A stretch of 64,000 nt of DNA from Roseateles sp. DAIF2 (GTDB lineage Bacteria > Pseudomonadota > Gammaproteobacteria > Burkholderiales > Burkholderiaceae_C), in assembly GCF_015624425.1 (NCBI RefSeq), contig NZ_CP049919.1, positions 5,022,001 through 5,086,000 of the forward strand, written 5' to 3'. Below the pieces are notes generated by a model. The model made no database searches. It was not told where the DNA came from and saw only the letters and a program-made list of their open reading frames with translations. Shown one piece after another: positions 1 through 64,000 of the stretch. Every line of letters begins with the position of its first letter. Within the stretch, counting starts at the first letter, position 1. The position numbers were made by a program, and so were the translations under genes.

Positions 1-354
1 CGGCGCGACTCGAAAGGCCAGCGCAGCCAGGCCACGCTGACCCTGGTGAACGGCAGCAAGGGTCAGGTCTATGCGCTGGTCTATGCCGCGCGCGACGCCC
101 AGGCCCTGCAGCAGCGCCGCGCGGCCCTGGCCCAGGCCGAGGGCAGCTTTCGCGCGCTGACGGCCGAGGACCGCAAGCTGGCCAAGCCCTGGCGCATCGC
201 GCTGAAGCCCTTCCCGGCCGGCGGCTTCGCCGAGCTGGCCAAGGGCTCGGTGGTCGACGAGGCCCGGCTGCGCCTGCTGAACGGCCGCTATGGCGCCGCC
301 GGCGGCCTGCCGGCGGCGGGTCAGCAGGTCAAGGTGGTGGTGGCCGCGCCCTGA
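1..354 (+). CDS. M48-family metalloprotease, C-terminal end (5' truncated by window)
   Basis: The frame is open from base 1 and stops at TGA 352-354, giving the last 117 residues of a longer protein. The tail has a run of the type KPWRIALKPFP, then FAELAKGS and RLLNGRYG, close to the C-terminal end of periplasmic M48 peptidases with TPR-like tails (YfgC/BepA and LoiP relatives), where this segment follows the HExxH domain. The catalytic domain itself lies outside the window, so the family call rests on the tail alone. Such enzymes act in outer-membrane protein quality control; that role is inferred here. Confidence 0.7.
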   Translation, partial: RRDSKGQRSQATLTLVNGSKGQVYALVYAARDAQALQQRRAALAQAEGSFRALTAEDRKLAKPWRIALKPFPAGGFAELAKGSVVDEARLRLLNGRYGAAGGLPAAGQQVKVVVAAP

Positions 355-462
355 GCGGCCACCACCGGGATTCCTCCCCCGCAAGGAGGTCACCGCCGGG
401 CGGTCTTCTCGGCTAGTATCGGCCCTGCGCCGCCCGCCGCCCGATGCGCCCCGCGGCCCCTC

Positions 463-762
463 ATGCTTGTCAAAGTCTTCGCCAGTTTTGGTCTGCTGAT
501 CTGCCTCGCGCTGGCGGTCCATATGTGCCTGGGCCGGCATCAGCGGCTCTGGCTGGAGACCCGCCTGACCCGCGCCTGGCAGGGCCTGCGCCAGCGCCTG
601 GAGCGCCGCTTCAGCGCCCGCGAGCGCCGCCGCGCCGCCCATGAGGCCGCGCTGGAAGCGATCGAGCGCGCAAAGCGCGGCAGCGGCGGTGGTGGCAATG
701 TCGAAGGCCAATGGGACGGCAACGTCTATCGCCCCAAGCGCTTCGAGAAACCCCCTAAGTAA
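463..762 (+). CDS. Small membrane-anchored basic protein, unknown function
   Basis: The 99-residue product has one hydrophobic segment near residues 5-25, then a long Arg/Glu-rich stretch (about 30-70) that should be helical, and a Gly/Asn-rich C-terminus ending in basic residues. This suggests an inner-membrane anchor with a cytoplasmic helical tail. It lies 108 bases after the M48 protease gene, same strand. I do not recognise a family. The ATG at 463 is the first that includes the membrane segment. Codon use matches neighbours, so I think it is real. Confidence 0.7.
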   Translation: MLVKVFASFGLLICLALAVHMCLGRHQRLWLETRLTRAWQGLRQRLERRFSARERRRAAHEAALEAIERAKRGSGGGGNVEGQWDGNVYRPKRFEKPPK

Positions 763-768
763 CAGCCC

Positions 769-847
769 ACCCCCTACGCGCTGCGCGCGCCCCCTCAAGG
801 GGGCACGTCCGCAGGACCGGCAAAGCCGGATCCTCGGACGTCGCTGG
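769..847 (+). repeat. Dispersed structured intergenic repeat, copy 1
   Basis: This 79-bp block contains a perfect palindrome (GCCCCCT, CA, AGGGGGC) followed by a longer hairpin whose outer stem is CGTCCG/CGGACG and whose tip is CCGGC-AAA-GCCGG. An inverted, diverged copy lies at 19074-19153. It sits between the convergent ends of the small membrane protein gene and the SIR2 gene. There is no T-run, so it is not a standard intrinsic terminator. See the matching finding for the covariation. Confidence 0.75.
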
Positions 848-859
848 GTGATACCCCCG

Positions 860-1676
860 TCAGGTCAACAGAACGTCGAGCGCGCGCAGGGCCTCCAGCG
901 CCCCCGCGGCCAGGCCGACATCGCGGCCGCTCGGCACCGTCGACTCGCGCGGGTTGATGCGCAGCAGCCGGCCGTTCAGGCGCTGCAGCACATGCTGGCC
1001 GAAGATGCGCACCGAGGGCACGGCGGTGCCGGCCCCCAGCTCGATCACCAGCGGCCGGCGCGCCGCGGCCAGCTGCGGCGCGACGCGCCTCGCCTGCTCG
1101 CGTTCGCGCGCGTCGACCCAGGCCTCGTCGCTGAACATCAGCACATTGGGCCGGGCCAGCGCGCCGCAGCGCGGGCATAGCGGCGGCTCGTTCGTCAGCT
1201 CGCAGCGGTCCTCGTCCACCGTTGGCTCGAAGTCGTCGGCCGACCAGACCTCGTCGCCGCAGGGCGCGCTGCATTGCAGATGCCGCAGCGAGCCATGGCA
1301 TTCCCAGATCGCGGCCTCGTCAACGCCGGCGGCCTGGAACTGGCCGTCGACATTGCTGGTGTAGACGATGGCGCCATGGTCGGTGTGCGCGGCCCAGCGC
1401 TGCAGGATCGCGAAACCGGCATGGGGTCGGGTCTTGCGATACAGCGCCAGGCGGTGGCCGTAGAAGCCCCAGGCCTGGCGCGGCGCTTCAGCGAAGCGTT
1501 GCGGGTTGGCCGCGGCATAGAAGTCGATGCCGGCCCTCGCCAGGGCCGGATAGGCGTTCCAGAAGCCCTCGCGACCGCGGAAGTCCGGCAGGCCGGAATC
1601 GACGCCCATGCCGGCGCCGGCCGCGATCACCAGCAGGTCGGCCTGCTCGACCAGCTCGGCCGCATGTTCAAGCAAC

Positions 1677-1687
<11 letters not shown>
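860..1687 (-). CDS. SIR2-family NAD-dependent protein deacylase
   Basis: The 275-residue product shows the sirtuin motifs in order: a nucleotide-binding GAGMGVDSGLPDFRG (about residues 24-38), TSNVDGQ (the TQNxD equivalent, about 110), a catalytic His in WECHGS (about 130), a Cys cluster for zinc (C...C about 139-143 and CPRC about 172), then GAGTAVPS and NPRES near the C-terminus. Sirtuins remove acyl groups from lysines using NAD. The third motif reads GAGTAVPS rather than the usual GTS, so substrate range may differ. Its start overlaps the stop of uvrA by 11 bases on the same strand, so the two are probably cotranscribed. Confidence 0.92.
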
Positions 1688-7340
<5,653 letters not shown>

Positions 7341-7621
7341 TGCTGACGGGGCCTCGGGAAAGCAGGACCGGACATTCTAGGGAGCCGCGGGCGCCATTCC
7401 TGTCAGCAGGGCGACTGCGCTGGATCAATCCCGCTGTCAAGGCCCTTCTGAGGGGAAACGCGCGCCGTTGCACTGGCGCCGCGCCCGGGCAACAATTGAC
7501 CCCGCGGTCGCTTCCCTGGGCAAGAGTCATGTCAAGGGCCCCCGGGGCGAGCCGATCGTGACAGGGAACGCACCGGGTCACCCGCCGCCCACGCCCGGGA
7601 CAGGATCACAGAGGCCCAAGA

Positions 7622-8137
7622 ATGATGACGACACAGACCCTCACCCCCTTCAACGGCCCGCCCCTGCGGGCCCAGCCCGGCGAGAACGCGCCAGGCCATG
7701 CCGCCGTGGCCGGCGCCGCCCCCGGCGGCGAGCCGCTGGACGAGGCGGTCAAGCCGACCGTGCTGCTGGTCGAGGACAACCATATCAACCAGGTGGTGGC
7801 GCTGGAGTTCCTGTCGCTGATGGGCGTGCACAGCCGCCTGGCCAAGAACGGGCTGGAAGCGGTGTCGCTGTGCCTGGAGGCCGCGCCGGACCTGGTGCTG
7901 ATGGACATCCAGATGCCCGGCATGGACGGTCTGGAATGCGCGCGCCGCCTGCGCGAGCTGCAGCGCGAGGGCCAACTGCCCGCCTTCCCGATCCTGGCCC
8001 TGACCGCCCATGCGCTGGAGGCCGATGTGGTCGCCAGCCTGGACGCCGGCATGGACGAGCACCTGACCAAGCCGCTGGACTTTGTCGCGCTGCGCGCGCG
8101 GCTGGGGCGCTGGCTGAAGCTGCCGGGCCTGAACTGA
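7622..8137 (+). CDS. Stand-alone response-regulator receiver protein
   Basis: The 171-residue product has a Pro/Ala/Gly-rich N-terminal stretch (1-45) followed by one receiver domain: acidic pair in LLVEDN, phospho-acceptor Asp in VLMDIQMPGMDG, switch Thr in ALTAHA and the Lys in TKPLD. There is no output domain. The domain resembles receivers of hybrid kinases more than CheY. No kinase lies beside it, so its partner is unknown. Two adjacent ATGs (7622, 7625) are possible starts, with AGAGG just upstream. The preceding 281 bases up to uvrA hold the divergent promoters, but I could not pick clear boxes. Confidence 0.88.
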   Translation: MMTTQTLTPFNGPPLRAQPGENAPGHAAVAGAAPGGEPLDEAVKPTVLLVEDNHINQVVALEFLSLMGVHSRLAKNGLEAVSLCLEAAPDLVLMDIQMPGMDGLECARRLRELQREGQLPAFPILALTAHALEADVVASLDAGMDEHLTKPLDFVALRARLGRWLKLPGLN

Positions 8138-8141
8138 ATCG

Positions 8142-8933
8142 TCATCGCCAGGCGGCGATCGCTTCCTCCCAAATTGCCGGGCTGCGCGCCACCAGCAGAC
8201 CCGTTCGAGGGTCGCTGGCGCGATAGGGTTCACGATCCAGCCGCGCCGCGCGGCCGCCGGCTTCCTCGATGAACAGCGTGCCGGGCGCATGGTCCCAGGC
8301 CAGGGTGCGCCAGTACAGCACCGCGTCATAGTCACCCGCCGCCAGCGCCGGATATTCGGCGCCGGCGCAATTGACACCCGGCAGTATCTCGATGTCTCGC
8401 CAGGCCGCCATGCGTGCCTTCTCGGCCTCGGGCAGGAAGCGCGTCTTGACGATGGTGCGGCGCAGGCCTGCGCCTGCAGCGTCGATGCGCAGGCGTTCGC
8501 CGTCGCGCCACGCGCCGCCGCCCCGCTGGGCCCGGTGCAGCACGCCGGACAGCGGATCAAGCATCCAGGCTGCCACCGTCTCGCCATGCTCCAGCAGCGC
8601 CACCATCGAGGACAGCGGCTCGCGCCCGGCGATGAAGTTGTTGGTACCGTCCAGCGGATCGACCAGCCAGACCCGGCCCTCGTCCAGCCGGTCCAGCAGC
8701 TGCGGCGTCGCCGCGCATTGCTCCTCGCCCACCACCACCGAGCCCGGCAGCAGCGCGCGCAGCGCCGGCGTCAGCCGGGCCTCGACCTCGCGGTCGACGA
8801 CCGTGACCCATTCGCCCGGCGACTTCTCGATCGCCTCGCCCGCCGACAGGCGGCGAAAGCGCGGCGCGATCAGGGTGGTGGCGGTGTCGCGCAGCAGCGC
8901 GGCGACATGGTCGAGCAGGGAGTCGGTGTGCAT
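8142..8933 (-). CDS. Inositol monophosphatase-family phosphatase
   Basis: The 263-residue protein has the metal-binding motifs of the Li-sensitive sugar/inositol phosphatase fold: GEE (about 70), DPLDGTNNF (about 92) and the C-terminal AWDHAPG (about 213). These bind two or three Mg ions for phosphate-ester hydrolysis. The exact substrate (inositol phosphate, PAP or a sugar phosphate) cannot be read from sequence. It lies 17 bases downstream of the MmyB-type regulator on the same strand, so the two may form an operon, and it converges on the receiver gene. Confidence 0.92.
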   Translation of the reverse strand: MHTDSLLDHVAALLRDTATTLIAPRFRRLSAGEAIEKSPGEWVTVVDREVEARLTPALRALLPGSVVVGEEQCAATPQLLDRLDEGRVWLVDPLDGTNNFIAGREPLSSMVALLEHGETVAAWMLDPLSGVLHRAQRGGGAWRDGERLRIDAAGAGLRRTIVKTRFLPEAEKARMAAWRDIEILPGVNCAGAEYPALAAGDYDAVLYWRTLAWDHAPGTLFIEEAGGRAARLDREPYRASDPRTGLLVARSPAIWEEAIAAWR

Positions 8934-8950
8934 CGGGGCATGTTAGGCCC

Positions 8951-9757
8951 TCAGGCGGAGCACCCCTCGGCATCGGCAAAGTACAGCACCATCCGCAGAT
9001 GCCGGTGCTCGTCAACGATCAAGGTCTCGTGCCGGAACGCCCGCGGCTCGCCCTCGGCATCAAGCAGCAAGGCGACGCCGCGCCGCGCCAGCTCGCCGGT
9101 GCTGGCGTCCCAGATGCGCCGAAAGCCGGGCGAGAGGTCCGCCAGCTCCCGCACCAGGGCGCGCATCGCCGGGTCCTCGGGCGCCACCGCGAAGTCGTAG
9201 CGGAACTGGGCCAGCAGCCTGGGCGTCTCCTCGCTCCAGGCGGGCAGCCGCCGCCGCAGCGCGGGGTCGGCGAAGATCATCCGCAGCAGGTTGCGCGCCT
9301 CGCGCTCCCGCGCGGCGAAGCCGAACAGCGCGTCGCTGCCCGCGTTCCAGGCCACCACATCCCAGCGCAGGTTCAGCACATAGGCCGGCCGGCGCAGCTC
9401 GTCCAGCAGCAGCTGGATCGCGGGGGTGACCGAGCCGCCCTGATGCGCCTCCGGCGGCGGCGGCCGCCCATGTGCCAGCAGGAAGAGGTGGCTGCATTCG
9501 GCATCGCCCAGCTTGAGCGCATGGGCCACGCCGAGCAGGAACTTCTCCGAGACCTGGATGTCGCGCCCCTGCTCGAACCAGGTGTACCAGGTCAGGCCCA
9601 CGCCGGCCAGGGCCGCGACCTCCTCGCGCCGCAGGCCCGGCGTGCGGCGCCGCCCGGTGCCGGGCAGGCCGACATCGGCGGGCGTCAGGCGCTGGCGCTG
9701 CCGGATCAGGAACTCGGCCAGTTCGTCGCGGGTGCGATGGAGGCTTCGATCATTCAT
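8951..9757 (-). CDS. XRE/MmyB-type transcriptional regulator
   Basis: Residues about 10-80 form a helix-turn-helix of the type RRRTPGLRREEVAALAGVG followed by TWYTWFEQGR, the hallmark of this family. Residues about 110-265 are the MmyB-like ligand-binding domain (PAYVLNLRWDVVAWN, then RFRYDF-type and DEHRHLRMVLYF segments). Members usually control a neighbouring oxidoreductase or efflux gene and may bind a fatty-acid-like ligand. Here it is divergent from a drug exporter with 103 bases between starts, so it probably regulates that gene and itself. ATG 9757 is preceded by a plausible promoter at 9772-9799. Confidence 0.92.
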   Translation of the reverse strand: MNDRSLHRTRDELAEFLIRQRQRLTPADVGLPGTGRRRTPGLRREEVAALAGVGLTWYTWFEQGRDIQVSEKFLLGVAHALKLGDAECSHLFLLAHGRPPPPEAHQGGSVTPAIQLLLDELRRPAYVLNLRWDVVAWNAGSDALFGFAAREREARNLLRMIFADPALRRRLPAWSEETPRLLAQFRYDFAVAPEDPAMRALVRELADLSPGFRRIWDASTGELARRGVALLLDAEGEPRAFRHETLIVDEHRHLRMVLYFADAEGCSA

Positions 9758-9771
9758 CGCTGTTGCTGCCA

Positions 9772-9799
9772 GTAATAGGATAAGTGCTTAAATTGTCAT
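9772..9799 (-). promoter_or_regulatory. Putative sigma-70 promoter of the MmyB-type regulator
   Basis: Reading the minus strand, ATGACA (9794-9799) and TATTAC (9772-9777) are separated by 16 bases and lie about 15 bases upstream of the regulator's ATG. The interval is notably AT-rich for this genome. A small inverted pair TAAG-TG-CTTA lies inside the spacer and may be an operator. Judged by eye from consensus only. Confidence 0.4.
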
Positions 9800-9860
9800 G
9801 GCATAAGACTCTCATGAAGATCGGGGCTCCGCAACCCACGGCACCGCCCCCGGCTTCACC

Positions 9861-11435
9861 ATGACCCATCTCCAGGCCCCCATCACCGCCCCCGCATCGG
9901 GCGGCGACCACCGCGCCGCCCAGGCCTCCGGACGCGCGGGGCCGCGCGCCTGGGCCGGCCTGGCCCTGCTGTCCCTGCCCACCATCATGCTGGGCATGGA
10001 CCTGACCCTGCTGCACCTGACCCTGCCGGCCCTGGCGCGCGATCTGCAGGCGACGACGACGCAGGCGCTGTGGATCATGGACGCCTACGGCTTCCTGATC
10101 GCGGGCTTCCTGATCACGATGGGCACGCTCGGCGACCGCATCGGGCGGCGCAGGCTGCTGCTGCTGGGCGCCGGGGCCTTCGCGCTGGCCTCGGTGCTGG
10201 CGGCCTGCGCGACCAGCGCCGGCATGCTGATCGCGGCACGCGCGGCGCTGGGCATCGCCGGCGCCACGCTGATGCCCTCGACCCTGGCATTGATCAGCAA
10301 CCTCTTCGTCGATCCGCGCGAGCGCGCGCTGGGCATCGGCATCTGGGTCACGATGTGGGGCATCGGCTATGCGCTGGGGCCGGTCGTCGGCGGCCTGCTG
10401 ACGGAGGCGTTCTGGTGGGGCGCGGCCTTCCTGGTCGCGGTGCCGGTGGTCCTGCTGCTGCTGGTCCTGGCGCCCTGGCTGCTGCCCGAGTACCGCGCGC
10501 CGCGCGCCGAGCGGCTGGACCTGCTCAGCGTCGGGCTGTCGCTGGCGGCCATCCTGCCGGTGATCTACGGCATCAAGCAGCTCGCCAAGGCCGGCCCGGC
10601 GCCGCTGGCCATCGCCGCCATCGGCATCGGCCTGCTGTTCGCCCTGCTCTTCGTCCGGCGCCAGCGCCGCCTGGCCGATCCGCTGCTGGATCTGAGCCTG
10701 TTCGCCAACCGGGCGTTCTCGGTCGCGCTGGTCGTGCTGCTGGTCGGGCTGATCGCCGTCGGCGGTGCGATGCTGCTGGTCGCCCAGTATCTGCAGCTGA
10801 TCGCCGGCCACTCGCCCGCGGCCGCCGGGCTCTGGATGGGCCTGGCCGCGCTGGCGATGATCGCCGGCGGGCTCGGGTCCTCGCTGCTGGCCCGCCTGGT
10901 CCGGCCGGGCTTCGTGGTGGCGGGGTCGCTCGCGCTGTCGGCGCTCGGCTATCTGCTGTTCATGCGGCTGGGCAGCGGCGACGCGTCCGGTGTAAGCGCG
11001 GCGATCGCCGGGCTGGCGCTGGCCTATCTGGGCAATGGCGCGATCGCCGCACTGGGCACGGATCTGGTGGTCGGCGCCGCCCCGCCCGAGAAGGCGGGAT
11101 CGGCCTCCGCGATGACCGAGATGGTGCAGGACCTCGGCGTGTCGCTGGGCATCGCCCTGCTCGGCAGCCTCGCCGGCGCGGTCTACCAGCACCGGCTGTC
11201 GGACCATCTTCCTGACGGCCTGGATGAGGGCTTGCGCAGTGCGGTGCTCGACAGCCTGTGGGCGGCCCAGTCGGTCGCGCCGGAGCTGCCCGCCGGGCTG
11301 CTGGAGCAGGCGCGCCAGGCCTTCGTCGCCGGCTTCGGCGGCGCGGCCCTCCTCAGCGCCGCGAGCGTCGCGCTGCTGGCCCTGCTGTCGTCCGTCACGC
11401 TGCGGCAGGTCGGCCGCGACGCCAAGACAGCCTGA
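9861..11435 (+). CDS. DHA2-family MFS drug exporter (EmrB/QacA/SmvA-like, 14 TM)
   Basis: The 524-residue protein is highly hydrophobic with about 14 predicted membrane helices. Key motifs are MDLTLLHLTLPALARDL in TM1, WIMDAYGF in TM2, motif A-like GTLGDRIGRRRLL in loop 2-3, and the antiporter motif in GYALGPVVGG (TM5). These mark proton-coupled exporters of quaternary amines, dyes and other cationic drugs; SmvA is the closest named type I recognise. The substrate is not known. It is divergent from the MmyB-type regulator, which is the likely controller. Confidence 0.92.
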   Translation: MTHLQAPITAPASGGDHRAAQASGRAGPRAWAGLALLSLPTIMLGMDLTLLHLTLPALARDLQATTTQALWIMDAYGFLIAGFLITMGTLGDRIGRRRLLLLGAGAFALASVLAACATSAGMLIAARAALGIAGATLMPSTLALISNLFVDPRERALGIGIWVTMWGIGYALGPVVGGLLTEAFWWGAAFLVAVPVVLLLLVLAPWLLPEYRAPRAERLDLLSVGLSLAAILPVIYGIKQLAKAGPAPLAIAAIGIGLLFALLFVRRQRRLADPLLDLSLFANRAFSVALVVLLVGLIAVGGAMLLVAQYLQLIAGHSPAAAGLWMGLAALAMIAGGLGSSLLARLVRPGFVVAGSLALSALGYLLFMRLGSGDASGVSAAIAGLALAYLGNGAIAALGTDLVVGAAPPEKAGSASAMTEMVQDLGVSLGIALLGSLAGAVYQHRLSDHLPDGLDEGLRSAVLDSLWAAQSVAPELPAGLLEQARQAFVAGFGGAALLSAASVALLALLSSVTLRQVGRDAKTA

Positions 11436-11438
11436 TCC

Positions 11439-12290
11439 TCAGGCCCCGTCCAGGAAGCGCTCCACCAGCCCCAGCTGCTCCGGCACGTTCAGCCCCGGCG
11501 CATGGCCGCAGCCGGCGATGGTCGCGATCACCGCGCGCGGGCCGCGCACGCGCATCGCCTCGGCGGTCTCGGCCAGCAGCAGGTCGGAATCCTCGCCGCG
11601 CAGACACAGCACCGGCAGGTCCAGGCCGTCCCAGGCGTCCCAGAGCTCGTAGTCCTGCGGGTGGTCGATGAACTGGCGCACCATCGCCGGGTCGTAATGC
11701 GGCGTGACGCGGCCATCGGGCAGGCGCCGCACCGAGCTTTCGGTCAGCGCGCGCCATTGCACATCGCTGAACCAGCCATAGGGCTTGTAGATCTGGCGGA
11801 AATACTGCTCCAGCTCGCTCACCGTGTCGAAGGCAGCCGGTGCGCCGGCATAGCTGCGGATGCGCTCGATCGCCGGCGCGGCCAGGGCCGGCCCGATGTC
11901 GTTCAGCACCAGGCGGCGGATGCGCCCGCGCAGCGGCCCGGCCGCGGCCCGCATGCCGATCGCGCCGCCCATCGAGGTGCCGACCCAGTGGAAGCGCTCC
12001 AGGCCCAGCTGGTCGACCAGCGCTGTGGCCAGCCGGGCATAGAAGGCCAGGCAGTATTCCTCGGCCGGCACGGGGCTCCATTGCGACAGGCCGCGGCCCA
12101 GGGTGTCGGGCGCGATCACGCGGTAGCGGCCACCACCCGACAGATGCCGGGCGAGCTCGTCCATGTCGCGGCCGGTGCGCGCCAGGCCATGCCAGGCGAT
12201 CACGGTCTGCGGCGCCCGCGCGTCGCCCCAGTCCATGTAATGGATCTCGCGGCCCTCGCAGCGCAGGTATTGGGAACTCGCCTGTGTCAT
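11439..12290 (-). CDS. Alpha/beta hydrolase coupled to the liv operon
   Basis: The 283-residue protein has the alpha/beta-hydrolase layout: oxyanion region AWHGLARTG (about 33), nucleophile elbow GTSMGG (Ser about 105), a probable acid in LRGEDSDLL (about 230) and catalytic His in GCGHAPGLN (about 263). The substrate is likely an ester or similar small molecule. Its ATG overlaps the livM stop by four bases (ATGA), so it is translationally coupled as the last gene of the importer operon. That suggests it acts on a compound brought in by this transporter; this link is inference. Confidence 0.9.
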   Translation of the reverse strand: MTQASSQYLRCEGREIHYMDWGDARAPQTVIAWHGLARTGRDMDELARHLSGGGRYRVIAPDTLGRGLSQWSPVPAEEYCLAFYARLATALVDQLGLERFHWVGTSMGGAIGMRAAAGPLRGRIRRLVLNDIGPALAAPAIERIRSYAGAPAAFDTVSELEQYFRQIYKPYGWFSDVQWRALTESSVRRLPDGRVTPHYDPAMVRQFIDHPQDYELWDAWDGLDLPVLCLRGEDSDLLLAETAEAMRVRGPRAVIATIAGCGHAPGLNVPEQLGLVERFLDGA

Positions 12291-13375
12291 CGCCCTTGCT
12301 CCTTCTCCGATCGCGCCTGGCGGAGGCGCCCCACGATGCCGCTGGGGAAGTGATAGACCGCCAGCACGAACAGCAGGCCCAGCCAGAGCAGCCAGCGCTC
12401 CGGCGCGATCAGCTGCGACAGCAGCGGCACGCCCTCGACGGCCACCGCGCCCAGCTTCATCAGGTCCTGCAGATAGCTCTGCGCCAGCACGAACAGCACC
12501 GAGCCGAGCACCGCGCCGTAGATCGTGCCCATGCCGCCGATCACGACGATCAAGAGGATGTCCAGCATGATCTCGAAGGACAGCGAGGTGTCCGGCCCGT
12601 TGTAGCGCAGCCAGAGCGCCAGCAGCGCGCCGGCCACCGTGGCGAACAGCGCGGCCAGCACGTTGGAGAGCGTGCGATAGACCACGGTGCGGTAGCCGAT
12701 CGCCTCGGCGCGGAAGTCGTTCTCGCGGATCGCCTGCAGCACGCGGCCGAAGGGCGAGTTGACGATGCGCAGCATCAGCAGCACCAGGGCGAGCGCGGCG
12801 AAGAACAGCAGGTAATAGGCCGCAAAGCGCCCGTCGATGCTGGCACCGAGAAACGGCTCTTCCAGGAACTCGGTGCCGGGCTGCAGCAGCTCGGGCACCT
12901 TGAAGTTCAGCCCATCCTCGCCGCCGGTGAAGTCGGACAGCTGCGAGGCCAGGGTCAGGAAGGCCGAGGCCACCGCCAGGGTGATCATCGCGAAGAAGAT
13001 CGCCTTGACCCGCAGGCTGAACAGGCCGATCACCAGCGACAGCCCGAGCGAGACGATCAGTGCGCCGGCAAGACCTGTCCCCACGGCCGCCCAGCCCTCG
13101 CCCATGCGGGTGCTGGCGATCGCGATGCCATAGGCACCGATGCCGAAGAACATCGTGTGCGCGAAGCTGACGATGCCGGTATAGCCCAGGAGCAGGTCGT
13201 AGCTGGCCACCAGCACGACGAAGATCAGGATCTTGGCCGCGACATTGAGCGCCTTGGTCCCGGGAAAGAGGAAGGGCGTGAAGGCCAGGCCCAGCAGCAC
13301 GGCCAGCAGCAGCGCGGCCAGCAGCTTGCTGCGCGGCAGGTCGTGGGAGAGCAGCGACTTGAGCATGGTGGCCAT
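12287..13375 (-). CDS. livM: Branched-chain-amino-acid-type ABC permease LivM
   Basis: The 362-residue integral membrane protein has about 9-10 hydrophobic segments and the LivM-typical stretches LLGYTGIVSFAHTMFFGIGAYG and IGGMGTIYGAVLGS. I chose ATG 13375 because it overlaps the livH stop by one base (TGATG); upstream in-frame sequence is only the shadow of livH. It forms the membrane channel with LivH. Start and stop overlaps with livH and the hydrolase show one operon. Confidence 0.93.
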   Translation of the reverse strand: MATMLKSLLSHDLPRSKLLAALLLAVLLGLAFTPFLFPGTKALNVAAKILIFVVLVASYDLLLGYTGIVSFAHTMFFGIGAYGIAIASTRMGEGWAAVGTGLAGALIVSLGLSLVIGLFSLRVKAIFFAMITLAVASAFLTLASQLSDFTGGEDGLNFKVPELLQPGTEFLEEPFLGASIDGRFAAYYLLFFAALALVLLMLRIVNSPFGRVLQAIRENDFRAEAIGYRTVVYRTLSNVLAALFATVAGALLALWLRYNGPDTSLSFEIMLDILLIVVIGGMGTIYGAVLGSVLFVLAQSYLQDLMKLGAVAVEGVPLLSQLIAPERWLLWLGLLFVLAVYHFPSGIVGRLRQARSEKEQGR

Positions 13376-14415
13376 CAGCGATTGGTGACGGGGTACAGGC
13401 CCTGCGGGCGCCACAAGAGGATGGCGACCATCAGCCCGATGTTGGAGAACAGCGCCACCTTGGGCGCGAGGAAGCCGGTGTAGTTGGCCATCAGCCCCAC
13501 CAGCAGCGCGCCGACGAAGCAGCCCAGGGTCGAGCCCAGGCCGCCGATGATGATGACGATGAAGATCAGGGTGTTGACCTGGGCGCCGATCTGCGGGATC
13601 ACGCTCTGCTGGTACAGGCCCCACAGCACGCCGCCGAGCCCGGCCAGCGCCGAACCACCGACGAACACGCCGACAAACAGGCGGCGGATGCGGTAGCCCA
13701 GGCTCTCGACCATCTCGCGGTCCTGCACGCCGGCGCGGATCAGGAGCCCTAATTTGGTACGGTTTAAGAGCCACAGCAGGCCGGCAAACACGACGAGGCC
13801 GACCAGCACCGCCAGCAGGCGGAACTTCTCGACCGCCACGTCGCCGAACAGCAAGGCACCGCGCAGGCCTTCGGGCAGCGGCAGCGCGATCATCTGCGCG
13901 CCCCAGATCAGCTTGATCAGTTCCTCGCCGATGATCATGCCGCCCATCGTGATCAGGATCTGCTTCAGATGCATGCCGTAGACCGGCCGCACCATCACGC
14001 GCTCGAAGGCCAGGCCCACGGCCCCGGCGACCGCCATGCCGACCAGGCAGGCCACGGCCACCGCGAACAGATTGCTCAGCAGCGCCGGGCTGGCGGTGAA
14101 GCCCGACATCGCGCCCAGCACCGTGGTGGCCATGAAGGCGCCCAGGGCGATGAACACGCCATGACCGAAGTTCAGGACGTCCATCAGCCCGAACACCAGG
14201 GTCAGGCCGGAGGCGATCACGAAGATGATCAGGCCCATCGCCAGCCCGGCCAGGGTCAGGGTGGCCCAGCTGCTGGCGCTGCCGATCAGGGGCAGCGCGG
14301 CCAACGCCAGGCCGGCGAGCAGCAGCAACGGGATCGCGTCGAAGCGTGCCTTGGGCATGGCGGCGGCGGACACCGGTACGGGCGTAGGGGGCATCGTGGT
14401 GCTATACATCATCAT
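13375..14415 (-). CDS. livH: Branched-chain-amino-acid-type ABC permease LivH
   Basis: The 346-residue permease has about 8-9 hydrophobic segments, including LVFGLMDVLNFGHGVFIALGAF and IIIGGLGSTLGCFVGALLVG, which are LivH signatures. ATG 14415 overlaps the livF stop (ATGA), and three consecutive ATGs (14415, 14412, 14409) are possible starts; a fourth is at 14394. It pairs with LivM and with the ATPases LivG and LivF in uptake of branched-chain amino acids or related carboxylates/amides. Confidence 0.93.
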   Translation of the reverse strand: MMMYSTTMPPTPVPVSAAAMPKARFDAIPLLLLAGLALAALPLIGSASSWATLTLAGLAMGLIIFVIASGLTLVFGLMDVLNFGHGVFIALGAFMATTVLGAMSGFTASPALLSNLFAVAVACLVGMAVAGAVGLAFERVMVRPVYGMHLKQILITMGGMIIGEELIKLIWGAQMIALPLPEGLRGALLFGDVAVEKFRLLAVLVGLVVFAGLLWLLNRTKLGLLIRAGVQDREMVESLGYRIRRLFVGVFVGGSALAGLGGVLWGLYQQSVIPQIGAQVNTLIFIVIIIGGLGSTLGCFVGALLVGLMANYTGFLAPKVALFSNIGLMVAILLWRPQGLYPVTNR

Positions 14416-15152
14416 TGGTGGGCTGCCAGCGACAGGCCCAGCAGGCGCTGCTGCAGGCCATCGTCCTCGGCCAGTTCGGCCATCGCGCCGGCATGCACGA
14501 CCCGGCCGTCGTCCATCACCGCGACCCGGTCGCCCAAGGCCTTGGCGACCATGAAGTTCTGCTCGACCAGCAGCACCGTGGTGCCGCCCGCGCGCTTGAG
14601 CTCGCGCAGCGCCTCGACCAGGTTCAGGATGATGGCCGGCGCCAGGCCCTTGCTGGGCTCGTCGATCAGCAGCAGGCGGCGCGGCTCGACCATCGCGCGG
14701 GCGATCGCCAGCATCTGCTTCTGGCCGCCGCTGAGCTTGCCGGCCGGATGCAGCCAGAAGGTCTTCAAGGCCGGGAACAGGCCGAACAGCCAGTCCAGCC
14801 GCGCGGTGTCGATCTCGGCTATCGAGCGCGCGCGGCGCGCCGCCAGCAGCAGGTTCTCGCGCACCGTCAGGTCGCCGAAGATGCCCATGTTCTCCGGCAC
14901 ATAGGCGATGCCGCGCTGCGCGATCTCGGGCGTCGCCACCGCGGCGATGTCCTGACCGTCGAAGCGCAGCCGGCCCTGACCGGCCTTCCACAGGCCCATG
15001 ATGGTCCGCAGGGTCGTGGTCTTGCCGGCGCCATTGCGGCCCAGCAGCATCGTCAGCTGGCTCTCGGGCACTTCGAGATCCACGCCATGCAGGATGTGAT
15101 ACGCGCCGATATGGGTGTGCACCCCTTCAAGGCTCAGCAAGGTCTGGCTCAT
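14412..15152 (-). CDS. livF: ABC transporter ATPase LivF
   Basis: The 246-residue ATPase has Walker A GRNGAGKTT (about 38), signature KLSGGQKQML (about 138), Walker B LLLIDEPSKGLAP (about 158) and switch His replaced by Gln in LLVEQNF, which is typical of LivF. It energises the LivHM channel. Its start overlaps the livG stop by four bases and its stop overlaps the livH start, giving tight coupling. Confidence 0.95.
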   Translation of the reverse strand: MSQTLLSLEGVHTHIGAYHILHGVDLEVPESQLTMLLGRNGAGKTTTLRTIMGLWKAGQGRLRFDGQDIAAVATPEIAQRGIAYVPENMGIFGDLTVRENLLLAARRARSIAEIDTARLDWLFGLFPALKTFWLHPAGKLSGGQKQMLAIARAMVEPRRLLLIDEPSKGLAPAIILNLVEALRELKRAGGTTVLLVEQNFMVAKALGDRVAVMDDGRVVHAGAMAELAEDDGLQQRLLGLSLAAHQ

Positions 15153-15892
15153 GCCGCCACCCCGAGATAGGCGTTCTGCACCACGGGCGAGGCGATCACC
15201 GTGGCCGGTTCGCCGTCGGCCACCAGCTGGCCCATGTGCAGCACGATGATGCGGTCGGCCAGCTCGCGCACCACGTCCATCTTGTGCTCGACCAGCAGGA
15301 TGGTGTGGCGGCCTTCGGCCTTCAGCTCGCGGATCAGGTCCAGGATCACCGGCACCTCGTCGACACTCATACCGGCGGTCGGCTCGTCGAACATATAGAC
15401 CTTGGGCCGCAGCGCGATCAGCAGCGCCACCTCGAGCTTGCGCTGGTCGCCATGCGGCAGGCTGGCCGCCGGGGCGTCGATGCGGGCCGAGAGCCGCACC
15501 CGCTCGACGATGGCGCGCGCCTCGTCCAGCAGCTCGCGGTGCTGCAGCCAGACCGACAGGAAGTCCAGCCCCTGGCCGCGCCGCGCCTGCACCGCCAGCC
15601 GCACGTTCTCCAGCACCGACAGGTTCGGGAACAGCTGGGTCAGCTGGAACGCCCGCCCCAGGCCGCGGCGCGTGCGCTGCGGCGCCGACAGCGGGGTCAG
15701 GTCATGCCCATCGAGCGAGACCGAACCGGCGCTGGCGCGCAGCTGGCCCGAGATCAGGTTGAAGTAGGTCGTCTTGCCGGCCCCGTTGGGCCCGACGATG
15801 GCGGTCAGGGTGCCCGGCGCAAACGAGCAGGACACGCGGTCGACGGCCACATGACCACCAAACCTTATTGTGAGATCGCGGGTTTCAAGCAT
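15149..15892 (-). CDS. livG: ABC transporter ATPase LivG
   Basis: The 247-residue ATPase has Walker A GPNGAGKTT (about 34), a LivG-type signature LPHGDQRKLE (about 144), Walker B VYMFDEPTAGMS (about 164) and LLVEHKM. It is the first of four overlapping genes livG-livF-livH-livM plus hydrolase. The 156 bases between it and the binding-protein gene upstream show no clear terminator, so the whole set may be one transcript. Confidence 0.95.
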   Translation of the reverse strand: MLETRDLTIRFGGHVAVDRVSCSFAPGTLTAIVGPNGAGKTTYFNLISGQLRASAGSVSLDGHDLTPLSAPQRTRRGLGRAFQLTQLFPNLSVLENVRLAVQARRGQGLDFLSVWLQHRELLDEARAIVERVRLSARIDAPAASLPHGDQRKLEVALLIALRPKVYMFDEPTAGMSVDEVPVILDLIRELKAEGRHTILLVEHKMDVVRELADRIIVLHMGQLVADGEPATVIASPVVQNAYLGVAA

Positions 15893-16048
15893 GACGAAGA
15901 ACTCAGCGAAGTAGCACGGCCCGAGGCGTAGCGAGCGGACGGAAGACTAGGCGCGGGGGGATCAGCGAACCGGAGCGACCTTCCTGGTCGTGAGGATTCG
16001 CGGAAGGACCCGCAACGACGGATTACGTTCGCGCAGTAGCCGGCGCAC

Positions 16049-17275
16049 TCAACGACGGTTGCGAACGGGCACCTGCATTTCTTCTGGCTTGATCTCGCGA
16101 ATCAACTCAGGCACGCCCCAGGGGAAGGCCGGATCCACCTTGATCTTGAAGTGGTACATCGCCTGCATCGCCTGGTGGTCCTCGGCGCGGAAGGTCATGC
16201 GGCCCTTGGGCGTCTCGAAGCTCATGCCCTCCATCGCCTTGATCAGCCGGGGCGTGTTGGTGTCGCCGCTGGTCTTCTTCAGCGCCTCCACCACCGCGAT
16301 CGCCGCGCTCATGCCGCCGGCGGTGAAGAAGTCGGGCGGGGTCTTGTGCTGCTTGTAATGGTTGGCGACCAGCCATTCGTTGGCCGGGTTCTTCGGGATG
16401 CCGAAGTAGTAATAAGTCGCGCCCTCCATGCCAGGGAAGGCCTTGTAGTTCACCATCGCCGGCATGATGTTGCCGCCGGTGGCGATCTCGATGCCGTAGC
16501 GCTTCAGATCCAGGTCGGCGATCTTGAACGGATTGCCGGCGCCGGCCCAGATGATGAAGATCAGCTTGCGGCCCGGCTGGTCCTTCAGCTTGTCGATCAG
16601 GCGCTGGGCGCCGGCGGTGAAGTCGGTGGTCGTGGTCGGCAGGTATTCCTCATGCACGATCCTGGCCTTCTTGATCGCGTCCTTGAAGGCCTTCACGCCG
16701 TCGCGCCCGAAGGCATAGTCCTGCGCCAGGGTGGCGATCGTGACGCCCGGCTTGTCCAGCGCCACCGCATTGGCGATCGCATCCTGGCTGGAGTTGCGGC
16801 CGGTGCGGAAGATGTACTTGTTCCACTTGTCGCCGGTGATCGAATCGGCCACGGCCGGCTCCACCAGCAGGATCTTCTTGTATTCCTCGGCCACCGGCAG
16901 CAGGGCCAGCGCGACGCCGGAGCTGCTGGGCCCGACGGCCAGGTCGGCCTTGTCGTCGCCATAGGCGGTGGCCAGCAGGCTCTTGCCCACATCGGGCTTG
17001 CCCTGGTCGTCCTTCTCGATCACGACGAGCTTCTTGCCCGCCACGACAAAAGTGCCGCCGGTCGCATAGTCCAGGCCCATCATGAAGCCGATCTGGGTCT
17101 GCTTGCCGTAGGCCTCCAACGGCCCGGTCTTGCTGTAGACATGGGCGATGCGGATCTCGCCCTGAGCCAGCGCGGCAGCGCCAGCCAGCAGGCCGCCGAG
17201 AGCCAGGCACAGGGTCCGGCTCCAGCGCGGCAGGAATGAAGGGAATGTTGACGACGAGTGCGAACGCTGCTTCAT
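16049..17275 (-). CDS. Liv-type ABC transporter periplasmic binding protein
   Basis: The 408-residue product starts with a signal peptide (basic n-region MKQRSHSS, hydrophobic core about 20-36, ALA-type cleavage before QGEIRIAHVYS). The mature part is the periplasmic-binding-protein type 1 fold of LivK relatives (SKTGPLEAYGKQ, then GPSSSGVALALLP). ATG 17275 is chosen because AGGAGA lies about 8 bases upstream. Divergent members of this family bind aromatic acids, amides or urea as well as amino acids, so the ligand is uncertain. It precedes livGFHM and the hydrolase. Confidence 0.92.
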   Translation of the reverse strand: MKQRSHSSSTFPSFLPRWSRTLCLALGGLLAGAAALAQGEIRIAHVYSKTGPLEAYGKQTQIGFMMGLDYATGGTFVVAGKKLVVIEKDDQGKPDVGKSLLATAYGDDKADLAVGPSSSGVALALLPVAEEYKKILLVEPAVADSITGDKWNKYIFRTGRNSSQDAIANAVALDKPGVTIATLAQDYAFGRDGVKAFKDAIKKARIVHEEYLPTTTTDFTAGAQRLIDKLKDQPGRKLIFIIWAGAGNPFKIADLDLKRYGIEIATGGNIMPAMVNYKAFPGMEGATYYYFGIPKNPANEWLVANHYKQHKTPPDFFTAGGMSAAIAVVEALKKTSGDTNTPRLIKAMEGMSFETPKGRMTFRAEDHQAMQAMYHFKIKVDPAFPWGVPELIREIKPEEMQVPVRNRR

Positions 17276-17434
17276 CGGGCTTGTCTCCTGGGTTTGGGGC
17301 GGTCTTGCTGCCACCCATGCCCGCAGTCAACGCAAGGCCCATGCCCGCCCGAAATCGGGGCCCGATGCCTGGAAATGGCTGCTTCGATCCGTCCGGATTC
17401 CGGGCATTGCCTGAATTTCGGACAGTGGCACGCC

Positions 17435-18982
17435 TCAGACCGTCTGAATCTTGAACACCGCCACCGTCGCGCCCAGGCTCTGCGCCTGCTGCTTCAGCGC
17501 CTCGGCGGCGGCCGCGGTCTGCTCCACCAGGGCGGCGTTCTGCTGGGTCATGCTGTCCAGCTGGGTGACGGCCTGGTTGATCTGCGCGATGCCATCGGAC
17601 TGGCCGGCGCTGGCCTGGCTGATCTCGCCGACCGTGGTGGTGACGCGCTGCACCGCGCCGAGGATGTCGTCCATCGAGGCGCCGGCGCGGCTGACCTGCT
17701 GGCTACCGGCATTGACCCGCTCGACCGAGTCCATGATCAGGCGCTTGATCTCCTTGGCCGCCTCGGCGCTGCGCTGGGCCAGGGCCCGCACCTCGCCGGC
17801 CACCACCGCGAAACCGCGGCCCTGCTCGCCGGCGCGCGCCGCTTCCACCGCCGCGTTCAAGGCCAGGATATTGGTCTGGAAGGCCACGCCGTCGATCACC
17901 GAGATGATGTCCGAGATCTTGCGGCTGGCATCGGCGATGCCGTCCATCGTGCGCACCACCTCCTCCATCACCGCCGCGCCGGCGCGCGCCTGGCCGGCGG
18001 CGCTGTCGGCCAGCGCATTGGTCTGGTCGGCGGCCTGGGCCGAATGGCGCACCTGCTGGGTCAGCTCCTGCATCGAGGCCGCGGTCTGCTGCAGATTGGC
18101 GGCCGCCTGCTCGGTGCGCGAGGACAGGTCCTGGCTGCCCAGCGCCACCTCGCTGGAGGCATGGCCGATCGATTCGGTGGCGCTGCGGATCGCGCCGACC
18201 AGCTCGGTCAGCCGGCCCTGCATCGCCGCCACCTCGCGCAGCACCAGGCCCAGCTCGTCGGCGCGGCCGGTGTCGATGCGCTGGCGCAGGTCGCCCGCCG
18301 CCACCGCCGCCATCAGCTCGCGCATCGAGCTCAGGCGCCGGCGCAGGCCGCGCACGAAGATCTCGACCCCGCCCAGCGCCAGCAGGCCGGCCAGCAGCAC
18401 CAGGCCCAGGCTGATCTGCGCATCGCGCCGCGCCACCGCCTTGACGTCATCCACATAGACGCCCGAGCCGATCACCCAGCCCCAGGGCGCGAAGCCCTGC
18501 ACATAGGAGCGCTTGGGCTCCGGATCCTTGGAGCCGGGCTTGGGCCAGAGGTAGTCGACATAGCCGGCGCCGCTGGCCTTGACCACGTCGACGAACTCGA
18601 CGAACAGGCGCTTGCCGTCCGGGTCCTTGTTCTGGCCCAGGTCCTGGCCATTCAGCTCGGGCCGGATCGGGTGCATCACCATGCGCGGGCCCATGTCGTT
18701 GATCCACAGGTACTCGTTGCCCGAGTAGCGGATCTTGCCGACCGCGGCCGCCGCGGCGGCCTTGGCCTCGGCCTCGCTCATCGCGCCGCTCTTGGCCTTG
18801 TCATGGAACTCGCGCACGAGGCGCTCGCCCGCCTTGACCTGCTCGACCGTGGTCAGCATCTTCACCGCCAGCAGACTGCCGGAGGCACGGTAGGTCAGCA
18901 GCAGCACCAGCACGACAAAGCCCGCCAGCACCAGCACGACGGCCAGGCGCAGACGCGTGGCCAGCATCAGGTTCCCCAACAT
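17435..18982 (-). CDS. Methyl-accepting chemotaxis protein with periplasmic Cache domain
   Basis: The 515-residue receptor has TM1 (about 10-32), a periplasmic single-Cache domain (about 35-185, including [20 protein letters not shown] and [15 protein letters not shown]), TM2 (about 190-210), a HAMP region and a long coiled-coil signalling domain with the conserved hairpin tip [21 protein letters not shown] chose ATG 18982 because AGGAG lies about 7 bases upstream; the longer frame only gains a TTG. Cache domains of this type often bind small carboxylates. It lacks a C-terminal CheR-binding pentapeptide. Confidence 0.95.
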
Positions 18983-19073
18983 GTGAAGTCTCCTCTTGTT
19001 CGTTTGCAAACACTATGGGCGCTGAGCGCCCGGCTGGCAACCGGGAGAAGCCAAGGAAAAAGCGGTTCAGCTC

Positions 19074-19153
19074 AACGACGCCCGAGGATCCGGCTCTGCC
19101 GGGCCTGCGGGCGTGCCCCCTTGAGGGGGCCGGCGAAGCCGGTAGGGGGTGGT
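19074..19153 (-). repeat. Dispersed structured intergenic repeat, copy 2 (inverted)
   Basis: On the minus strand this block matches copy 1 at 769-847 over about 80 bases. It keeps the GCCCCCT/AGGGGGC palindrome, while the outer stem has changed from CGTCCG/CGGACG to CGCCCG/CGGGCG on both sides, preserving pairing. It lies just downstream of the sigma-54 activator's stop and upstream of the chemoreceptor gene. A run of Ts is absent. Confidence 0.75.
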
Positions 19154-19160
19154 CTGTTCT

Positions 19161-20726
<1,566 letters not shown>

Positions 20727-20814
20727 TGCCGGGCAATGTAGCAGCGCGTCCGGGCGCCACCGGGGCCGAAAAGGCCGCCTCCGGGTCTACCCCGATGCGA
20801 GACGCGCACGAGGC

Positions 20815-20832
20815 TGTAATTATGGAATTACA
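20815..20832 (+). promoter_or_regulatory. Palindromic operator over the matR start codon
   Basis: TGTAATT and AATTACA are perfect inverted 7-bp arms around the four bases ATGG, which include the proposed GntR start codon. The length and AT-rich dyad are typical of FadR/VanR-subgroup GntR operators. The position predicts autorepression and possible control of the divergent activator gene. Confidence 0.6.
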
Positions 20833-21535
20833 AAATCATCAACCGGCCATGGACGATCAACTCCCCCTGCGCGGCAGTTCGATGCACGACGGCGTCGTCG
20901 CCCGGCTGCGCGCGATGATCTTCGCCCGCGAGCTGGCACCCGGCGCGCTGATCGACGAGAAGCGCCTGGCCGAGCAATGGGCGATCAGCCGCACCCCGCT
21001 GCGCGAGGCGCTGAAGGTGCTGGTGGCCGAGGGCCTGCTGGAGCTGCTGCCGCGCCAGGGCTGCCGCGTGATCGAGATGCGCGACGAGGACGCGGCCGAC
21101 CTGTTCCCGGTGATGGCGATGCTGGAGGGCCGCTGCGCCTTCGAGGCCGCCACCAAGGCGCAGCCGGCCGACATCCTGAGCCTGCGCCAGCTGCACGAGC
21201 AGCTGGAGCTGGCCGCCGCGGCCGGCGATCTGGATGCCTATTACCGGACCAATCATCAGTTCCACAGCCTGGTGCAGGCGCTGGCGGCGAACCGCTGGCT
21301 GGAGCGCGTCACCAGCGATCTGCGCAAGTTCCTGCGCCTGATGCGCGGCCGCCAGCTGAAGTCGCCGGGGCGGCTGCAGGCCTCGCTCGCGGAGCATCGC
21401 CGGCTGATGGCCGCGCTGGCCGCCGGCGACGCGGCCGCGGCCGAGCGCGAGATGCAGGCCCATCTGCTGGCCCAGTTGGCGGCCCTGCAGGCCCTGAAGT
21501 CCCTGTCACCGGGAGAAGCGAGCCATGTTGACTGA
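20822..21535 (+). CDS. matR: GntR-family regulator of the malonate genes (MatR-like)
   Basis: The 237-residue protein has an N-terminal winged helix (about 20-85, LRAMIFARELAPGALIDEKRLAEQWAIS then RTPLREALKVL) and a C-terminal all-helical FCD-type domain (about 100-225) with candidate metal ligands (D, H in NHQFHSL). This is the FadR/VanR group. It directly precedes and overlaps malonyl-CoA decarboxylase by 11 bases, the order of known mat operons where MatR responds to malonate. ATG 20822 lies inside a palindrome with weak GAGG upstream; ATG 20849 is an alternative start. Confidence 0.88.
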   Translation: MELQNHQPAMDDQLPLRGSSMHDGVVARLRAMIFARELAPGALIDEKRLAEQWAISRTPLREALKVLVAEGLLELLPRQGCRVIEMRDEDAADLFPVMAMLEGRCAFEAATKAQPADILSLRQLHEQLELAAAAGDLDAYYRTNHQFHSLVQALAANRWLERVTSDLRKFLRLMRGRQLKSPGRLQASLAEHRRLMAALAAGDAAAAEREMQAHLLAQLAALQALKSLSPGEASHVD

Positions 21536-22808
21536 ACTGAGGCTGCAGCATCAGCAGCGCCAATTCCTGATCGCCGCGCGCCGCCTGCTGTCCGAGCGCG
21601 GCGAGGCCAACAGCCTGGGCCTGGCCCGCGAGCTGGTGGCGCGCCTGGCCGCGCTGGAGCCGGCCTCGCTGGAGGCGGTGTTCCACCGCCTGGCGCGCGA
21701 CTTCAATCCCGACCCCAAGATGGTGCTGGCCGCCGCCCAGGCCTATGCCGACACGCCGGAGGCCGAGCAGCTGCTGGCGCTGATCAAGCTCAGCGAGCCG
21801 CCGCGCCAGGAGCTGTTCCGCCGCCTGAACCGCGCGCCCGGCGCCACCGGCACCCTGGTGCGGCTGCGCCGCGCGCTGCTGACCGGCCTGTCCCGGCATC
21901 CCGAATGGCGCGGCGTCGAGGCGGACCTGCTGCACCTGTTCAGCTCCTGGTTCAACCCCGGCTTTCTGCAGATGCGCCAGGTCGACTGGAACTCGCCGGC
22001 CCAGCTGCTGGAGCAGATCATCCGCCACGAGGCGGTGCACGAGATCGACGGCTGGGACGATCTGCGCCGGCGCCTGCAGCCGGACCGCCGGCTGTTCGCC
22101 TTCTTCCACCCGCAGCTGCCCGAGGAACCGCTGATCTTCGTCGAGGTGGCGCTCCTGCCCGAGATGCCCGGCGCGATCGCGCCGCTGATCGACAAGAAGG
22201 CCGAGACGATGGCGCCGGACAAGTACAAGGTCGCGGTGTTCTATTCGATCAGCAACTGCGAGCCGGGGCTGAAGGGCGTGTCGCTGGGCAACTTCCTGAT
22301 CAAGCGCGTGGCCGAGCATCTGCAGCGCGAGATCCCGCGGCTGAAGACCTTCTGCACCCTGTCGCCAATCCCCGGCTTCGCGGCCTGGCTGGCGAAGACC
22401 GAGCTGGCCGAGCTGCCCGGTCTGAAGAAGGTCCAGCTGGAGCGGGCCCGCGCGGCGCGCGCCCTGCTGCAGGAGGCCTGCGGCGGTGAATGGGCAAAGC
22501 TCAGCCAGGCCGAGCCATTAGCCAAGCTGGACGAGGCCCAGCAGCAGGCCCTGCTGCGCCTGGCCGCGGTCTACCTGGTGGGCCAGACCGCGACGCCGCA
22601 GGGCGACCCGGTGGCGCGCTTTCACCTCGACAACGGCGCCCGCCTGGAACGCCTGAACCCGCTGGGCAACCGCAGCGCCAAGGGACTGAAACAGAGCTGT
22701 GGTCTGATGGTCAACTACCTCTACGACCTCGGCAAGATCGAGGGCCATCACGAGGCCTTCACCCAGGGCGATATCGCCTATTCGCGCGGCGTCGCCGCGC
22801 TGCTTTGA
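21525..22808 (+). CDS. matA: Malonyl-CoA decarboxylase
   Basis: The 427-residue enzyme converts malonyl-CoA to acetyl-CoA and CO2. It has the helical N-terminal domain (1-about 150) and the GNAT-like catalytic domain with the family stretches HPQLPEEPLIFVEVAL (about 190), FYSISNCEPGLKGVSLGNFL (about 242) and LSPIPGF (about 283). A conserved His/Ser pair of the active site is expected in these and the NYLYDL region. Start at ATG 21525 has GGGAGA upstream and overlaps matR. With the synthetase downstream it completes malonate to acetyl-CoA. Confidence 0.95.
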   Translation: MLTELRLQHQQRQFLIAARRLLSERGEANSLGLARELVARLAALEPASLEAVFHRLARDFNPDPKMVLAAAQAYADTPEAEQLLALIKLSEPPRQELFRRLNRAPGATGTLVRLRRALLTGLSRHPEWRGVEADLLHLFSSWFNPGFLQMRQVDWNSPAQLLEQIIRHEAVHEIDGWDDLRRRLQPDRRLFAFFHPQLPEEPLIFVEVALLPEMPGAIAPLIDKKAETMAPDKYKVAVFYSISNCEPGLKGVSLGNFLIKRVAEHLQREIPRLKTFCTLSPIPGFAAWLAKTELAELPGLKKVQLERARAARALLQEACGGEWAKLSQAEPLAKLDEAQQQALLRLAAVYLVGQTATPQGDPVARFHLDNGARLERLNPLGNRSAKGLKQSCGLMVNYLYDLGKIEGHHEAFTQGDIAYSRGVAALL

Positions 22809-22871
22809 TCGCCCCGACCCTTTCATCCATCCATAACAGGCCGCGCAGCGGCCCCTCAAGGAGACCCTCCG

Positions 22872-23861
22872 ATGAACCAACCCTCGATGACGACGCGCCG
22901 CGCCGCGCTGGCCGCGGCCGGCCTCACCCTGCTGGCCCTGGCCGGCGGCGCCCAGGCGCAGAGCTGGCCCAGCAAGCCGGTCACCTGGGTCGTGCCCTTC
23001 CCGGCCGGCGGCGGCACCGACGCCTTCGCCCGCCCGCTGACCGCGCAGCTGAGCAAGCAGACCGGCAAGCAGTTCATCATCGACAACAAGGGCGGTGCCG
23101 GCGGCACCGTCGGCGCGACCCTGGCCTCCAAGGCGGCGCCGGACGGCTACACCTTCTTCATGGGCGCGGTCCATCATGCGATCGCGCCCAGCATGTATCC
23201 GAAGCTGGAATACAAGCTGGAGGAGGACTTCGTGCCGGTGGCGCTGATCTCCAGCGTGCCGCAGGTGATCGTCGTCAACCCGAGCAAGGTGCAGGCGACT
23301 GACCTGAAGGGCCTGCTGGAGTACATCCGCAAGAACCCCGGCAAGCTGAACTACGGCTCGGCCGGCAACGGCACCTCGCACCATCTGGCCGGCGAGCTGT
23401 TCAAGCTGCAGACCAAGACCTTCATCACCCATATCCCCTACCGCGGCGCCGGCCCGGCCCTGCAGGACCTGATCGCCGGCCAGGTGGACCTGATGTTCGA
23501 CGGCCTGGGCTCCAGCGCCAGCCACATCAAGGGCGGCCGCATCAAGGCGATCGCGGTGGCCGGCCCGAAGCGCGCGCCCGGCTTCCCGGACCTGCCGACC
23601 AGCGCCGAGGGCGGCGTGCCGAGCTACCAGGTCGCGACCTGGTACGGCCTGTGGGCGCCCAAGGGCACGCCCAAGGAGATCATTGCCTCGATGCAATCCG
23701 AGCTGAAGAAGGCCTTCGCCGAGGACGCGATCAAGACCAGCTGGAACGGCCTGGGTGCCGAGCTGCCGAACCTCTACGGCGATGCCTTCGGCGGCTTCGT
23801 GCACAGCGAGCTCAAGCGCTGGGCCGAGGTCGTCAAGAGCTCGGGCGCGAAGCTTGATTGA
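22872..23861 (+). CDS. Bug-family (TTT) periplasmic substrate-binding protein
   Basis: The 329-residue product has a Tat/Sec-like signal peptide (TTRRAALAAAGLTLLALAGG, cleavage near AQAQS) and the Bug hallmarks WPSKPVTWVVPFPAGGGTD and LNYGSAGNGTSHHLAGELF, followed by FDGLGSS. Bug proteins bind carboxylates in the periplasm for TctAB-type carriers. No TctA/TctB membrane genes are near. Placed between matA and matB, it is probably the malonate receptor, replacing the usual MatC carrier; that is inference from position. Confidence 0.92.
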   Translation: MNQPSMTTRRAALAAAGLTLLALAGGAQAQSWPSKPVTWVVPFPAGGGTDAFARPLTAQLSKQTGKQFIIDNKGGAGGTVGATLASKAAPDGYTFFMGAVHHAIAPSMYPKLEYKLEEDFVPVALISSVPQVIVVNPSKVQATDLKGLLEYIRKNPGKLNYGSAGNGTSHHLAGELFKLQTKTFITHIPYRGAGPALQDLIAGQVDLMFDGLGSSASHIKGGRIKAIAVAGPKRAPGFPDLPTSAEGGVPSYQVATWYGLWAPKGTPKEIIASMQSELKKAFAEDAIKTSWNGLGAELPNLYGDAFGGFVHSELKRWAEVVKSSGAKLD

Positions 23862-23874
23862 CGACAATACCGAC

Positions 23875-25410
23875 ATGAACGCAAACCTGTTCGCGGCGCT
23901 GCGCGCCGCCTTCCCCGCCGACCTGGACGCGGTCGCCATCGAATGCGCCGACGGCGAGCAGGCCGGCTTGGCCTACAGCTGGCGCGACCTTGAGCGCGCC
24001 ACCGCGATGATGGCCAATCTGCTCGTCTCGCTGGAGCTGCCGGCCGGCAGCCGGGTCGCGGTGCAGACCGAGAAGAGCGTCGAGGCGCTGATGTTGTACC
24101 TGGCGGTGCTGCGGGCAGGTTATGTCTATCTCCCGCTGAACACCGCCTACCAGGCCGCCGAGATCGAGTACTTCATCGGCAATGCCGAGCCGGCCGTCGT
24201 GGTCTGCGCCGGCAAGAACTTCGGCTGGGTCAGCAAGATCGCCTTCCAGGCCGGCACGCAGAACGTGTTCACGCTCAACGAGGACCGCAGCGGCACCCTG
24301 CTGGACCGCGCCGGCGCGATGAGCGATGTGCACGAGCCTGCCGTCAAGAAGCCCGAGGAGCTGGCCGCCATCCTCTACACCAGCGGCACCACCGGCCGCA
24401 GCAAGGGTGCGATGCTGAGCCACGGCAATATGCTCAGCAACGCGCAGACCCTGAAGGACTACTGGGGCTGGCAGGCCGGCGACGTGCTGATCCACGCGCT
24501 GCCGATCTTCCATGTGCATGGCCTGTTCGTCGCCTCGCATGGCGCGCTGCTGAACGGCAGCAAGATGATCTGGTTCAGCAAGTTCGACCCCAAGGCCACG
24601 ATCGCGCGCTTCAAGGACGCGACGATCTTCATGGGCGTGCCGACGCTCTATGTGCGCATGCTCGGCGAAGCGGCGCTGACGCCGGCGGCCTGCGCGCACA
24701 TGCGTCTGTTCGTCAGCGGCTCGGCACCACTCCTGATCGAGACCTTCAAGGACTGGCAGACCCGCAGCGGCCACACCATCCTGGAGCGCTACGGCATGAG
24801 CGAGACCGTGATGCTGACCTCCAACCCCTACCGCGCCGAGATCGGCGAGAGGATCGGCGGCACCGTCGGCTTCGCCCTGCCCGGCGTGCAGGTGCGCGTG
24901 CAGGACGACAAGGGGCAGCCCTGCCCCGCCGGCGAGATCGGCAGCATCGAGGTCAAGGGCCCGAACGTGTTCGCCGGCTACTGGCGCATGCCGGAGAAGA
25001 CCAGGGAGGAGTTCACCGCCGACGGCTGGTTCAAGACCGGCGATGTCGGCAAGCGGGACGCCCGCGGCTACTTCACCATCGTCGGCCGCAGCAAGGATCT
25101 GATCATCTCCGGCGGCTACAACGTCTACCCGGCCGAGATCGAGGGCTATATCAACGAGATGGCCGGCGTGGCCGAATCGGCCGTGATCGGCCTGCCTCAC
25201 CCGGACTTCGGCGAGGGCGTGGTCGCGGTGCTGGTGCCGAAGCCCGGCGCCCGGGTGGACGGCGAGGCGATCATGGCGGCGCTGAAAAAGCAGATCGCCA
25301 ACTTCAAGGTGCCCAAGCAGGTGTTCGTCGTCGACGCGCTGCCGCGCAACACCATGGGCAAGGTGCAGAAGAACCTGCTGCGCGAGCAGCACCGGAGCCT
25401 GTTCGCATGA
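23875..25410 (+). CDS. matB: Malonyl-CoA synthetase
   Basis: The 511-residue acyl-CoA synthetase has the AMP-binding signature ILYTSGTTGRSKGAMLSH (about 165), ERYGMSET (about 303), GWFKTGDVG (about 383), the hinge region GRSKDLIISGGYNVYP (about 402) and the catalytic Lys in PRNTMGKVQKN (about 495). It activates malonate with ATP and CoA. I started at ATG 23875, 13 bases after the Bug stop; a longer in-frame start would lie inside the Bug gene. Family assignment to MatB rests on motif detail plus the adjacent decarboxylase. Confidence 0.94.
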   Translation: MNANLFAALRAAFPADLDAVAIECADGEQAGLAYSWRDLERATAMMANLLVSLELPAGSRVAVQTEKSVEALMLYLAVLRAGYVYLPLNTAYQAAEIEYFIGNAEPAVVVCAGKNFGWVSKIAFQAGTQNVFTLNEDRSGTLLDRAGAMSDVHEPAVKKPEELAAILYTSGTTGRSKGAMLSHGNMLSNAQTLKDYWGWQAGDVLIHALPIFHVHGLFVASHGALLNGSKMIWFSKFDPKATIARFKDATIFMGVPTLYVRMLGEAALTPAACAHMRLFVSGSAPLLIETFKDWQTRSGHTILERYGMSETVMLTSNPYRAEIGERIGGTVGFALPGVQVRVQDDKGQPCPAGEIGSIEVKGPNVFAGYWRMPEKTREEFTADGWFKTGDVGKRDARGYFTIVGRSKDLIISGGYNVYPAEIEGYINEMAGVAESAVIGLPHPDFGEGVVAVLVPKPGARVDGEAIMAALKKQIANFKVPKQVFVVDALPRNTMGKVQKNLLREQHRSLFA

Positions 25411-25640
25411 ACCCCGCCCCGGCCGCCATCGCCAGGCCGCTGCCGCTCAACGAGGACTGCCCGCGCTGCGGCCAGCCCTTCCGCTGCGGCGTCAACGACG
25501 GCCATTGCGCCTGCTTCGGGCTGGAGATCGGCGAGGCGCTGCGCCAGCGTCTCGCCCGCGACTACACCAGCTGCCTCTGCGTGGCCTGCCTGCGCGAGCT
25601 GAAAGCGCAACAAGCACTGGAAAACCCTGAGATTCCGTGA
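25407..25640 (+). CDS. Small Cys-rich CWC-type protein
   Basis: The 77-residue product has four Cys pairs: CPRCGQPFRCG (about 19-29), CACFG, then CLCVACL near the C-terminus, matching small Cys-rich CWC proteins. These probably bind zinc; their role is unknown. Its ATG overlaps the matB stop by four bases (ATGA), so it is coupled to the malonate operon, and a terminator follows. Confidence 0.85.
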   Translation: MNPAPAAIARPLPLNEDCPRCGQPFRCGVNDGHCACFGLEIGEALRQRLARDYTSCLCVACLRELKAQQALENPEIP

Positions 25641-25734
25641 CGGATTGGCAGCCGCCTCACCAATTGTTTCCAGTTTGTTGCTGACACCCAACCGGCGGGC
25701 CCGAGCCCGCCGGACGGGCCCGGACAATGCGAAG

Positions 25735-25764
25735 CGCCTCTCCTGCGAGAGGCGTTTTCTTTTT
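25735..25764 (+). terminator. Intrinsic terminator of the malonate operon
   Basis: CGCCTCTC and GAGAGGCG form a perfect 8-bp stem around CTGC, followed by TTTTCTTTTT. A second GC-only hairpin (CCGGCGGGC / GCCCGCCGG, 25692-25713) lies upstream without T-run. Confidence 0.85.
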
Positions 25765-25820
25765 CCCCTCTCTCCAACAAAGCTGTTCATAAAACGAACG
25801 ACAGCAGGATGACCTCTCAT

Positions 25821-26309
25821 ATGAAGAAAATCATCGCCCTGGCCATCGTCGCCGCCCTGTCCACCGCCGCTCAAGCCGAGGGTTTCTACGTCGGTACCGA
25901 CGTGGGTCAGACCCGCTTCAAGGCCGAAGACACGACCTTCAAGAGCAACGGCGTGAATCTGTACGGCGGCTACCTGCTGAACGACAACGTGTCGTTCGAA
26001 GCCGGCTGGCGCAGCCTGGGCAGCGACACCCAGTTCGGCGACAAGCTGAAGGGTTCGGCCCTGCAAGCCTCGGTGCTGCTGAGCGCCCCCCTGAGCAACA
26101 GCTTCAGCCTGTTCGGCCGCCTTGGCGTGAGCCGCGTCGAATCCAAGGTGACCGGCCCCGGCCTGAACGAGAAGGACAGCGAGACCAAGGGCCTGGTGGG
26201 CTTCGGTGCCCGCTACGCCATCAACAAGCAGATCGGCCTGCGCGCCGAGTTCCAGAAGCCTCATCCCGATGTCAAGCTGATCTCGGTCGGCGTCGACTAC
26301 CGCTTCTAA
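25821..26309 (+). CDS. Outer-membrane beta-barrel protein (OmpA-like barrel family)
   Basis: The 162-residue precursor has a short signal peptide (MKKIIALAIVAALSTAAQA) and then about 143 residues of alternating beta-strand pattern starting GFYVGTDVGQTRFK and ending with the C-terminal aromatic VGVDYRF, the signal for outer-membrane insertion. The size fits an 8-strand barrel. No periplasmic peptidoglycan domain follows. GC content is lower than in its neighbours, as is common for highly expressed porin-like genes. Start at ATG 25821 puts the basic n-region first; 25809 is an alternative. It is flanked by terminators, so monocistronic. Confidence 0.88.
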   Translation: MKKIIALAIVAALSTAAQAEGFYVGTDVGQTRFKAEDTTFKSNGVNLYGGYLLNDNVSFEAGWRSLGSDTQFGDKLKGSALQASVLLSAPLSNSFSLFGRLGVSRVESKVTGPGLNEKDSETKGLVGFGARYAINKQIGLRAEFQKPHPDVKLISVGVDYRF

Positions 26310-26344
26310 GCCGTAGACAGAAAAAAAACAGCGCCACGCGCCAG

Positions 26345-26371
26345 ACCGGGCCTCAGGGCCCGGTTTTTTTT
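26345..26371 (+). terminator. Intrinsic terminator after the beta-barrel gene
   Basis: ACCGGGCC and GGCCCGGT pair around TCAG and run into eight Ts, 35 bases after the stop codon. Confidence 0.9.
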
Positions 26372-26413
26372 CGCCTCCGCCAGCCGCCCGGCGGCGCCGG
26401 GGCTGCGGGCACA

Positions 26414-29077
26414 ATGCGGTGCAGCATGGGCCAAGCTTCCTTCGACGATCCGCATCGCCACGACGACAACGCCACGCCACGCGGCCGCCTGCACCGCCTG
26501 GTGGCCCTGCCGGCGCGCCGCCGCCAGCTGGAGCGGCTGATGCGCGCCGGGCCCTATGTCGCGCTGGGCCTGGCGCTGCTGATGATGTGGAGCGTGGTCG
26601 TCTGGTTCTCGGTGGTCTATCCGCAGCAGCTGACGGCCGACTACAAGCGCGAGCTCAGCGCCTCGACGCGCGCGGCCGCCACCCAGCTCGACGCGGTGCT
26701 GGGCGATGCGGAGAGCAGCCTGCGCACCGTCGACCTGTGGCTGCTGACCCGCGGCCAGCGCGAGCCGCTGAACGACGCCTCCCTGGTGCAGCTGGCCGAG
26801 ACCCTGCGCGACACCTCGCGTGAGCTGGTCGACGTGCTGCTGGGCACGCGCGATGGCCGCTTCTACCGCCTGCCCTCGCGCCAGGCCGGTCCGCCCTTCG
26901 CCACCCTGCCCGAGGCGGATTTCGTCGGCCTGCTGAGCTCACCCGACAACGAGGGCCTGATGCTGGGCCGACCGCTGCGCCTGCGCGCCGATGGCCCGAC
27001 CTACCTGCCACTGGCGATGCGCATGAGCGCGCCCAGCGGCGAGCTGAGCCTGCTGCTGGCGGTGATCGACACCCGCAAGCTGGCCCGGCTGCTGCAGCCC
27101 TATGCGCGCGGCACCGAGGGCTCGGTCGCGGTGCTGCGCGGCGATGGCCTGGGGCTTTTGCGCCATCCGGAGCTGCCCGGTTTCGTCGGCCGCAATCTGT
27201 TCGAGGGCCTGAAGGCCGACCACGCGATGCTGCGCCAGAGCAGCGGCGATTTCCGCAGCAGCGGCGCGAGCACCGACGGCCTGGCGCGCCTGGCCAGCTT
27301 CGAGACCCTGCAGGACTCCCAGGTCAAGCTGGTCGTTGCGCAGGGCATCGGTGCGACCCTGGGCGACCATGCGCAGCAGAGCCAGCTGGTGCTGATGCTG
27401 TCCAGCGGCATCACCGCGGTGGCCCTGCTGATCACCTGGGTGATGAGCCGATTGCAGCGCCTGGCGCGCGAGCGCGACGCGGCGCTGGCCGCCACCAGCG
27501 AGGCCTCGCCGCTGGGCATCTTCCGCTGCGATGCACAGGGCCAGCTCAGCTATGCCAACGACACCTATCTGCGCATGCATGGCCTGCAGCAGCTGGGGCC
27601 CTGGAGCTGGTTGGCGCTGCTGCCGCCCGAGCAGCGCGCACCGGCGCGCGAGCAATGGCGCGAGCAGGTGCGGCGCGGCCAGTCCCTCAACATCACCCGC
27701 CGCGTCACCCTGCAGGACGGCCAGCGCCGCATCTTCGCGGTGCGCACCGCGCCGCAGCGGCTGCAGGGCCGCATCGTCGGCTCGGTCGGCACGGTCGAGG
27801 ACGTCACCGAGCGCCTGGCCCAACAGGAGGCGCAGCGCACCCTGCATGCCATCTTCGACCAGACGCCCGACTACATCTGCCAGTTCGACCCCGAGGGCCG
27901 GCTGATCTACCTGAACCCGGCCGGCCGCCAGCGCCTGGGCCTGGCGGCGGACGCTTCGCTGGAGGGCTGGACCTACCGCCCCTTCCTGCCCGCGCCGAGC
28001 GAGGGCTTTCTGGACGCGCTGCCGCAGCAGGCGCTGGACGAGGGTCACTGGGTCGGCCGCACCGAGCTGCAGGACCCGCAGGGCCGGCCGGTGCCGGTCT
28101 CCAACACCGTGCTGGTGCACCGCGGCCGGCAGGGCGAGATCGAGACCGTCTCGCTGCTGCTGCGCGACGTCTCCCAGCAGGAACAAGCGCAGCATGAGCG
28201 CGAGCGCAGCGAGGCGATGCTGAAGGCGGTGGCCGAGCAGGCGCCGATCATGATCGCGGTGCTGGACGAGCAGCAGCGCGGTCTGTTCTTCAACCATGCC
28301 TACGAACAGTTCTTCAATGTGCGGCGCGAGGACTGGATCGGTCGCCTGGCCCAGGACATGCTCGACGCCCAGGACTATGCGCAGAACCGGCCGCTGTTCG
28401 AGGCCGCCCTGGCGGGCAAAAGCGTCAGCCAGGAGTTCAGCTACGAGGCGCCCAGCTTCACGGTGCTGGAGACCCGCTATGCGCCGCTGCGCCTGGAGGA
28501 CGGCCGCATCGGCGGCGCGGTCTGGACCGGCCGCGACGTCACGCGCGAGAAGCAGGAGCAGGCCCGCCTGCTGGACGCCTCGCAGACCGATCCGCTGACC
28601 CAGCTGCTGAACCGCGCCGGCTTCGATCAGCGCGCCGACGAGCAGATGGCGCTAGCGCGCCAGCACAACCAGCTGCTGGCCCTGCTCTACCTGGACCTGG
28701 ACCGCTTCAAGCCGGTCAACGACCAGTACGGCCATCCGGTCGGCGACGCGCTGCTGCGTGCGGTGGCCGGCCGGCTGCGCCACACGCTGCGGCCGCAGGA
28801 CCTGGTGGCGCGCCTGGGCGGCGACGAGTTCGCGGTGCTGCTGCCGCAGGTACAGGCGGCGGAGGCCGCCGAGGCGGTGGCGGCCAAGCTGGTGCGCGCG
28901 CTGGCCCAGCCCTTCATGATCGACACGCACGAGATCACGGTCGGCGTCAGCGTCGGCTACTGCGTCGCGCGCGGCGGCTCGGGCGACCTGGAGACCATGG
29001 TCGCGCAGGCCGACGAGCGGCTCTACGAGGCCAAGCGCGCCGGCCGCGGCGTCTACCGCGGCGGTTTCTGCGGCTGA
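26414..29077 (+). CDS. Membrane diguanylate cyclase with Cache-like sensor and three PAS domains
   Basis: The 887-residue protein has TM1 (about 45-68), an extracellular Cache/dCache-like sensor (about 70-325), TM2 (about 328-348), three PAS domains (about 360-470, 475-600, 605-715) and a GGDEF domain with intact GGDEF active site (about 802). An RxxD inhibitory site (RPQD) lies five residues before it, so product inhibition by c-di-GMP is expected. There is no EAL domain. It should make c-di-GMP in response to an external ligand and PAS signals. ATG 26426 is an alternative start. Confidence 0.93.
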   Translation: MRCSMGQASFDDPHRHDDNATPRGRLHRLVALPARRRQLERLMRAGPYVALGLALLMMWSVVVWFSVVYPQQLTADYKRELSASTRAAATQLDAVLGDAESSLRTVDLWLLTRGQREPLNDASLVQLAETLRDTSRELVDVLLGTRDGRFYRLPSRQAGPPFATLPEADFVGLLSSPDNEGLMLGRPLRLRADGPTYLPLAMRMSAPSGELSLLLAVIDTRKLARLLQPYARGTEGSVAVLRGDGLGLLRHPELPGFVGRNLFEGLKADHAMLRQSSGDFRSSGASTDGLARLASFETLQDSQVKLVVAQGIGATLGDHAQQSQLVLMLSSGITAVALLITWVMSRLQRLARERDAALAATSEASPLGIFRCDAQGQLSYANDTYLRMHGLQQLGPWSWLALLPPEQRAPAREQWREQVRRGQSLNITRRVTLQDGQRRIFAVRTAPQRLQGRIVGSVGTVEDVTERLAQQEAQRTLHAIFDQTPDYICQFDPEGRLIYLNPAGRQRLGLAADASLEGWTYRPFLPAPSEGFLDALPQQALDEGHWVGRTELQDPQGRPVPVSNTVLVHRGRQGEIETVSLLLRDVSQQEQAQHERERSEAMLKAVAEQAPIMIAVLDEQQRGLFFNHAYEQFFNVRREDWIGRLAQDMLDAQDYAQNRPLFEAALAGKSVSQEFSYEAPSFTVLETRYAPLRLEDGRIGGAVWTGRDVTREKQEQARLLDASQTDPLTQLLNRAGFDQRADEQMALARQHNQLLALLYLDLDRFKPVNDQYGHPVGDALLRAVAGRLRHTLRPQDLVARLGGDEFAVLLPQVQAAEAAEAVAAKLVRALAQPFMIDTHEITVGVSVGYCVARGGSGDLETMVAQADERLYEAKRAGRGVYRGGFCG

Positions 29078-29156
29078 GCTGGCGTCGCGGCGGCGGCGGG
29101 CCTAAGCTGTAGCCAGCCAGCCGGCCCGGCCGGCCTATCCAGCGAAAGGGCACCCG

Positions 29157-29546
29157 ATGCTGTCCGACACCACCTCCGTCACGACCATGCTGCCGGTCAT
29201 CGACCTGGCCCGCGCGCGCGCCTTCTACGAGGGCCGCCTGGGCCTCACACCCGGCGGCCTGAAGCCGGACGGCAAGTTCGTCTACCTGGTCGGCGGCAGC
29301 ACCCTGGCGCTGTTCCCCAAGCCCGAGGGCACCAAGGCCGACCACACCGCGATCAGCTTCCGGGTCGACGACATCGAGGCCAGCATCGCGGCGCTCAAGC
29401 GCGCCGGCGTGGTCTTCGAGGACTACGACTTCCCGGGCCTGAAGACCGTCAACCATGTCTGCGTGCTGGGCGCTGAAAAGGCCGCCTGGTTCAAGGACAC
29501 CGAGGGCAACTACCTCTGCCTGCACGAGGATCTGCCGGCCGGCTGA
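29157..29546 (+). CDS. VOC (glyoxalase/bleomycin-resistance) family protein
   Basis: The 129-residue protein has the paired beta-alpha-beta-beta-beta fold of the VOC superfamily: VTTMLPVIDLARARAFYEGRLGL at the start, HTAISFRVDDIEASIAAL in the middle and AAWFKDTEGNYLCLHED at the end. His 64-like and Glu residues suit a metal site. Members range from dioxygenases to resistance proteins, and the substrate is not predictable. It stands alone after the cyclase gene. Confidence 0.9.
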   Translation: MLSDTTSVTTMLPVIDLARARAFYEGRLGLTPGGLKPDGKFVYLVGGSTLALFPKPEGTKADHTAISFRVDDIEASIAALKRAGVVFEDYDFPGLKTVNHVCVLGAEKAAWFKDTEGNYLCLHEDLPAG

Positions 29547-29683
29547 ACGGCCGCGGCGGGTGCGCTGCCGCCGTGCGCGACGCTGAGCGCCGCTTCTGCT
29601 CCAGCTGTGCGTTAACGCACTGACGCGTGCCGGGGGCGCCGGCACCATGCCGGCTCTTGCAACTCCACCCCGAGCACGAGCCC

Positions 29684-30094
29684 ATGGCCATCACGCACCA
29701 AGACGCCCTCGCCAAACTGATCCTGCGCCTGAGCCTGGGCCTGCTGACCCTGCTGCATGGCATCGGCAAGCTGGTCGGCGGCCCCGGCTTCATCCTCGGC
29801 CTGATGTCCAAGCATGGGCTGCCCGAGGCCCTGGGCTATCTCGTCTATGTCGGCGAGGTGCTGGCGCCGCTCTTGCTGATCGCCGGCCTGTGGACCCGCG
29901 CCGCGGCGCTGGTGATCGCGGTCAATATGCTGGTCGCGATCGCGCTGGTGCATGCGGGCCAGCTGTTCGAGCTGAGCAAGAGCGGCGGCTGGGCGCTGGA
30001 GCTGCAGGGCTTCTTCCTGTTCACCGCGCTCGCCTTGATGTTCAGCGGCGCCGGGCGCTACAGCCTGGGCGGCAGCGCGGGCCGCTGGAACTAG
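29684..30094 (+). CDS. DoxX-family membrane protein
   Basis: The 136-residue protein has four hydrophobic segments and the DoxX pattern LILRLSLGLLTLLHGIGKL near the N-terminus and YVGEVLAPLLLIAGL in the second segment. DoxX proteins are small inner-membrane proteins linked to redox metabolism and thiosulfate handling in some species. I chose ATG 29684 over the longer frame because the upstream residues lack membrane character. The gene ends four bases into the convergent exonuclease gene. Confidence 0.88.
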   Translation: MAITHQDALAKLILRLSLGLLTLLHGIGKLVGGPGFILGLMSKHGLPEALGYLVYVGEVLAPLLLIAGLWTRAAALVIAVNMLVAIALVHAGQLFELSKSGGWALELQGFFLFTALALMFSGAGRYSLGGSAGRWN

Positions 30095-30594
30095 GCGACC
30101 GTCGCCTCGCGCTTGATGCGCAGCAGCGCCAGCTGCAGCACCCGCGCGTCGGTGCTGGCGCGGTGGCGTGCCAGGTCTTGCTCGCGACGCACCGCCAGGG
30201 TCACCTCGCGCCAGCGCTGCGCCTCGGCCTCCGAGAGCAGGATGCGCAGATCCTGCAGCCGGAAGGCCGGCAGCAGCGCCGCCGCGTCGAACAGGCGCGC
30301 CAGCCAGCTGTAGTCATGGGCCCAACCGTCGCAGTAGACGGTCTGGCCGGCCAGGCGCCGGTTCAGCTCCGCCGCCACCCAGGCGGGCGGCTTGCCGCTG
30401 CGCTGCAGCGCCTCGCGGCTGATGCCATGCAGGGCCTCGGCCGCCTCGTCCCAATGCTGCCAGTCCGGCGGCGGCTTGATCAGGCTGCAGAAGGGCTCGC
30501 CATTCGGCGCCACGAAGCCGACCTCGATCGGGTAGCTGCCGCGCCCGAAGCCCGAGGCTTCGAGGTCCAGAACGGCAGGCGCTTCCATCGGCAT
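30091..30594 (-). CDS. DEDDh-type 3'-5' exonuclease (DnaQ-like)
   Basis: The 167-residue protein shows ExoI VLDLEASGFG (Asp and Glu), ExoII around YCDGWAHDYSWL (Asp) and ExoIII HRASTDA (His and Asp five apart), the DEDDh signature for two-metal hydrolysis of DNA or RNA 3' ends. ATG 30594 or 30588 starts a canonical N-terminus; longer forms are shadow of the psd gene. Its specific nucleic-acid target is not known. It lies 19 bases downstream of psd on the same strand. Confidence 0.87.
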   Translation of the reverse strand: MPMEAPAVLDLEASGFGRGSYPIEVGFVAPNGEPFCSLIKPPPDWQHWDEAAEALHGISREALQRSGKPPAWVAAELNRRLAGQTVYCDGWAHDYSWLARLFDAAALLPAFRLQDLRILLSEAEAQRWREVTLAVRREQDLARHRASTDARVLQLALLRIKREATVA

Positions 30595-30613
30595 GGTGAA
30601 ACCGAGTGTAAGG

Positions 30614-31477
30614 CTATGCCCTGGCCAGCACTTCCCCCATCCTGATGTGCTGCCCGCTGGCCACCGCCAGCGCGAAGCCCGGCGGCAGGAACACGATGAT
30701 GGTCGATCCCTGCTGGAACCAGCCCAGCTCCTGGCCCTTCTGCGCGCTCGCATCGACCGGCAGCTCATGCGGGCCCGGGTAGTCGACATGCAGCAGCAGG
30801 TCCAGGCAATGCAGGCGCAGGCTGGCGACCAGGATCGCGGCCACCGCCACCAGCGCGATCGGCCGGCCGTCCTCGGCCAGCCGCGCATGGATCGCGGCGC
30901 GCTCGTTGCGGCAGAACAGGCGCTCGACCCGCTTCAGCGCGATCGGGTTGACGTTCCAGGTGTCGCCGGCGATATGGGTCACATGCTCGATCGTCAGATC
31001 GGCCGGCGCATGGAAGCGGTGGTACATCGCCGAGGTCAGGCGCAGGGTGACGAACTGCCCGCCCAGGAAGGGTGCGGCGCGCGCCGCATCGCCGAACAGC
31101 TCGCCGACCGAGTATGGAAAGCCCTTGGCCTGGAACACCTGGCCGCGCTCCACCGCGCCGCAGGCGCCCACGATCGCGTCGCAGGGGCTCAGCAGCGCGC
31201 CGGGCTCGCTCGCCAGCGGCCGCGCGCCCTCCTTCAGCTCGCGGGTGAAGCAGTCCTGCAGGCTGCTGAAGCGCTGCCGCTTGGCCTCGCCCAGGTCCAG
31301 CCGCGTGAACAGGCGCCAGACCGCGATCGAGAAGCGCGCCAGCAGCGGGCTCTCGATGCGGCTGTACCAGCCGACCAGGCGGGTCAGCGCCAGCCGCGGG
31401 ATGCGGTTGGTCAGCAGGAAGTTCAGATCCTCCTGCTGCAGCAGGCGATCGCGCATCAGCATCGCGGCACGCTTCAT
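30614..31477 (-). CDS. psd: Phosphatidylserine decarboxylase proenzyme
   Basis: The 287-residue protein has the PSD motifs: SPCDAIVG (Asp of the autocleavage triad), MYHRFHAPAD (His) and the C-terminal QQGSTIIVF, where the Ser of GST becomes the pyruvoyl group after self-cleavage (about residue 257). It makes phosphatidylethanolamine from phosphatidylserine at the membrane. The conserved LGST is QGST here. It is divergent from the aminotransferase gene with only 58 bases between starts, including TTGTCA, a weak -35. Confidence 0.93.
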   Translation of the reverse strand: MKRAAMLMRDRLLQQEDLNFLLTNRIPRLALTRLVGWYSRIESPLLARFSIAVWRLFTRLDLGEAKRQRFSSLQDCFTRELKEGARPLASEPGALLSPCDAIVGACGAVERGQVFQAKGFPYSVGELFGDAARAAPFLGGQFVTLRLTSAMYHRFHAPADLTIEHVTHIAGDTWNVNPIALKRVERLFCRNERAAIHARLAEDGRPIALVAVAAILVASLRLHCLDLLLHVDYPGPHELPVDASAQKGQELGWFQQGSTIIVFLPPGFALAVASGQHIRMGEVLARA

Positions 31478-31535
31478 CGGATTGTCAACAGAAGTGGTTA
31501 CAGATACGAGTCTGCTTTTTTTATGTGACCGCCAT

Positions 31536-33206
31536 ATGGACGAGACCCTGCCCCCCGCCCTCCTGTCCTTTTATGCCATCGCCGCCGTGGCCCTGGCCGG
31601 CCTGCTGCCCAAGGCCAAGCGCCGGTTCGAGCTGTCGCGCGCCAAGCACCGCTCGCTGGCCGGCCATTCGCGCATCGCCAAGCGCATCGCCGCCCTGGTG
31701 CCGGGCTATGCCTACGACGAGGCGCGCTTCTTCGCCGCCGACGTGGCGCCGGACGAGGTGGCGCAGCGCCGCCGCCAGGGCTTCCACGCGCTGGCGCGGG
31801 CGCTGGCCGAGGCGCATCCGCGCTCGATCGCCGCCACCGACGCGGCGCGCGCCGGCATCTCCGACCTGCAGTTCACCGGCGCCTACCGCGTGCCCTTCCA
31901 GTTCAGCCCCTATCTGCGTCAGCACCTGAAGCTGGGCAGCTTCGTCGCCGCCACCGACGGCCCCTGGATCGTCGACCTGGACGGCCAGCGCTGGCTGGAC
32001 CTGGCGGGCAGCTACGGCGTCAACCTGTTCGGCCATGAGTTCTACAAGGCCTGCATGGCCGAGGGCAGCGCGCGCGTCGCGGGCCTGGGCCCGCTGCTGG
32101 GCGCCTATCACCCGCTGGTGGCCGAGAACGTGGCGCGGCTGCGCCGGATCTCGGGGCTGGACGAGGTGAGCTTTCACATGTCCGGCACCGAGGCGGTGAT
32201 GCAGGCGGTGCGCCTGGCCCGCTATCACACCGGGCGCAGCCATCTGGTGCGCTTTTGCGGCGCCTATCACGGCTGGTGGGAGGATGTGCAGCCCGGCCCC
32301 GGCAACCCGCAGCCGCCGCGCGACACCTACACCCTGAAGGACATGGACGCGAAGAGCCTGCAGGTGCTGCGCACCCGCAAGGACATCGCCTGCGTGCTGG
32401 TCAATCCGCTGCAGGCACTGCATCCCAACAGCGGCGCGCCGGGCGATTCCTCGCTGGTCGACAGCTCGCGCCGCGCCGGCGGCACCGAGCGCGCGGCCTA
32501 TGCGGCCTGGCTGCGCGAGCTGCGCCAGGTCTGCACCGAGCGCGGCATCCCGCTGATCTTCGACGAGGTGTTCGTCGGCTTCCGCCTCGCGCCGGGCGGC
32601 GCCCAGCAGTACTACGGCGTGCAAGCCGACCTGGTCACCTATGGCAAGACCCTGGGCGGCGGCCTGCCGGTCGGCGTGCTGTGCGGCAAGGCAGCGCTGA
32701 TGAAACGCTTCCGCGAGGACCGCCCCGCCGACCTGTGCTTCGCGCGCGGCACCTTCAACAGCCATCCCCATGTGATGGGGGCGATGGCCGCCTTCCTGGA
32801 CCGCCTCGACAGCCCCGCGGTGCAAGCGCTCTACGAAGGCCTGGACGAGCGCCAGGACGCGCGCGCCGCCCGGCTCAACGCCGCATTGGCCGAGGCCGGC
32901 GTGCCGGTGCGGGTGGCCAACCTCTCGTCGATCTGGACCGTCACCTACACCGAACCCTCGCGCTACAACTGGATGCTGCAGTTCTACCTGCGCCGCCAGG
33001 GCCTGTGGCTGTCCTGGGTCGGCACCGGCCGCTTCATCTTCAGCCTCGACTACGACGAGGCCCTGTTCGACCAGGTGCTCACCCGCTTCGTCGCCGCCGC
33101 CCGCGCGATGGCGGCGGACGGCTGGTGGTGGCGCCGCGAGGGCTTGAGCAACAAGGGCATCAAGCGGCAGTTGCTGAGGGAGATGTTGGCGGAGCGGCTG
33201 GGTTGA
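31536..33206 (+). CDS. Class III aminotransferase with N-terminal membrane anchor
   Basis: The 556-residue protein is about 130 residues longer than glutamate-1-semialdehyde aminomutase. It begins with a hydrophobic segment (about 5-22) and a basic stretch, then the PLP fold: SGTEAVMQAVRLAR, CGAYHGWWEDV, IFDEVFVGFR and the PLP-binding Lys in YGKTLGGGLPVG (about 369). This resembles GSA-type and polyketide-associated aminotransferases that use an amino group transfer without a free keto acid. Substrate unknown. The divergent psd gene hints at a lipid-linked amine substrate, which is speculation. ATG 31536 was chosen; upstream frame overlaps psd antisense. Confidence 0.88.
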   Translation: MDETLPPALLSFYAIAAVALAGLLPKAKRRFELSRAKHRSLAGHSRIAKRIAALVPGYAYDEARFFAADVAPDEVAQRRRQGFHALARALAEAHPRSIAATDAARAGISDLQFTGAYRVPFQFSPYLRQHLKLGSFVAATDGPWIVDLDGQRWLDLAGSYGVNLFGHEFYKACMAEGSARVAGLGPLLGAYHPLVAENVARLRRISGLDEVSFHMSGTEAVMQAVRLARYHTGRSHLVRFCGAYHGWWEDVQPGPGNPQPPRDTYTLKDMDAKSLQVLRTRKDIACVLVNPLQALHPNSGAPGDSSLVDSSRRAGGTERAAYAAWLRELRQVCTERGIPLIFDEVFVGFRLAPGGAQQYYGVQADLVTYGKTLGGGLPVGVLCGKAALMKRFREDRPADLCFARGTFNSHPHVMGAMAAFLDRLDSPAVQALYEGLDERQDARAARLNAALAEAGVPVRVANLSSIWTVTYTEPSRYNWMLQFYLRRQGLWLSWVGTGRFIFSLDYDEALFDQVLTRFVAAARAMAADGWWWRREGLSNKGIKRQLLREMLAERLG

Positions 33207-33365
33207 AGCGCCGGCCGAGGGGGTCATTCGCACCGCATCGCCGAGGGCGCCGGCTTGACGCCCTTGTGCTCAGGGGTGAGGGGCTGCGTGCATGATCCCT
33301 GGGCGGCTCAGAAGGAAGAAGACCGTCGGCGGGACGAGATGGGTTCGGCGCGGGCGGGGTGCGGC

Positions 33366-33683
33366 TCATGGCGACGCTATGCGTCGGATGAGCTGCAGGT
33401 TTTCTTCGGACAGGCCGGCAAGTTCCACCTCCGAGATGCGCCCCTCGCGGAGCAGCCGGCCAAAGACGACGTGAAGCTGCGAGTATCGGTAGTCGTACTT
33501 GCTGTCGATCTCACGCCGCGCCTTGGACAGGTACTCTTCCGTGGACCACATATGCCCCGGCTCGGTCGCGTTTGCCGCCATTGCCTTAAAGTGCAGCAGG
33601 ACTTCGGCGAGTTCGCACTGAAGTGCGGCATCAAAGACGCGACGGGCGATCTTTTTCTCCGAAGAGCTCCATTCACTCGTCAT
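33366..33683 (-). CDS. Cassette 7: fluorescence-recovery-protein-like (FRP-like)
   Basis: The 105-residue helical protein matches cyanobacterial fluorescence recovery protein along its length: an opening SEWSSSEKKIARRVFDAAL, then MWSTEEYLSKARREID (about 45-60), KYDYRYSQLHVVFGRLLREG (about 62-81) and LAGLSEENLQLI. FRP dimers detach orange carotenoid protein from phycobilisomes; Trp46 and Arg56 align with its key Trp50 and Arg60, while His53/Asp54 are Glu/Glu. FRP-like proteins exist in non-photosynthetic bacteria with other, mostly unknown roles. ATG 33683 has AGGAGA upstream and sits 17 bases after the attC core. Family call by recall, not by search. Confidence 0.75.
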   Translation of the reverse strand: MTSEWSSSEKKIARRVFDAALQCELAEVLLHFKAMAANATEPGHMWSTEEYLSKARREIDSKYDYRYSQLHVVFGRLLREGRISEVELAGLSEENLQLIRRIASP

Positions 33684-33700
33684 GCCGATCTCCTGGCGCG

Positions 33701-33770
33701 ACCCAACGTTGGCGTTCAGCCGACCGGGCCAGCGCAGCTGGCCAGGGTCGGCTGCAACGACGGGTTGGGC
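33701..33770 (-). other. attC6 (70 bp)
   Basis: Core-like ends ACCCAAC (33701-33707) and GTTGGGC (33764-33770) bound an imperfect dyad with arms TTCAGCCGACC and GGTCGGCTGCAA and inner GGGCCAGC / GCTGGCC. Separates cassettes 6 and 7. Confidence 0.85.
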
Positions 33771-33773
33771 ATT

Positions 33774-34091
33774 TCATACCGCGCGGCAGAGCATTAGCGT
33801 CCACCAATAGGCCACGAAACCACCGGCGCATGTGGCAAGAGTGGCAACAATGAAGTTACCCCAAGCCTGACTCGATCTCTTTTGAATTGCATTGGCGAAG
33901 ATCAGGCAAGTTGCGATGAATGCAATTCCGAGGCCCGCCAGGCTAATTGCCAAGCCAGATTGGCTGCAAGGTGCATAGGCGGTAGTTGTTGTGATGCCAG
34001 CGCCGACTACCAGCGCAGCTGCCCAATAGAGGCGCGGAATGAGCGCTCGCAAAGTTTGGTCCGCCGCAGATTTCAACTTTGAGCTGCCCAA
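33774..34091 (-). CDS. Cassette 6: small three-TM membrane protein
   Basis: The frame gives 105 residues with three hydrophobic segments (about 20-40, 46-68, 78-100) and a basic N-terminus. No family is recognised. The first codon is TTG lying in the attC5 core (GTTGGGC on the minus strand); no ATG exists before the membrane segments, so the true start may be this TTG or a later TTG/ATT codon. TGA lies three bases from the attC6 core, typical of a cassette gene. Confidence 0.65.
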   Translation of the reverse strand: MGSSKLKSAADQTLRALIPRLYWAAALVVGAGITTTTAYAPCSQSGLAISLAGLGIAFIATCLIFANAIQKRSSQAWGNFIVATLATCAGGFVAYWWTLMLCRAV

Positions 34092-34142
34092 CGTTTGCGC
34101 TCAGCGGGCGGCGAAGCCGTCCGCTGCAGCAAAGGGTTATGC
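34086..34142 (-). other. attC5 (57 bp)
   Basis: Ends GCCCAAC (34086-34092) and GTTATGC (34136-34142) with arms TCAGCGG / CCGCTG and GCGGC-GAA-GCCG. Very similar in plan to attC1. Separates cassettes 5 and 6. Confidence 0.88.
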
Positions 34143-34155
34143 GCGGAGGCTGCGG

Positions 34156-34470
34156 TCAAAACTTGTTCCCTTTCAAACGCGGCCGAGCGCCCTGCAAGAA
34201 CTTTCGGAACACTACGATCGCGATGAGGATGCCCAAGATCGCGCCATAGATCAGCCCATATTCAAGCGCTGCGGCGAGTTGCTCACTCACGGTTGGCGAA
34301 TAGCTCTTGCCGAGAAGCTTGCCCCCAATGCATGACGCGGATGCCAGATCGTATGTCGCCATGTAGCCAGCGCAAACATCGGTCCCTCCAAGCCACCAAG
34401 CGCCTACGACGAAAGCAAGGAGGCTGCACGCGGCCAGCCCATAGATGCGCGCGGACCTATTAGTCTTCAT
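34156..34470 (-). CDS. Cassette 5: small two-TM membrane protein
   Basis: The 104-residue protein has hydrophobic segments at about 8-28 and 68-92 with a polar loop containing two Cys (VCAGY, SCIGG) likely facing the periplasm, and a basic C-terminus (RPRLKGNKF). I do not recognise a family. ATG 34470 is three bases from the GCAT remnant of attC4, and TGA 34156-34158 is 14 bases before attC5. The core before it is broken by the IS1111-type element, so transcription from the attI side may be blocked or supplied by the IS. Confidence 0.75.
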   Translation of the reverse strand: MKTNRSARIYGLAACSLLAFVVGAWWLGGTDVCAGYMATYDLASASCIGGKLLGKSYSPTVSEQLAAALEYGLIYGAILGILIAIVVFRKFLQGARPRLKGNKF

Positions 34471-34614
34471 GAGGCATAGACAAGATGGCATCGCGAACTC
34501 GGGCGGCCCGACTCCTGCGATGCCGTAGGTTGCGAGCGCGGGGCCCGTAGAGCTACACCAAGGCACTCGGCAGACGGGCTGCCGGGGCGTTGCAAGTTAG
34601 CGAGGAGTCGGGCC

Positions 34615-35769
34615 ATGGAGCGCAAATCTAGCACCCTGTTCGTCGGTTTGGACGTCCACAAGGACAGTATCGACATCGCCGTGGCGGATGCACCGCGCGA
34701 TGCTGAGATTCGGCATGTCGCCAGCATCAAGGGCGACCTCGCTTCGCTGGACAAGGCGCTGCGTCGACTCATCAGCCAGGGCCAGGTCTTGCACATCGTC
34801 TACGAGGCTGGTCCCTGCGGCTTCGTCATCTGGCGCCACCTCAGCGCTCAGGGCCTGCACTGCGAGGTGGTAGCCCCTTCGTCGATTCCGCGCGCCCCTG
34901 CAGACCGGATCAAGACCGACCGGCGCGACGCCATGTTGCTGGCCCGTCTAGCCCGCTCAGGCGACCTGGCCGTGGTGCGCGTTCCCGATGGAGTGGACGA
35001 AGCCGTGCGCGACTTGGTACGCGCTCGCGAGGATGCCGTGCGCGAGCAGCGCAACGGGCGCCACCGCCTGAAGGCCTTGCTGCTGCGCAATGGCATCCCC
35101 TACACGGGCAAGACCTCCTGGACCGCCGCCCACCTGCGCTGGCTGTCCACCGTCAAACTCGCACATGCGGCTCAGCAGATCGCCTTCCAGGAGTACCTGC
35201 ATGCGATCACCGAGGCTAGCGCACGCATCGCCCGGCTGGAGCAGGCCCTGCGGGAGGCGCTGCCCGACTGGCACCTGTTGCCCGTCGTGCAGGCCCTACA
35301 GGCCTTGCGAGGCGTGCAGCTGATTGCCGCCATCACGCTGGTCGCCGAACTGCAGGACTTCCTGCGCTTCGAGTCCCCGCGCCAGCTGATGGCCTACCTG
35401 GGCCTTGTGCCCAGCGAACGCAGCTCCGGCCCCAAGCGCCGCCAGGGCGCCATCACCAAGGCCGGCAACTCAGCTGCGCGGCGCATGCTCGTCGAGGTGG
35501 CTTGGCACTACCGGGCCGATCCCCGCGTGAGCCCCGTCATCGCCACGCGCCAGGACGGGTTACCGCCCGCCGTGACCGATATCGCCTGGAAGGCGCAGCT
35601 GCGGCTGAGCGCCAAGTTCAAGCGCCTGTGCGCGCGCCGCCTGCTCAAGACCAAGGCGGTGGTGGCGGTGGCGCGCGAGTTGGCTGGCTTCGTCTGGGCC
35701 ATCGGGCGCGAGGTGCAGCTCTCGGGCTGGCAGGGCGTCAAACCCAGTGCAGGCGCCACGGCGCATTGA
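34615..35769 (+). CDS. IS110-family (IS1111 group) DEDD transposase/recombinase
   Basis: The 384-residue protein has an N-terminal RuvC-like domain with the four acidic residues (GLDVHKDS, VYEAGPCGF, KTDRRDAMLLARL with two Asp) and a C-terminal Transposase_20-type domain with GVQLIAAITLVAEL and the conserved Ser in TKAGNSAARR. IS110 enzymes recombine with guidance by an element-encoded bridge RNA. ATG 34615 follows AGGAG. It is intact and runs opposite to the cassettes. Long downstream non-coding sequence supports the IS1111 subgroup. Confidence 0.92.
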   Translation: MERKSSTLFVGLDVHKDSIDIAVADAPRDAEIRHVASIKGDLASLDKALRRLISQGQVLHIVYEAGPCGFVIWRHLSAQGLHCEVVAPSSIPRAPADRIKTDRRDAMLLARLARSGDLAVVRVPDGVDEAVRDLVRAREDAVREQRNGRHRLKALLLRNGIPYTGKTSWTAAHLRWLSTVKLAHAAQQIAFQEYLHAITEASARIARLEQALREALPDWHLLPVVQALQALRGVQLIAAITLVAELQDFLRFESPRQLMAYLGLVPSERSSGPKRRQGAITKAGNSAARRMLVEVAWHYRADPRVSPVIATRQDGLPPAVTDIAWKAQLRLSAKFKRLCARRLLKTKAVVAVARELAGFVWAIGREVQLSGWQGVKPSAGATAH

Positions 35770-36123
35770 GTCACGCAGTCCACACCGGCATCAACGCGAG
35801 CAAGGAGGTGCGCGCATCCACAGATCGACCAACGGCCGGATCGGGAACGCGGCGCAGCCGCGGCCATCAAGGGAATCCTCGGCAACGTTATTGAGCGCCA
35901 TGCGCAAGCAGCTCGCGACCTCAGCCCCTAGACCGAAGGCAGCCCTGCGACGAACACTTGTCTTGAGGTAGCCAACCCTCGCATATCAGCATGAGCAACC
36001 GTCGCGCATCCATACCGGATGGCACCAACAGGCTCCGCCGCGTTCCCCGTCTGGCCAGAGGGCCATTCTTCAGCTGCAGCGCAGAGGGGCAGGTCTTGCC
36101 GCTTGACAGGAAGATGCCATATC
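35770..36123 (+). ncRNA. Candidate bridge-RNA region of the IS1111-type element
   Basis: The 354 bases between the transposase stop and the first right end carry no convincing gene. In the IS1111 group the bridge RNA is encoded in the right non-coding end, so this is where it is expected. The stretch AACGTTATTGAGC (35884-35896) shares CGTTAT with the complement of the target core, a possible but unproven guide match. Ends of the RNA are not determined. Confidence 0.35.
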
Positions 36124-36306
36124 AGCCCTGCGACGAACACTTGTCTTGAGGTAGCCAACCCTCGCATATCAGCATGAGCAACCGTCGCGCATCCATACCG
36201 GATGGCACCAACAGGCTCCGCCGCGTTCCCCGTCTGGCCAGAGGGCCATTCTTCAGCTGCAGCGCAGAGGGGCAGGTCTTGCCGCTTGACAGGAAGATGC
36301 CATATC
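35941..36306 (+). repeat. 183-bp exact tandem duplication of the IS right end
   Basis: Bases 35941-36123 and 36124-36306 are identical by eye and abut directly. Each ends in GATGCCATATC, the IS terminus. No attC sequence lies between them. Confidence 0.95.
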
Positions 36307-36364
36307 AACGCCTGAGTTAAGCCGCCACCACGAAGTGGTGGTCGGCTTGAATGAATTGTTAGGC
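36307..36364 (-). other. attC4, main part (left core split off by IS1111-type element)
   Basis: The site runs AACGCCTGAGTTAAGCC, a CCACCAC-GAA-GTGGTGG tip, then CGGCTTGAATGAATTGTTAGGC (shown in parts). With GCAT (34474-34477) from the other side of the IS it is 62 bp. The outer parts are nearly the same as the attC of aadA cassettes from class 1 integrons. Separates cassettes 4 and 5. Confidence 0.88.
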
Positions 36365-36646
36365 CCCGTCCGACACGACGAGGCTCTCACCGACAACATC
36401 AAGCTGCTGCAAGAAGTCGGCATCATCTGGGTCTTCAAGTGCCACCGTAAGAGCGACAAGCTCGCCCCCATCTTGCCGCAGAGCCTCAACCCCCTCTACA
36501 GGCATTTCCATTTCGAGGCCCTCGCTGATCGCAATTCGGATCTTCATGCCGGGGCGCACGTCGCCTTGGACGACCTGGCCGGCGAAGACGTAGAGCGAGC
36601 GAGCGCTAAGCACGAAGGACTGGTGAACTCTGAAGGTCGCCGACAT
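36359..36646 (-). CDS. Cassette 4: small beta-rich protein, EF-Tu domain-2-like pattern
   Basis: The 95-residue protein is predicted mostly beta. The segment VFAGQVVQGDVRPGMKIRI (about 20-38) resembles the barrel repeat of translation-factor domain 2, and the rest alternates hydrophobic and acidic residues. No catalytic motif is visible. ATG 36646 lies four bases from the attC3 core and TAA overlaps the attC4 core, so the gene fills its cassette. Function unknown. Confidence 0.75.
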   Translation of the reverse strand: MSATFRVHQSFVLSARSLYVFAGQVVQGDVRPGMKIRIAISEGLEMEMPVEGVEALRQDGGELVALTVALEDPDDADFLQQLDVVGESLVVSDGA

Positions 36647-36650
36647 AGGG

Positions 36651-36719
36651 GCCTAACGTTGAAGCTGAGCCGCGAGCGGCGGCTTGCCGACGCGAGTCGG
36701 CTCGAGCGACTGGTTAGGC
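36651..36719 (-). other. attC3 (69 bp)
   Basis: Ends GCCTAAC (36651-36657) and GTTAGGC (36713-36719) are perfect inverted cores. Inside are AGCCG / CGGCT arms and a GCCGACGCGAGTCGGC hairpin. Separates cassettes 3 and 4. Confidence 0.88.
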
Positions 36720-36725
36720 TTCACT

Positions 36726-37079
36726 TTACTCATAGGTAACCGCGACTCCACCAACTAGCGCCTCTTGCTTAAGCACCTTCTGACCTTGAACTCCAGAGAT
36801 AGAGAGCCTGGAATCTGACTGCCATTGAATCCTCAGTGGCACCGTGCCATTTGCAATGAAGGTGTTTCCGCCCTCGTTCGGAAGCTCCGCATTGGCTTGA
36901 ACGATCGATAGCTGAGTATTGAACCCGGTTGTTGCTCCGCAGTCTCGACTAAAAACAACGACCTTGAGCTTGCCGCTAGGCGAGACGATGCTTGAGGAAG
37001 AGTCGTTGCCGCACAGGTCGCTGCAACCAGCGAGCACCGTGAAGGAAATTCCCGCGAGTAGGAGAACGGTCTTGCTCAT
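36726..37079 (-). CDS. Cassette 3: small lipoprotein
   Basis: The 117-residue precursor has a lipoprotein signal (MSKTVLLLAGISFTVLAGC, lipid on Cys19) and a mature beta-rich domain with three more Cys (SDLCGN, RDCGATTGF). The segment ending SPSGKLKVVVFSRDCGATTGF recurs in many small proteobacterial lipoproteins of unknown role. ATG 37079 is 14 bases from the GCCTAAC remnant of attC2, and TAA is seven bases from attC3. Loss of its upstream attC to the IS1182 element may isolate it from the cassette promoter. Confidence 0.82.
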   Translation of the reverse strand: MSKTVLLLAGISFTVLAGCSDLCGNDSSSSIVSPSGKLKVVVFSRDCGATTGFNTQLSIVQANAELPNEGGNTFIANGTVPLRIQWQSDSRLSISGVQGQKVLKQEALVGGVAVTYE

Positions 37080-37099
37080 ACTGTCTTGTGAAGCCTAAC

Positions 37100-38901
37100 G
37101 AAGCTGTCCAATAACCCTCTGCCCACGCGTCATGGACTTTGACGAGCGGAACGGGAGCTGGTTCAGCAGAGTTTTCATTCCGGATGATTGTGGCGCCAAC
37201 TGCGGGCGCCTGTGAGCGCTGCCGAACCCTGCTGATGGGGGATATCACGGCCCTGGCTGTGGCCCTCACCGCCTCCAGCCGCTGTGCGCCAACTTCTCGA
37301 TGTTGTGCACCAGGCAGAACAACTGCCACTGTGCCCCCACCTTGGCCGCGCCGCGCAGCGTGAAGCGGCTCAGCCGCTTGTTGTGCCGCAGGTTGGCGAA
37401 CACCGGCTCCACCGTGGCGATGCGCCGGCTGTACAACGCTCGCCCCTGCGGGCTGTCGATGGCCCGGCGCATGCGCTGACTCGGATCGTTCGGGTCGAGC
37501 TCTCTGGCGTGGAACAGCGAGACCTTGCGTGCAGCTGTGCGTTCGGGGTGGCGCAGGCACTGGGTGCGCAGCGCGCAGCCTTGGCAATCCTCGGGCCTGG
37601 CCTTGAAGTCTTCGCGCCGCTGGCCCTTGCCCACCTGGTAGATCGCCCCGCTGCTGCGCAGCGTCTGGCCGGCCGGGCAGATCGCCGTCCTGGCCTTTGG
37701 ATCAAATCGGAAGTCGCTCGGCCCGAAGTGCTTGATCGATGGTTTGCCCTGCCCGGTGGCCTGCTTGTCGTAGAGCGGGTCGGGCTGGGCTTTGTGCTGA
37801 GCGTGGTCCTTGAAGCGTTCATCGCGCTGGCGCATCTGCGTGTCGGCAATCAGCGCGGGCCTGCCTTGCGCGTGCAGGGCCTGCACGTTGACATCGCTGT
37901 GGTAGCCAGCGTCTGCCGTGACGAGTGTCTGCGCGTCAGCGAAGGGCCGTGCCTGCTCCACCATGGGCAGCAGCATGGCCTGCTCCGAGCCGGAGCCAGT
38001 GATGTCCGCCGCGATGATGACCTGGTGCCGCGCGTCCACCGCGGCCTGGGCCGCATAGCCCTGGATCACGCCCTTGCTGGTGGCCATCTTGGCGCTGTCA
38101 GGATCGGTGATGTTGGTCTTGAGCTCCTGGCCCTTGCGGTTACGCCGCGGCGTCGTGGTGCGCAGGAACTCTCGCGTGCGCTGGGCCTCGCGGCGCAGGG
38201 CGTCCACACGCTGCTGGCGGCGCGCCTGCAGTGCTTCATCGCCGGGCGTCCCGGTGCGGCTGTCCTGCGCCTGGTGCAGGCTCACGATCTTCTCGGCCGC
38301 CTTCTCCAGCCGGCGCGCCCGGTGGAGCAATTCCGCATGCGTGCCGCTGCGCTCCTTGCTGGCGTTGGCCGGCAGCTTCACGCCGTCGATGGCGAACAGC
38401 TCTCGACCGATCAAGCCCTGCGCATCGCAGGTCAGCAGCACCTGATGGAACAGCGCCTTGATCTGCGGCCCCAGGCCGCTGACGAATTTGGCCAGTTGCG
38501 CATGGCTGGGGTGGCTGTCCCCGCTGATCGCGATGAACTGGATGTCATGCTCGCAGGCCCGCTCCAGTTGCCGGCTCGACACCAGGCCGCGGCTGTAGCC
38601 CAGCAGCACGATCTTGAGCAGCACGCGCGGGTCGTAGGCGCTGGCGCCCACCTCTTCGTTGCGAAAGCGCGCGTCCAGCGCCGAGAGGTCCAGCTCCTCA
38701 TCCACCAGCAGGTTCAGCGCAAAGGCAAAGCTGCCCGGCACCAGCTGCTCCGACAGCACCACCGGCAGGAACATCGCACCTCGGACCTGAGGCTTGTAGC
38801 GCGGCATCCGTGGCCTCCTCTGACTCGGCCTCGATTGCAGCGCCCGGCGCCTGACCGCGCTATTCGGAGACTCCCGCACCGGGGAGATTTTTTACAGCCT
38901 C
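37100..38901 (-). mobile_element. IS1182-family insertion sequence in attC2
   Basis: Ends GAAGCTGTCCAATAACCC (37100, plus strand) and GAGGCTGTAAAAAATCTCCC (38901, minus strand) are imperfect inverted repeats. AAC is present on both sides (37097-37099, 38902-38904), a 3-bp target duplication (4 bp AACG if the end is one base shorter). Excision in silico restores GCCTAACGTTCGC, a perfect attC start. Contains one intact transposase gene. Confidence 0.8.
37266..38807 (-). CDS. IS1182-family DDE transposase
   Basis: The 513-residue transposase has an N-terminal DUF772-type segment (YDPRVLLKIVLLGYSRGLVSSRQLE), and DDE residues in FAIDGVKLP, LVTADAGYHS and IATVEPVFANLRHNK; a Cys cluster (CQGCALRTQC) precedes the last. 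This is the IS1182 layout. ATG 38807 follows AGGAGG. All motifs are intact, so the element may be active. Confidence 0.93.
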   Translation of the reverse strand: MPRYKPQVRGAMFLPVVLSEQLVPGSFAFALNLLVDEELDLSALDARFRNEEVGASAYDPRVLLKIVLLGYSRGLVSSRQLERACEHDIQFIAISGDSHPSHAQLAKFVSGLGPQIKALFHQVLLTCDAQGLIGRELFAIDGVKLPANASKERSGTHAELLHRARRLEKAAEKIVSLHQAQDSRTGTPGDEALQARRQQRVDALRREAQRTREFLRTTTPRRNRKGQELKTNITDPDSAKMATSKGVIQGYAAQAAVDARHQVIIAADITGSGSEQAMLLPMVEQARPFADAQTLVTADAGYHSDVNVQALHAQGRPALIADTQMRQRDERFKDHAQHKAQPDPLYDKQATGQGKPSIKHFGPSDFRFDPKARTAICPAGQTLRSSGAIYQVGKGQRREDFKARPEDCQGCALRTQCLRHPERTAARKVSLFHARELDPNDPSQRMRRAIDSPQGRALYSRRIATVEPVFANLRHNKRLSRFTLRGAAKVGAQWQLFCLVHNIEKLAHSGWRR

Positions 38902-38966
38902 AACGTTCGCGGTAAGCGGACCAGCCAGCGTAGCTGGCGCAGGTCCGCTTGACCAAAGGGTTATGC
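38902..38966 (-). other. attC2, main part (left core at 37093-37099 beyond IS1182)
   Basis: After AACGTTCGCGG come arms AAGCGGACC / GGTCCGCTT and an inner GCCAGC-GTA-GCTGGC hairpin, ending in GTTATGC (38960-38966). Joined to GCCTAAC at 37093-37099 the site is 69 bp. Separates cassettes 2 and 3. Confidence 0.85.
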
Positions 38967-39242
38967 ATCTGGCGCCGTGCCCTTCAGGATCCCGAAAGCA
39001 ACGTCCCCCTCTGGCGCAAAGCAGACCAACTGTCCCTGGTGGTCGTCAATGAACAGCCTTGCACATGCGTGGCACTGGTACATGACCCGCTCAACTATGC
39101 GAAGTGCGTTCCACGGGGACTCACCGGATTCAATTTGCTCAAGCGCAGACTCGTAGGTTTCATCTGGGAGTAGATAAGCCTTGTTGTCTTGATAGTCGGT
39201 GTTGTCGCGAATGACTTCACCACAGCTGCAGCTGAACTTCAT
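38961..39242 (-). CDS. Cassette 2: small CxC/CxxC (zinc-ribbon-like) protein
   Basis: The 93-residue protein has CSCGE near the N-terminus (about 5-9) and YQCHACARLFID near residue 55-65, a pattern that suggests a zinc ribbon. The rest is acidic. No known family is recognised. TAA overlaps the attC2 core GTTATGC, and ATG 39242 is 18 bases from the attC1 core. GC content is near 52%, below the chromosome. Function unknown. Confidence 0.78.
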   Translation of the reverse strand: MKFSCSCGEVIRDNTDYQDNKAYLLPDETYESALEQIESGESPWNALRIVERVMYQCHACARLFIDDHQGQLVCFAPEGDVAFGILKGTAPDA

Positions 39243-39260
39243 CGGTGGGTCTTGGAAGAT

Positions 39261-39317
39261 GCATAACGTTGGAATTCAGCGGCGCCGTAAGGCGTCCGCT
39301 GGAATGACTGGTTATGC
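39261..39317 (-). other. attC1 (57 bp)
   Basis: Perfect inverted cores GCATAAC (39261-39267) and GTTATGC (39311-39317), with arms TTCAGCGG / CCGCTGGAA and inner CGCC-GTAA-GGCG. Separates cassettes 1 and 2. Confidence 0.9.
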
Positions 39318-40028
39318 GTCACGAGCCGATTCCAGGGCTTCGATTGCAAGCCCGTAAGTACGGAACACCATGTCAGCATTTTCAATGTCAGCAAGTTCCG
39401 ACTTAGATGCATGCGCTAGCTGGTTACGGATCTTCCGCAGCATATGAATCTCGCCTTGCCAGCCTTGGGGAAGCAGGAAGTCCACCTTCTGCAAAATCGT
39501 TAGCAGAGGCATACGCTCAGCTGCAGCGAGGCCCTTACGGATGGCAAAAGAGCGCACTGCTTGCTCGAATGCAACGCCAGCCTGTAGTAGTGCAGCCAGC
39601 TTGTGACCCGAGCGGAACACGCCATCAGCTTCGGCCATCAGTTGTTGGCTAAAACTCGTTCCATACGCAATTGGAGCGCTAGCTGGTAACGACGCATGTC
39701 GCGATGAACCAAGATCTGTGACAAGTGACTTCAAACTTTGAATGTCACTGCTCAGGCCAGACAGAGCCTCCTTGTCGGATGACTTCTTGCGCTCCCGTTC
39801 ATACATGGCAACGAGCCACATGATGAAGAAAAGCGCAGGAGCGCAGAGCTTGAGGTACGCGGCCAACGAGAAGGGTTTCCCCGAGAAGTGCCAATCGAGC
39901 AGTCCATACACCGCGGCAATTGCCGACGGGTATTTGAGTTGATGCAGGACCTTCTTGACGAACGGCCAAGCCTCGGAGACCTGACTCTTTAGACTTTCAA
40001 ACAACGGCATCTCTCTCATTTGACGCAT
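39312..40028 (-). CDS. Cassette 1: membrane-anchored HEPN-domain protein
   Basis: The 238-residue protein has two hydrophobic segments (about 33-48 and 58-76), a charged linker (78-110) and a C-terminal helical domain (about 140-235) with RNQLAH at 201-206. This R-N-x3-H motif is the catalytic signature of HEPN ribonucleases, and the fold context (LLQAGVAFEQAVRSFAIRKG) fits DUF4145/HEPN-like proteins. HEPN proteins act as toxins or in phage defence; no antitoxin gene is visible in its cassette. As first cassette it is closest to the array promoter. ATG 40028 lies inside the attI core; 40019 and 40010 are alternatives. Confidence 0.8.
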   Translation of the reverse strand: MRQMREMPLFESLKSQVSEAWPFVKKVLHQLKYPSAIAAVYGLLDWHFSGKPFSLAAYLKLCAPALFFIMWLVAMYERERKKSSDKEALSGLSSDIQSLKSLVTDLGSSRHASLPASAPIAYGTSFSQQLMAEADGVFRSGHKLAALLQAGVAFEQAVRSFAIRKGLAAAERMPLLTILQKVDFLLPQGWQGEIHMLRKIRNQLAHASKSELADIENADMVFRTYGLAIEALESARDA

Positions 40029-40134
40029 AACGTGATATGGGGCGACAGGCGCTGCGCCCTAACGTCGGTGCGGCCGCATAACGTCGGGCACGGGCGTGCC
40101 CCTAAGTGCTTGATGCAAAACGCCTCCCTTGCAT
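40025..40134 (-). other. attI region
   Basis: GCATAAC at 40025-40031 joins attI to cassette 1. Two further core-like motifs follow toward intI, CCCTAAC (40057-40063) and GCATAAC (40076-40082), each trailed by GTCGG. An inverted pair GGGCACG / CGTGCCC lies at 40086-40101. Exact attI limits are not set. Confidence 0.7.
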
Positions 40135-40163
40135 TTGACTGTACATTCATACAGCACTAAATT
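40135..40163 (+). promoter_or_regulatory. intI promoter
   Basis: TTGACT (40135-40140) and TAAATT (40158-40163) are separated by 17 bases, a near-consensus sigma-70 promoter about 64 bases before the intI ATG. Confidence 0.75.
40139..40154 (+). promoter_or_regulatory. LexA box in the intI promoter
   Basis: CTGT-ACATTCAT-ACAG matches the CTGT-N8-ACAG LexA consensus and sits between the -35 and -10 boxes, predicting SOS induction of the integrase. Confidence 0.85.
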
Positions 40164-40226
40164 TACCTACAAATCCGGCAGCTTGTTACATCAGCCTTGG
40201 TTGTCGCCGGAGTGCAGGAGGGCCGT

Positions 40227-41312
40227 ATGTTGCCATCAGTTCCGGGGCCCGTGCCAGCGCGTAGCTTCCTGCGTCCGCCCGCCGCTTCGGGCACCACCGT
40301 CAACCTGCCACCGCTGCAGGCCGTCAGGTTGCTTGACCAACTGCGCGAGCGCATTCGCTATCTGCACTACAGCCGCCGCACCGAGGACAGCTATGTGTTC
40401 TGGTGCCGCGCCTTCATTCGCTGGCATGGCGTGCGCCACCCAGCCGAGATGGGCGGGCCGGAGGTCGAGGCCTTCCTGTCCTACCTGGCTGCCGAGCGAG
40501 GGCTGGCGCCATCCACCCACAAGCAGGCGCTGTCGGCCCTGCTCTTTCTCTATGGCAAGGTGCTGGGCATCAACCTGCCCTGGATGCAGGAGATCGGTCG
40601 GCCCCGTGCCTTGCGGCGGCTGCCCGTGGTGCTGTCGGTCGAAGAGGTGAGCCAGTTGCTGGCGCAGATGCCGCCGGGTGACCATCGCCTGCTGGCACGC
40701 CTGCTCTACGGCACGGGCCTGCGCATCAGCGAGGCCTTGCAACTGCGGGTCAAGGACCTGGACTTTGGCCAGCGCGCCCTCATCGTGCGGGCCGGCAAGG
40801 GCGGCAAGGACCGGGTGGTGATGCTGCCGCAGGCTCTGCATGCAGAGCTGCGCGAGCAACTGGCCGGGGCTCGCCGCATCTGGGCGGCCGATGTCGAGGC
40901 AGGCCAGGCCGGCGTGGAGATGCCGTATGCGCTGGAGCGCAAATACCCCCGGGCCGGCAGCGCCTGGACCTGGTTCTGGGTCTTCCCGCAAGACCACCTC
41001 TCCACCGATCCGCGCAGCGGCGTCATCCGCCGTCACCACCTCTACGACCAGAGCTTCCAGCGCGCCTTCAAGCGGGCCCTGTCGGCCGCGGGCATTGCCA
41101 GGCCCGCCACACCCCACACCTTGCGCCATTGCTTCGCCACCCATCTGCTGCAAAGCGGCAGCGACATCCGCACCGTGCAGGAACTGCTGGGGCATGCGGA
41201 CGTGGCCACCACCATGATCTACACCCATGTGCTCAAGATGGGCGGCGGCGCCGTGCGCAGCCCGCTGGATGTGCTGCCGGCCTCGCCTGCGCTGATGGGC
41301 TCACCGGGCTGA
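40227..41312 (+). CDS. intI: Integron integrase IntI
   Basis: The 361-residue tyrosine recombinase has an N-terminal SAM-like domain (about 30-120) and a catalytic domain with Arg165 (GTGLRISEA), Lys191 (GKGGKDR), His297/Arg300 (HTLRHCF), His323 (LLGHADV) and Tyr332 (IYTHV). The IntI-specific insertion is present at about 220-255 ([22 protein letters not shown]). The end [10 protein letters not shown] is typical. ATG 40227 follows AGGAGG at six bases. It should recombine attC with attI. It reads away from the cassettes. Confidence 0.96.
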
Positions 41313-41363
41313 GCACAGGCCAGCGGGACAGCAAACACATCAAGAAAGAAGCCCGCAGAAAGG

Positions 41364-41390
41364 AAAAAAAACCCGCCATGAAGGCGGGCT
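41364..41390 (-). terminator. Intrinsic terminator of the 41449-42072 gene
   Basis: On the minus strand CCCGCC-TTCAT-GGCGGG is followed by eight Ts. It also separates that gene from convergent intI. Confidence 0.85.
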
Positions 41391-41448
41391 TGGCTAAGAA
41401 ATTTGCTTCGTGCGATCGGACGCCCACGCGGGGCGCCACGGTCAGGTC

Positions 41449-42072
41449 TCAGGCCTCGTGCGCCTGCACATGCCCCATCGGATCGATCAGCTCGCCGCGC
41501 AGCAGGTACAGCGGCGCGCGGTGGTAGAGCAGGATGTCGTGGAAGGGGTCGGTCAGGATCTTGGTCATCCAGACCAGGCCGGTCTGCACGCCCTGCAGGA
41601 AGAACAGATGCACGGTGCGGAACAGCAGGCCGCCGGCGCCCAGCACCAGCCACATCCAGCCGACCTGGCGCGCAAACTCGTACAGACCGTCGGCCGGCGC
41701 GTCGAAGGCGCCGAACAGCGTCGGCTGCGCCAGCAGCAGCAGCGGCGCGCCGACCCACAGCGCCATCAGCACCACCTTGCGGCGCAGGTTGTAGCCGACC
41801 TTGATGTCTTCCTTGTGCTCATGGGTCGCCTGGTTCACATGGTCATAGCCCTTGGGCTCGAAGAAGAAATGCCCGGCCTGGCGGCTGGTCATCGACACCA
41901 GCCAGGCCAGCAGCGCGGCCAGCGGCGGATCGACCAGCAGCAGCCCGTAGGCCACGACGAAGCTGATCGCGCTGAGCAGGTGCAGGGCCTGGTTGATGCG
42001 GCTGTGGTGGTAGTAGCGGTGGTCGTCCCAGCGCTGGATCGCGAGCGCTTGCAGAAAGTCTTGTTGAATCAC
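41449..42072 (-). CDS. His-rich integral membrane protein, Mpo1-like pattern
   Basis: The 207-residue protein has three to four hydrophobic segments (about 30-62, 100-118, 135-160) and His/Glu clusters: YYHHSRINQALH near 20-30, then GHFFFEPKGYDHVNQATHEHKED (shown in two parts, about 67-89). The order H...N...H and GHxxxE recalls Mpo1/DUF962 iron dioxygenases of lipid metabolism, but the match is not strong. ATG 42072 is the only sensible start. Its promoter region, shared with the glycosyltransferase, has 11-bp direct repeats. A terminator follows. Confidence 0.8.
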   Translation of the reverse strand: MIQQDFLQALAIQRWDDHRYYHHSRINQALHLLSAISFVVAYGLLLVDPPLAALLAWLVSMTSRQAGHFFFEPKGYDHVNQATHEHKEDIKVGYNLRRKVVLMALWVGAPLLLLAQPTLFGAFDAPADGLYEFARQVGWMWLVLGAGGLLFRTVHLFFLQGVQTGLVWMTKILTDPFHDILLYHRAPLYLLRGELIDPMGHVQAHEA

Positions 42073-42119
42073 ATCGGCTCCTGAGAAGGATGGGCGCGCC
42101 GGCCTTGCTTAGGCTGCGC

Positions 42120-42159
42120 GTGACCGGATGGTGAAGCCGCTTGGTGACGGTACGGTGAC
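42120..42159. promoter_or_regulatory. Four GTGAC-like direct repeats, Pho-box-like spacing
   Basis: GTGAC at 42120, GTGAA at 42131, GTGAC at 42144 and GTGAC at 42155 give spacings of 11, 13 and 11 bases between the divergent 41449-42072 and 42217 genes. This resembles tandem half-sites of OmpR/PhoB-type regulators. Confidence 0.4.
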
Positions 42160-42216
42160 GCGAAGACTACGTCTACCCGTCATTGATTTGCCTCAAAGCC
42201 TTGCCACTATGCGCAC

Positions 42217-43473
42217 ATGAAGCCGCCCGCCGCCCCCCCCGAGATCGAGGTCGACGAGGCGCCGCCGCTGCGGCGCTCACTGCGCATCGCGCTGGTCACC
42301 GAGACCTACCCGCCGGAAGTGAACGGCGTCGCGCGCACCGTGGCCTGCGTCGTCGAGGGCCTGCGTGCGCGCAACCATGCGGTGCAGCTGCTGCGCCCGC
42401 GCCAGCAGCGCGGCGAGAAGGGCGAGGGCAACCCACATGGCACGGCCGCCGACGAGCGCTTCCACGAGGTGTTGATGCGTGGCCTGCCGATCCCGCGCTA
42501 CCCGCATCTGCGCATGGGCGTCGCCTCCAAGCGCAGCCTGGTGCAGCTGTGGACCTTGCGCCGGCCCGACATCGTGCATATCGCCACCGAGGGCCCGCTG
42601 GGCTGGAGCGCGCTGCAGGCCGCCAGCTACCTGAAGCTGCCGATCTGCTCGGACTTCCGCACCAACTTCCACGCCTACAGCAAGCATTACGGCATCGGCT
42701 GGCTCAACAAGCCGATCATGGTCTATCTGCGCAAATTCCATAACAAGACCCAGTGCACGATGGTGCCGGACGCCGCGCTGCGCGACGAGCTGCAGGGCCT
42801 GGGCTTCGCCGGCGTGCGCGTGCTGGCGCGCGGCGTCGACACCCAGCTGTTCGATCCCGCGCGGCGCAGCGCCGCGCTGCGCGAATCCTGGGGCGCTGCC
42901 GCGCAGGACCCGGTGGTGCTGCATGTCGGCCGGCTCGCGCCGGAGAAGAACCTGGTCACCCTGGTCGAGGCCTTCGAGTCGCTGCGCCAGGCCCAGCCGC
43001 GCGCGCGCCTGGTGCTGGTCGGCGATGGCCCGGCCCGCGCCGAGCTGCAGGCGCGCCTGCCCGACGCGGTGTTCGCCGGCATGCGTCATGGCGAGGAGCT
43101 GGCGTCCTTCTACGCCAGCGGCGACCTGTTCGTGTTCCCCAGCCTGACCGAGACCTACGGCAATGTCACCGCGGAGGCCCTGGCCAGCGGCCTGCCGGTG
43201 CTGGCCTACGACTACGCGGCCGCCGGCCAGCTGGTCGACAACGGCGTCAACGGCTGGCGCGCGCCCTTCGGCAACGCGCCCGAGTTCCTGCGCCTGGCGC
43301 GCCTGCTGGGCGGCGACTTCGGCGGCCTGCGGGCGATGGGGGCCGCGGCGCGCGCGCGCGCCGAGCAGCTGTCCTGGGCCGGCATCGTCGGCAACCTGGA
43401 AGGCATCTACGCCGGCCTGATCGACGCCCAGGGCTTCTCAGCCCGCCCCCACATCGCGGCCCAGCCTGCGTGA
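42217..43473 (+). CDS. GT4-family glycosyltransferase
   Basis: The 418-residue protein has a two-Rossmann GT-B fold: N-terminal IALVTETYPPEVNGVARTV (about 26-44), HVGRLAPEKNL (about 233) and the nucleotide-sugar-binding E-x7-E in SLTETYGNVTAEALASG (about 309-325). Relatives use GDP-mannose or UDP-sugars to glycosylate diacylglycerol or phosphatidylinositol-type lipids. No signal or TM segment. Convergent with lplT, overlapping 36 bases. A role in lipid remodelling is suggested by its neighbours but not shown. Confidence 0.9.
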   Translation: MKPPAAPPEIEVDEAPPLRRSLRIALVTETYPPEVNGVARTVACVVEGLRARNHAVQLLRPRQQRGEKGEGNPHGTAADERFHEVLMRGLPIPRYPHLRMGVASKRSLVQLWTLRRPDIVHIATEGPLGWSALQAASYLKLPICSDFRTNFHAYSKHYGIGWLNKPIMVYLRKFHNKTQCTMVPDAALRDELQGLGFAGVRVLARGVDTQLFDPARRSAALRESWGAAAQDPVVLHVGRLAPEKNLVTLVEAFESLRQAQPRARLVLVGDGPARAELQARLPDAVFAGMRHGEELASFYASGDLFVFPSLTETYGNVTAEALASGLPVLAYDYAAAGQLVDNGVNGWRAPFGNAPEFLRLARLLGGDFGGLRAMGAAARARAEQLSWAGIVGNLEGIYAGLIDAQGFSARPHIAAQPA

Positions 43474-44712
43474 GGACGACGGCGCGGCACGCCCGCGCCG
43501 CCACAGCAGCGCGGCCATCGCCAGCGCGATCAGGGCGCCGAAGCCGCTCATCAGCGGCAGCAGCGGCAGCTCCAGCGCCAGCGCGCCGGCGTAGGCGCCC
43601 AGCATCAGCAGCACGCTCAGGTTTTCGTTGAAGCCCTGCACCGCGATCGAACGCCCGGCGCTCAGCAACTGGTAGCCGCGATGCTGCAGCAGCGCATTCA
43701 TCGGCACCACCAGCAGCCCGCCCACCGCGCCGGTCAGCGCCAGCAGCGGCAGGGCCAGGGCCAGGTCTTGCACCCAGGCGATCGCGATGATCAGCAGGCC
43801 CAGCAGCAGGCCCAGCGGCAGCACGCGCCAGGCCGCGGCCAGCGGCACGCAGCGCCCGGCCAGCGCCGCGCCGACGACCACGCCGATCGCCACCGCCGCC
43901 TGCAGCCAGGCCGCGCGCTCCAGCGGTAGACCCAGGCGCAGCTCGGCCCAGCGCAGCACCGCCAGCTGCAGGGTCGCGCCGACACCCCAGAACAAGGTGG
44001 TCACCGCCAGCGACAGGCCGCCCTCCGCATCGCGCCACAGGCGCCGGTGCGAGCGCCAGAAGTCGCGCGTCAGGGCCAGCGGCCGCAGCAGCGGCGCGGC
44101 CGGGTAGCGCGCGCCGCTGTCCGGCACCGCCAGCTGCAGCAGCGCCGCCAGCGCATACAGCCCCGCCAGCGCGGCGAGCGAACAGTCCAGGCCCTGCGCT
44201 CCGAGCGAGGGCAGGCCCAGCCAGGGCGCCACCAGCAGCCCACCCAGCACCGTGCCCAGCAGCGCTGCGCCGACGATGCTGACCTCCAGCCAGCCATTTG
44301 CCGCCACCAGCGCGCGCGCCGGCACCAGCTCGGTCACCAGCCCGTACTTGGCCGGCGCATAGGCCGCCGCGCCCAGGCCCACCAGGCTGTAGGCCAGCAC
44401 CGGATGCCAGCCCAGCAGCATGCCGGCCAGGCCGACGATCTTCAGCCCGTTCATCCAGGCCATCAGCCGCGCCTTCGGCACCGCATCGGCCAGCGGCCCG
44501 ACCAGCGGCGCCAGCAGCACATAGGACAGGGTGAAGCCGACCTTCAGCAGCGGCGCCCACCACAGCGGCAGGCCGCGGCGCTGCAGCAGCGCGATCGTCA
44601 CGATCAGCAGCGCGTTGTCGGCCAGCGCCGAGCAGAACTGCGCGCCGAGCAGCGCATGGAAGCCGCGCGGCAGCGGCGGGGACCCGGCGGCGGGCGAAAC
44701 GGACGGTGGCAT
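43438..44712 (-). CDS. lplT: LplT-like lysophospholipid MFS transporter
   Basis: The 424-residue protein has about 12 hydrophobic segments and the LplT stretches LLGAQFCSALADNALLIV (TM1), PLVGPLADAVPKARLM and YAPAKYGLVTELV. LplT flips lysophospholipids inward for re-acylation. The usual partner acyltransferase gene aas is not in the window. Upstream lie 11-bp-spaced direct repeats (44746-44774). Assignment by motif recall. Confidence 0.88.
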   Translation of the reverse strand: MPPSVSPAAGSPPLPRGFHALLGAQFCSALADNALLIVTIALLQRRGLPLWWAPLLKVGFTLSYVLLAPLVGPLADAVPKARLMAWMNGLKIVGLAGMLLGWHPVLAYSLVGLGAAAYAPAKYGLVTELVPARALVAANGWLEVSIVGAALLGTVLGGLLVAPWLGLPSLGAQGLDCSLAALAGLYALAALLQLAVPDSGARYPAAPLLRPLALTRDFWRSHRRLWRDAEGGLSLAVTTLFWGVGATLQLAVLRWAELRLGLPLERAAWLQAAVAIGVVVGAALAGRCVPLAAAWRVLPLGLLLGLLIIAIAWVQDLALALPLLALTGAVGGLLVVPMNALLQHRGYQLLSAGRSIAVQGFNENLSVLLMLGAYAGALALELPLLPLMSGFGALIALAMAALLWRRGRAAPSSSRRLGRDVGAG

Positions 44713-44745
44713 GGGCCGATTGGAGCCCGCGCCGATGCCGCCGCG

Positions 44746-44774
44746 ATGACAGGCCGGCGATGTTTCGGTGACGC
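44746..44774 (-). promoter_or_regulatory. 11-bp-spaced direct repeats upstream of lplT
   Basis: ATGACAG (44746), GCGATGT (44757) and GTGACGC (44768) repeat every 11 bases; the first is the exact complement of the CTGTCAT Pho half-site. Compare 42120-42159. Confidence 0.35.
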
Positions 44775-44780
44775 TTCAGT

Positions 44781-45347
44781 TCAGGAGAGCAGGCGCCGCC
44801 ACCAGGGCCGCGCGACGCGGCGCAGGTCCTGCAGCGCCTTCAGGCTGCCATCGTCGAAGCTCGGCTCCGCGTCGTCATGCCGAAAACCGCAGCGCTCCTT
44901 GGCCAGCAGCAGCGGGATGCAACCGTGGAAATAGACCTCCGGGTCCTCGCTGTAGTCGGTCGCGACGCCCGCGAGCAGACGCGGGTAGCTGGGCGGCAGA
45001 TCCCCCTCGGCGACCAGATGGTCGTCGCCCTCCTCGCCCTGGTGGCGCAGGTGCCAGACCCGCCGGCCATCGCGCCACAGCTCGGACTGGGTGAAATCCA
45101 CATGCTCTTCCACCGAGCAGGCCACCACCTCGGCCTCCGCCGACAGCGCCGCCAGCGCCTCACCGTGCAGGATGCGGTGGTCGCAGCCCGGCGCGATCAC
45201 CAGCAGCCAGCCGTCCGGCAGGATATGCACGGCCGCCTGCGAGGGCGGGTAGGCCGATTCGACCCCGGTGGGCGCCAGGCCCAGCCGGTCCAAGGTCCGG
45301 GCCGGTTCCGGCCCGCGTACCGCGATCCATGCCAAGGACACGCCCAT
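44781..45347 (-). CDS. Conserved protein of unknown function
   Basis: The 188-residue acidic protein begins MGVSLAWIAVRG and has no signal peptide, membrane segment or known catalytic motif. It has short regular beta/alpha alternation (AAVHILPDGWLLVIAPG, then EALAALSAEAEVVACSVEEHV), suggesting a compact cytosolic domain, with DFTQSELWRDGRRVWHL in the centre. The codon pattern is typical of the genome and the frame is uninterrupted. It lies upstream of lplT on the same strand with 68 bases between. Confidence 0.8.
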   Translation of the reverse strand: MGVSLAWIAVRGPEPARTLDRLGLAPTGVESAYPPSQAAVHILPDGWLLVIAPGCDHRILHGEALAALSAEAEVVACSVEEHVDFTQSELWRDGRRVWHLRHQGEEGDDHLVAEGDLPPSYPRLLAGVATDYSEDPEVYFHGCIPLLLAKERCGFRHDDAEPSFDDGSLKALQDLRRVARPWWRRLLS

Positions 45348-45443
45348 CTCAACGCTCCCTCTTGTTCTTGCTCGTCACCACCATCATCTTCTTCTCGTCT
45401 GCGCGCATGGGCGCACCTTATAGCCGGTGTTATTGTCTGGCGC

Positions 45444-45749
45444 ATGAAGCCACGCCATCTGCTACCGACCCTGATGATCCTGCTCGCCGCCTCCAGCCCT
45501 GCCCTGGCCTTCCAGCCGGTCGAGGCCGGACTGACGCCGCTGCACGAGCGCCTGGACGAGATCCGGCTGCAGGTGTTGCGGCTGGACCAGCAGCTGCAGG
45601 CCGAAGCCAGCGAACCGGTCGAGCGCGCCCAGGCCTACCGCACGATGCAGGCGCTGGAACTGGAGCGCCGGCGCCTGCTGGCCGACATCGGCCAGACCCG
45701 CAGGATGGCGGCCTCGCCCCTGGTGATGCATCTCGCGACGACGCCCTGA
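45444..45749 (+). CDS. Small secreted coiled-coil protein, unknown
   Basis: The 101-residue precursor has a signal peptide ([22 protein letters not shown]) and a mature part that is one long helix (about 35-90) rich in Leu/Gln/Glu with heptad spacing, likely a periplasmic coiled coil. No family recognised. It is divergent from the 44781-45347 gene with 96 bases between starts. Confidence 0.78.
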
Positions 45750-45769
45750 GGTAGCCGCTCAGCGGCAGT

Positions 45770-45883
45770 TCAGCCGCCCGACGGGGCCGGCGGCTGGGCC
45801 AGGAAAGCAAAGGCGGCCCGGGTCAGCGCGAAGATCGCGGCGCTGTCGGCGGGGGTTTCGGGCCGGACGAGGATCGAAGCAGC
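45770..45883 (-). pseudogene. GNAT acetyltransferase N-terminal remnant
   Basis: A minus-strand frame encodes SILVRPETPADSAAIFALT then RAAFAFLAQ and stops at 45770. This is the usual first strand and helix of GNAT acetyltransferases (IRPETPADxxAI), but only about 37 residues remain before a stop and there is no ATG at the right place. I read it as a decayed fragment downstream of the receiver gene. Confidence 0.45.
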
Positions 45884-45920
45884 GGCCCTGGGGCTCGGGC
45901 CGCAAACGGGGGTGCGCCAG

Positions 45921-46376
45921 TTATCGAGCCGCCGGCCCCTGGCCCAGGGCCGGCGCGGCGGGCCAGCTGCCCAGGCGGGCGAAGCAGGAGCGGTGTTCCC
46001 GCTCGCGCAGCTCCCGCAGGTCCAGCAGCAGCCGGTCGAAGTCGAAGGCCTTGTCATAGAAGCCATCGGCCCCGCGCTCCCGGCACAGCGGCGCATACAG
46101 CTCGCCGGGGCTGGAGCTGAACACGAACACATGGCCGGCATAGCCCTGGCGCCGGATGCGCCCCAGCACCGACAGGCCGGAGCCGGGCGCCAGGGTCAGG
46201 TCCAGCACCAGCGCGTCCGGCCACAGGGTCAGCACGGCCTGCACCGTCTCGTTCTCGCTGCCGGGCTGGGCCAGCACCGCAACGCCGGCTTCCTCTTCGG
46301 CGCGCAGCACGAACAGGCGCCGCAGGACCGCCGAATCTTCCGCTACCACGATTTGCGTTTGCTTCATGGGCCGCAT
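45921..46376 (-). CDS. Single-domain response regulator
   Basis: The 151-residue protein is one receiver domain: VVAEDSAVLRRL (acidic pair), phospho-Asp in ALVLDLTLAPGSG, Ser in VFSSSPGEL and Lys in YDKAFDFDRLL. The C-terminal 25 residues are Pro/Ala-rich and disordered. There is no DNA-binding or enzymatic output. ATG 46367 is an alternative start. No kinase is adjacent. Confidence 0.85.
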   Translation of the reverse strand: MRPMKQTQIVVAEDSAVLRRLFVLRAEEEAGVAVLAQPGSENETVQAVLTLWPDALVLDLTLAPGSGLSVLGRIRRQGYAGHVFVFSSSPGELYAPLCRERGADGFYDKAFDFDRLLLDLRELREREHRSCFARLGSWPAAPALGQGPAAR

Positions 46377-46615
46377 GGTCCGCCGCGGCCGGCTGCGCCG
46401 CCAGCCGGCGAAGCCGCCGTCCGCGCGAAGGCAGTCGCCGCTTGCGCACGTCGGCGGATTGCCTGCCTCATTCGAGGGGGTCGGGGCCCTGCCGCGCTTG
46501 TCGGCAATTCACCGACAAGGACTTGCGGGCTCGCTGCACGCGCCGCCGGACGCAGCGCCGCTATCGGCCCCAGGGCCCCTTGCCAAAAATTGAGGCCATA
46601 CCAAGGGAGCACAAC

Positions 46616-47161
46616 ATGGCACAGCGCAACACCGCCACCACCTTCGTCCCGGCCCGCAACCTCCTGATCGCCTCCGCGCTGCTGGCGCTGGCCGCCGGCC
46701 AGCAGGCCCTGGCGACGACCGCCTCCAACACCTTCCAGGTCACGGCCACCATCGTCAGTGCCTGCACCGTGTCCGGTGGCGCGCTGAACTTCGGCAGCAG
46801 CATCGACCCGCTGGCCACCGCCACGCCGATCGACTCGACCTCCACACTGACCGTCGTGTGCACCAACACCACGCCCTACACGGTGGCGCTGGACGCCGGC
46901 CAGAACGCCGGCGGCGCAACCAACTTCACCAGCCGCGCGATGAAGAGCGGCAGCAACACCCTGGCCTACCAGCTCTACACCGATTCCGGCCATTCCGTCA
47001 TCTGAGGCAACGGCAGCAGCACCCGCGGCGGCACCGGCACCGGCACCGGCACCGGCACCGGCAGCGCGCAGAGCCTGACCATCTACGGCCGCCTGCCCTC
47101 GCTGGCCAACGTCGTGCCGGGCGCCTACACCGACACGATCACCGTGACCGTCAGCTACTGA
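46616..47161 (+). pseudogene. Spore coat U (SCPU/Csu pilin-like) protein, interrupted by TGA
   Basis: The frame encodes a signal peptide (about 1-35, cleavage near ALA-TTAS) and a SCPU domain: ATIVSACTVSGGALNFGS, CTNTTPYTVALDAG and YQLYTDSGHSVI. At 47003-47005 a TGA replaces the codon where family members have Trp, then the frame continues GNGSSTRG, a Gly-Thr repeat, AQSLTIYGRLPSL and a normal end TDTITVTVSY. So one base change (TGG to TGA) truncates a 181-residue protein at 129. A sequencing error is possible. No usher or chaperone genes are near. Confidence 0.8.
47030..47059 (+). repeat. GGCACC hexanucleotide repeat, five perfect units
   Basis: Five tandem GGCACC units encode Gly-Thr repeats inside the interrupted SCPU frame. 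The length can vary by slippage without shifting frame. Confidence 0.9.
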
Positions 47162-47520
47162 ACCAGGAACAAGAGCGCCGCCACGACCAGCAGCGGCAGC
47201 CAGGACAGGTGGCGCCCGCGCGTGAAGAACAGCGGCAGGGCCGCCGACAGCAGCGCGACGACGCCGAAGGTGTTCAGCACATCGGCCGAGCCCAGCGGCC
47301 GCTGCGCCGCCAGCGCGATCAGATAGGCCATGCCCCACCAGACCAGGGTCGTCAGGTGCCAGGCAAAGCGCAGGGTGCCCGCGGTGAAGGCCGTGCCGCC
47401 GAACAGCCGCGGCAGTTGCTCCTGCCGCCGCAGCAGGCGCATCAGCAGATAACGCTCGCCCAGATAGGAGTGGGCAAGGCTGGTGACGACGATCAGCGCG
47501 GCGGCGAGGTAGAGCAGCAT
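47155..47520 (-). CDS. Small four-TM membrane protein, unknown
   Basis: The 121-residue protein has four hydrophobic segments (about 2-18, 50-70, 80-95, 103-120), with SYLGERYLL after the first and FAWHLTTLVWWGMAYL in the second. Such small proteins are common and uncharacterised in proteobacteria. ATG 47520 was chosen; upstream residues are not membrane-like. It overlaps the end of the SCPU frame convergently. Confidence 0.8.
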   Translation of the reverse strand: MLLYLAAALIVVTSLAHSYLGERYLLMRLLRRQEQLPRLFGGTAFTAGTLRFAWHLTTLVWWGMAYLIALAAQRPLGSADVLNTFGVVALLSAALPLFFTRGRHLSWLPLLVVAALLFLVQ

Positions 47521-47845
47521 GGTGTGCGGGAGGGTCGAGCCGGAACCGCAGCGATTGTGGCGCGCCCGCCTTGCATGGCCGGGTTCACCCGGCGGCGAGG
47601 AAGGCATTCCCGCCATCCCTAGATCGGCGCCCGGCCGGGTAGGCCTTGTCCACAAGCCAGCGGATTCCCGCAGCCGAGCCGGTCCCTACTCTCGCGCACA
47701 GCCTGGTGCCGCGCGCCGCCGGGCCCACGGCAAGCCCGTGCTTGCATGCACGCGCGCACCCAGCGGCCGAAAAGGGGTCAACAGAGTAGGCGTATGTGTG
47801 TATATGCGGCGCAGCACCCAACCCGCGCCGCCAGGGAGCAGATCC
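47521..47845. other. 325-bp intergenic region
   Basis: Separates the divergent membrane-protein and protease genes. It should hold both promoters, but I could not choose convincing boxes. No RNA structure or repeat seen. Confidence 0.6.
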
Positions 47846-48877
47846 ATGACAGTCAAGAACAGCTCGTCCGACGGCATCGCCGCGCCGGACCTATGCATCG
47901 ATGTGGCGCGCCTGAAGGGCCGCAAGGCACAGGCGGCCGCGCCTGCCGGGCTCGCGGAAAAATTCTTCGATCAGAACCCGCAGATGGAGGAGATCGATGG
48001 CCGCCTCTACCCCAGGGGCCCGGAGGCGGTGGCCCTGCCGCTGCTGAAGGAAGCCCAGCTCGAGAGCACGGCGGCCGGCACCGATGCCTACATCCCCGAG
48101 CATGTCGAGCTCGACTATGTGCCGCGTCTGGAGCCGCGCAGCATGCGGCGCCCGAAGTTCATCGACCGCAACCAGTTCATGGCCGCCCAGTCGGGCATCG
48201 AAACGGTCTTCGGCGGCGATGACCGGCGCGTCTTCTACAGCACCGCCTATCCCTGGCGCTGCAACGGCAAGGTCGAGAGTCCGCTCGGTTCGGGCAGCGG
48301 CGTGATGGTCGGCCCGCGCCATCTGCTGACCTGCTCGCACATCATCGACTGGCGGCCCAACGGCACGGTCGGCTGGCTGAAGTTCACCCCGATGTACTAC
48401 AACGGCAGCGCCCCCTACGGCAGCGCCTGGGCCGTGCGGGTCTACTTCAAGCACAAGGTCGCGGGGCCGACGATCGATGCCACCGAGGCCAAGTACGACT
48501 ATGTCGCGGTGGTGCTGGATCGCCCGCTCGGCTCCGCCACCGGCTGGTTCGGCACCAAGGGCTACAGCGACAGCTGGGACGGCGGCGCCTACTGGACCCA
48601 TGTCGGCTACCCCGGCGACCTGACCGGCGGCCAACGCCCGACCTATCAGACCGGCATCGCACTGGACGGCGACTTCTGGAGCCCCGACTCGCACCAGGCC
48701 ATCAGCCATCAAGGCGATGTCTGGCCGGGCCAGAGCGGCGGCCCCTTCTGGGGCTACTGGGACGGCGCGCCCTATGCCGTCGCGACGCAGAGCGCCCAGA
48801 ACCCGTCGTACAACACCGGCAGCGGCGGCTCCGATCTGGTGGACCTGGTCGGCAGGGCGCGGGCGGAGCATCCCTGA
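47846..48877 (+). CDS. Trypsin/V8-like serine protease without signal peptide
   Basis: The 343-residue protein has the chymotrypsin-fold triad in order: His165 (LLTCSHIID), Asp218 (KYDYVAVVL) and Ser297 (GQSGGPFWG). Before it are about 130 residues with no known domain, including RRPKFIDRNQF, possibly a propeptide. The pattern is closest to glutamyl-endopeptidase (V8-like) proteases. There is no Sec signal at ATG 47846, which follows GGGAG; a slightly longer in-frame start is also not signal-like. Secretion by another route or cytosolic action is open. Confidence 0.87.
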   Translation: MTVKNSSSDGIAAPDLCIDVARLKGRKAQAAAPAGLAEKFFDQNPQMEEIDGRLYPRGPEAVALPLLKEAQLESTAAGTDAYIPEHVELDYVPRLEPRSMRRPKFIDRNQFMAAQSGIETVFGGDDRRVFYSTAYPWRCNGKVESPLGSGSGVMVGPRHLLTCSHIIDWRPNGTVGWLKFTPMYYNGSAPYGSAWAVRVYFKHKVAGPTIDATEAKYDYVAVVLDRPLGSATGWFGTKGYSDSWDGGAYWTHVGYPGDLTGGQRPTYQTGIALDGDFWSPDSHQAISHQGDVWPGQSGGPFWGYWDGAPYAVATQSAQNPSYNTGSGGSDLVDLVGRARAEHP

Positions 48878-48976
48878 GTCTTGAGGAGGAAAGGCAGGCA
48901 AAGCATTGCGCCATGCCTGCCGACGGCCGGTGGGATCGACCCCGTCGGCCGTCGCCCCGGTTGATGCGCCTTCACT

Positions 48977-49669
48977 TTATTGCGTGTCGAGCGATGACGG
49001 TCCGTCGCAGGAGGTTTCCTGGATGCCGCAGATCTGATCCAGCCAGGCGCGCAAGCGCCCCTTGGGCAGCCCGGCCCGGGCGACGGGCGAGACCTGCAGA
49101 TACGGCCGCATCTCGGCGGCAAAGCGCGCCTCCTCGTACTCGACCTGCACCCAGCTGCCGCGGCAATCGACGAGGCGGCCGGCGGCGATGGTGCTGCTGC
49201 CGTCGAAGAGCAAGCCGTCCTTGAGCCGGATCGCGACTGCTGCCTTGGGATCGGGGCGGGCGCGACCCGCGTTGGCCTGCGACTTCACGACCAGCTTGCG
49301 GCCGCTGACCCAGCCCTCGCCCTCATAAACCGGCCGTGCCGGCTGCCCCGTCAGGGCCTCGTCCTCGAAGGCCCCATGGATGCGGAACCAGCCCTTGGCG
49401 GTGGCGCTGACCTTCACGAACACGCGGGCTCGCATGCCCGAGTCATCGGTCCAGACGGGCGGCAAGGTGCCGAGCACGGGTGCCGAGGCCGATGGCGCGG
49501 CACGCACATTGAGGCCTGCGGGATCCGTCTCCTCGACGAAGGCGGCAAAGTTGCAAGAGACGGCCTCGGGCGGGCCACCGGCGGCGAAAGCCTGGCTGCC
49601 GGCGCCAAGGCCGATTGTCAGCATCAGCAGGCGGGCCAGGAGAAAAGACAAGGTCCGGTCATCGGCCAT
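48977..49669 (-). CDS. Secreted SH3-like domain protein
   Basis: The 230-residue precursor has a signal peptide (core LLARLLMLTIGLGA, cleavage near AFA-AGG) and bacterial SH3-like repeats: LNVRAAPSASAPVLGTLPP (about 50-70), GWFRIHGAF, then GWVSGRKLVV. Such domains bind peptidoglycan or peptides. ATG 49669 begins one base after the nrdJ stop (TGA-G-ATG), so it is translationally coupled to nrdJ. The link with ribonucleotide reduction is unexplained. Confidence 0.83.
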   Translation of the reverse strand: MADDRTLSFLLARLLMLTIGLGAGSQAFAAGGPPEAVSCNFAAFVEETDPAGLNVRAAPSASAPVLGTLPPVWTDDSGMRARVFVKVSATAKGWFRIHGAFEDEALTGQPARPVYEGEGWVSGRKLVVKSQANAGRARPDPKAAVAIRLKDGLLFDGSSTIAAGRLVDCRGSWVQVEYEEARFAAEMRPYLQVSPVARAGLPKGRLRAWLDQICGIQETSCDGPSSLDTQ

Positions 49670-49670
49670 C

Positions 49671-52622
49671 TCAACCGCACTGCCCCACATACCCGCAAGC
49701 CGTGCAGAAATCGCAGCCGTCCTTGTGGATCATGGTCGCGTTGCCGCATTCGGGGCAGGGCTTGCCGGCCATGGCCTGGATGCTGGCGCCGGGCGCGGCG
49801 GCGGTCTTGTTGACCTGCGGCGCCTGCAGCAGGCCCATCGCGGTGATCGGCTGGCCCGTTTCGTCGAGCACGCCCAGCATCGCGTAGCGGTGGATGATCA
49901 GGCGCGCGACATAGGCGATCGTCGAGGGCCAGATCTGCTGGCGGCGCTCGCCGGCAAGACTTGGCACCGGCGCCATGAAATGCGCCAGCGGCTCGCCGAC
50001 GTTCAAGAGCTTGCGCAGCTTCATGCCGATCCAGGCCGGGTCCAGCACCCGCATGTCCAGCGACAGCGCGCGCGCCAGGCCGTCCAGCGCCTTCGGGTAG
50101 TTGCCCGAGAAGCCCAGGGCGCAGGGGCGCGTGATATGGCCGCCCTCGGGGGTCGGCAGGCTGACCTCCTTCAGGGTCAGGGTGAACTGCTCGCCGGTGG
50201 CCGGGTTGTCGACGTCGACCGCCCAGGCCAGGGTGCCGGAGACCGTGGTACGCGGCTCATCGATGCTGAACATCGCGTCCATCACCGGCGTCGGCCCGCC
50301 CTCCTGCAGCGCGCCGAGCTGCTCGCAGCGCCAGCGGATCACCGCGGCGGTGGCGGCGACGACGCCCGGGAACAGGCGCGGCTCGCCGCCGGGCGGCACC
50401 GGCATCTGGAAGGCGCGCTCCTCGGCCACCGTGGCCAGCGCATCGAGCTTCAGGCGCAGCCAGGCCGCGTCGTTGGCGCGCAGGTCCATCGACAGGGTCT
50501 TGGCCAGCGCCGACAGGCCGCGCGGCTGCTCGGCGCCATTGACCCAGACCTCGAAGGGCAGGTTCTTGCCGAACAGGCCGGCGTCCGGGCCCTCGGCCGG
50601 CAGTTCGCCGACGAAGAGCGCGAAGTCGCCATGCGGGTGCCGGATCATGTAGCTCCAGGCCGGGTTGCCACCGGGCAGCTCGGGCCGGCTGGGCCAGCGC
50701 AGCGAGGCCAACACGGCCTTGGGCAGGCGCTCCAGCTTCAGCCGCGCGTTGCTGGCATCCAGCGGCTGCAGCGGTTCGACCTTGGCGGCCGCGGGCGCGG
50801 CCTCGACGCTCAGCACCGAGCCCAGCACGCTGTTGGGACGGTAGGTCGCCAGGCCCTTCAGCCCGCTCTTCCAGGCCTGGGTGTAGAGGTCCTGGAAGTC
50901 CGCGTAGGGATAGTCGGCCGGGACATTGACCGTCTTCGAGATCGAGGTGTCGATGTACGGCGCCACCGCGGCCACCATCGCCGCGTGGTCGGCCGCGCTC
51001 AGCTCCAGCGCGGTGACGAAGGCGCCGGACAGCGCGGCCTCGCTGCCGAACAGATGGCGGTACAGGCGCCAGGCATGGTCCTCGACCTGGTATTCCTTGA
51101 AGCCGCCGCCCTCGGCCTGGCCCAGGCGCTTCTTGCGCGTGTAGGCCCAGCTGAAGGCCGGCTCGATGCCGTTGCTCGCGTTGTCGGCGAAGGCCAGGCT
51201 GATGGTGCCGGTCGGCGCGATCGACAGCAGGTGCGAGTTGCGCAGGCCCTGGGCGCGGATCCTGTCCTTCAGCGCCTGCGGCAGGCGCGAGGCGAAGTTG
51301 CCGCCGGACAGGTACAGGTCGGCATTGAAGAGCGGGAAGGCGCCCTTCTCCGCGGCCAGATCGCTGGAGGCCGCATAGGCCGCGTCGCGCATGATCTCGC
51401 TGATGCGGCGCGCCTGCTCGCGCGCGGCCTCGCTGTCGTAGCGCAGGTTCAGCATCACCAGGGTGTCGCCCAGGCCGGTGAAGCCCAAACCGATGCGGCG
51501 CTTGTTGCGCGCCTCCTGCGCCTGGGCCGGCAGCGGCCAGGGCGTCACGTCCAGCACGTTGTCCAGCATGCGGGTCGCGACCGCACACACCTCGGCGAAG
51601 CCGGCCTCGTCGAAGGCCGCGTCCGGACCGAAGGGATCGCGCACGAACAGCGCCAGATTGACCGAGCCCAGGCAGCAGCAGCCATAGGGCGGCAGCGGCT
51701 GCTCGGCGCAGGGATTGGTGGCCTCGATGGTCTCGCAGTAGTAGAGGTTGTTGTCGTTGTTGATGCGGTCCAGAAACAGCACGCCCGGCTCGGCATGGTC
51801 GTAGGTGCTGCGCATGACCTGATCCCACAGCGCGCGCGCCGGGGTCTTGCGGTAGACCCACAGGCCGTCGGCGCGCTGGTAGGCGCCGGCCTCCTTCTGC
51901 GCCTGGGCGGGCTCGGCGCGGTGCACCAGCTCCACCGCCGTGCCGGCCAGCACCGCCTCCATGAAGACATCGGTGACGCCGACCGAGATGTTGAAGTTGC
52001 GCAGGTCGCCCTGGTCCTTGGCGTGGATGAACTCCTCGATGTCCGGATGGTCGCAGCGCAGCACGCCCATCTGCGCGCCGCGCCGGCTGCCGGCGCTCTC
52101 CACCGTCTCGCAGCTGCGGTCGAACACGCGCATATAGCTGACCGGCCCCGAGGCATGGCTGCGCGTCGAGCCGACCCAGGCGCCCTTGGGCCGGATGCGG
52201 CTGAAGTCGTAGCCGACGCCGCCGCCGCGGCGCATCGTCTCGGCCGCCTCGGTCAGCGCGGTATAGATGCCCGGCGCGCCGTCCTCGACGGTGGCGATCG
52301 AGTCGCCGACCGGCTGCACAAAGCAGTTGATCAGGGTCGCGGCCAGGTCGGTGCCGGCGGCCGACAGGATGCGCCCGGCCGGGATGAAGCCGCGCCGCTG
52401 CGCATCCAGGAAGCGGGTGGCCCAGGCCTGGCGCTGCTCGGGCGCCTCGGCCTCGGCCAGCGCGCGCGCCACCCGCAGGCGCAGCTCGTCCAGGGTCCGC
52501 TCCTCGCCCTTGGCGTATTTCTCCAGCAGCACCTCGGCACTGATGTCCTGGGCCGGCAGCGAGGCCGGCGAGGCGATCGGGGCGGCGGCGAGCAGGGCGG
52601 GATCGAGCGGGGGGGTGGACAT
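49671..52622 (-). CDS. nrdJ: Adenosylcobalamin-dependent (class II) ribonucleotide reductase
   Basis: The 983-residue enzyme reduces ribonucleotides using an AdoCbl radical. Seen are [14 protein letters not shown] (redox Cys, about 113), [15 protein letters not shown], the active-site [12 protein letters not shown] (about 307, Cys and Glu), [12 protein letters not shown] and a C-terminal zinc-binding tail CPEC...[16 protein letters not shown] 52622 has AGGAG upstream; a longer antisense extension is not coding. No B12 riboswitch motif was seen upstream. It allows dNTP synthesis with or without oxygen. Confidence 0.96.
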
Positions 52623-52831
52623 GGCGGGCGGACTCCTGGGACGGCGGGAACTGGGCGAGGATCTTCGGACCATCTTAGCCAGCGGGTCTTGATCGCGCGC
52701 AGCGAACAACCCCGCTTGACGCAAGGCGTTGGCCGCGCGCTGCGGCAACAAATGAAACAAACAGGCGGCGCCGGGAAACCCTCCTGATACCTGCCCCAGC
52801 CACAGTGACGCCTCACCCTCAGGAGACGACC

Positions 52832-53119
52832 ATGCCGCAGCAAGACATCGCCCCCCCGATCTGGCCCGCCTGCGAGCGCCTGCTGGCCGGTCAGGTGACG
52901 ATCCGGCTGCAGCAGCATGCGGCGATGCTCCGCGCCGAGGAGCGCACCCAGCAGCGCCTGAAGGAGCTGCAGTTCGTCGACACCCGCCCCGTGCTGGTGC
53001 GCAGCGAGGCCTTCGCCGAGGACCTGGTCGAGCTGCTGGGCCCCGAGGCCGACCCCGACCTGGCCGGCGCGCTGCTGCGGGGTTTGGCCGGTGTTGCGGA
53101 CGGCCGCGCTTTGGCATGA
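52832..53119 (+). CDS. Small conserved protein, unknown
   Basis: The 95-residue acidic, mostly helical protein has no signal, membrane segment or motif. ATG 52832 follows AGGAGA by six bases; longer forms start at GTG. It lies 38 bases before the OmpR-type regulator on the same strand, so it may be cotranscribed. No function is proposed. Confidence 0.65.
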
Positions 53120-53156
53120 TGGCGCGGTCCGCCCTTCCCGCCCCGAGCGCCCCGCC

Positions 53157-53903
53157 ATGAGCCTGCCGACGCCACCCTCCCTGCTGCTGGTCGACGACGA
53201 AGCCGAGCTGCGCGAGCTGCTGGCCGAATATTTCGGCCGCCAGGGCTTCGCGGTGCGGGCGGCGGCCGATGCCGCGCAGGCGCGCGCGCTGCTGGCCGAG
53301 CAGCGCCCCGAGCTGGCGCTGCTGGACCTGAACATGCCGGGCGAGAACGGCCTGTCGCTGGCGCGCTGGCTGCGCGAGGCCCACCCCCAGGTCGCGATCC
53401 TGATGCTGACCACCGCCAGCGACGCGGTCGACCGGGTGGTCGGCCTGGAGCTGGGCGCCGACGACTATGTCGCCAAGCCCTTCGACCTGCGCGAGCTGCT
53501 GGCGCGGGTGCGCGCGGTGCTGCGCCGCACCCAGGGCGGCGCCGCGGCCGAACCCGCGGCGGCGGCCACCTCCATCAGGCCCAGCCTGCCGCCGGGCCGG
53601 CGCATCGCCTTCGGCCTGTGCGCGCTGGACCTGGACGAGCGCAAGCTCTGGGACGGCGGCGGTCAGGAGATCGCGATCACCGCGGCCGAGTACGACCTGC
53701 TGGCGCTGTTCGCGCGCAACCCGAACCGGCCGCTGAACCGCGACCAGATCATGGAGCAGGCCCACAACCGCGGCTGGGACGTGTTCGACCGCTCGATCGA
53801 CCTGCGCATCATGCGGCTGCGCCGCAAGGTCGAGCGCAACCCCGACAAGCCCGAAGTCCTCAAGACCATCCGCAACGTAGGCTACGTCTTCGTCAGCGCC
53901 TGA
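53157..53903 (+). CDS. OmpR-type DNA-binding response regulator
   Basis: The 248-residue protein has a receiver (1-120: [10 protein letters not shown], phospho-Asp in [13 protein letters not shown], Thr in LMLTTAS, Lys in [10 protein letters not shown]) and a C-terminal winged helix (about 145-245, [30 protein letters not shown], shown as its start and end, and [10 protein letters not shown]). It overlaps the first hybrid kinase by one base (TGATG), so they are cotranscribed. Its targets are not known. Confidence 0.94.
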
Positions 53904-56791
53904 TGAGGAACGCGGCCGCGGCCGACGCGGACCCCGCGCTGCGCCAGCTGGCTGCCACGCGCCGGCTGATGGTCTGGTTCGCCGCGCCGATGGCGCTGCT
54001 GCTGCTGGTGCTGAGCGGCCTGCAGTACCGCCAGCGCATGGCCGAGGCCGAGGCCGAGCTGCAACGCGCCGCCGAGCAGCATGCCCAGGACCTGCAGCTG
54101 CTGGCGCGCCCGGCCATGGACCATGTGCAGGACCTGCGCCGGCTGATGGAAACCTTGTGGGACGCCCCGCCAGATCCCGGCCCGGCGCTGGTCCGGGCGC
54201 TGGCGCCACAGCACCGCGGCGGCCGGCCCGACGGGGTCGCGATCCCCGATGCCGCGGCCGGCGAGCGCTGGGGTCAGGTCTGGTGGTCGGCGCTGGACGA
54301 CCGGCCCTTCGAGCCGGCCTGGCTCAGGCGCGCCGCCGCCTTCGTCACCCAGGCCCGCGTCGCGCACCAGCGCGCGCCGGGCTTCGAGGCCACCTGGTTC
54401 GCCGGCATCGACGTCAACACCTCCTTCGGCTACCCCTGGATCGCCACCGACAGCATCCTGCAGAGCATGGGCCTGGCGCGCATGCAAGACCTGGCCCCGG
54501 TGCGCGCGCTGGCCTCGCAGCGCGCCCGCGCCCGCCTGGCGCGCACGCCGCGGCCCGAGCAGGGTTCGCATTGGGGCTCGCCCTATGCCAGCCAGCTGGC
54601 CGGGCATCTGGTGGTGTCGCACACCGCGCCGGTGTTCGCCGGCGGCGAGCTGGTCGGCGAGGTCTCGCTGGACTTCCGCCTCGACGGCCTGCAGGCCAGC
54701 GTCGCGCAATGGGCCCGGCCCGGCGAGCTGGCCTGGATCGTCGATGCGGCCGGCCATGTGCTGGCCGACTCCGGCCGGCCGCTGCAGGGCCCCAGCGGCC
54801 CCGGCCATGGCGACGAGCATGTGCGGCGGCGCTGGCAGGAGCGCGTCGCGCCGGAGCTGGCCGCGCTGGCGCTGGACGTGGCCGGGCCGCGCCAGGCCGG
54901 CGACTGGGTGCTGGTCAGCGCCGGCCGCGCGGGCGCACCCTGGCGCTATGTCTCGGCCACGCCGACGTCGGCGCTGCGCGAGCGCATCCTGCCCAGCCTG
55001 CTGCCGAATGCCGCGCTGGCGCTGGCCCTGCTGCTGACCCTGGCGATCGGCCAATGGCTGCTGGCGCGCCGCTTCGTGCTGCCGGCCAGCCGGTTGCTGA
55101 GCTATCTGCGCGAGCTGTCGCGCGACCACCGCGCGCCGCCGCCGGCGCTGGGGCCGCGCTGGCAGCTCTGGGTCGACCGGCTGCGCGAGACCTTCGCGCG
55201 CCAGCACGACTCGCTACAGCGCGAGCGCCTGAGCGAGGCTCGCAAGTCGGCCATCCTCGACCATGCGCTGGAGGCGATGGTCTCGACCGATGCGCAGGGC
55301 CGCGTGGTCGAGTTCAACCCGGCGGCCGAGGCGATGTTCGGCCGCGCGCTGGCCGAGGTGCGCGGCGCCGATGTCGCCACGCTGATCGTGCCGCCGCGCT
55401 TTCGCGCCGCCCACCATGCCGGCCTGGCGCGCCTGCGCGCCGGCGCCGGCGGCGCGCTGCTGGGCCGGCGCCTGGAGATGCAGGCGCTGCGCCGCGACGG
55501 CAGCGAGTTCGCGGTCGAGATGGTGCTGTGGCGCAGCGAGGTCGGCGGCGAGGTGCACTACACCGCCTCGCTGGTCGACATCTCGGAGCGCCTGCAGGCG
55601 CGCCAGGAGATCGAGCGCCAGCGCGAGTCGCTGCGCCAGACCGAGAAGCTGTCGGCGATGGGTAGCCTGCTGGCGGGCGTCGCGCATGAGCTGAACAACC
55701 CGCTGGCGATCGTGATGGGCCGCGCCGACCTGCTGGAGGACAAGCTGGCGGGCAGCCCGCTGCGCGACGATGCGCAGCGCATCCGCGAGGCGGCCGAGCG
55801 CTGCGGCCGCATCGTGCGCACCTTCCTGAACATGGCGCGCGCCAAGCCGACGCGCCGCGCGCCGCTGGCGCTCAACGACATCGTGCGCGCCGCCGCCGAC
55901 ATGCTGGGCTACACCCTGCGCAGCCATGGCATCGCGCTGGAGCTGCGCCTGGACCCGACCCTGCCGCAGCTGATGGGCGATGCCGACCAGTTGGGCCAGG
56001 TGCTGCTGAACCTGCTGGTCAACGCGCAGCAGGCGCTGGTGCCGACGGGCGGACGCGAGGAGCCGCGCCGCATCGTCGTTGCCACCGGCGTCGAGACGCG
56101 GCGCGAGGGCCAGGCCGCGCGCGAGCCGCGCATCTGGCTGCGCGTGCAGGACAGCGGGCCCGGCGTGCCGCCCGAGGTGCGCGAGCAGCTGTTCCAGCCC
56201 TTCTTCACCACCAAGGCCGAGGGCCTGGGCACCGGCCTGGGCCTCTCGGTCTCGCGCTCGCTGGTGCGCGAGCATGGCGGCGATCTGGTGCTGGAGACCC
56301 AGAGCGGCGGCGAGCGCGGCGCCAGCTTTCGCCTCAGCCTGCCGATCAGCGGCGAGCCCGGGGCCGAGGCGCTGCCGGCCGCGGCTGAGCAGGCCGAGGC
56401 CGCGCCGCTGCGCCTCCTGGTGGTGGACGACGAGGCCGAGCTGGCCGAGGTGATGCGCGAGACCCTGGAGGGCGCCGGCTACGAGGTCGCGACCGCCGAG
56501 TCCGGCGCGGTGGCGCTGGCCCTGCTGATGGAGGCGCGCTTCGACGCCATCGTCTCCGACCTGCGCATGCCCGAGGTCGACGGCGCCGAGCTGTGGCGCG
56601 CGGTGCGCGCGCTGCAGCCGCCGCTGGCCGAGCGCATGCTGTTCGTCACCGGCGACATCCTGTCGCCCGCCGCGGCCGAGTTCCTGCGCGACTGCGCCTG
56701 CCCGGCGCTGGAGAAGCCCTTCCAGCCCCATGATCTGCTGGCCGCGGTGCGACGGCTGGCCCAGGAGGAGGTCCATGGACATGCCCCTTGA
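53903..56791 (+). CDS. Hybrid histidine kinase 1 (periplasmic sensor, PAS, HK, REC)
   Basis: The 962-residue kinase has TM1 (about 24-40), a periplasmic sensor (about 45-365) with [13 protein letters not shown]2 (about 370-390), PAS (about 445-570), HisKA with the phospho-His in [13 protein letters not shown] (about 594), HATPase with [21 protein letters not shown] (about 750, shown in part) and GTGLGLSVS, and a C-terminal receiver (about 835-955, [12 protein letters not shown]). There is no Hpt domain. It pairs with the OmpR-type regulator and shares its plan with the next gene. Confidence 0.93.
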
Positions 56792-59552
56792 GGCGGCCGC
56801 CGATCCGCTGGCCGCCAGCGCCAGCGCGCTGCTGCGCCGCTACCGCCGCCTGCTGTGGCTGGTCAGCCTGCCGCTGCTCGCGCTGGTGCTGCTGCTGGCG
56901 CTGGGCCATGGCCTGTCGGCGCACCGCAATGCGGTGGCGGGGCTGGAGCGCGGCGCCGCGCAGCAGCATGCGGCGCTGCAGGCGCTGGCGCGCGATGCCG
57001 AGGAGCATGTGCTGGACCTGCGCCGCTTCGTCGAGCGCGAGCTGATCACCGCGGCGCGCGCGCCCGACGCCCTGCTGGCCGAGGCGCTGCAGCACGACGC
57101 GATGGGCCATACCCTGGACGAGCTGCCACAGCTGCTGCGCCCCGGCCTGGCCCAGCTGCTGTGGCCCGGCGCCAAGCGCCCCGATGCGGCGGCGCTGTGG
57201 CGGCTGCAGGCCTTCGCCGCGCTGACCGAGCCGGCCCACAACCGCCATGCCGACCTGGCGCGCAGCTACCACCTGGCCTGGCCCGAGACCCATGCCCTGC
57301 TCTACCCCTGGCTGCCCAGCGCCCAGGTGGCGCAGGGCCTGGGCCGGCCGGACTGGGGCCTGGCGCTGCAGGCCTGGTACGCGCGGCCCGAGTTCGGCGC
57401 CGCCCGCCCCGAGGCCAACAGTGCGCAGCGCGCCTTCTGGCTGCCGCGCCCGGACGAGGGCCTGCTGGTGCATGGCGCGCCGGTCTACGCCGGCGAGAGC
57501 TTCCGCGGCCTGGTCGCCACCGAGCTGCGCCTGGACAGCCTGAGCCGCGCGGCGGCCGCCGCGGCGCCGGCCGGTGCGTCCTGGTGGCTGCTGGGCGAAC
57601 AGGGCGAGGTGCTGGCGCGCAGCGCCGACGCCGGCGCGGCCCCGGAGCCCGCGGCGCTGGCGGCCGCGCGCGCCGCAGACGGCCATGCCGGCGCCGATGG
57701 CGGCTGGCGCCTGGTGGCGCTGCCGCTGCAGAGCGCGCCCTGGACCCTGGTAGCCGCGCAGCGCGAGCGCGCGCTGCTGGCCCAGATCGCACCCGAGCTG
57801 CTGCCCTTCGGCCTGATCGCGCTGGCGCTGCTGGCCCTGGTGCTGCTGGGCCAATGGCTGCTGCGCCAGCGGGTGATCGAGCCGGCGCTGGCGGTGATGC
57901 GCTACCTGTCGGACAAGTCGCGCGACCCGCTCGCGCCCGAGCCGGCGCTGAGCCCGCGCTGGCAGCCCTGGGTGCGGGTGATCAGCGCCACCTTCGCGGC
58001 GCAGCGCGAGGCGCGCGAACGCGAGCGCCGCAGCGAGGCCACCAAGTCCGCCATCGTCGACCATGCGCTGGCCGCGATCATCACGACCGACCGGCAGGGC
58101 CGGGTCGCCGAATGGAACCCCGCGGCGGCCACGATGTTCGGCCGCACGCGCGCCGCGGTGATCGGCCAGCCGGTGGGCGAGCTGATCATCCCGCAGCGGC
58201 TGCGCCCGGCCCATGCGGCAGGCCTGGCGCGCGCCGGCAGCGGCCGCATGCAGCGCGCCGGCGAGCGGCTGGAGATGGTGGGCCTGCGCGCCGACGGCCG
58301 CGAGTTCCCGATCGAGATGGTGCTGGCGCGCACCGACGTGGACGGCGACCACCACTACACCGCCTTCATCAACGACATCAGCGCGCAGCGCCTGGCCCAG
58401 GCCGAGATCGAGCGCCAGCGCGAGGCGCTGCGCCAGAGCGAGAAGCTGACCGCGATGGGCAGCCTCTTGGCCGGCGTCGCGCATGAGCTGAACAACCCGC
58501 TGTCGATCGTGCTGGGCCGCGCCGCGCTGCTGGAGGGCAAGGCGGCCGGCCAGGGCGCGCTGGCCGACGACGCGCGGCGCATCCGCGACGCGGCCGAGCG
58601 CTGCGGCCGCATCGTGCGCACCTTCCTGAACATGGCGCGCGCCAAGCCCGAGACGCGCCAGCCGGTGCCGCTCAACGAGCTGGTGCGCGCCGCGCTGGAG
58701 CTGCTCGGCTACGGCTTGCGCAGCAACGGCATCCGGCTCGAGCTGGCGCTGGCCGACAGCCTGCCCGAGCTGCCGGCGGATCCGGACCGGCTGGGCCAGC
58801 TGGTGATGAACCTGATCGTCAATGCGCAGCAGGCCCTGGCCAGCCAGGCGGGCGAGCGCCGCTTGGCGCTGGCCACCGGGCTGGAGGCCGACGGCGCCTG
58901 GGTCTGGCTGCGCGTCGCCGACAACGGCCCGGGTGTGCCGGCCACGCTGCGCGAGCGCATCTTCACGCCCTTCTTCACCACCAAGGGCGACGGCCTGGGT
59001 GAGCTGCAGGGCACCGGCCTGGGCCTGGCGGTGGCGCGCGGCGTGGCTCGCGAGCATGGCGGCGAGCTGCTGCTGGAGGACGAGGCGCCGCGCGGCGCCA
59101 GCTTCCTGCTGCGCCTGCCGCTGGCCGGCGGCAGCGGCCCGATGCCCGGCCCGGCGCCGGCGCCGATCAGCAACCCGCCGCGCCAGCTGCGCCTGCTGGT
59201 GGTCGACGACGAGGCCGATCTGGCCGCGATGCTGCGCGAGGCGCTGGAGCAGGCCGGCTACGAGGTCGCGACGGCCGAGTCCGGCCGGGTCGCGCTGGAG
59301 CTGCTGGACACCGCCCGCTTCGAGGCCGTGGTCAGCGACCTGCGCATGCCCGAGATGGACGGCGCGGCGCTGTGGCGCGTGATGCGCGAACGCTGGCCGG
59401 CGCTGGCCACCCGCATGCTGATCATCACCGGCGACACCCTGAGCCCGGCCGCGGCCGAGTTCCTGCACGAGACCGGCTGCGCGCTGCTGGAGAAGCCCTT
59501 CACGCCGGCCGAGCTGGTGGCGCGCATCAAGGAGCTGACCGAGGCGCGGTAG
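56775..59552 (+). CDS. Hybrid histidine kinase 2, paralog of kinase 1
   Basis: The 925-residue protein repeats the domain order of kinase 1: TM1 (about 25-47), periplasmic sensor (about 50-340), TM2 (about 342-362), PAS, HisKA with [13 protein letters not shown] (about 571), HATPase (RVADNGPGVPA, GTGLGLAVARG) and a receiver with [15 protein letters not shown]. From PAS onward many stretches are identical, while the sensor differs strongly. ATG 56775 follows AGGAGGAGG and overlaps kinase 1 by 17 bases. Tandem duplication with new input is likely. Confidence 0.93.
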   Translation: MDMPLEAAADPLAASASALLRRYRRLLWLVSLPLLALVLLLALGHGLSAHRNAVAGLERGAAQQHAALQALARDAEEHVLDLRRFVERELITAARAPDALLAEALQHDAMGHTLDELPQLLRPGLAQLLWPGAKRPDAAALWRLQAFAALTEPAHNRHADLARSYHLAWPETHALLYPWLPSAQVAQGLGRPDWGLALQAWYARPEFGAARPEANSAQRAFWLPRPDEGLLVHGAPVYAGESFRGLVATELRLDSLSRAAAAAAPAGASWWLLGEQGEVLARSADAGAAPEPAALAAARAADGHAGADGGWRLVALPLQSAPWTLVAAQRERALLAQIAPELLPFGLIALALLALVLLGQWLLRQRVIEPALAVMRYLSDKSRDPLAPEPALSPRWQPWVRVISATFAAQREARERERRSEATKSAIVDHALAAIITTDRQGRVAEWNPAAATMFGRTRAAVIGQPVGELIIPQRLRPAHAAGLARAGSGRMQRAGERLEMVGLRADGREFPIEMVLARTDVDGDHHYTAFINDISAQRLAQAEIERQREALRQSEKLTAMGSLLAGVAHELNNPLSIVLGRAALLEGKAAGQGALADDARRIRDAAERCGRIVRTFLNMARAKPETRQPVPLNELVRAALELLGYGLRSNGIRLELALADSLPELPADPDRLGQLVMNLIVNAQQALASQAGERRLALATGLEADGAWVWLRVADNGPGVPATLRERIFTPFFTTKGDGLGELQGTGLGLAVARGVAREHGGELLLEDEAPRGASFLLRLPLAGGSGPMPGPAPAPISNPPRQLRLLVVDDEADLAAMLREALEQAGYEVATAESGRVALELLDTARFEAVVSDLRMPEMDGAALWRVMRERWPALATRMLIITGDTLSPAAAEFLHETGCALLEKPFTPAELVARIKELTEAR

Positions 59553-59562
59553 CGCCAAGCGC

Positions 59563-60048
59563 TCAGAGCTGCGACAGCGGGATGCCGGCACCGCGCTCGT
59601 CGACGCCCAGCTCGCTGATCAGCCGGCCCAGGTCCTGGTCCAGGCGGCGCAGGGTGGCGGCGTCGAGCGCCTGCAGGGCCTGCGGCAGCACGCCCTCGAC
59701 CGGGCCCGGCGCGCGCTTGAGCAGGCGCAGCGCCGCCGGCATCAGCTGCAGCTGCACGACGCGGCGGTCCAGGCTGTTCTTCTCGGCCAGCAGCAACTCG
59801 CGCTGCACCAGGCCCTTGACCAGATTGCTGGCGGTGGACTGATGCACGTCCATCGCGCGCGCCAGCTCGCCGATGCCGATGCCCGGGCGCTCGCGCACGA
59901 TGGACAGGGCCCAGAGCTGGGCGCCGCCCAGGCCGGTGCGTTTCTCGATCTGCGCGAAATGGCCGCGCACGGCATTGAAGACCTGGCGAAAGCGCCGCAG
60001 CACCTGCGCCGGCGTGGCGGCGGCGCGGCGACCTGTTGTTGTTGTCAT
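59563..60048 (-). CDS. MarR-family regulator of the trehalose locus
   Basis: The 161-residue protein has the MarR winged helix (about 45-110: GLGGAQLWALSIVRERPGIGIGELARAM, shown as its start and end, VHQSTASNLVKGLVQRELLL and a beta-wing SLDRRVVQLQL). Its ATG overlaps the otsB stop by four bases (ATGA). MarR proteins usually respond to small phenolic or lipophilic ligands or oxidants. The palindrome TACATTT-GTCC-AAATGTA upstream of otsA is a good candidate target. Confidence 0.9.
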   Translation of the reverse strand: MTTTTGRRAAATPAQVLRRFRQVFNAVRGHFAQIEKRTGLGGAQLWALSIVRERPGIGIGELARAMDVHQSTASNLVKGLVQRELLLAEKNSLDRRVVQLQLMPAALRLLKRAPGPVEGVLPQALQALDAATLRRLDQDLGRLISELGVDERGAGIPLSQL

Positions 60049-60812
60049 GGCTCGGGAGGCGGGGATGGACTGATGAGGGCCTGCTGCATTTTCTCAAGCA
60101 GCGCGGCCATCTCCGCATGCGAGGCCAGAAAAAACATCGCCTGGCTGCCCTGCGGCTCCGGGCCGATGCGCACCGTCAGCCAATGCGGCTTGGCGCGCTC
60201 GAACACCGCCTCGTCGTTGACATCGTCGCCGACGAACAGCAGGGTCTCGCAGCCGCTGTGGTGCAGCAGGGTCTCGACCGCAACGCCCTTGTCCGGCGCG
60301 GCGCTCAGCACCACATTGACCACGCATTTGCCGCCGAAGCTGGCCAGCTCGGGCGGCAGCCGCTCCAGCAGCTCGGCGATCAGCTGCTGGGCCTGGGCGC
60401 GGTCGCGCGCCAGCCGGTAATGCAGGGCCAGGGACAGGCCCTTGTCCTCCAGCTGCACGCCGGCGGCGCGCAGCGCCGGGCCGGCCTCGGCCAGGCGCTC
60501 GCGCAGCGCGTCCAGCGCCGCGTCGTCATGGCGCCAGGCCAGGCCCTCGGCGCCATGGTTGCCGATCAGGTAGCTGGGCTCGAAGCCCAGGCGCGGCCGG
60601 GCATCGGCGACGCTGCGGCCGGTGACCACCGCGATGGGCCGCAGCCGCGCCAGCTCGGTCAGGCGGCGCTGGATGGCGATGGGCACCAGGGCATCGTCGG
60701 GCCGGGCGACGATCGGGGCCAAGGTGCCGTCGAAATCGAAGGCCAGCAGCGCGCGCTGGCGCATCAGCTGCGCGAGGGCACGTTCGCCGGCCGGACTGAA
60801 GAGGTAACGCAT
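60045..60812 (-). CDS. otsB: Trehalose-6-phosphate phosphatase
   Basis: The 255-residue HAD-superfamily enzyme has motif I LLAFDFDGTLAP (nucleophile Asp, about 25), motif II VVTGRS (about 62), the cap region with LIGNHGAE (about 84), motif III Lys in GGKCVVNV, and motif IV LFVGDDVNDEAVF (about 192). It removes phosphate from trehalose-6-phosphate made by OtsA. ATG 60812 has GGAGA upstream. It lies 35 bases after otsA. Confidence 0.95.
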   Translation of the reverse strand: MRYLFSPAGERALAQLMRQRALLAFDFDGTLAPIVARPDDALVPIAIQRRLTELARLRPIAVVTGRSVADARPRLGFEPSYLIGNHGAEGLAWRHDDAALDALRERLAEAGPALRAAGVQLEDKGLSLALHYRLARDRAQAQQLIAELLERLPPELASFGGKCVVNVVLSAAPDKGVAVETLLHHSGCETLLFVGDDVNDEAVFERAKPHWLTVRIGPEPQGSQAMFFLASHAEMAALLEKMQQALISPSPPPEP

Positions 60813-60847
60813 CGACGGGGTCTCCTGGGTACTGCTACTGCGACTGC

Positions 60848-63103
60848 TTATTTCTCGGTCAAGGCATCGTCCTCGCTGGTGTGACTCAGCACGCGCGCGT
60901 CGATGCGCTCGCGCAGGCGCCAGCGCGCCGCGTCGGCCAGCATGCGGCCGGCCCAGCGGAACACGTTGTCGTCGCGCACCGTCATGCGCATGTTCGCCAT
61001 GCGCTCGCGCTGCTCGGCCAGCGGCATCGAGATCGCGCGGTGCAGCGCATCGGCGCTTTCCTCGACGTGGTAGGGGTTCACGATCAGCGCCTCGTTGAGC
61101 TCGGCGGCGGCGCCGGCGAAGCGGCTCAGCACCAGCACGCCCTGCTCGTCGTCGCGCGCGGCGACGAATTCCTTGCAGACCAGGTTCATGCCGTCGTGCA
61201 GGCTGGTGACGACGCAGACATCGGCGGCGCGGTAGAGCCGGTTCAGCGCGGCCTGGTCATGGTGCTCGGCCAGCAGATGCACCGGCCGGTAGTCGCCGCG
61301 GCCGAAGCGGGCGTTGACCCGCTCGGTCACCTGGTGGATGCGCTGCTGGAAGGCTTTGTACTCTTCGAGCTCGCTGCGCGAGGGTGCGGCCACCTGCACC
61401 AGGCTGAAGCGGCCGATCCATTCCGGATGCTTCTCCAGCAGGCGCTCGACCGCATGGATGCGTTCCAGGATGCCCTTGGTGTAATCGAAGCGGTCCACGC
61501 CGACCGCCAGCTTCAGCTCCGGCGGCAGGCCCAGGCGCGCGAACACCTCGGTGCGGCAGTCCGGGACCAGCGGCCAGGCGGCGCGCTCGGCCTCGTCGGG
61601 CCAGGCGATCGAGATCGGGTAGCTCTGCACCAGGGTGCTCTGCTTGTTGGCGGTGACGATCGAATGCTCATGCTCGATGCGCGCCTCCAGATAGCGGTCC
61701 ACCGTCTCCAGGAAGTTCTTGCAGTGGTAGCGGGTGTGGAAGCCGACGATGGTGCTGCCCAGCAGGCCTTCCAGCAACTCCGCGCGCCAGGGGCAGATGC
61801 CGAAGGACTCGGGGTTCGGCCAGGGGATATGCCAGAAGGTCAGGATGGTGGCGCGCGGCAGGCGCTTGCGGATCAGCGCCGGCAGCAGCGCGAAATGGTA
61901 GTCCTGCACCAGCACCACCGGATCCTCGCTGCGCGCCTCGGCCACCACCGCGTCGGCGAAGCGCTCGTTGATCAGCTTGTAGGCCTGCCAGTCGGACTCG
62001 CGGAACACCGGCCGCACATGGGCCACATGGCACAGCGGCCACAGGCCCTCGTTGGCGAAGCCGAAGTAGTAGCCCTGCTCCTCCTCGGCCGTCAGCCAGA
62101 TGCGGCGCAGGGTGTAGTCCTGGCTGCCCGGCGGCACCTTGACCCGGTCCTGCTTGTCGACCACCTGGCGATCGGCGCTGCCGCTGCCATGGGCGATCCA
62201 GGTGCCGGAGCAGGCGCGCATCACCGGCTCCACCGCGGTGACCAGGCCCGAGGCCGGGCGCTTGCAGCTGATGCCGTCCGGCCCCCGGTCGTGGATGTAG
62301 GGCTCGCGATTCGAGACGACGATCAGCTCGTCGCCGCGCAGCTGGGCGCGCAGCAGCGCGCGCAGGCGCTCCGCGTCCCAATGGTCGTCGCGGTCCAGCG
62401 AGCGGCGGTAGGCATCCTCCAGGTCGCGCAGGCGCTCGCGGAAGTCGGCCGCCAGCGGCGCCAGCTCGCTGCGGCCGAGCACCGGCGTCAGCAGGCCCTC
62501 GCCGCGCAGCAGCGCGCGCGCGCCGGTGACCCAGCCGCGCCAGCTGAGCTGGGCCACCACCATCGTGATGAAGGCGATGATCACGCCCAGCACGGTGATG
62601 AAGGCGATCAGGTATTTCTGCGTGTCCTGGCTGCGCCGCTCGACGAAGCTCAGGTCGTGCAGCAGCACCAGGTCGGCCACGTGGGCACCCTCCACCTGCA
62701 CCTGGTGCACGCCGACATGCAGCGGGCCGCCGGGCAGGCCCAGCTTGGGCACGTCCTGCACCGACAGGTTGCGCGCCTTGGCGCAGTCCAGGTCCGCCGG
62801 GAAGGCCGGGCTGCGCTGCAGCAGCTGGTCCTGCAGATTGCACAGGCCCAGCGCGAACAGGCGCTCGTCGCGCACCGCCCGGGTGAACAGCGCCTGCAGC
62901 CGCGGGTCGCGCCCGTCCTGCAGCGCCTCGCCGAGCGAGTCGGACAGGGTGTTGGTGATCAGCGAGCCGCGCAGGTTCAGATCGCGCGAGAACCAGCGCA
63001 GGGTCAGGCTATCCAGCAGCGGCAAGGCGAGGTAGGCTGCCACCGCCAGCGTCAGCACCAGGGGCACCAGGAAACGGATCTGCAGACGCAGGGTGTTCAT
63101 CAT
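60848..63103 (-). CDS. otsA: Trehalose-6-phosphate synthase with N-terminal membrane sensor
   Basis: The 751-residue protein is about 270 longer than OtsA. Residues 1-260 hold TM1 (about 9-30), an extracytoplasmic domain with two Cys ([15 protein letters not shown]), TM2 (about 168-190) and a HAMP-like helix pair. From about 262 the GT20 synthase follows: [62 protein letters not shown] and [13 protein letters not shown]. So the synthase is anchored at the membrane and may be gated by signals. It heads an operon otsA-otsB-marR. Confidence 0.93.
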
Positions 63104-63160
63104 GATCGCATGGGCGCCAGCGTGACGGGCCGGGCCCGCTGCGGTGTAACGCGTTCAGAA

Positions 63161-63178
63161 TACATTTGTCCAAATGTA
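63161..63178. promoter_or_regulatory. Perfect palindrome upstream of otsA and the GH15 gene
   Basis: TACATTT and AAATGTA are exact inverted 7-bp arms around GTCC in the 147-base region between the divergent otsA and GH15 genes. The size suits a MarR dimer, and a marR gene closes the ots operon. Confidence 0.5.
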
Positions 63179-63250
63179 CATCGCTTAGACTGAAGACAAG
63201 TTACCGACCGCTACAGGCCGCTTGCACAACAAGTCGACAGGAGGAAGAAG

Positions 63251-64000
63251 ATGACCGCCACTCCGCGCGACGCCAGCCTGGCGCTGGCCCTGATCGGCAA
63301 CTGCGCCGTCAACGCCCTGGTCGATGCGCAGGCGCGCATCGTCTGGTGCTGCATGCCGCGCCCCGATGCCGACCCGCTGTTCCATGCGCTGCTCGATTCG
63401 CCCGACGGCATCGCGCTGGACGGCACCTGCGCCGTCGAGCTCGATGGCATGGTGCAGAGCACGCAGCAGTATGTGCCCGGCACCGCGATCGTGCGCACGC
63501 TGATGTTCGATGCCCAGGGCGCCGGCATCGAGGTGACCGACTTCGCGCCGCGCTACCGCAGCCGCGACCGCATGTACAGACCGGCCCAGCTGGTGCGGCG
63601 CGTGCGGCCGGTGGCCGGCCATCCGCGCGTGCGCTTCATCGTGCGGCCCAGCGCCGACTGGGGCGCGACGAAACCGCAGCTGACGCGCGGCAGCAATCAT
63701 TTACGCTTCGTCACCGCGGACTGGGTCTGGCGGCTCAACACCAATGTGCCGCTGACCTATCTGATCGACGAGACCTGGTTCACCCTGCACGGCCCGGTCA
63801 GCCTGCTGCTGGGGCCGGACGAATCGCTCAGCGGCGGCATCGAGGACACGGCACGCCTGTTCGAGGAGGAAACCCTGTCCTACTGGCGCCACTGGACCTC
63901 GCGCCTGGCCCTGCCGCTGGAATGGCAGGAGGCGGTGATCCGCGCCGCGATCACGCTCAAGCTGTGCCAGTTCGAGGAGACCGGCGCGATCATCGCGGCG
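63251..64000 (+). CDS. GH15-family glycosidase, N-terminal part (3' truncated by window)
   Basis: The 250 residues present begin ALIGNCAVNALVDAQARIVWCC then PRPDADPLFHALL, the usual start of GH15 glucoamylase/trehalase-like proteins, followed by the beta-sandwich N-terminal domain and the beginning of the alpha/alpha barrel (EAVIRAAITLKLCQFEETGAI). The frame is open to base 64000. Its divergence from otsA suggests a trehalase role, as in actinobacterial GH15 trehalases, but glucan hydrolysis is possible. ATG 63251 follows GGAGGAAGA. Confidence 0.92.
   Translation, partial: MTATPRDASLALALIGNCAVNALVDAQARIVWCCMPRPDADPLFHALLDSPDGIALDGTCAVELDGMVQSTQQYVPGTAIVRTLMFDAQGAGIEVTDFAPRYRSRDRMYRPAQLVRRVRPVAGHPRVRFIVRPSADWGATKPQLTRGSNHLRFVTADWVWRLNTNVPLTYLIDETWFTLHGPVSLLLGPDESLSGGIEDTARLFEEETLSYWRHWTSRLALPLEWQEAVIRAAITLKLCQFEETGAIIAA

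What the first reader, a model, noticed from the sequence alone, without database searches (positions are those of the whole stretch)
33366..41312. Chromosomal integron with seven cassettes of mostly unknown function
An IntI with the integron-specific extra domain, an attI region and six attC sites flank seven small minus-strand genes. The arrangement (integrase divergent from an array whose genes all read away from attI) is canonical. The cassettes carry no known resistance gene. Two IS elements sit in attC sites. The layout is read directly from core motifs (GTTATGC, GTTAGGC, GTTGGGC) and dyads.
Basis: partly seen in the sequence, partly recalled or inferred. Interest (0 to 1): 0.85.

Follow-up and report, generated by a model that had tools for sequence, protein, structure and literature searches.

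The report
Integron invaded by attC-hunting insertion sequences
This is an ordinary, complete chromosomal integron (a bacterial gene-collecting device), but one of the two jumping elements in it belongs to a widespread lineage that appears to jump almost only into the recombination sites of integrons, a habit I did not find described for that family.

Summary
A covariance model trained only on attC sites from other genomes finds 6 of 6 attC sites (E 1e-14 to 2e-7; next best hit 0.68). IntI scores 456 bits (cut-off 265), carries the IntI-specific insert and groups with IntI against Xer. It is better described as six cassettes with attC plus a terminal FRP-like gene with no attC behind it. As an integron it is ordinary.

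The surprise is the second insertion sequence. The IS110 element belongs to a known attC-targeting type. The IS1182 element is no chance visitor: all four copies in this genome sit in attC R' cores. Counting these and relatives down to about 34% identity, 34 of 36 left ends and 34 of 36 right ends abut GTT, the invariant part of the core. attC models match the junction in 28 of 35 testable elements (21 at E<=0.05). More distant IS1182 elements do not do this (0 of 8 with GTT flanks; no R2 hit in 25 loci). On a transposase tree the trait maps to one clade. I found no description of it, but key older papers and ISfinder were not read. Whether the transposase reads sequence, hairpin or IntI-bound site is open.

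The parts
40227..41312 (+). intI, integron integrase (open frame from TTG 40197, likely ATG start 40227)
   Evidence: NF011946 527 bits, TIGR02249 456.5 bits; IntI-only insert and tree
40139..40154 (.). LexA box CTGT-N8-ACAG upstream of intI (SOS control, inferred)
   Evidence: exact CTGTACATTCATACAG, only such match in the window; the LexA consensus is recalled
40025..40110 (-). putative attI, core GTTATGC at 40025-40031 with further core-like repeats at 40059 and 40076
   Evidence: sequence and position between intI and the first cassette; no functional test
39312..40028 (-). cassette 1 gene (start probably 40010, as in P0241, 232 aa); N-terminal membrane segment inferred, C-terminal part weakly like DUF4145
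   Evidence: E 0.007, below cut-off; 43 proteins incl. itself, one named HEPN domain-containing
39261..39317 (-). attC 1
   Evidence: R1 E 8.3e-12
38961..39242 (-). cassette 2 gene, 93 aa, Cys-rich (CxC/CxxC)
   Evidence: no family over cut-off
38897..38966 (-). attC 2 up to its R' GTT, where IS1182 is inserted; the other half of the core lies at 37093-37099
   Evidence: R1 E 2.3e-7
37100..38901 (-). IS1182-family insertion sequence, 1802 bp, flanked by GTT (AAC on +) on both sides
   Evidence: transposase NF033551 307.6 bits, cut-off 270; ends and copies
37266..38807 (-). IS1182 transposase, 513 aa
36726..37079 (-). cassette 3 gene, small lipoprotein (LAGC lipobox)
36651..36719 (-). attC 3
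   Evidence: R1 E 1.2e-14
36359..36646 (-). cassette 4 gene, 95 aa, unknown
36304..36364 (-). attC 4, interrupted at R' by the IS110-family element
   Evidence: R1 E 1.1e-7
34477..36305 (+). IS110-family (IS1111-attC type) element, transposase 34615-35769; outer ends approximate
   Evidence: NF033542 255 bits, cut-off 140; flanks
35940..36305 (+). perfect tandem duplication (2 x 183 bp) of the right-end noncoding region of the IS110 element
   Evidence: copies identical
34156..34470 (-). cassette 5 gene, 104 aa, membrane protein-like
34086..34142 (-). attC 5
   Evidence: R1 E 1.1e-8
33774..34091 (-). cassette 6 gene, about 105 aa, start codon uncertain
33701..33770 (-). attC 6
   Evidence: R1 E 1.8e-8
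33366..33683 (-). terminal cassette-like gene, FRP family; attC before it, none found behind
   Evidence: PF18032 57.4 bits; 492 proteins at E<=0.001

Best explanation
The locus is a sedentary chromosomal integron with an intact-looking IntI, a putative attI, six attC-bearing cassettes and one terminal cassette-like gene, sitting between two host genes that adjoin in a relative. It has been invaded by two unrelated insertion sequences that both use the attC R' core as target. One is an IS110/IS1111-attC type element (a known kind). The other belongs to a clade of IS1182-family elements specialised on integrons: its DDE transposase inserts the element at the GTT of the R' core (GTTRRRY), duplicating GTT (3 bp), nearly always with the transposase reading in the cassette-gene direction. 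The insertion keeps the attC body on one side and the next cassette's core on the other. Shown: position, target duplication, orientation, clade restriction, recent copies. Inferred: that the transposase itself selects the site, and that both recombination half-sites may stay usable.
For: Four of four copies of the IS in the 6.01 Mb genome are in attC cores, while an attC model lists only 16 sites in that genome at E<=1. The three full copies are identical or differ by 1 base and have different attC bodies and different next cassettes, so they moved by transposition. Of 41 elements at >=34% identity with at least one end found (the four own copies included), the left flank is GTT in 34 of 36 and the right flank in 34 of 36; the rest are AAC (L064, inserted in reverse) and ATT. 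One search adds L110 (GTT at both ends) and L111, L122, L126 (right GTT); one search adds two Pseudoalteromonas replicons. IR up to 14/14. An attC model hit abuts the junction, at the R' end, in 28 of 35 elements with flank, 21 of them at E<=0.05. Controls: <34% elements 0 of 8 with GTT; no R2 hit in 25 control loci. Tree: the 27 GTT-core rows lie in one branch, SH-aLRT 100.
Against: Seven of 35 junctions gave no attC model hit (L068, L073, L085, L092, L095, L096, L110); L068 and L073 have GTT on both sides but a left flank that does not look like attC. Seven of the 28 hits are weak (best E 0.12 to 2.7), notable only because they fall exactly at the junction. A simpler fold test did not discriminate well: 16 of 32 elements pass, 0 of 24 controls, but also 12 of 34 GTTRRRY sites of the window, only five of them attC. 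R1 gave two weak hits in control-side loci (L119 E 0.21, L129 E 1.1), neither at the IS junction. The tree is a quick one with a warning about long branches. No transposition was observed; all evidence is from genome sequences, many of them drafts.
Confidence: 0.85

Rival explanations
1. The IS1182 element does not choose attC; IntI does. A circular form of the IS with a GTT at its junction is captured by IntI at attC like a cassette, which would also leave GTT on both sides.
For: The duplicated triplet equals the invariant part of the IntI core; the best-supported reading is a 3-bp duplication, whereas several distant IS1182 elements show 4-bp ones (L101, L102, L103, L106, L107, L108, whose scoring favoured 4-bp duplications).
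Against: The element ends at its terminal inverted repeats wherever both ends were found. The trait is confined to one transposase clade. The IS itself carries no attC model hit between its ends in the window.
Confidence: 0.1
2. Hitchhiking: the IS inserted into one attC long ago and was spread by cassette movement, so today's copies merely look targeted.
For: Insertion at a core makes the IS a part of the following cassette, which could move as one unit.
Against: Nearly identical copies in one genome have different next cassettes and different attC bodies; the flanks printed for relatives also differ from each other (by eye); one element is inverted (L064).
Confidence: 0.04
3. Survivorship: the IS inserts widely, but only copies in integrons persist because insertion there is harmless.
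For: Integron arrays are tolerant regions (general knowledge).
Against: Insertions are at one exact triplet and one end (R') of the site, not spread over arrays; distant IS1182 elements persist elsewhere.
Confidence: 0.03
4. The whole observation is simply a chromosomal integron with ordinary IS insertions.
For: The integron features tested are standard, and attC-targeting by IS110/IS1111 elements is published (passages of PMC11187229, PMC11089894, PMC12444791).
Against: Does not explain the clade-wide attC specificity of the IS1182 element.
Confidence: 0.1

Closest known systems
Sedentary chromosomal integron
   Same: IntI with its specific insert, divergent from an array of attC cassettes; LexA box; mostly unknown cassette genes
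   Different: Nothing essential; small (six attC), and absent or partial at the same locus in the four relatives looked at
IS1111-attC group (IS110 family; [quoted passage not shown]
   Same: Insertion sequence that targets attC; the IS110 element here looks like a member
   Different: The IS1182 element has an unrelated DDE transposase, terminal inverted repeats and a GTT duplication, and no known guide RNA
IS1182 family, e.g. IS1272 and TnSha1 (passages of PMC5678879, PMC4923244)
   Same: Same transposase family; members target palindromes and hairpins, and attC is a hairpin-forming site
   Different: IS1272 deletes part of its hairpin, leaves no target duplication and has no sequence preference; this clade keeps the attC, duplicates GTT and uses attC cores
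IS1202 family, ISAjo2 type (abstract and one passage of PMC10132070)
   Same: DDE insertion sequence targeting a tyrosine-recombinase site (dif/pdif), same orientation
   Different: Different family; [quoted passage not shown]
Group IIC-attC introns (Quiroga et al. 2008, seen as a reference in PMC7923331)
   Same: Mobile element that inserts at attC
   Different: Retroelement, not a DDE transposon

Membership tests
Chromosomal integron | IntI-type tyrosine recombinase with the IntI-specific insert | tested here: met
   TIGR02249 456.5 bits against cut-off 265; 29-column insert; tree against Xer
Chromosomal integron | attC sites behind the cassette genes | tested here: met
   6 of 6 by model R1 trained on other genomes and again by R2; the seventh gene has none
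Chromosomal integron | attI and promoter Pc | tested here: inconclusive
   core-like repeats at the right place; attI function and Pc not tested
Chromosomal integron | array on the chromosome, varying between relatives | tested here: met
   one 6.01 Mb contig. Same locus: truncated intI in G002, IS1182 remnant and attC-like piece in G001, an attC match in G009, and in G013 the two flanking genes adjoin within about 110 bp
IS1182 family | transposase model | tested here: met
   NF033551 307.6 bits, cut-off 270
IS1182 family | terminal inverted repeats | tested here: met
   10/14 in the (near-)identical copies L037 and L038, up to 14/14 in relatives
IS1272-like hairpin-replacing elements | no target duplication, hairpin partly deleted | tested here: not met
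   GTT duplicated and attC body kept; the definition is from passages of PMC5678879 and PMC4923244
IS1111-attC group (for the IS110 element) | IS110-family transposase inserted at an attC core | tested here: met
   NF033542 255 bits; attC 4 model hit ends at the IS
IS1111-attC group (for the IS110 element) | guide (seek/bridge) RNA matching attC | tested here: inconclusive
   exact-match search of the noncoding region against the attC-side flank found no shared stretch of 7 or more; the RNA was not modelled

The most novel reading that the evidence does not exclude
An old, abundant IS1182 clade lives on integrons: its transposase recognises the folded attC hairpin or the IntI-bound site, and because its first bases (GAGG) after the kept GTT imitate an R' box, neither attC nor the next cassette is broken, so the IS rides with the following cassette through integron recombination. 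Transposition and cassette shuffling would then be coupled in one element.
Probability: 0.25. Interest if true: 0.8.

Novelty: new variant of a known kind. Interest (0 to 1): 0.6.

Why it matters
If right, integron core sites are hunted by at least two unrelated IS lineages, one of the IS110/IS1111 kind shown elsewhere to be RNA-guided (PMC11187229, title, start of abstract and passages) and one using a plain DDE transposase, both at the R' core. It gives a second, apparently protein-only system for asking how a transposase recognises attC, makes IS1182 copies usable as markers of attC arrays and clusters without integrase, and bears on how arrays decay (G001 has an IS1182 remnant and an attC-like piece at the locus and no intI hit). 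Relatives of the transposase are very common in public data (7683 of 7999 scored candidates at E<=1e-60); their insertion sites were not examined there.

Tried and rejected
Rfam found nothing in the window at gathering thresholds. The whole IS in plasmids by DNA gave 1 record with a short match, and the transposase by protein gave 2 of 72,556 records at E<=1e-60, so I have no evidence of this IS in clinical class 1 integrons. My first core regex (GTTRRRY) missed the GTTATGC cores and was replaced. A fold-and-complementarity test of rebuilt empty sites was too weak and was dropped: 16 of 32 elements, 0 of 24 controls, but 12 of 34 window GTTRRRY sites pass. A position-weight matrix of 26 junctions (of 32 with both ends; own extra copies and unsuitable rows left out) holds about 15 bits, and the only two window positions at or above the median of true sites are both attC sites, so sequence recognition cannot be excluded and I do not claim structure recognition. 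Elements left out of counts: L087, L090, L097 (no ends found); L081 and L093 (attC side at a contig edge; wrongly placed L093 and printed 36 usable, 35 is right); L132 (same as L037). Automatic ends of L119, L120, L121 are doubtful; L120 was still among the controls. In the tree L068, L073, L087, L090 are labelled unclear inside the clade and L115, L119, L121, L128 outside it. In one search rows L011, L016, L017, L020 were wrong-frame ORFs (no recombinase motif); one search repeats the tree without them. Literature for IS1182 with attC: searches (capped listings, plus passages of the papers opened and an outline with abstract); nothing I saw there described it. Tetu and Holmes 2008 is not held; Post and Hall 2009, Siguier 2015 and ISfinder were not read, so novelty is provisional.
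Full report
What was claimed.

The integron is real. IntI (40227-41312 +) passes the curated cut-offs of NF011946 and TIGR02249, has a 29-column insert that the two Xer proteins of the same genome lack, and lies with 19 other IntI rows against Xer (the two outgroup proteins score 365 bits on XerD, over its cut-off, and 317 on XerC, just under). A LexA box, CTGTACATTCATACAG, stands at 40139-40154. I built an attC covariance model from 12 attC sites of other genomes; it finds six of six attC sites in the window with E 1.2e-14 to 2.3e-7, and the next hit has E 0.68. IntI is the only protein over the TIGR02249 cut-off in the 6.01 Mb single-contig genome, but attC model hits also lie at 148, 277-280, 959, 1387, 2624 and 2664-2670 kb (those at 278 and 959 kb have E 0.75 and 0.12 and may be chance), that is, away from the integrase. 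The locus varies between relatives: G002 (same genus) has a truncated intI beside the same downstream gene and an intact intI on another contig; G001 (same genus) has an IS1182 remnant and a short attC-like piece there and no intI hit; G009 has an attC match; in G013 the two flanking genes adjoin within about 110 bp.

Cassettes. No PADLOC model matched IntI or the seven genes. The terminal gene 33366-33683 is an FRP-family protein (PF18032, 57.4 bits, cut-off 26.6) with 492 proteins at E<=0.001. It starts just after an attC core, but no attC follows. PF18032 matched in 6 of 250 genomes of the order, own included. In one of them, G180, the FRP match also starts about 30 bp after an attC and again none follows; the loci of the four others showed no attC within the flanks held (L167, L168, L170, L172, the last below the family cut-off). 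So the array is six complete cassettes and one cassette-like gene. The first cassette gene resembles HEPN/DUF4145 proteins only weakly.

The IS110 element. It lies at the R' core of attC 4 and has an IS110-family transposase. attC targeting is known for the IS1111 group (passages of PMC11187229, PMC11089894, PMC12444791). It occurs once in the genome and carries a perfect 2 x 183-bp tandem duplication of its right-end noncoding region.

The IS1182 element. It is 1802 bp (37100-38901), with two further full copies in the genome differing by 0 and 1 base and a fourth, interrupted copy. Each of the four sits at an attC R' core, with a different attC body on one side and a different next cassette on the other, and an attC model hit abuts each. 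An attC model lists 16 sites in this genome at E<=1, so four of four is not chance.

Relatives. I collected elements from 399 genomes of the order by DNA (6 with a match at E<=1e-50), 369 of the class (36 at E<=1e-20) and 398 of the phylum (25 at E<=1e-25) by protein, own genome included each time, and 13 loci from the GTDB contig collection. Loci were fetched only for the best matches. Ends were located from inverted repeats or end motifs without requiring GTT. Of 41 elements at 34% identity or more with at least one end (four of them the own copies), the left flank is GTT in 34 of 36 and the right flank in 34 of 36; the exceptions are L064 (AAC on both sides, that is, inserted in reverse), L065 (left ATT) and L078 (right ATT). 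One search adds L110 (both ends) and L111, L122, L126 (right ends), all GTT. Two Pseudoalteromonas replicons, NZ_CP074588.1 and NZ_CP022523.1, agree: the first at both ends, the second at its right end. Elements under 34% with similar inverted repeats have other flanks (0 of 8 GTT), and none of the further distant elements shows GTT on both sides.

attC at the junction. With R1 or the broader model R2 (built from 50 R1 hits, none with an IS-like end), a model hit ends at the IS in 28 of 35 elements with enough flank, always at the R' end, and 27 of 28 in the same orientation. Twenty-one have E<=0.05; the other seven have best E 0.12 to 2.7. R2 finds nothing in 25 control loci; R1 gave two weak hits on the control side, L119 and L129, away from the IS junctions. 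Fourteen more distant host genomes that I tested each contain at least one attC-like site at E<=0.05.

One clade. On a quick tree of 59 transposases the 27 GTT-core rows fall into one branch of 31 rows (SH-aLRT 100) together with four rows of unclear ends and no row with another target; the program warns of long branches between the groups. The clade reaches from the window's own group (Roseateles, Pelomonas) through Comamonadaceae to other Gammaproteobacteria; two rows come from metagenome bins named Akkermansiaceae and Alphaproteobacteria, which may be binning errors. A protein search found 7683 of 7999 scored candidates at E<=1e-60. Named hits suggest that the host is a Paucibacter or Roseateles relative; this is inference.

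How it probably works. Shown: exact insertion at the R' GTT, 3-bp duplication, strong orientation bias, restriction to one clade, recent copies. Inferred: the transposase itself chooses the site. IS1182 relatives such as IS1272 are known to use hairpins (passages of PMC5678879 and PMC4923244), and attC folds into one, so specialisation of a hairpin-seeking ancestor is plausible. Unlike IS1272, this clade keeps the hairpin and makes a duplication. Sequence recognition is not excluded. After insertion the attC body is followed by GTT and the IS start GAGG, six of seven letters of GTTRRRY, while the next cassette keeps its own core, so the site may still work; this is untested. GAGG is also the start of several distant IS1182 elements, so it is probably not an adaptation to attC.

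Novelty. attC-targeting IS elements are known from the IS110/IS1111 group, and an IS1202-type DDE element targets dif sites (abstract of PMC10132070). In nine literature searches (listings and passages seen) I found no report of an IS1182-family element targeting attC; the key older papers and ISfinder were not read. I rate it a new variant of a known kind.

Noticed in passing
window 35940-36305: Perfect tandem duplication of the last 183 bp (right-end noncoding region) of the IS110-family element, the part that in IS1111 elements encodes the guide RNA.
   Followed up: partly
window 33366-33683 and L169 1501-1794: FRP-family (fluorescence recovery protein) gene just behind an attC in two genomes, without an attC after it; could be an array-end gene or a cassette with a lost attC.
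   Followed up: partly
L042 8564-15322 and L041 9258-9315 (own genome, 2.66 and 1.39 Mb): attC sites far from intI, these places carrying further IS1182 copies; one copy is itself interrupted, apparently by an IS3-like element (by eye).
   Followed up: partly
L179 1163-1884 and L043 90-1341 (G002, same genus): A truncated intI at the orthologous locus and an intact intI on another contig of the same genome.
   Followed up: partly
window 40025-40031: The core GTTATGC contains an in-frame ATG, so the first possible start of the first cassette gene may be an artefact; the likely start is 40010.
   Followed up: no
L064 1766-1827: The only clade member seen inserted in the opposite orientation, still at R'.
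   Followed up: partly
L066 (Roseateles asaccharophilus NZ_SNXE01000016.1): Dense cassette array (ten attC hits on one strand in 7 kb) with an IS1182 copy 89% identical in its transposase to the window's; a ready second system for tests.
   Followed up: no
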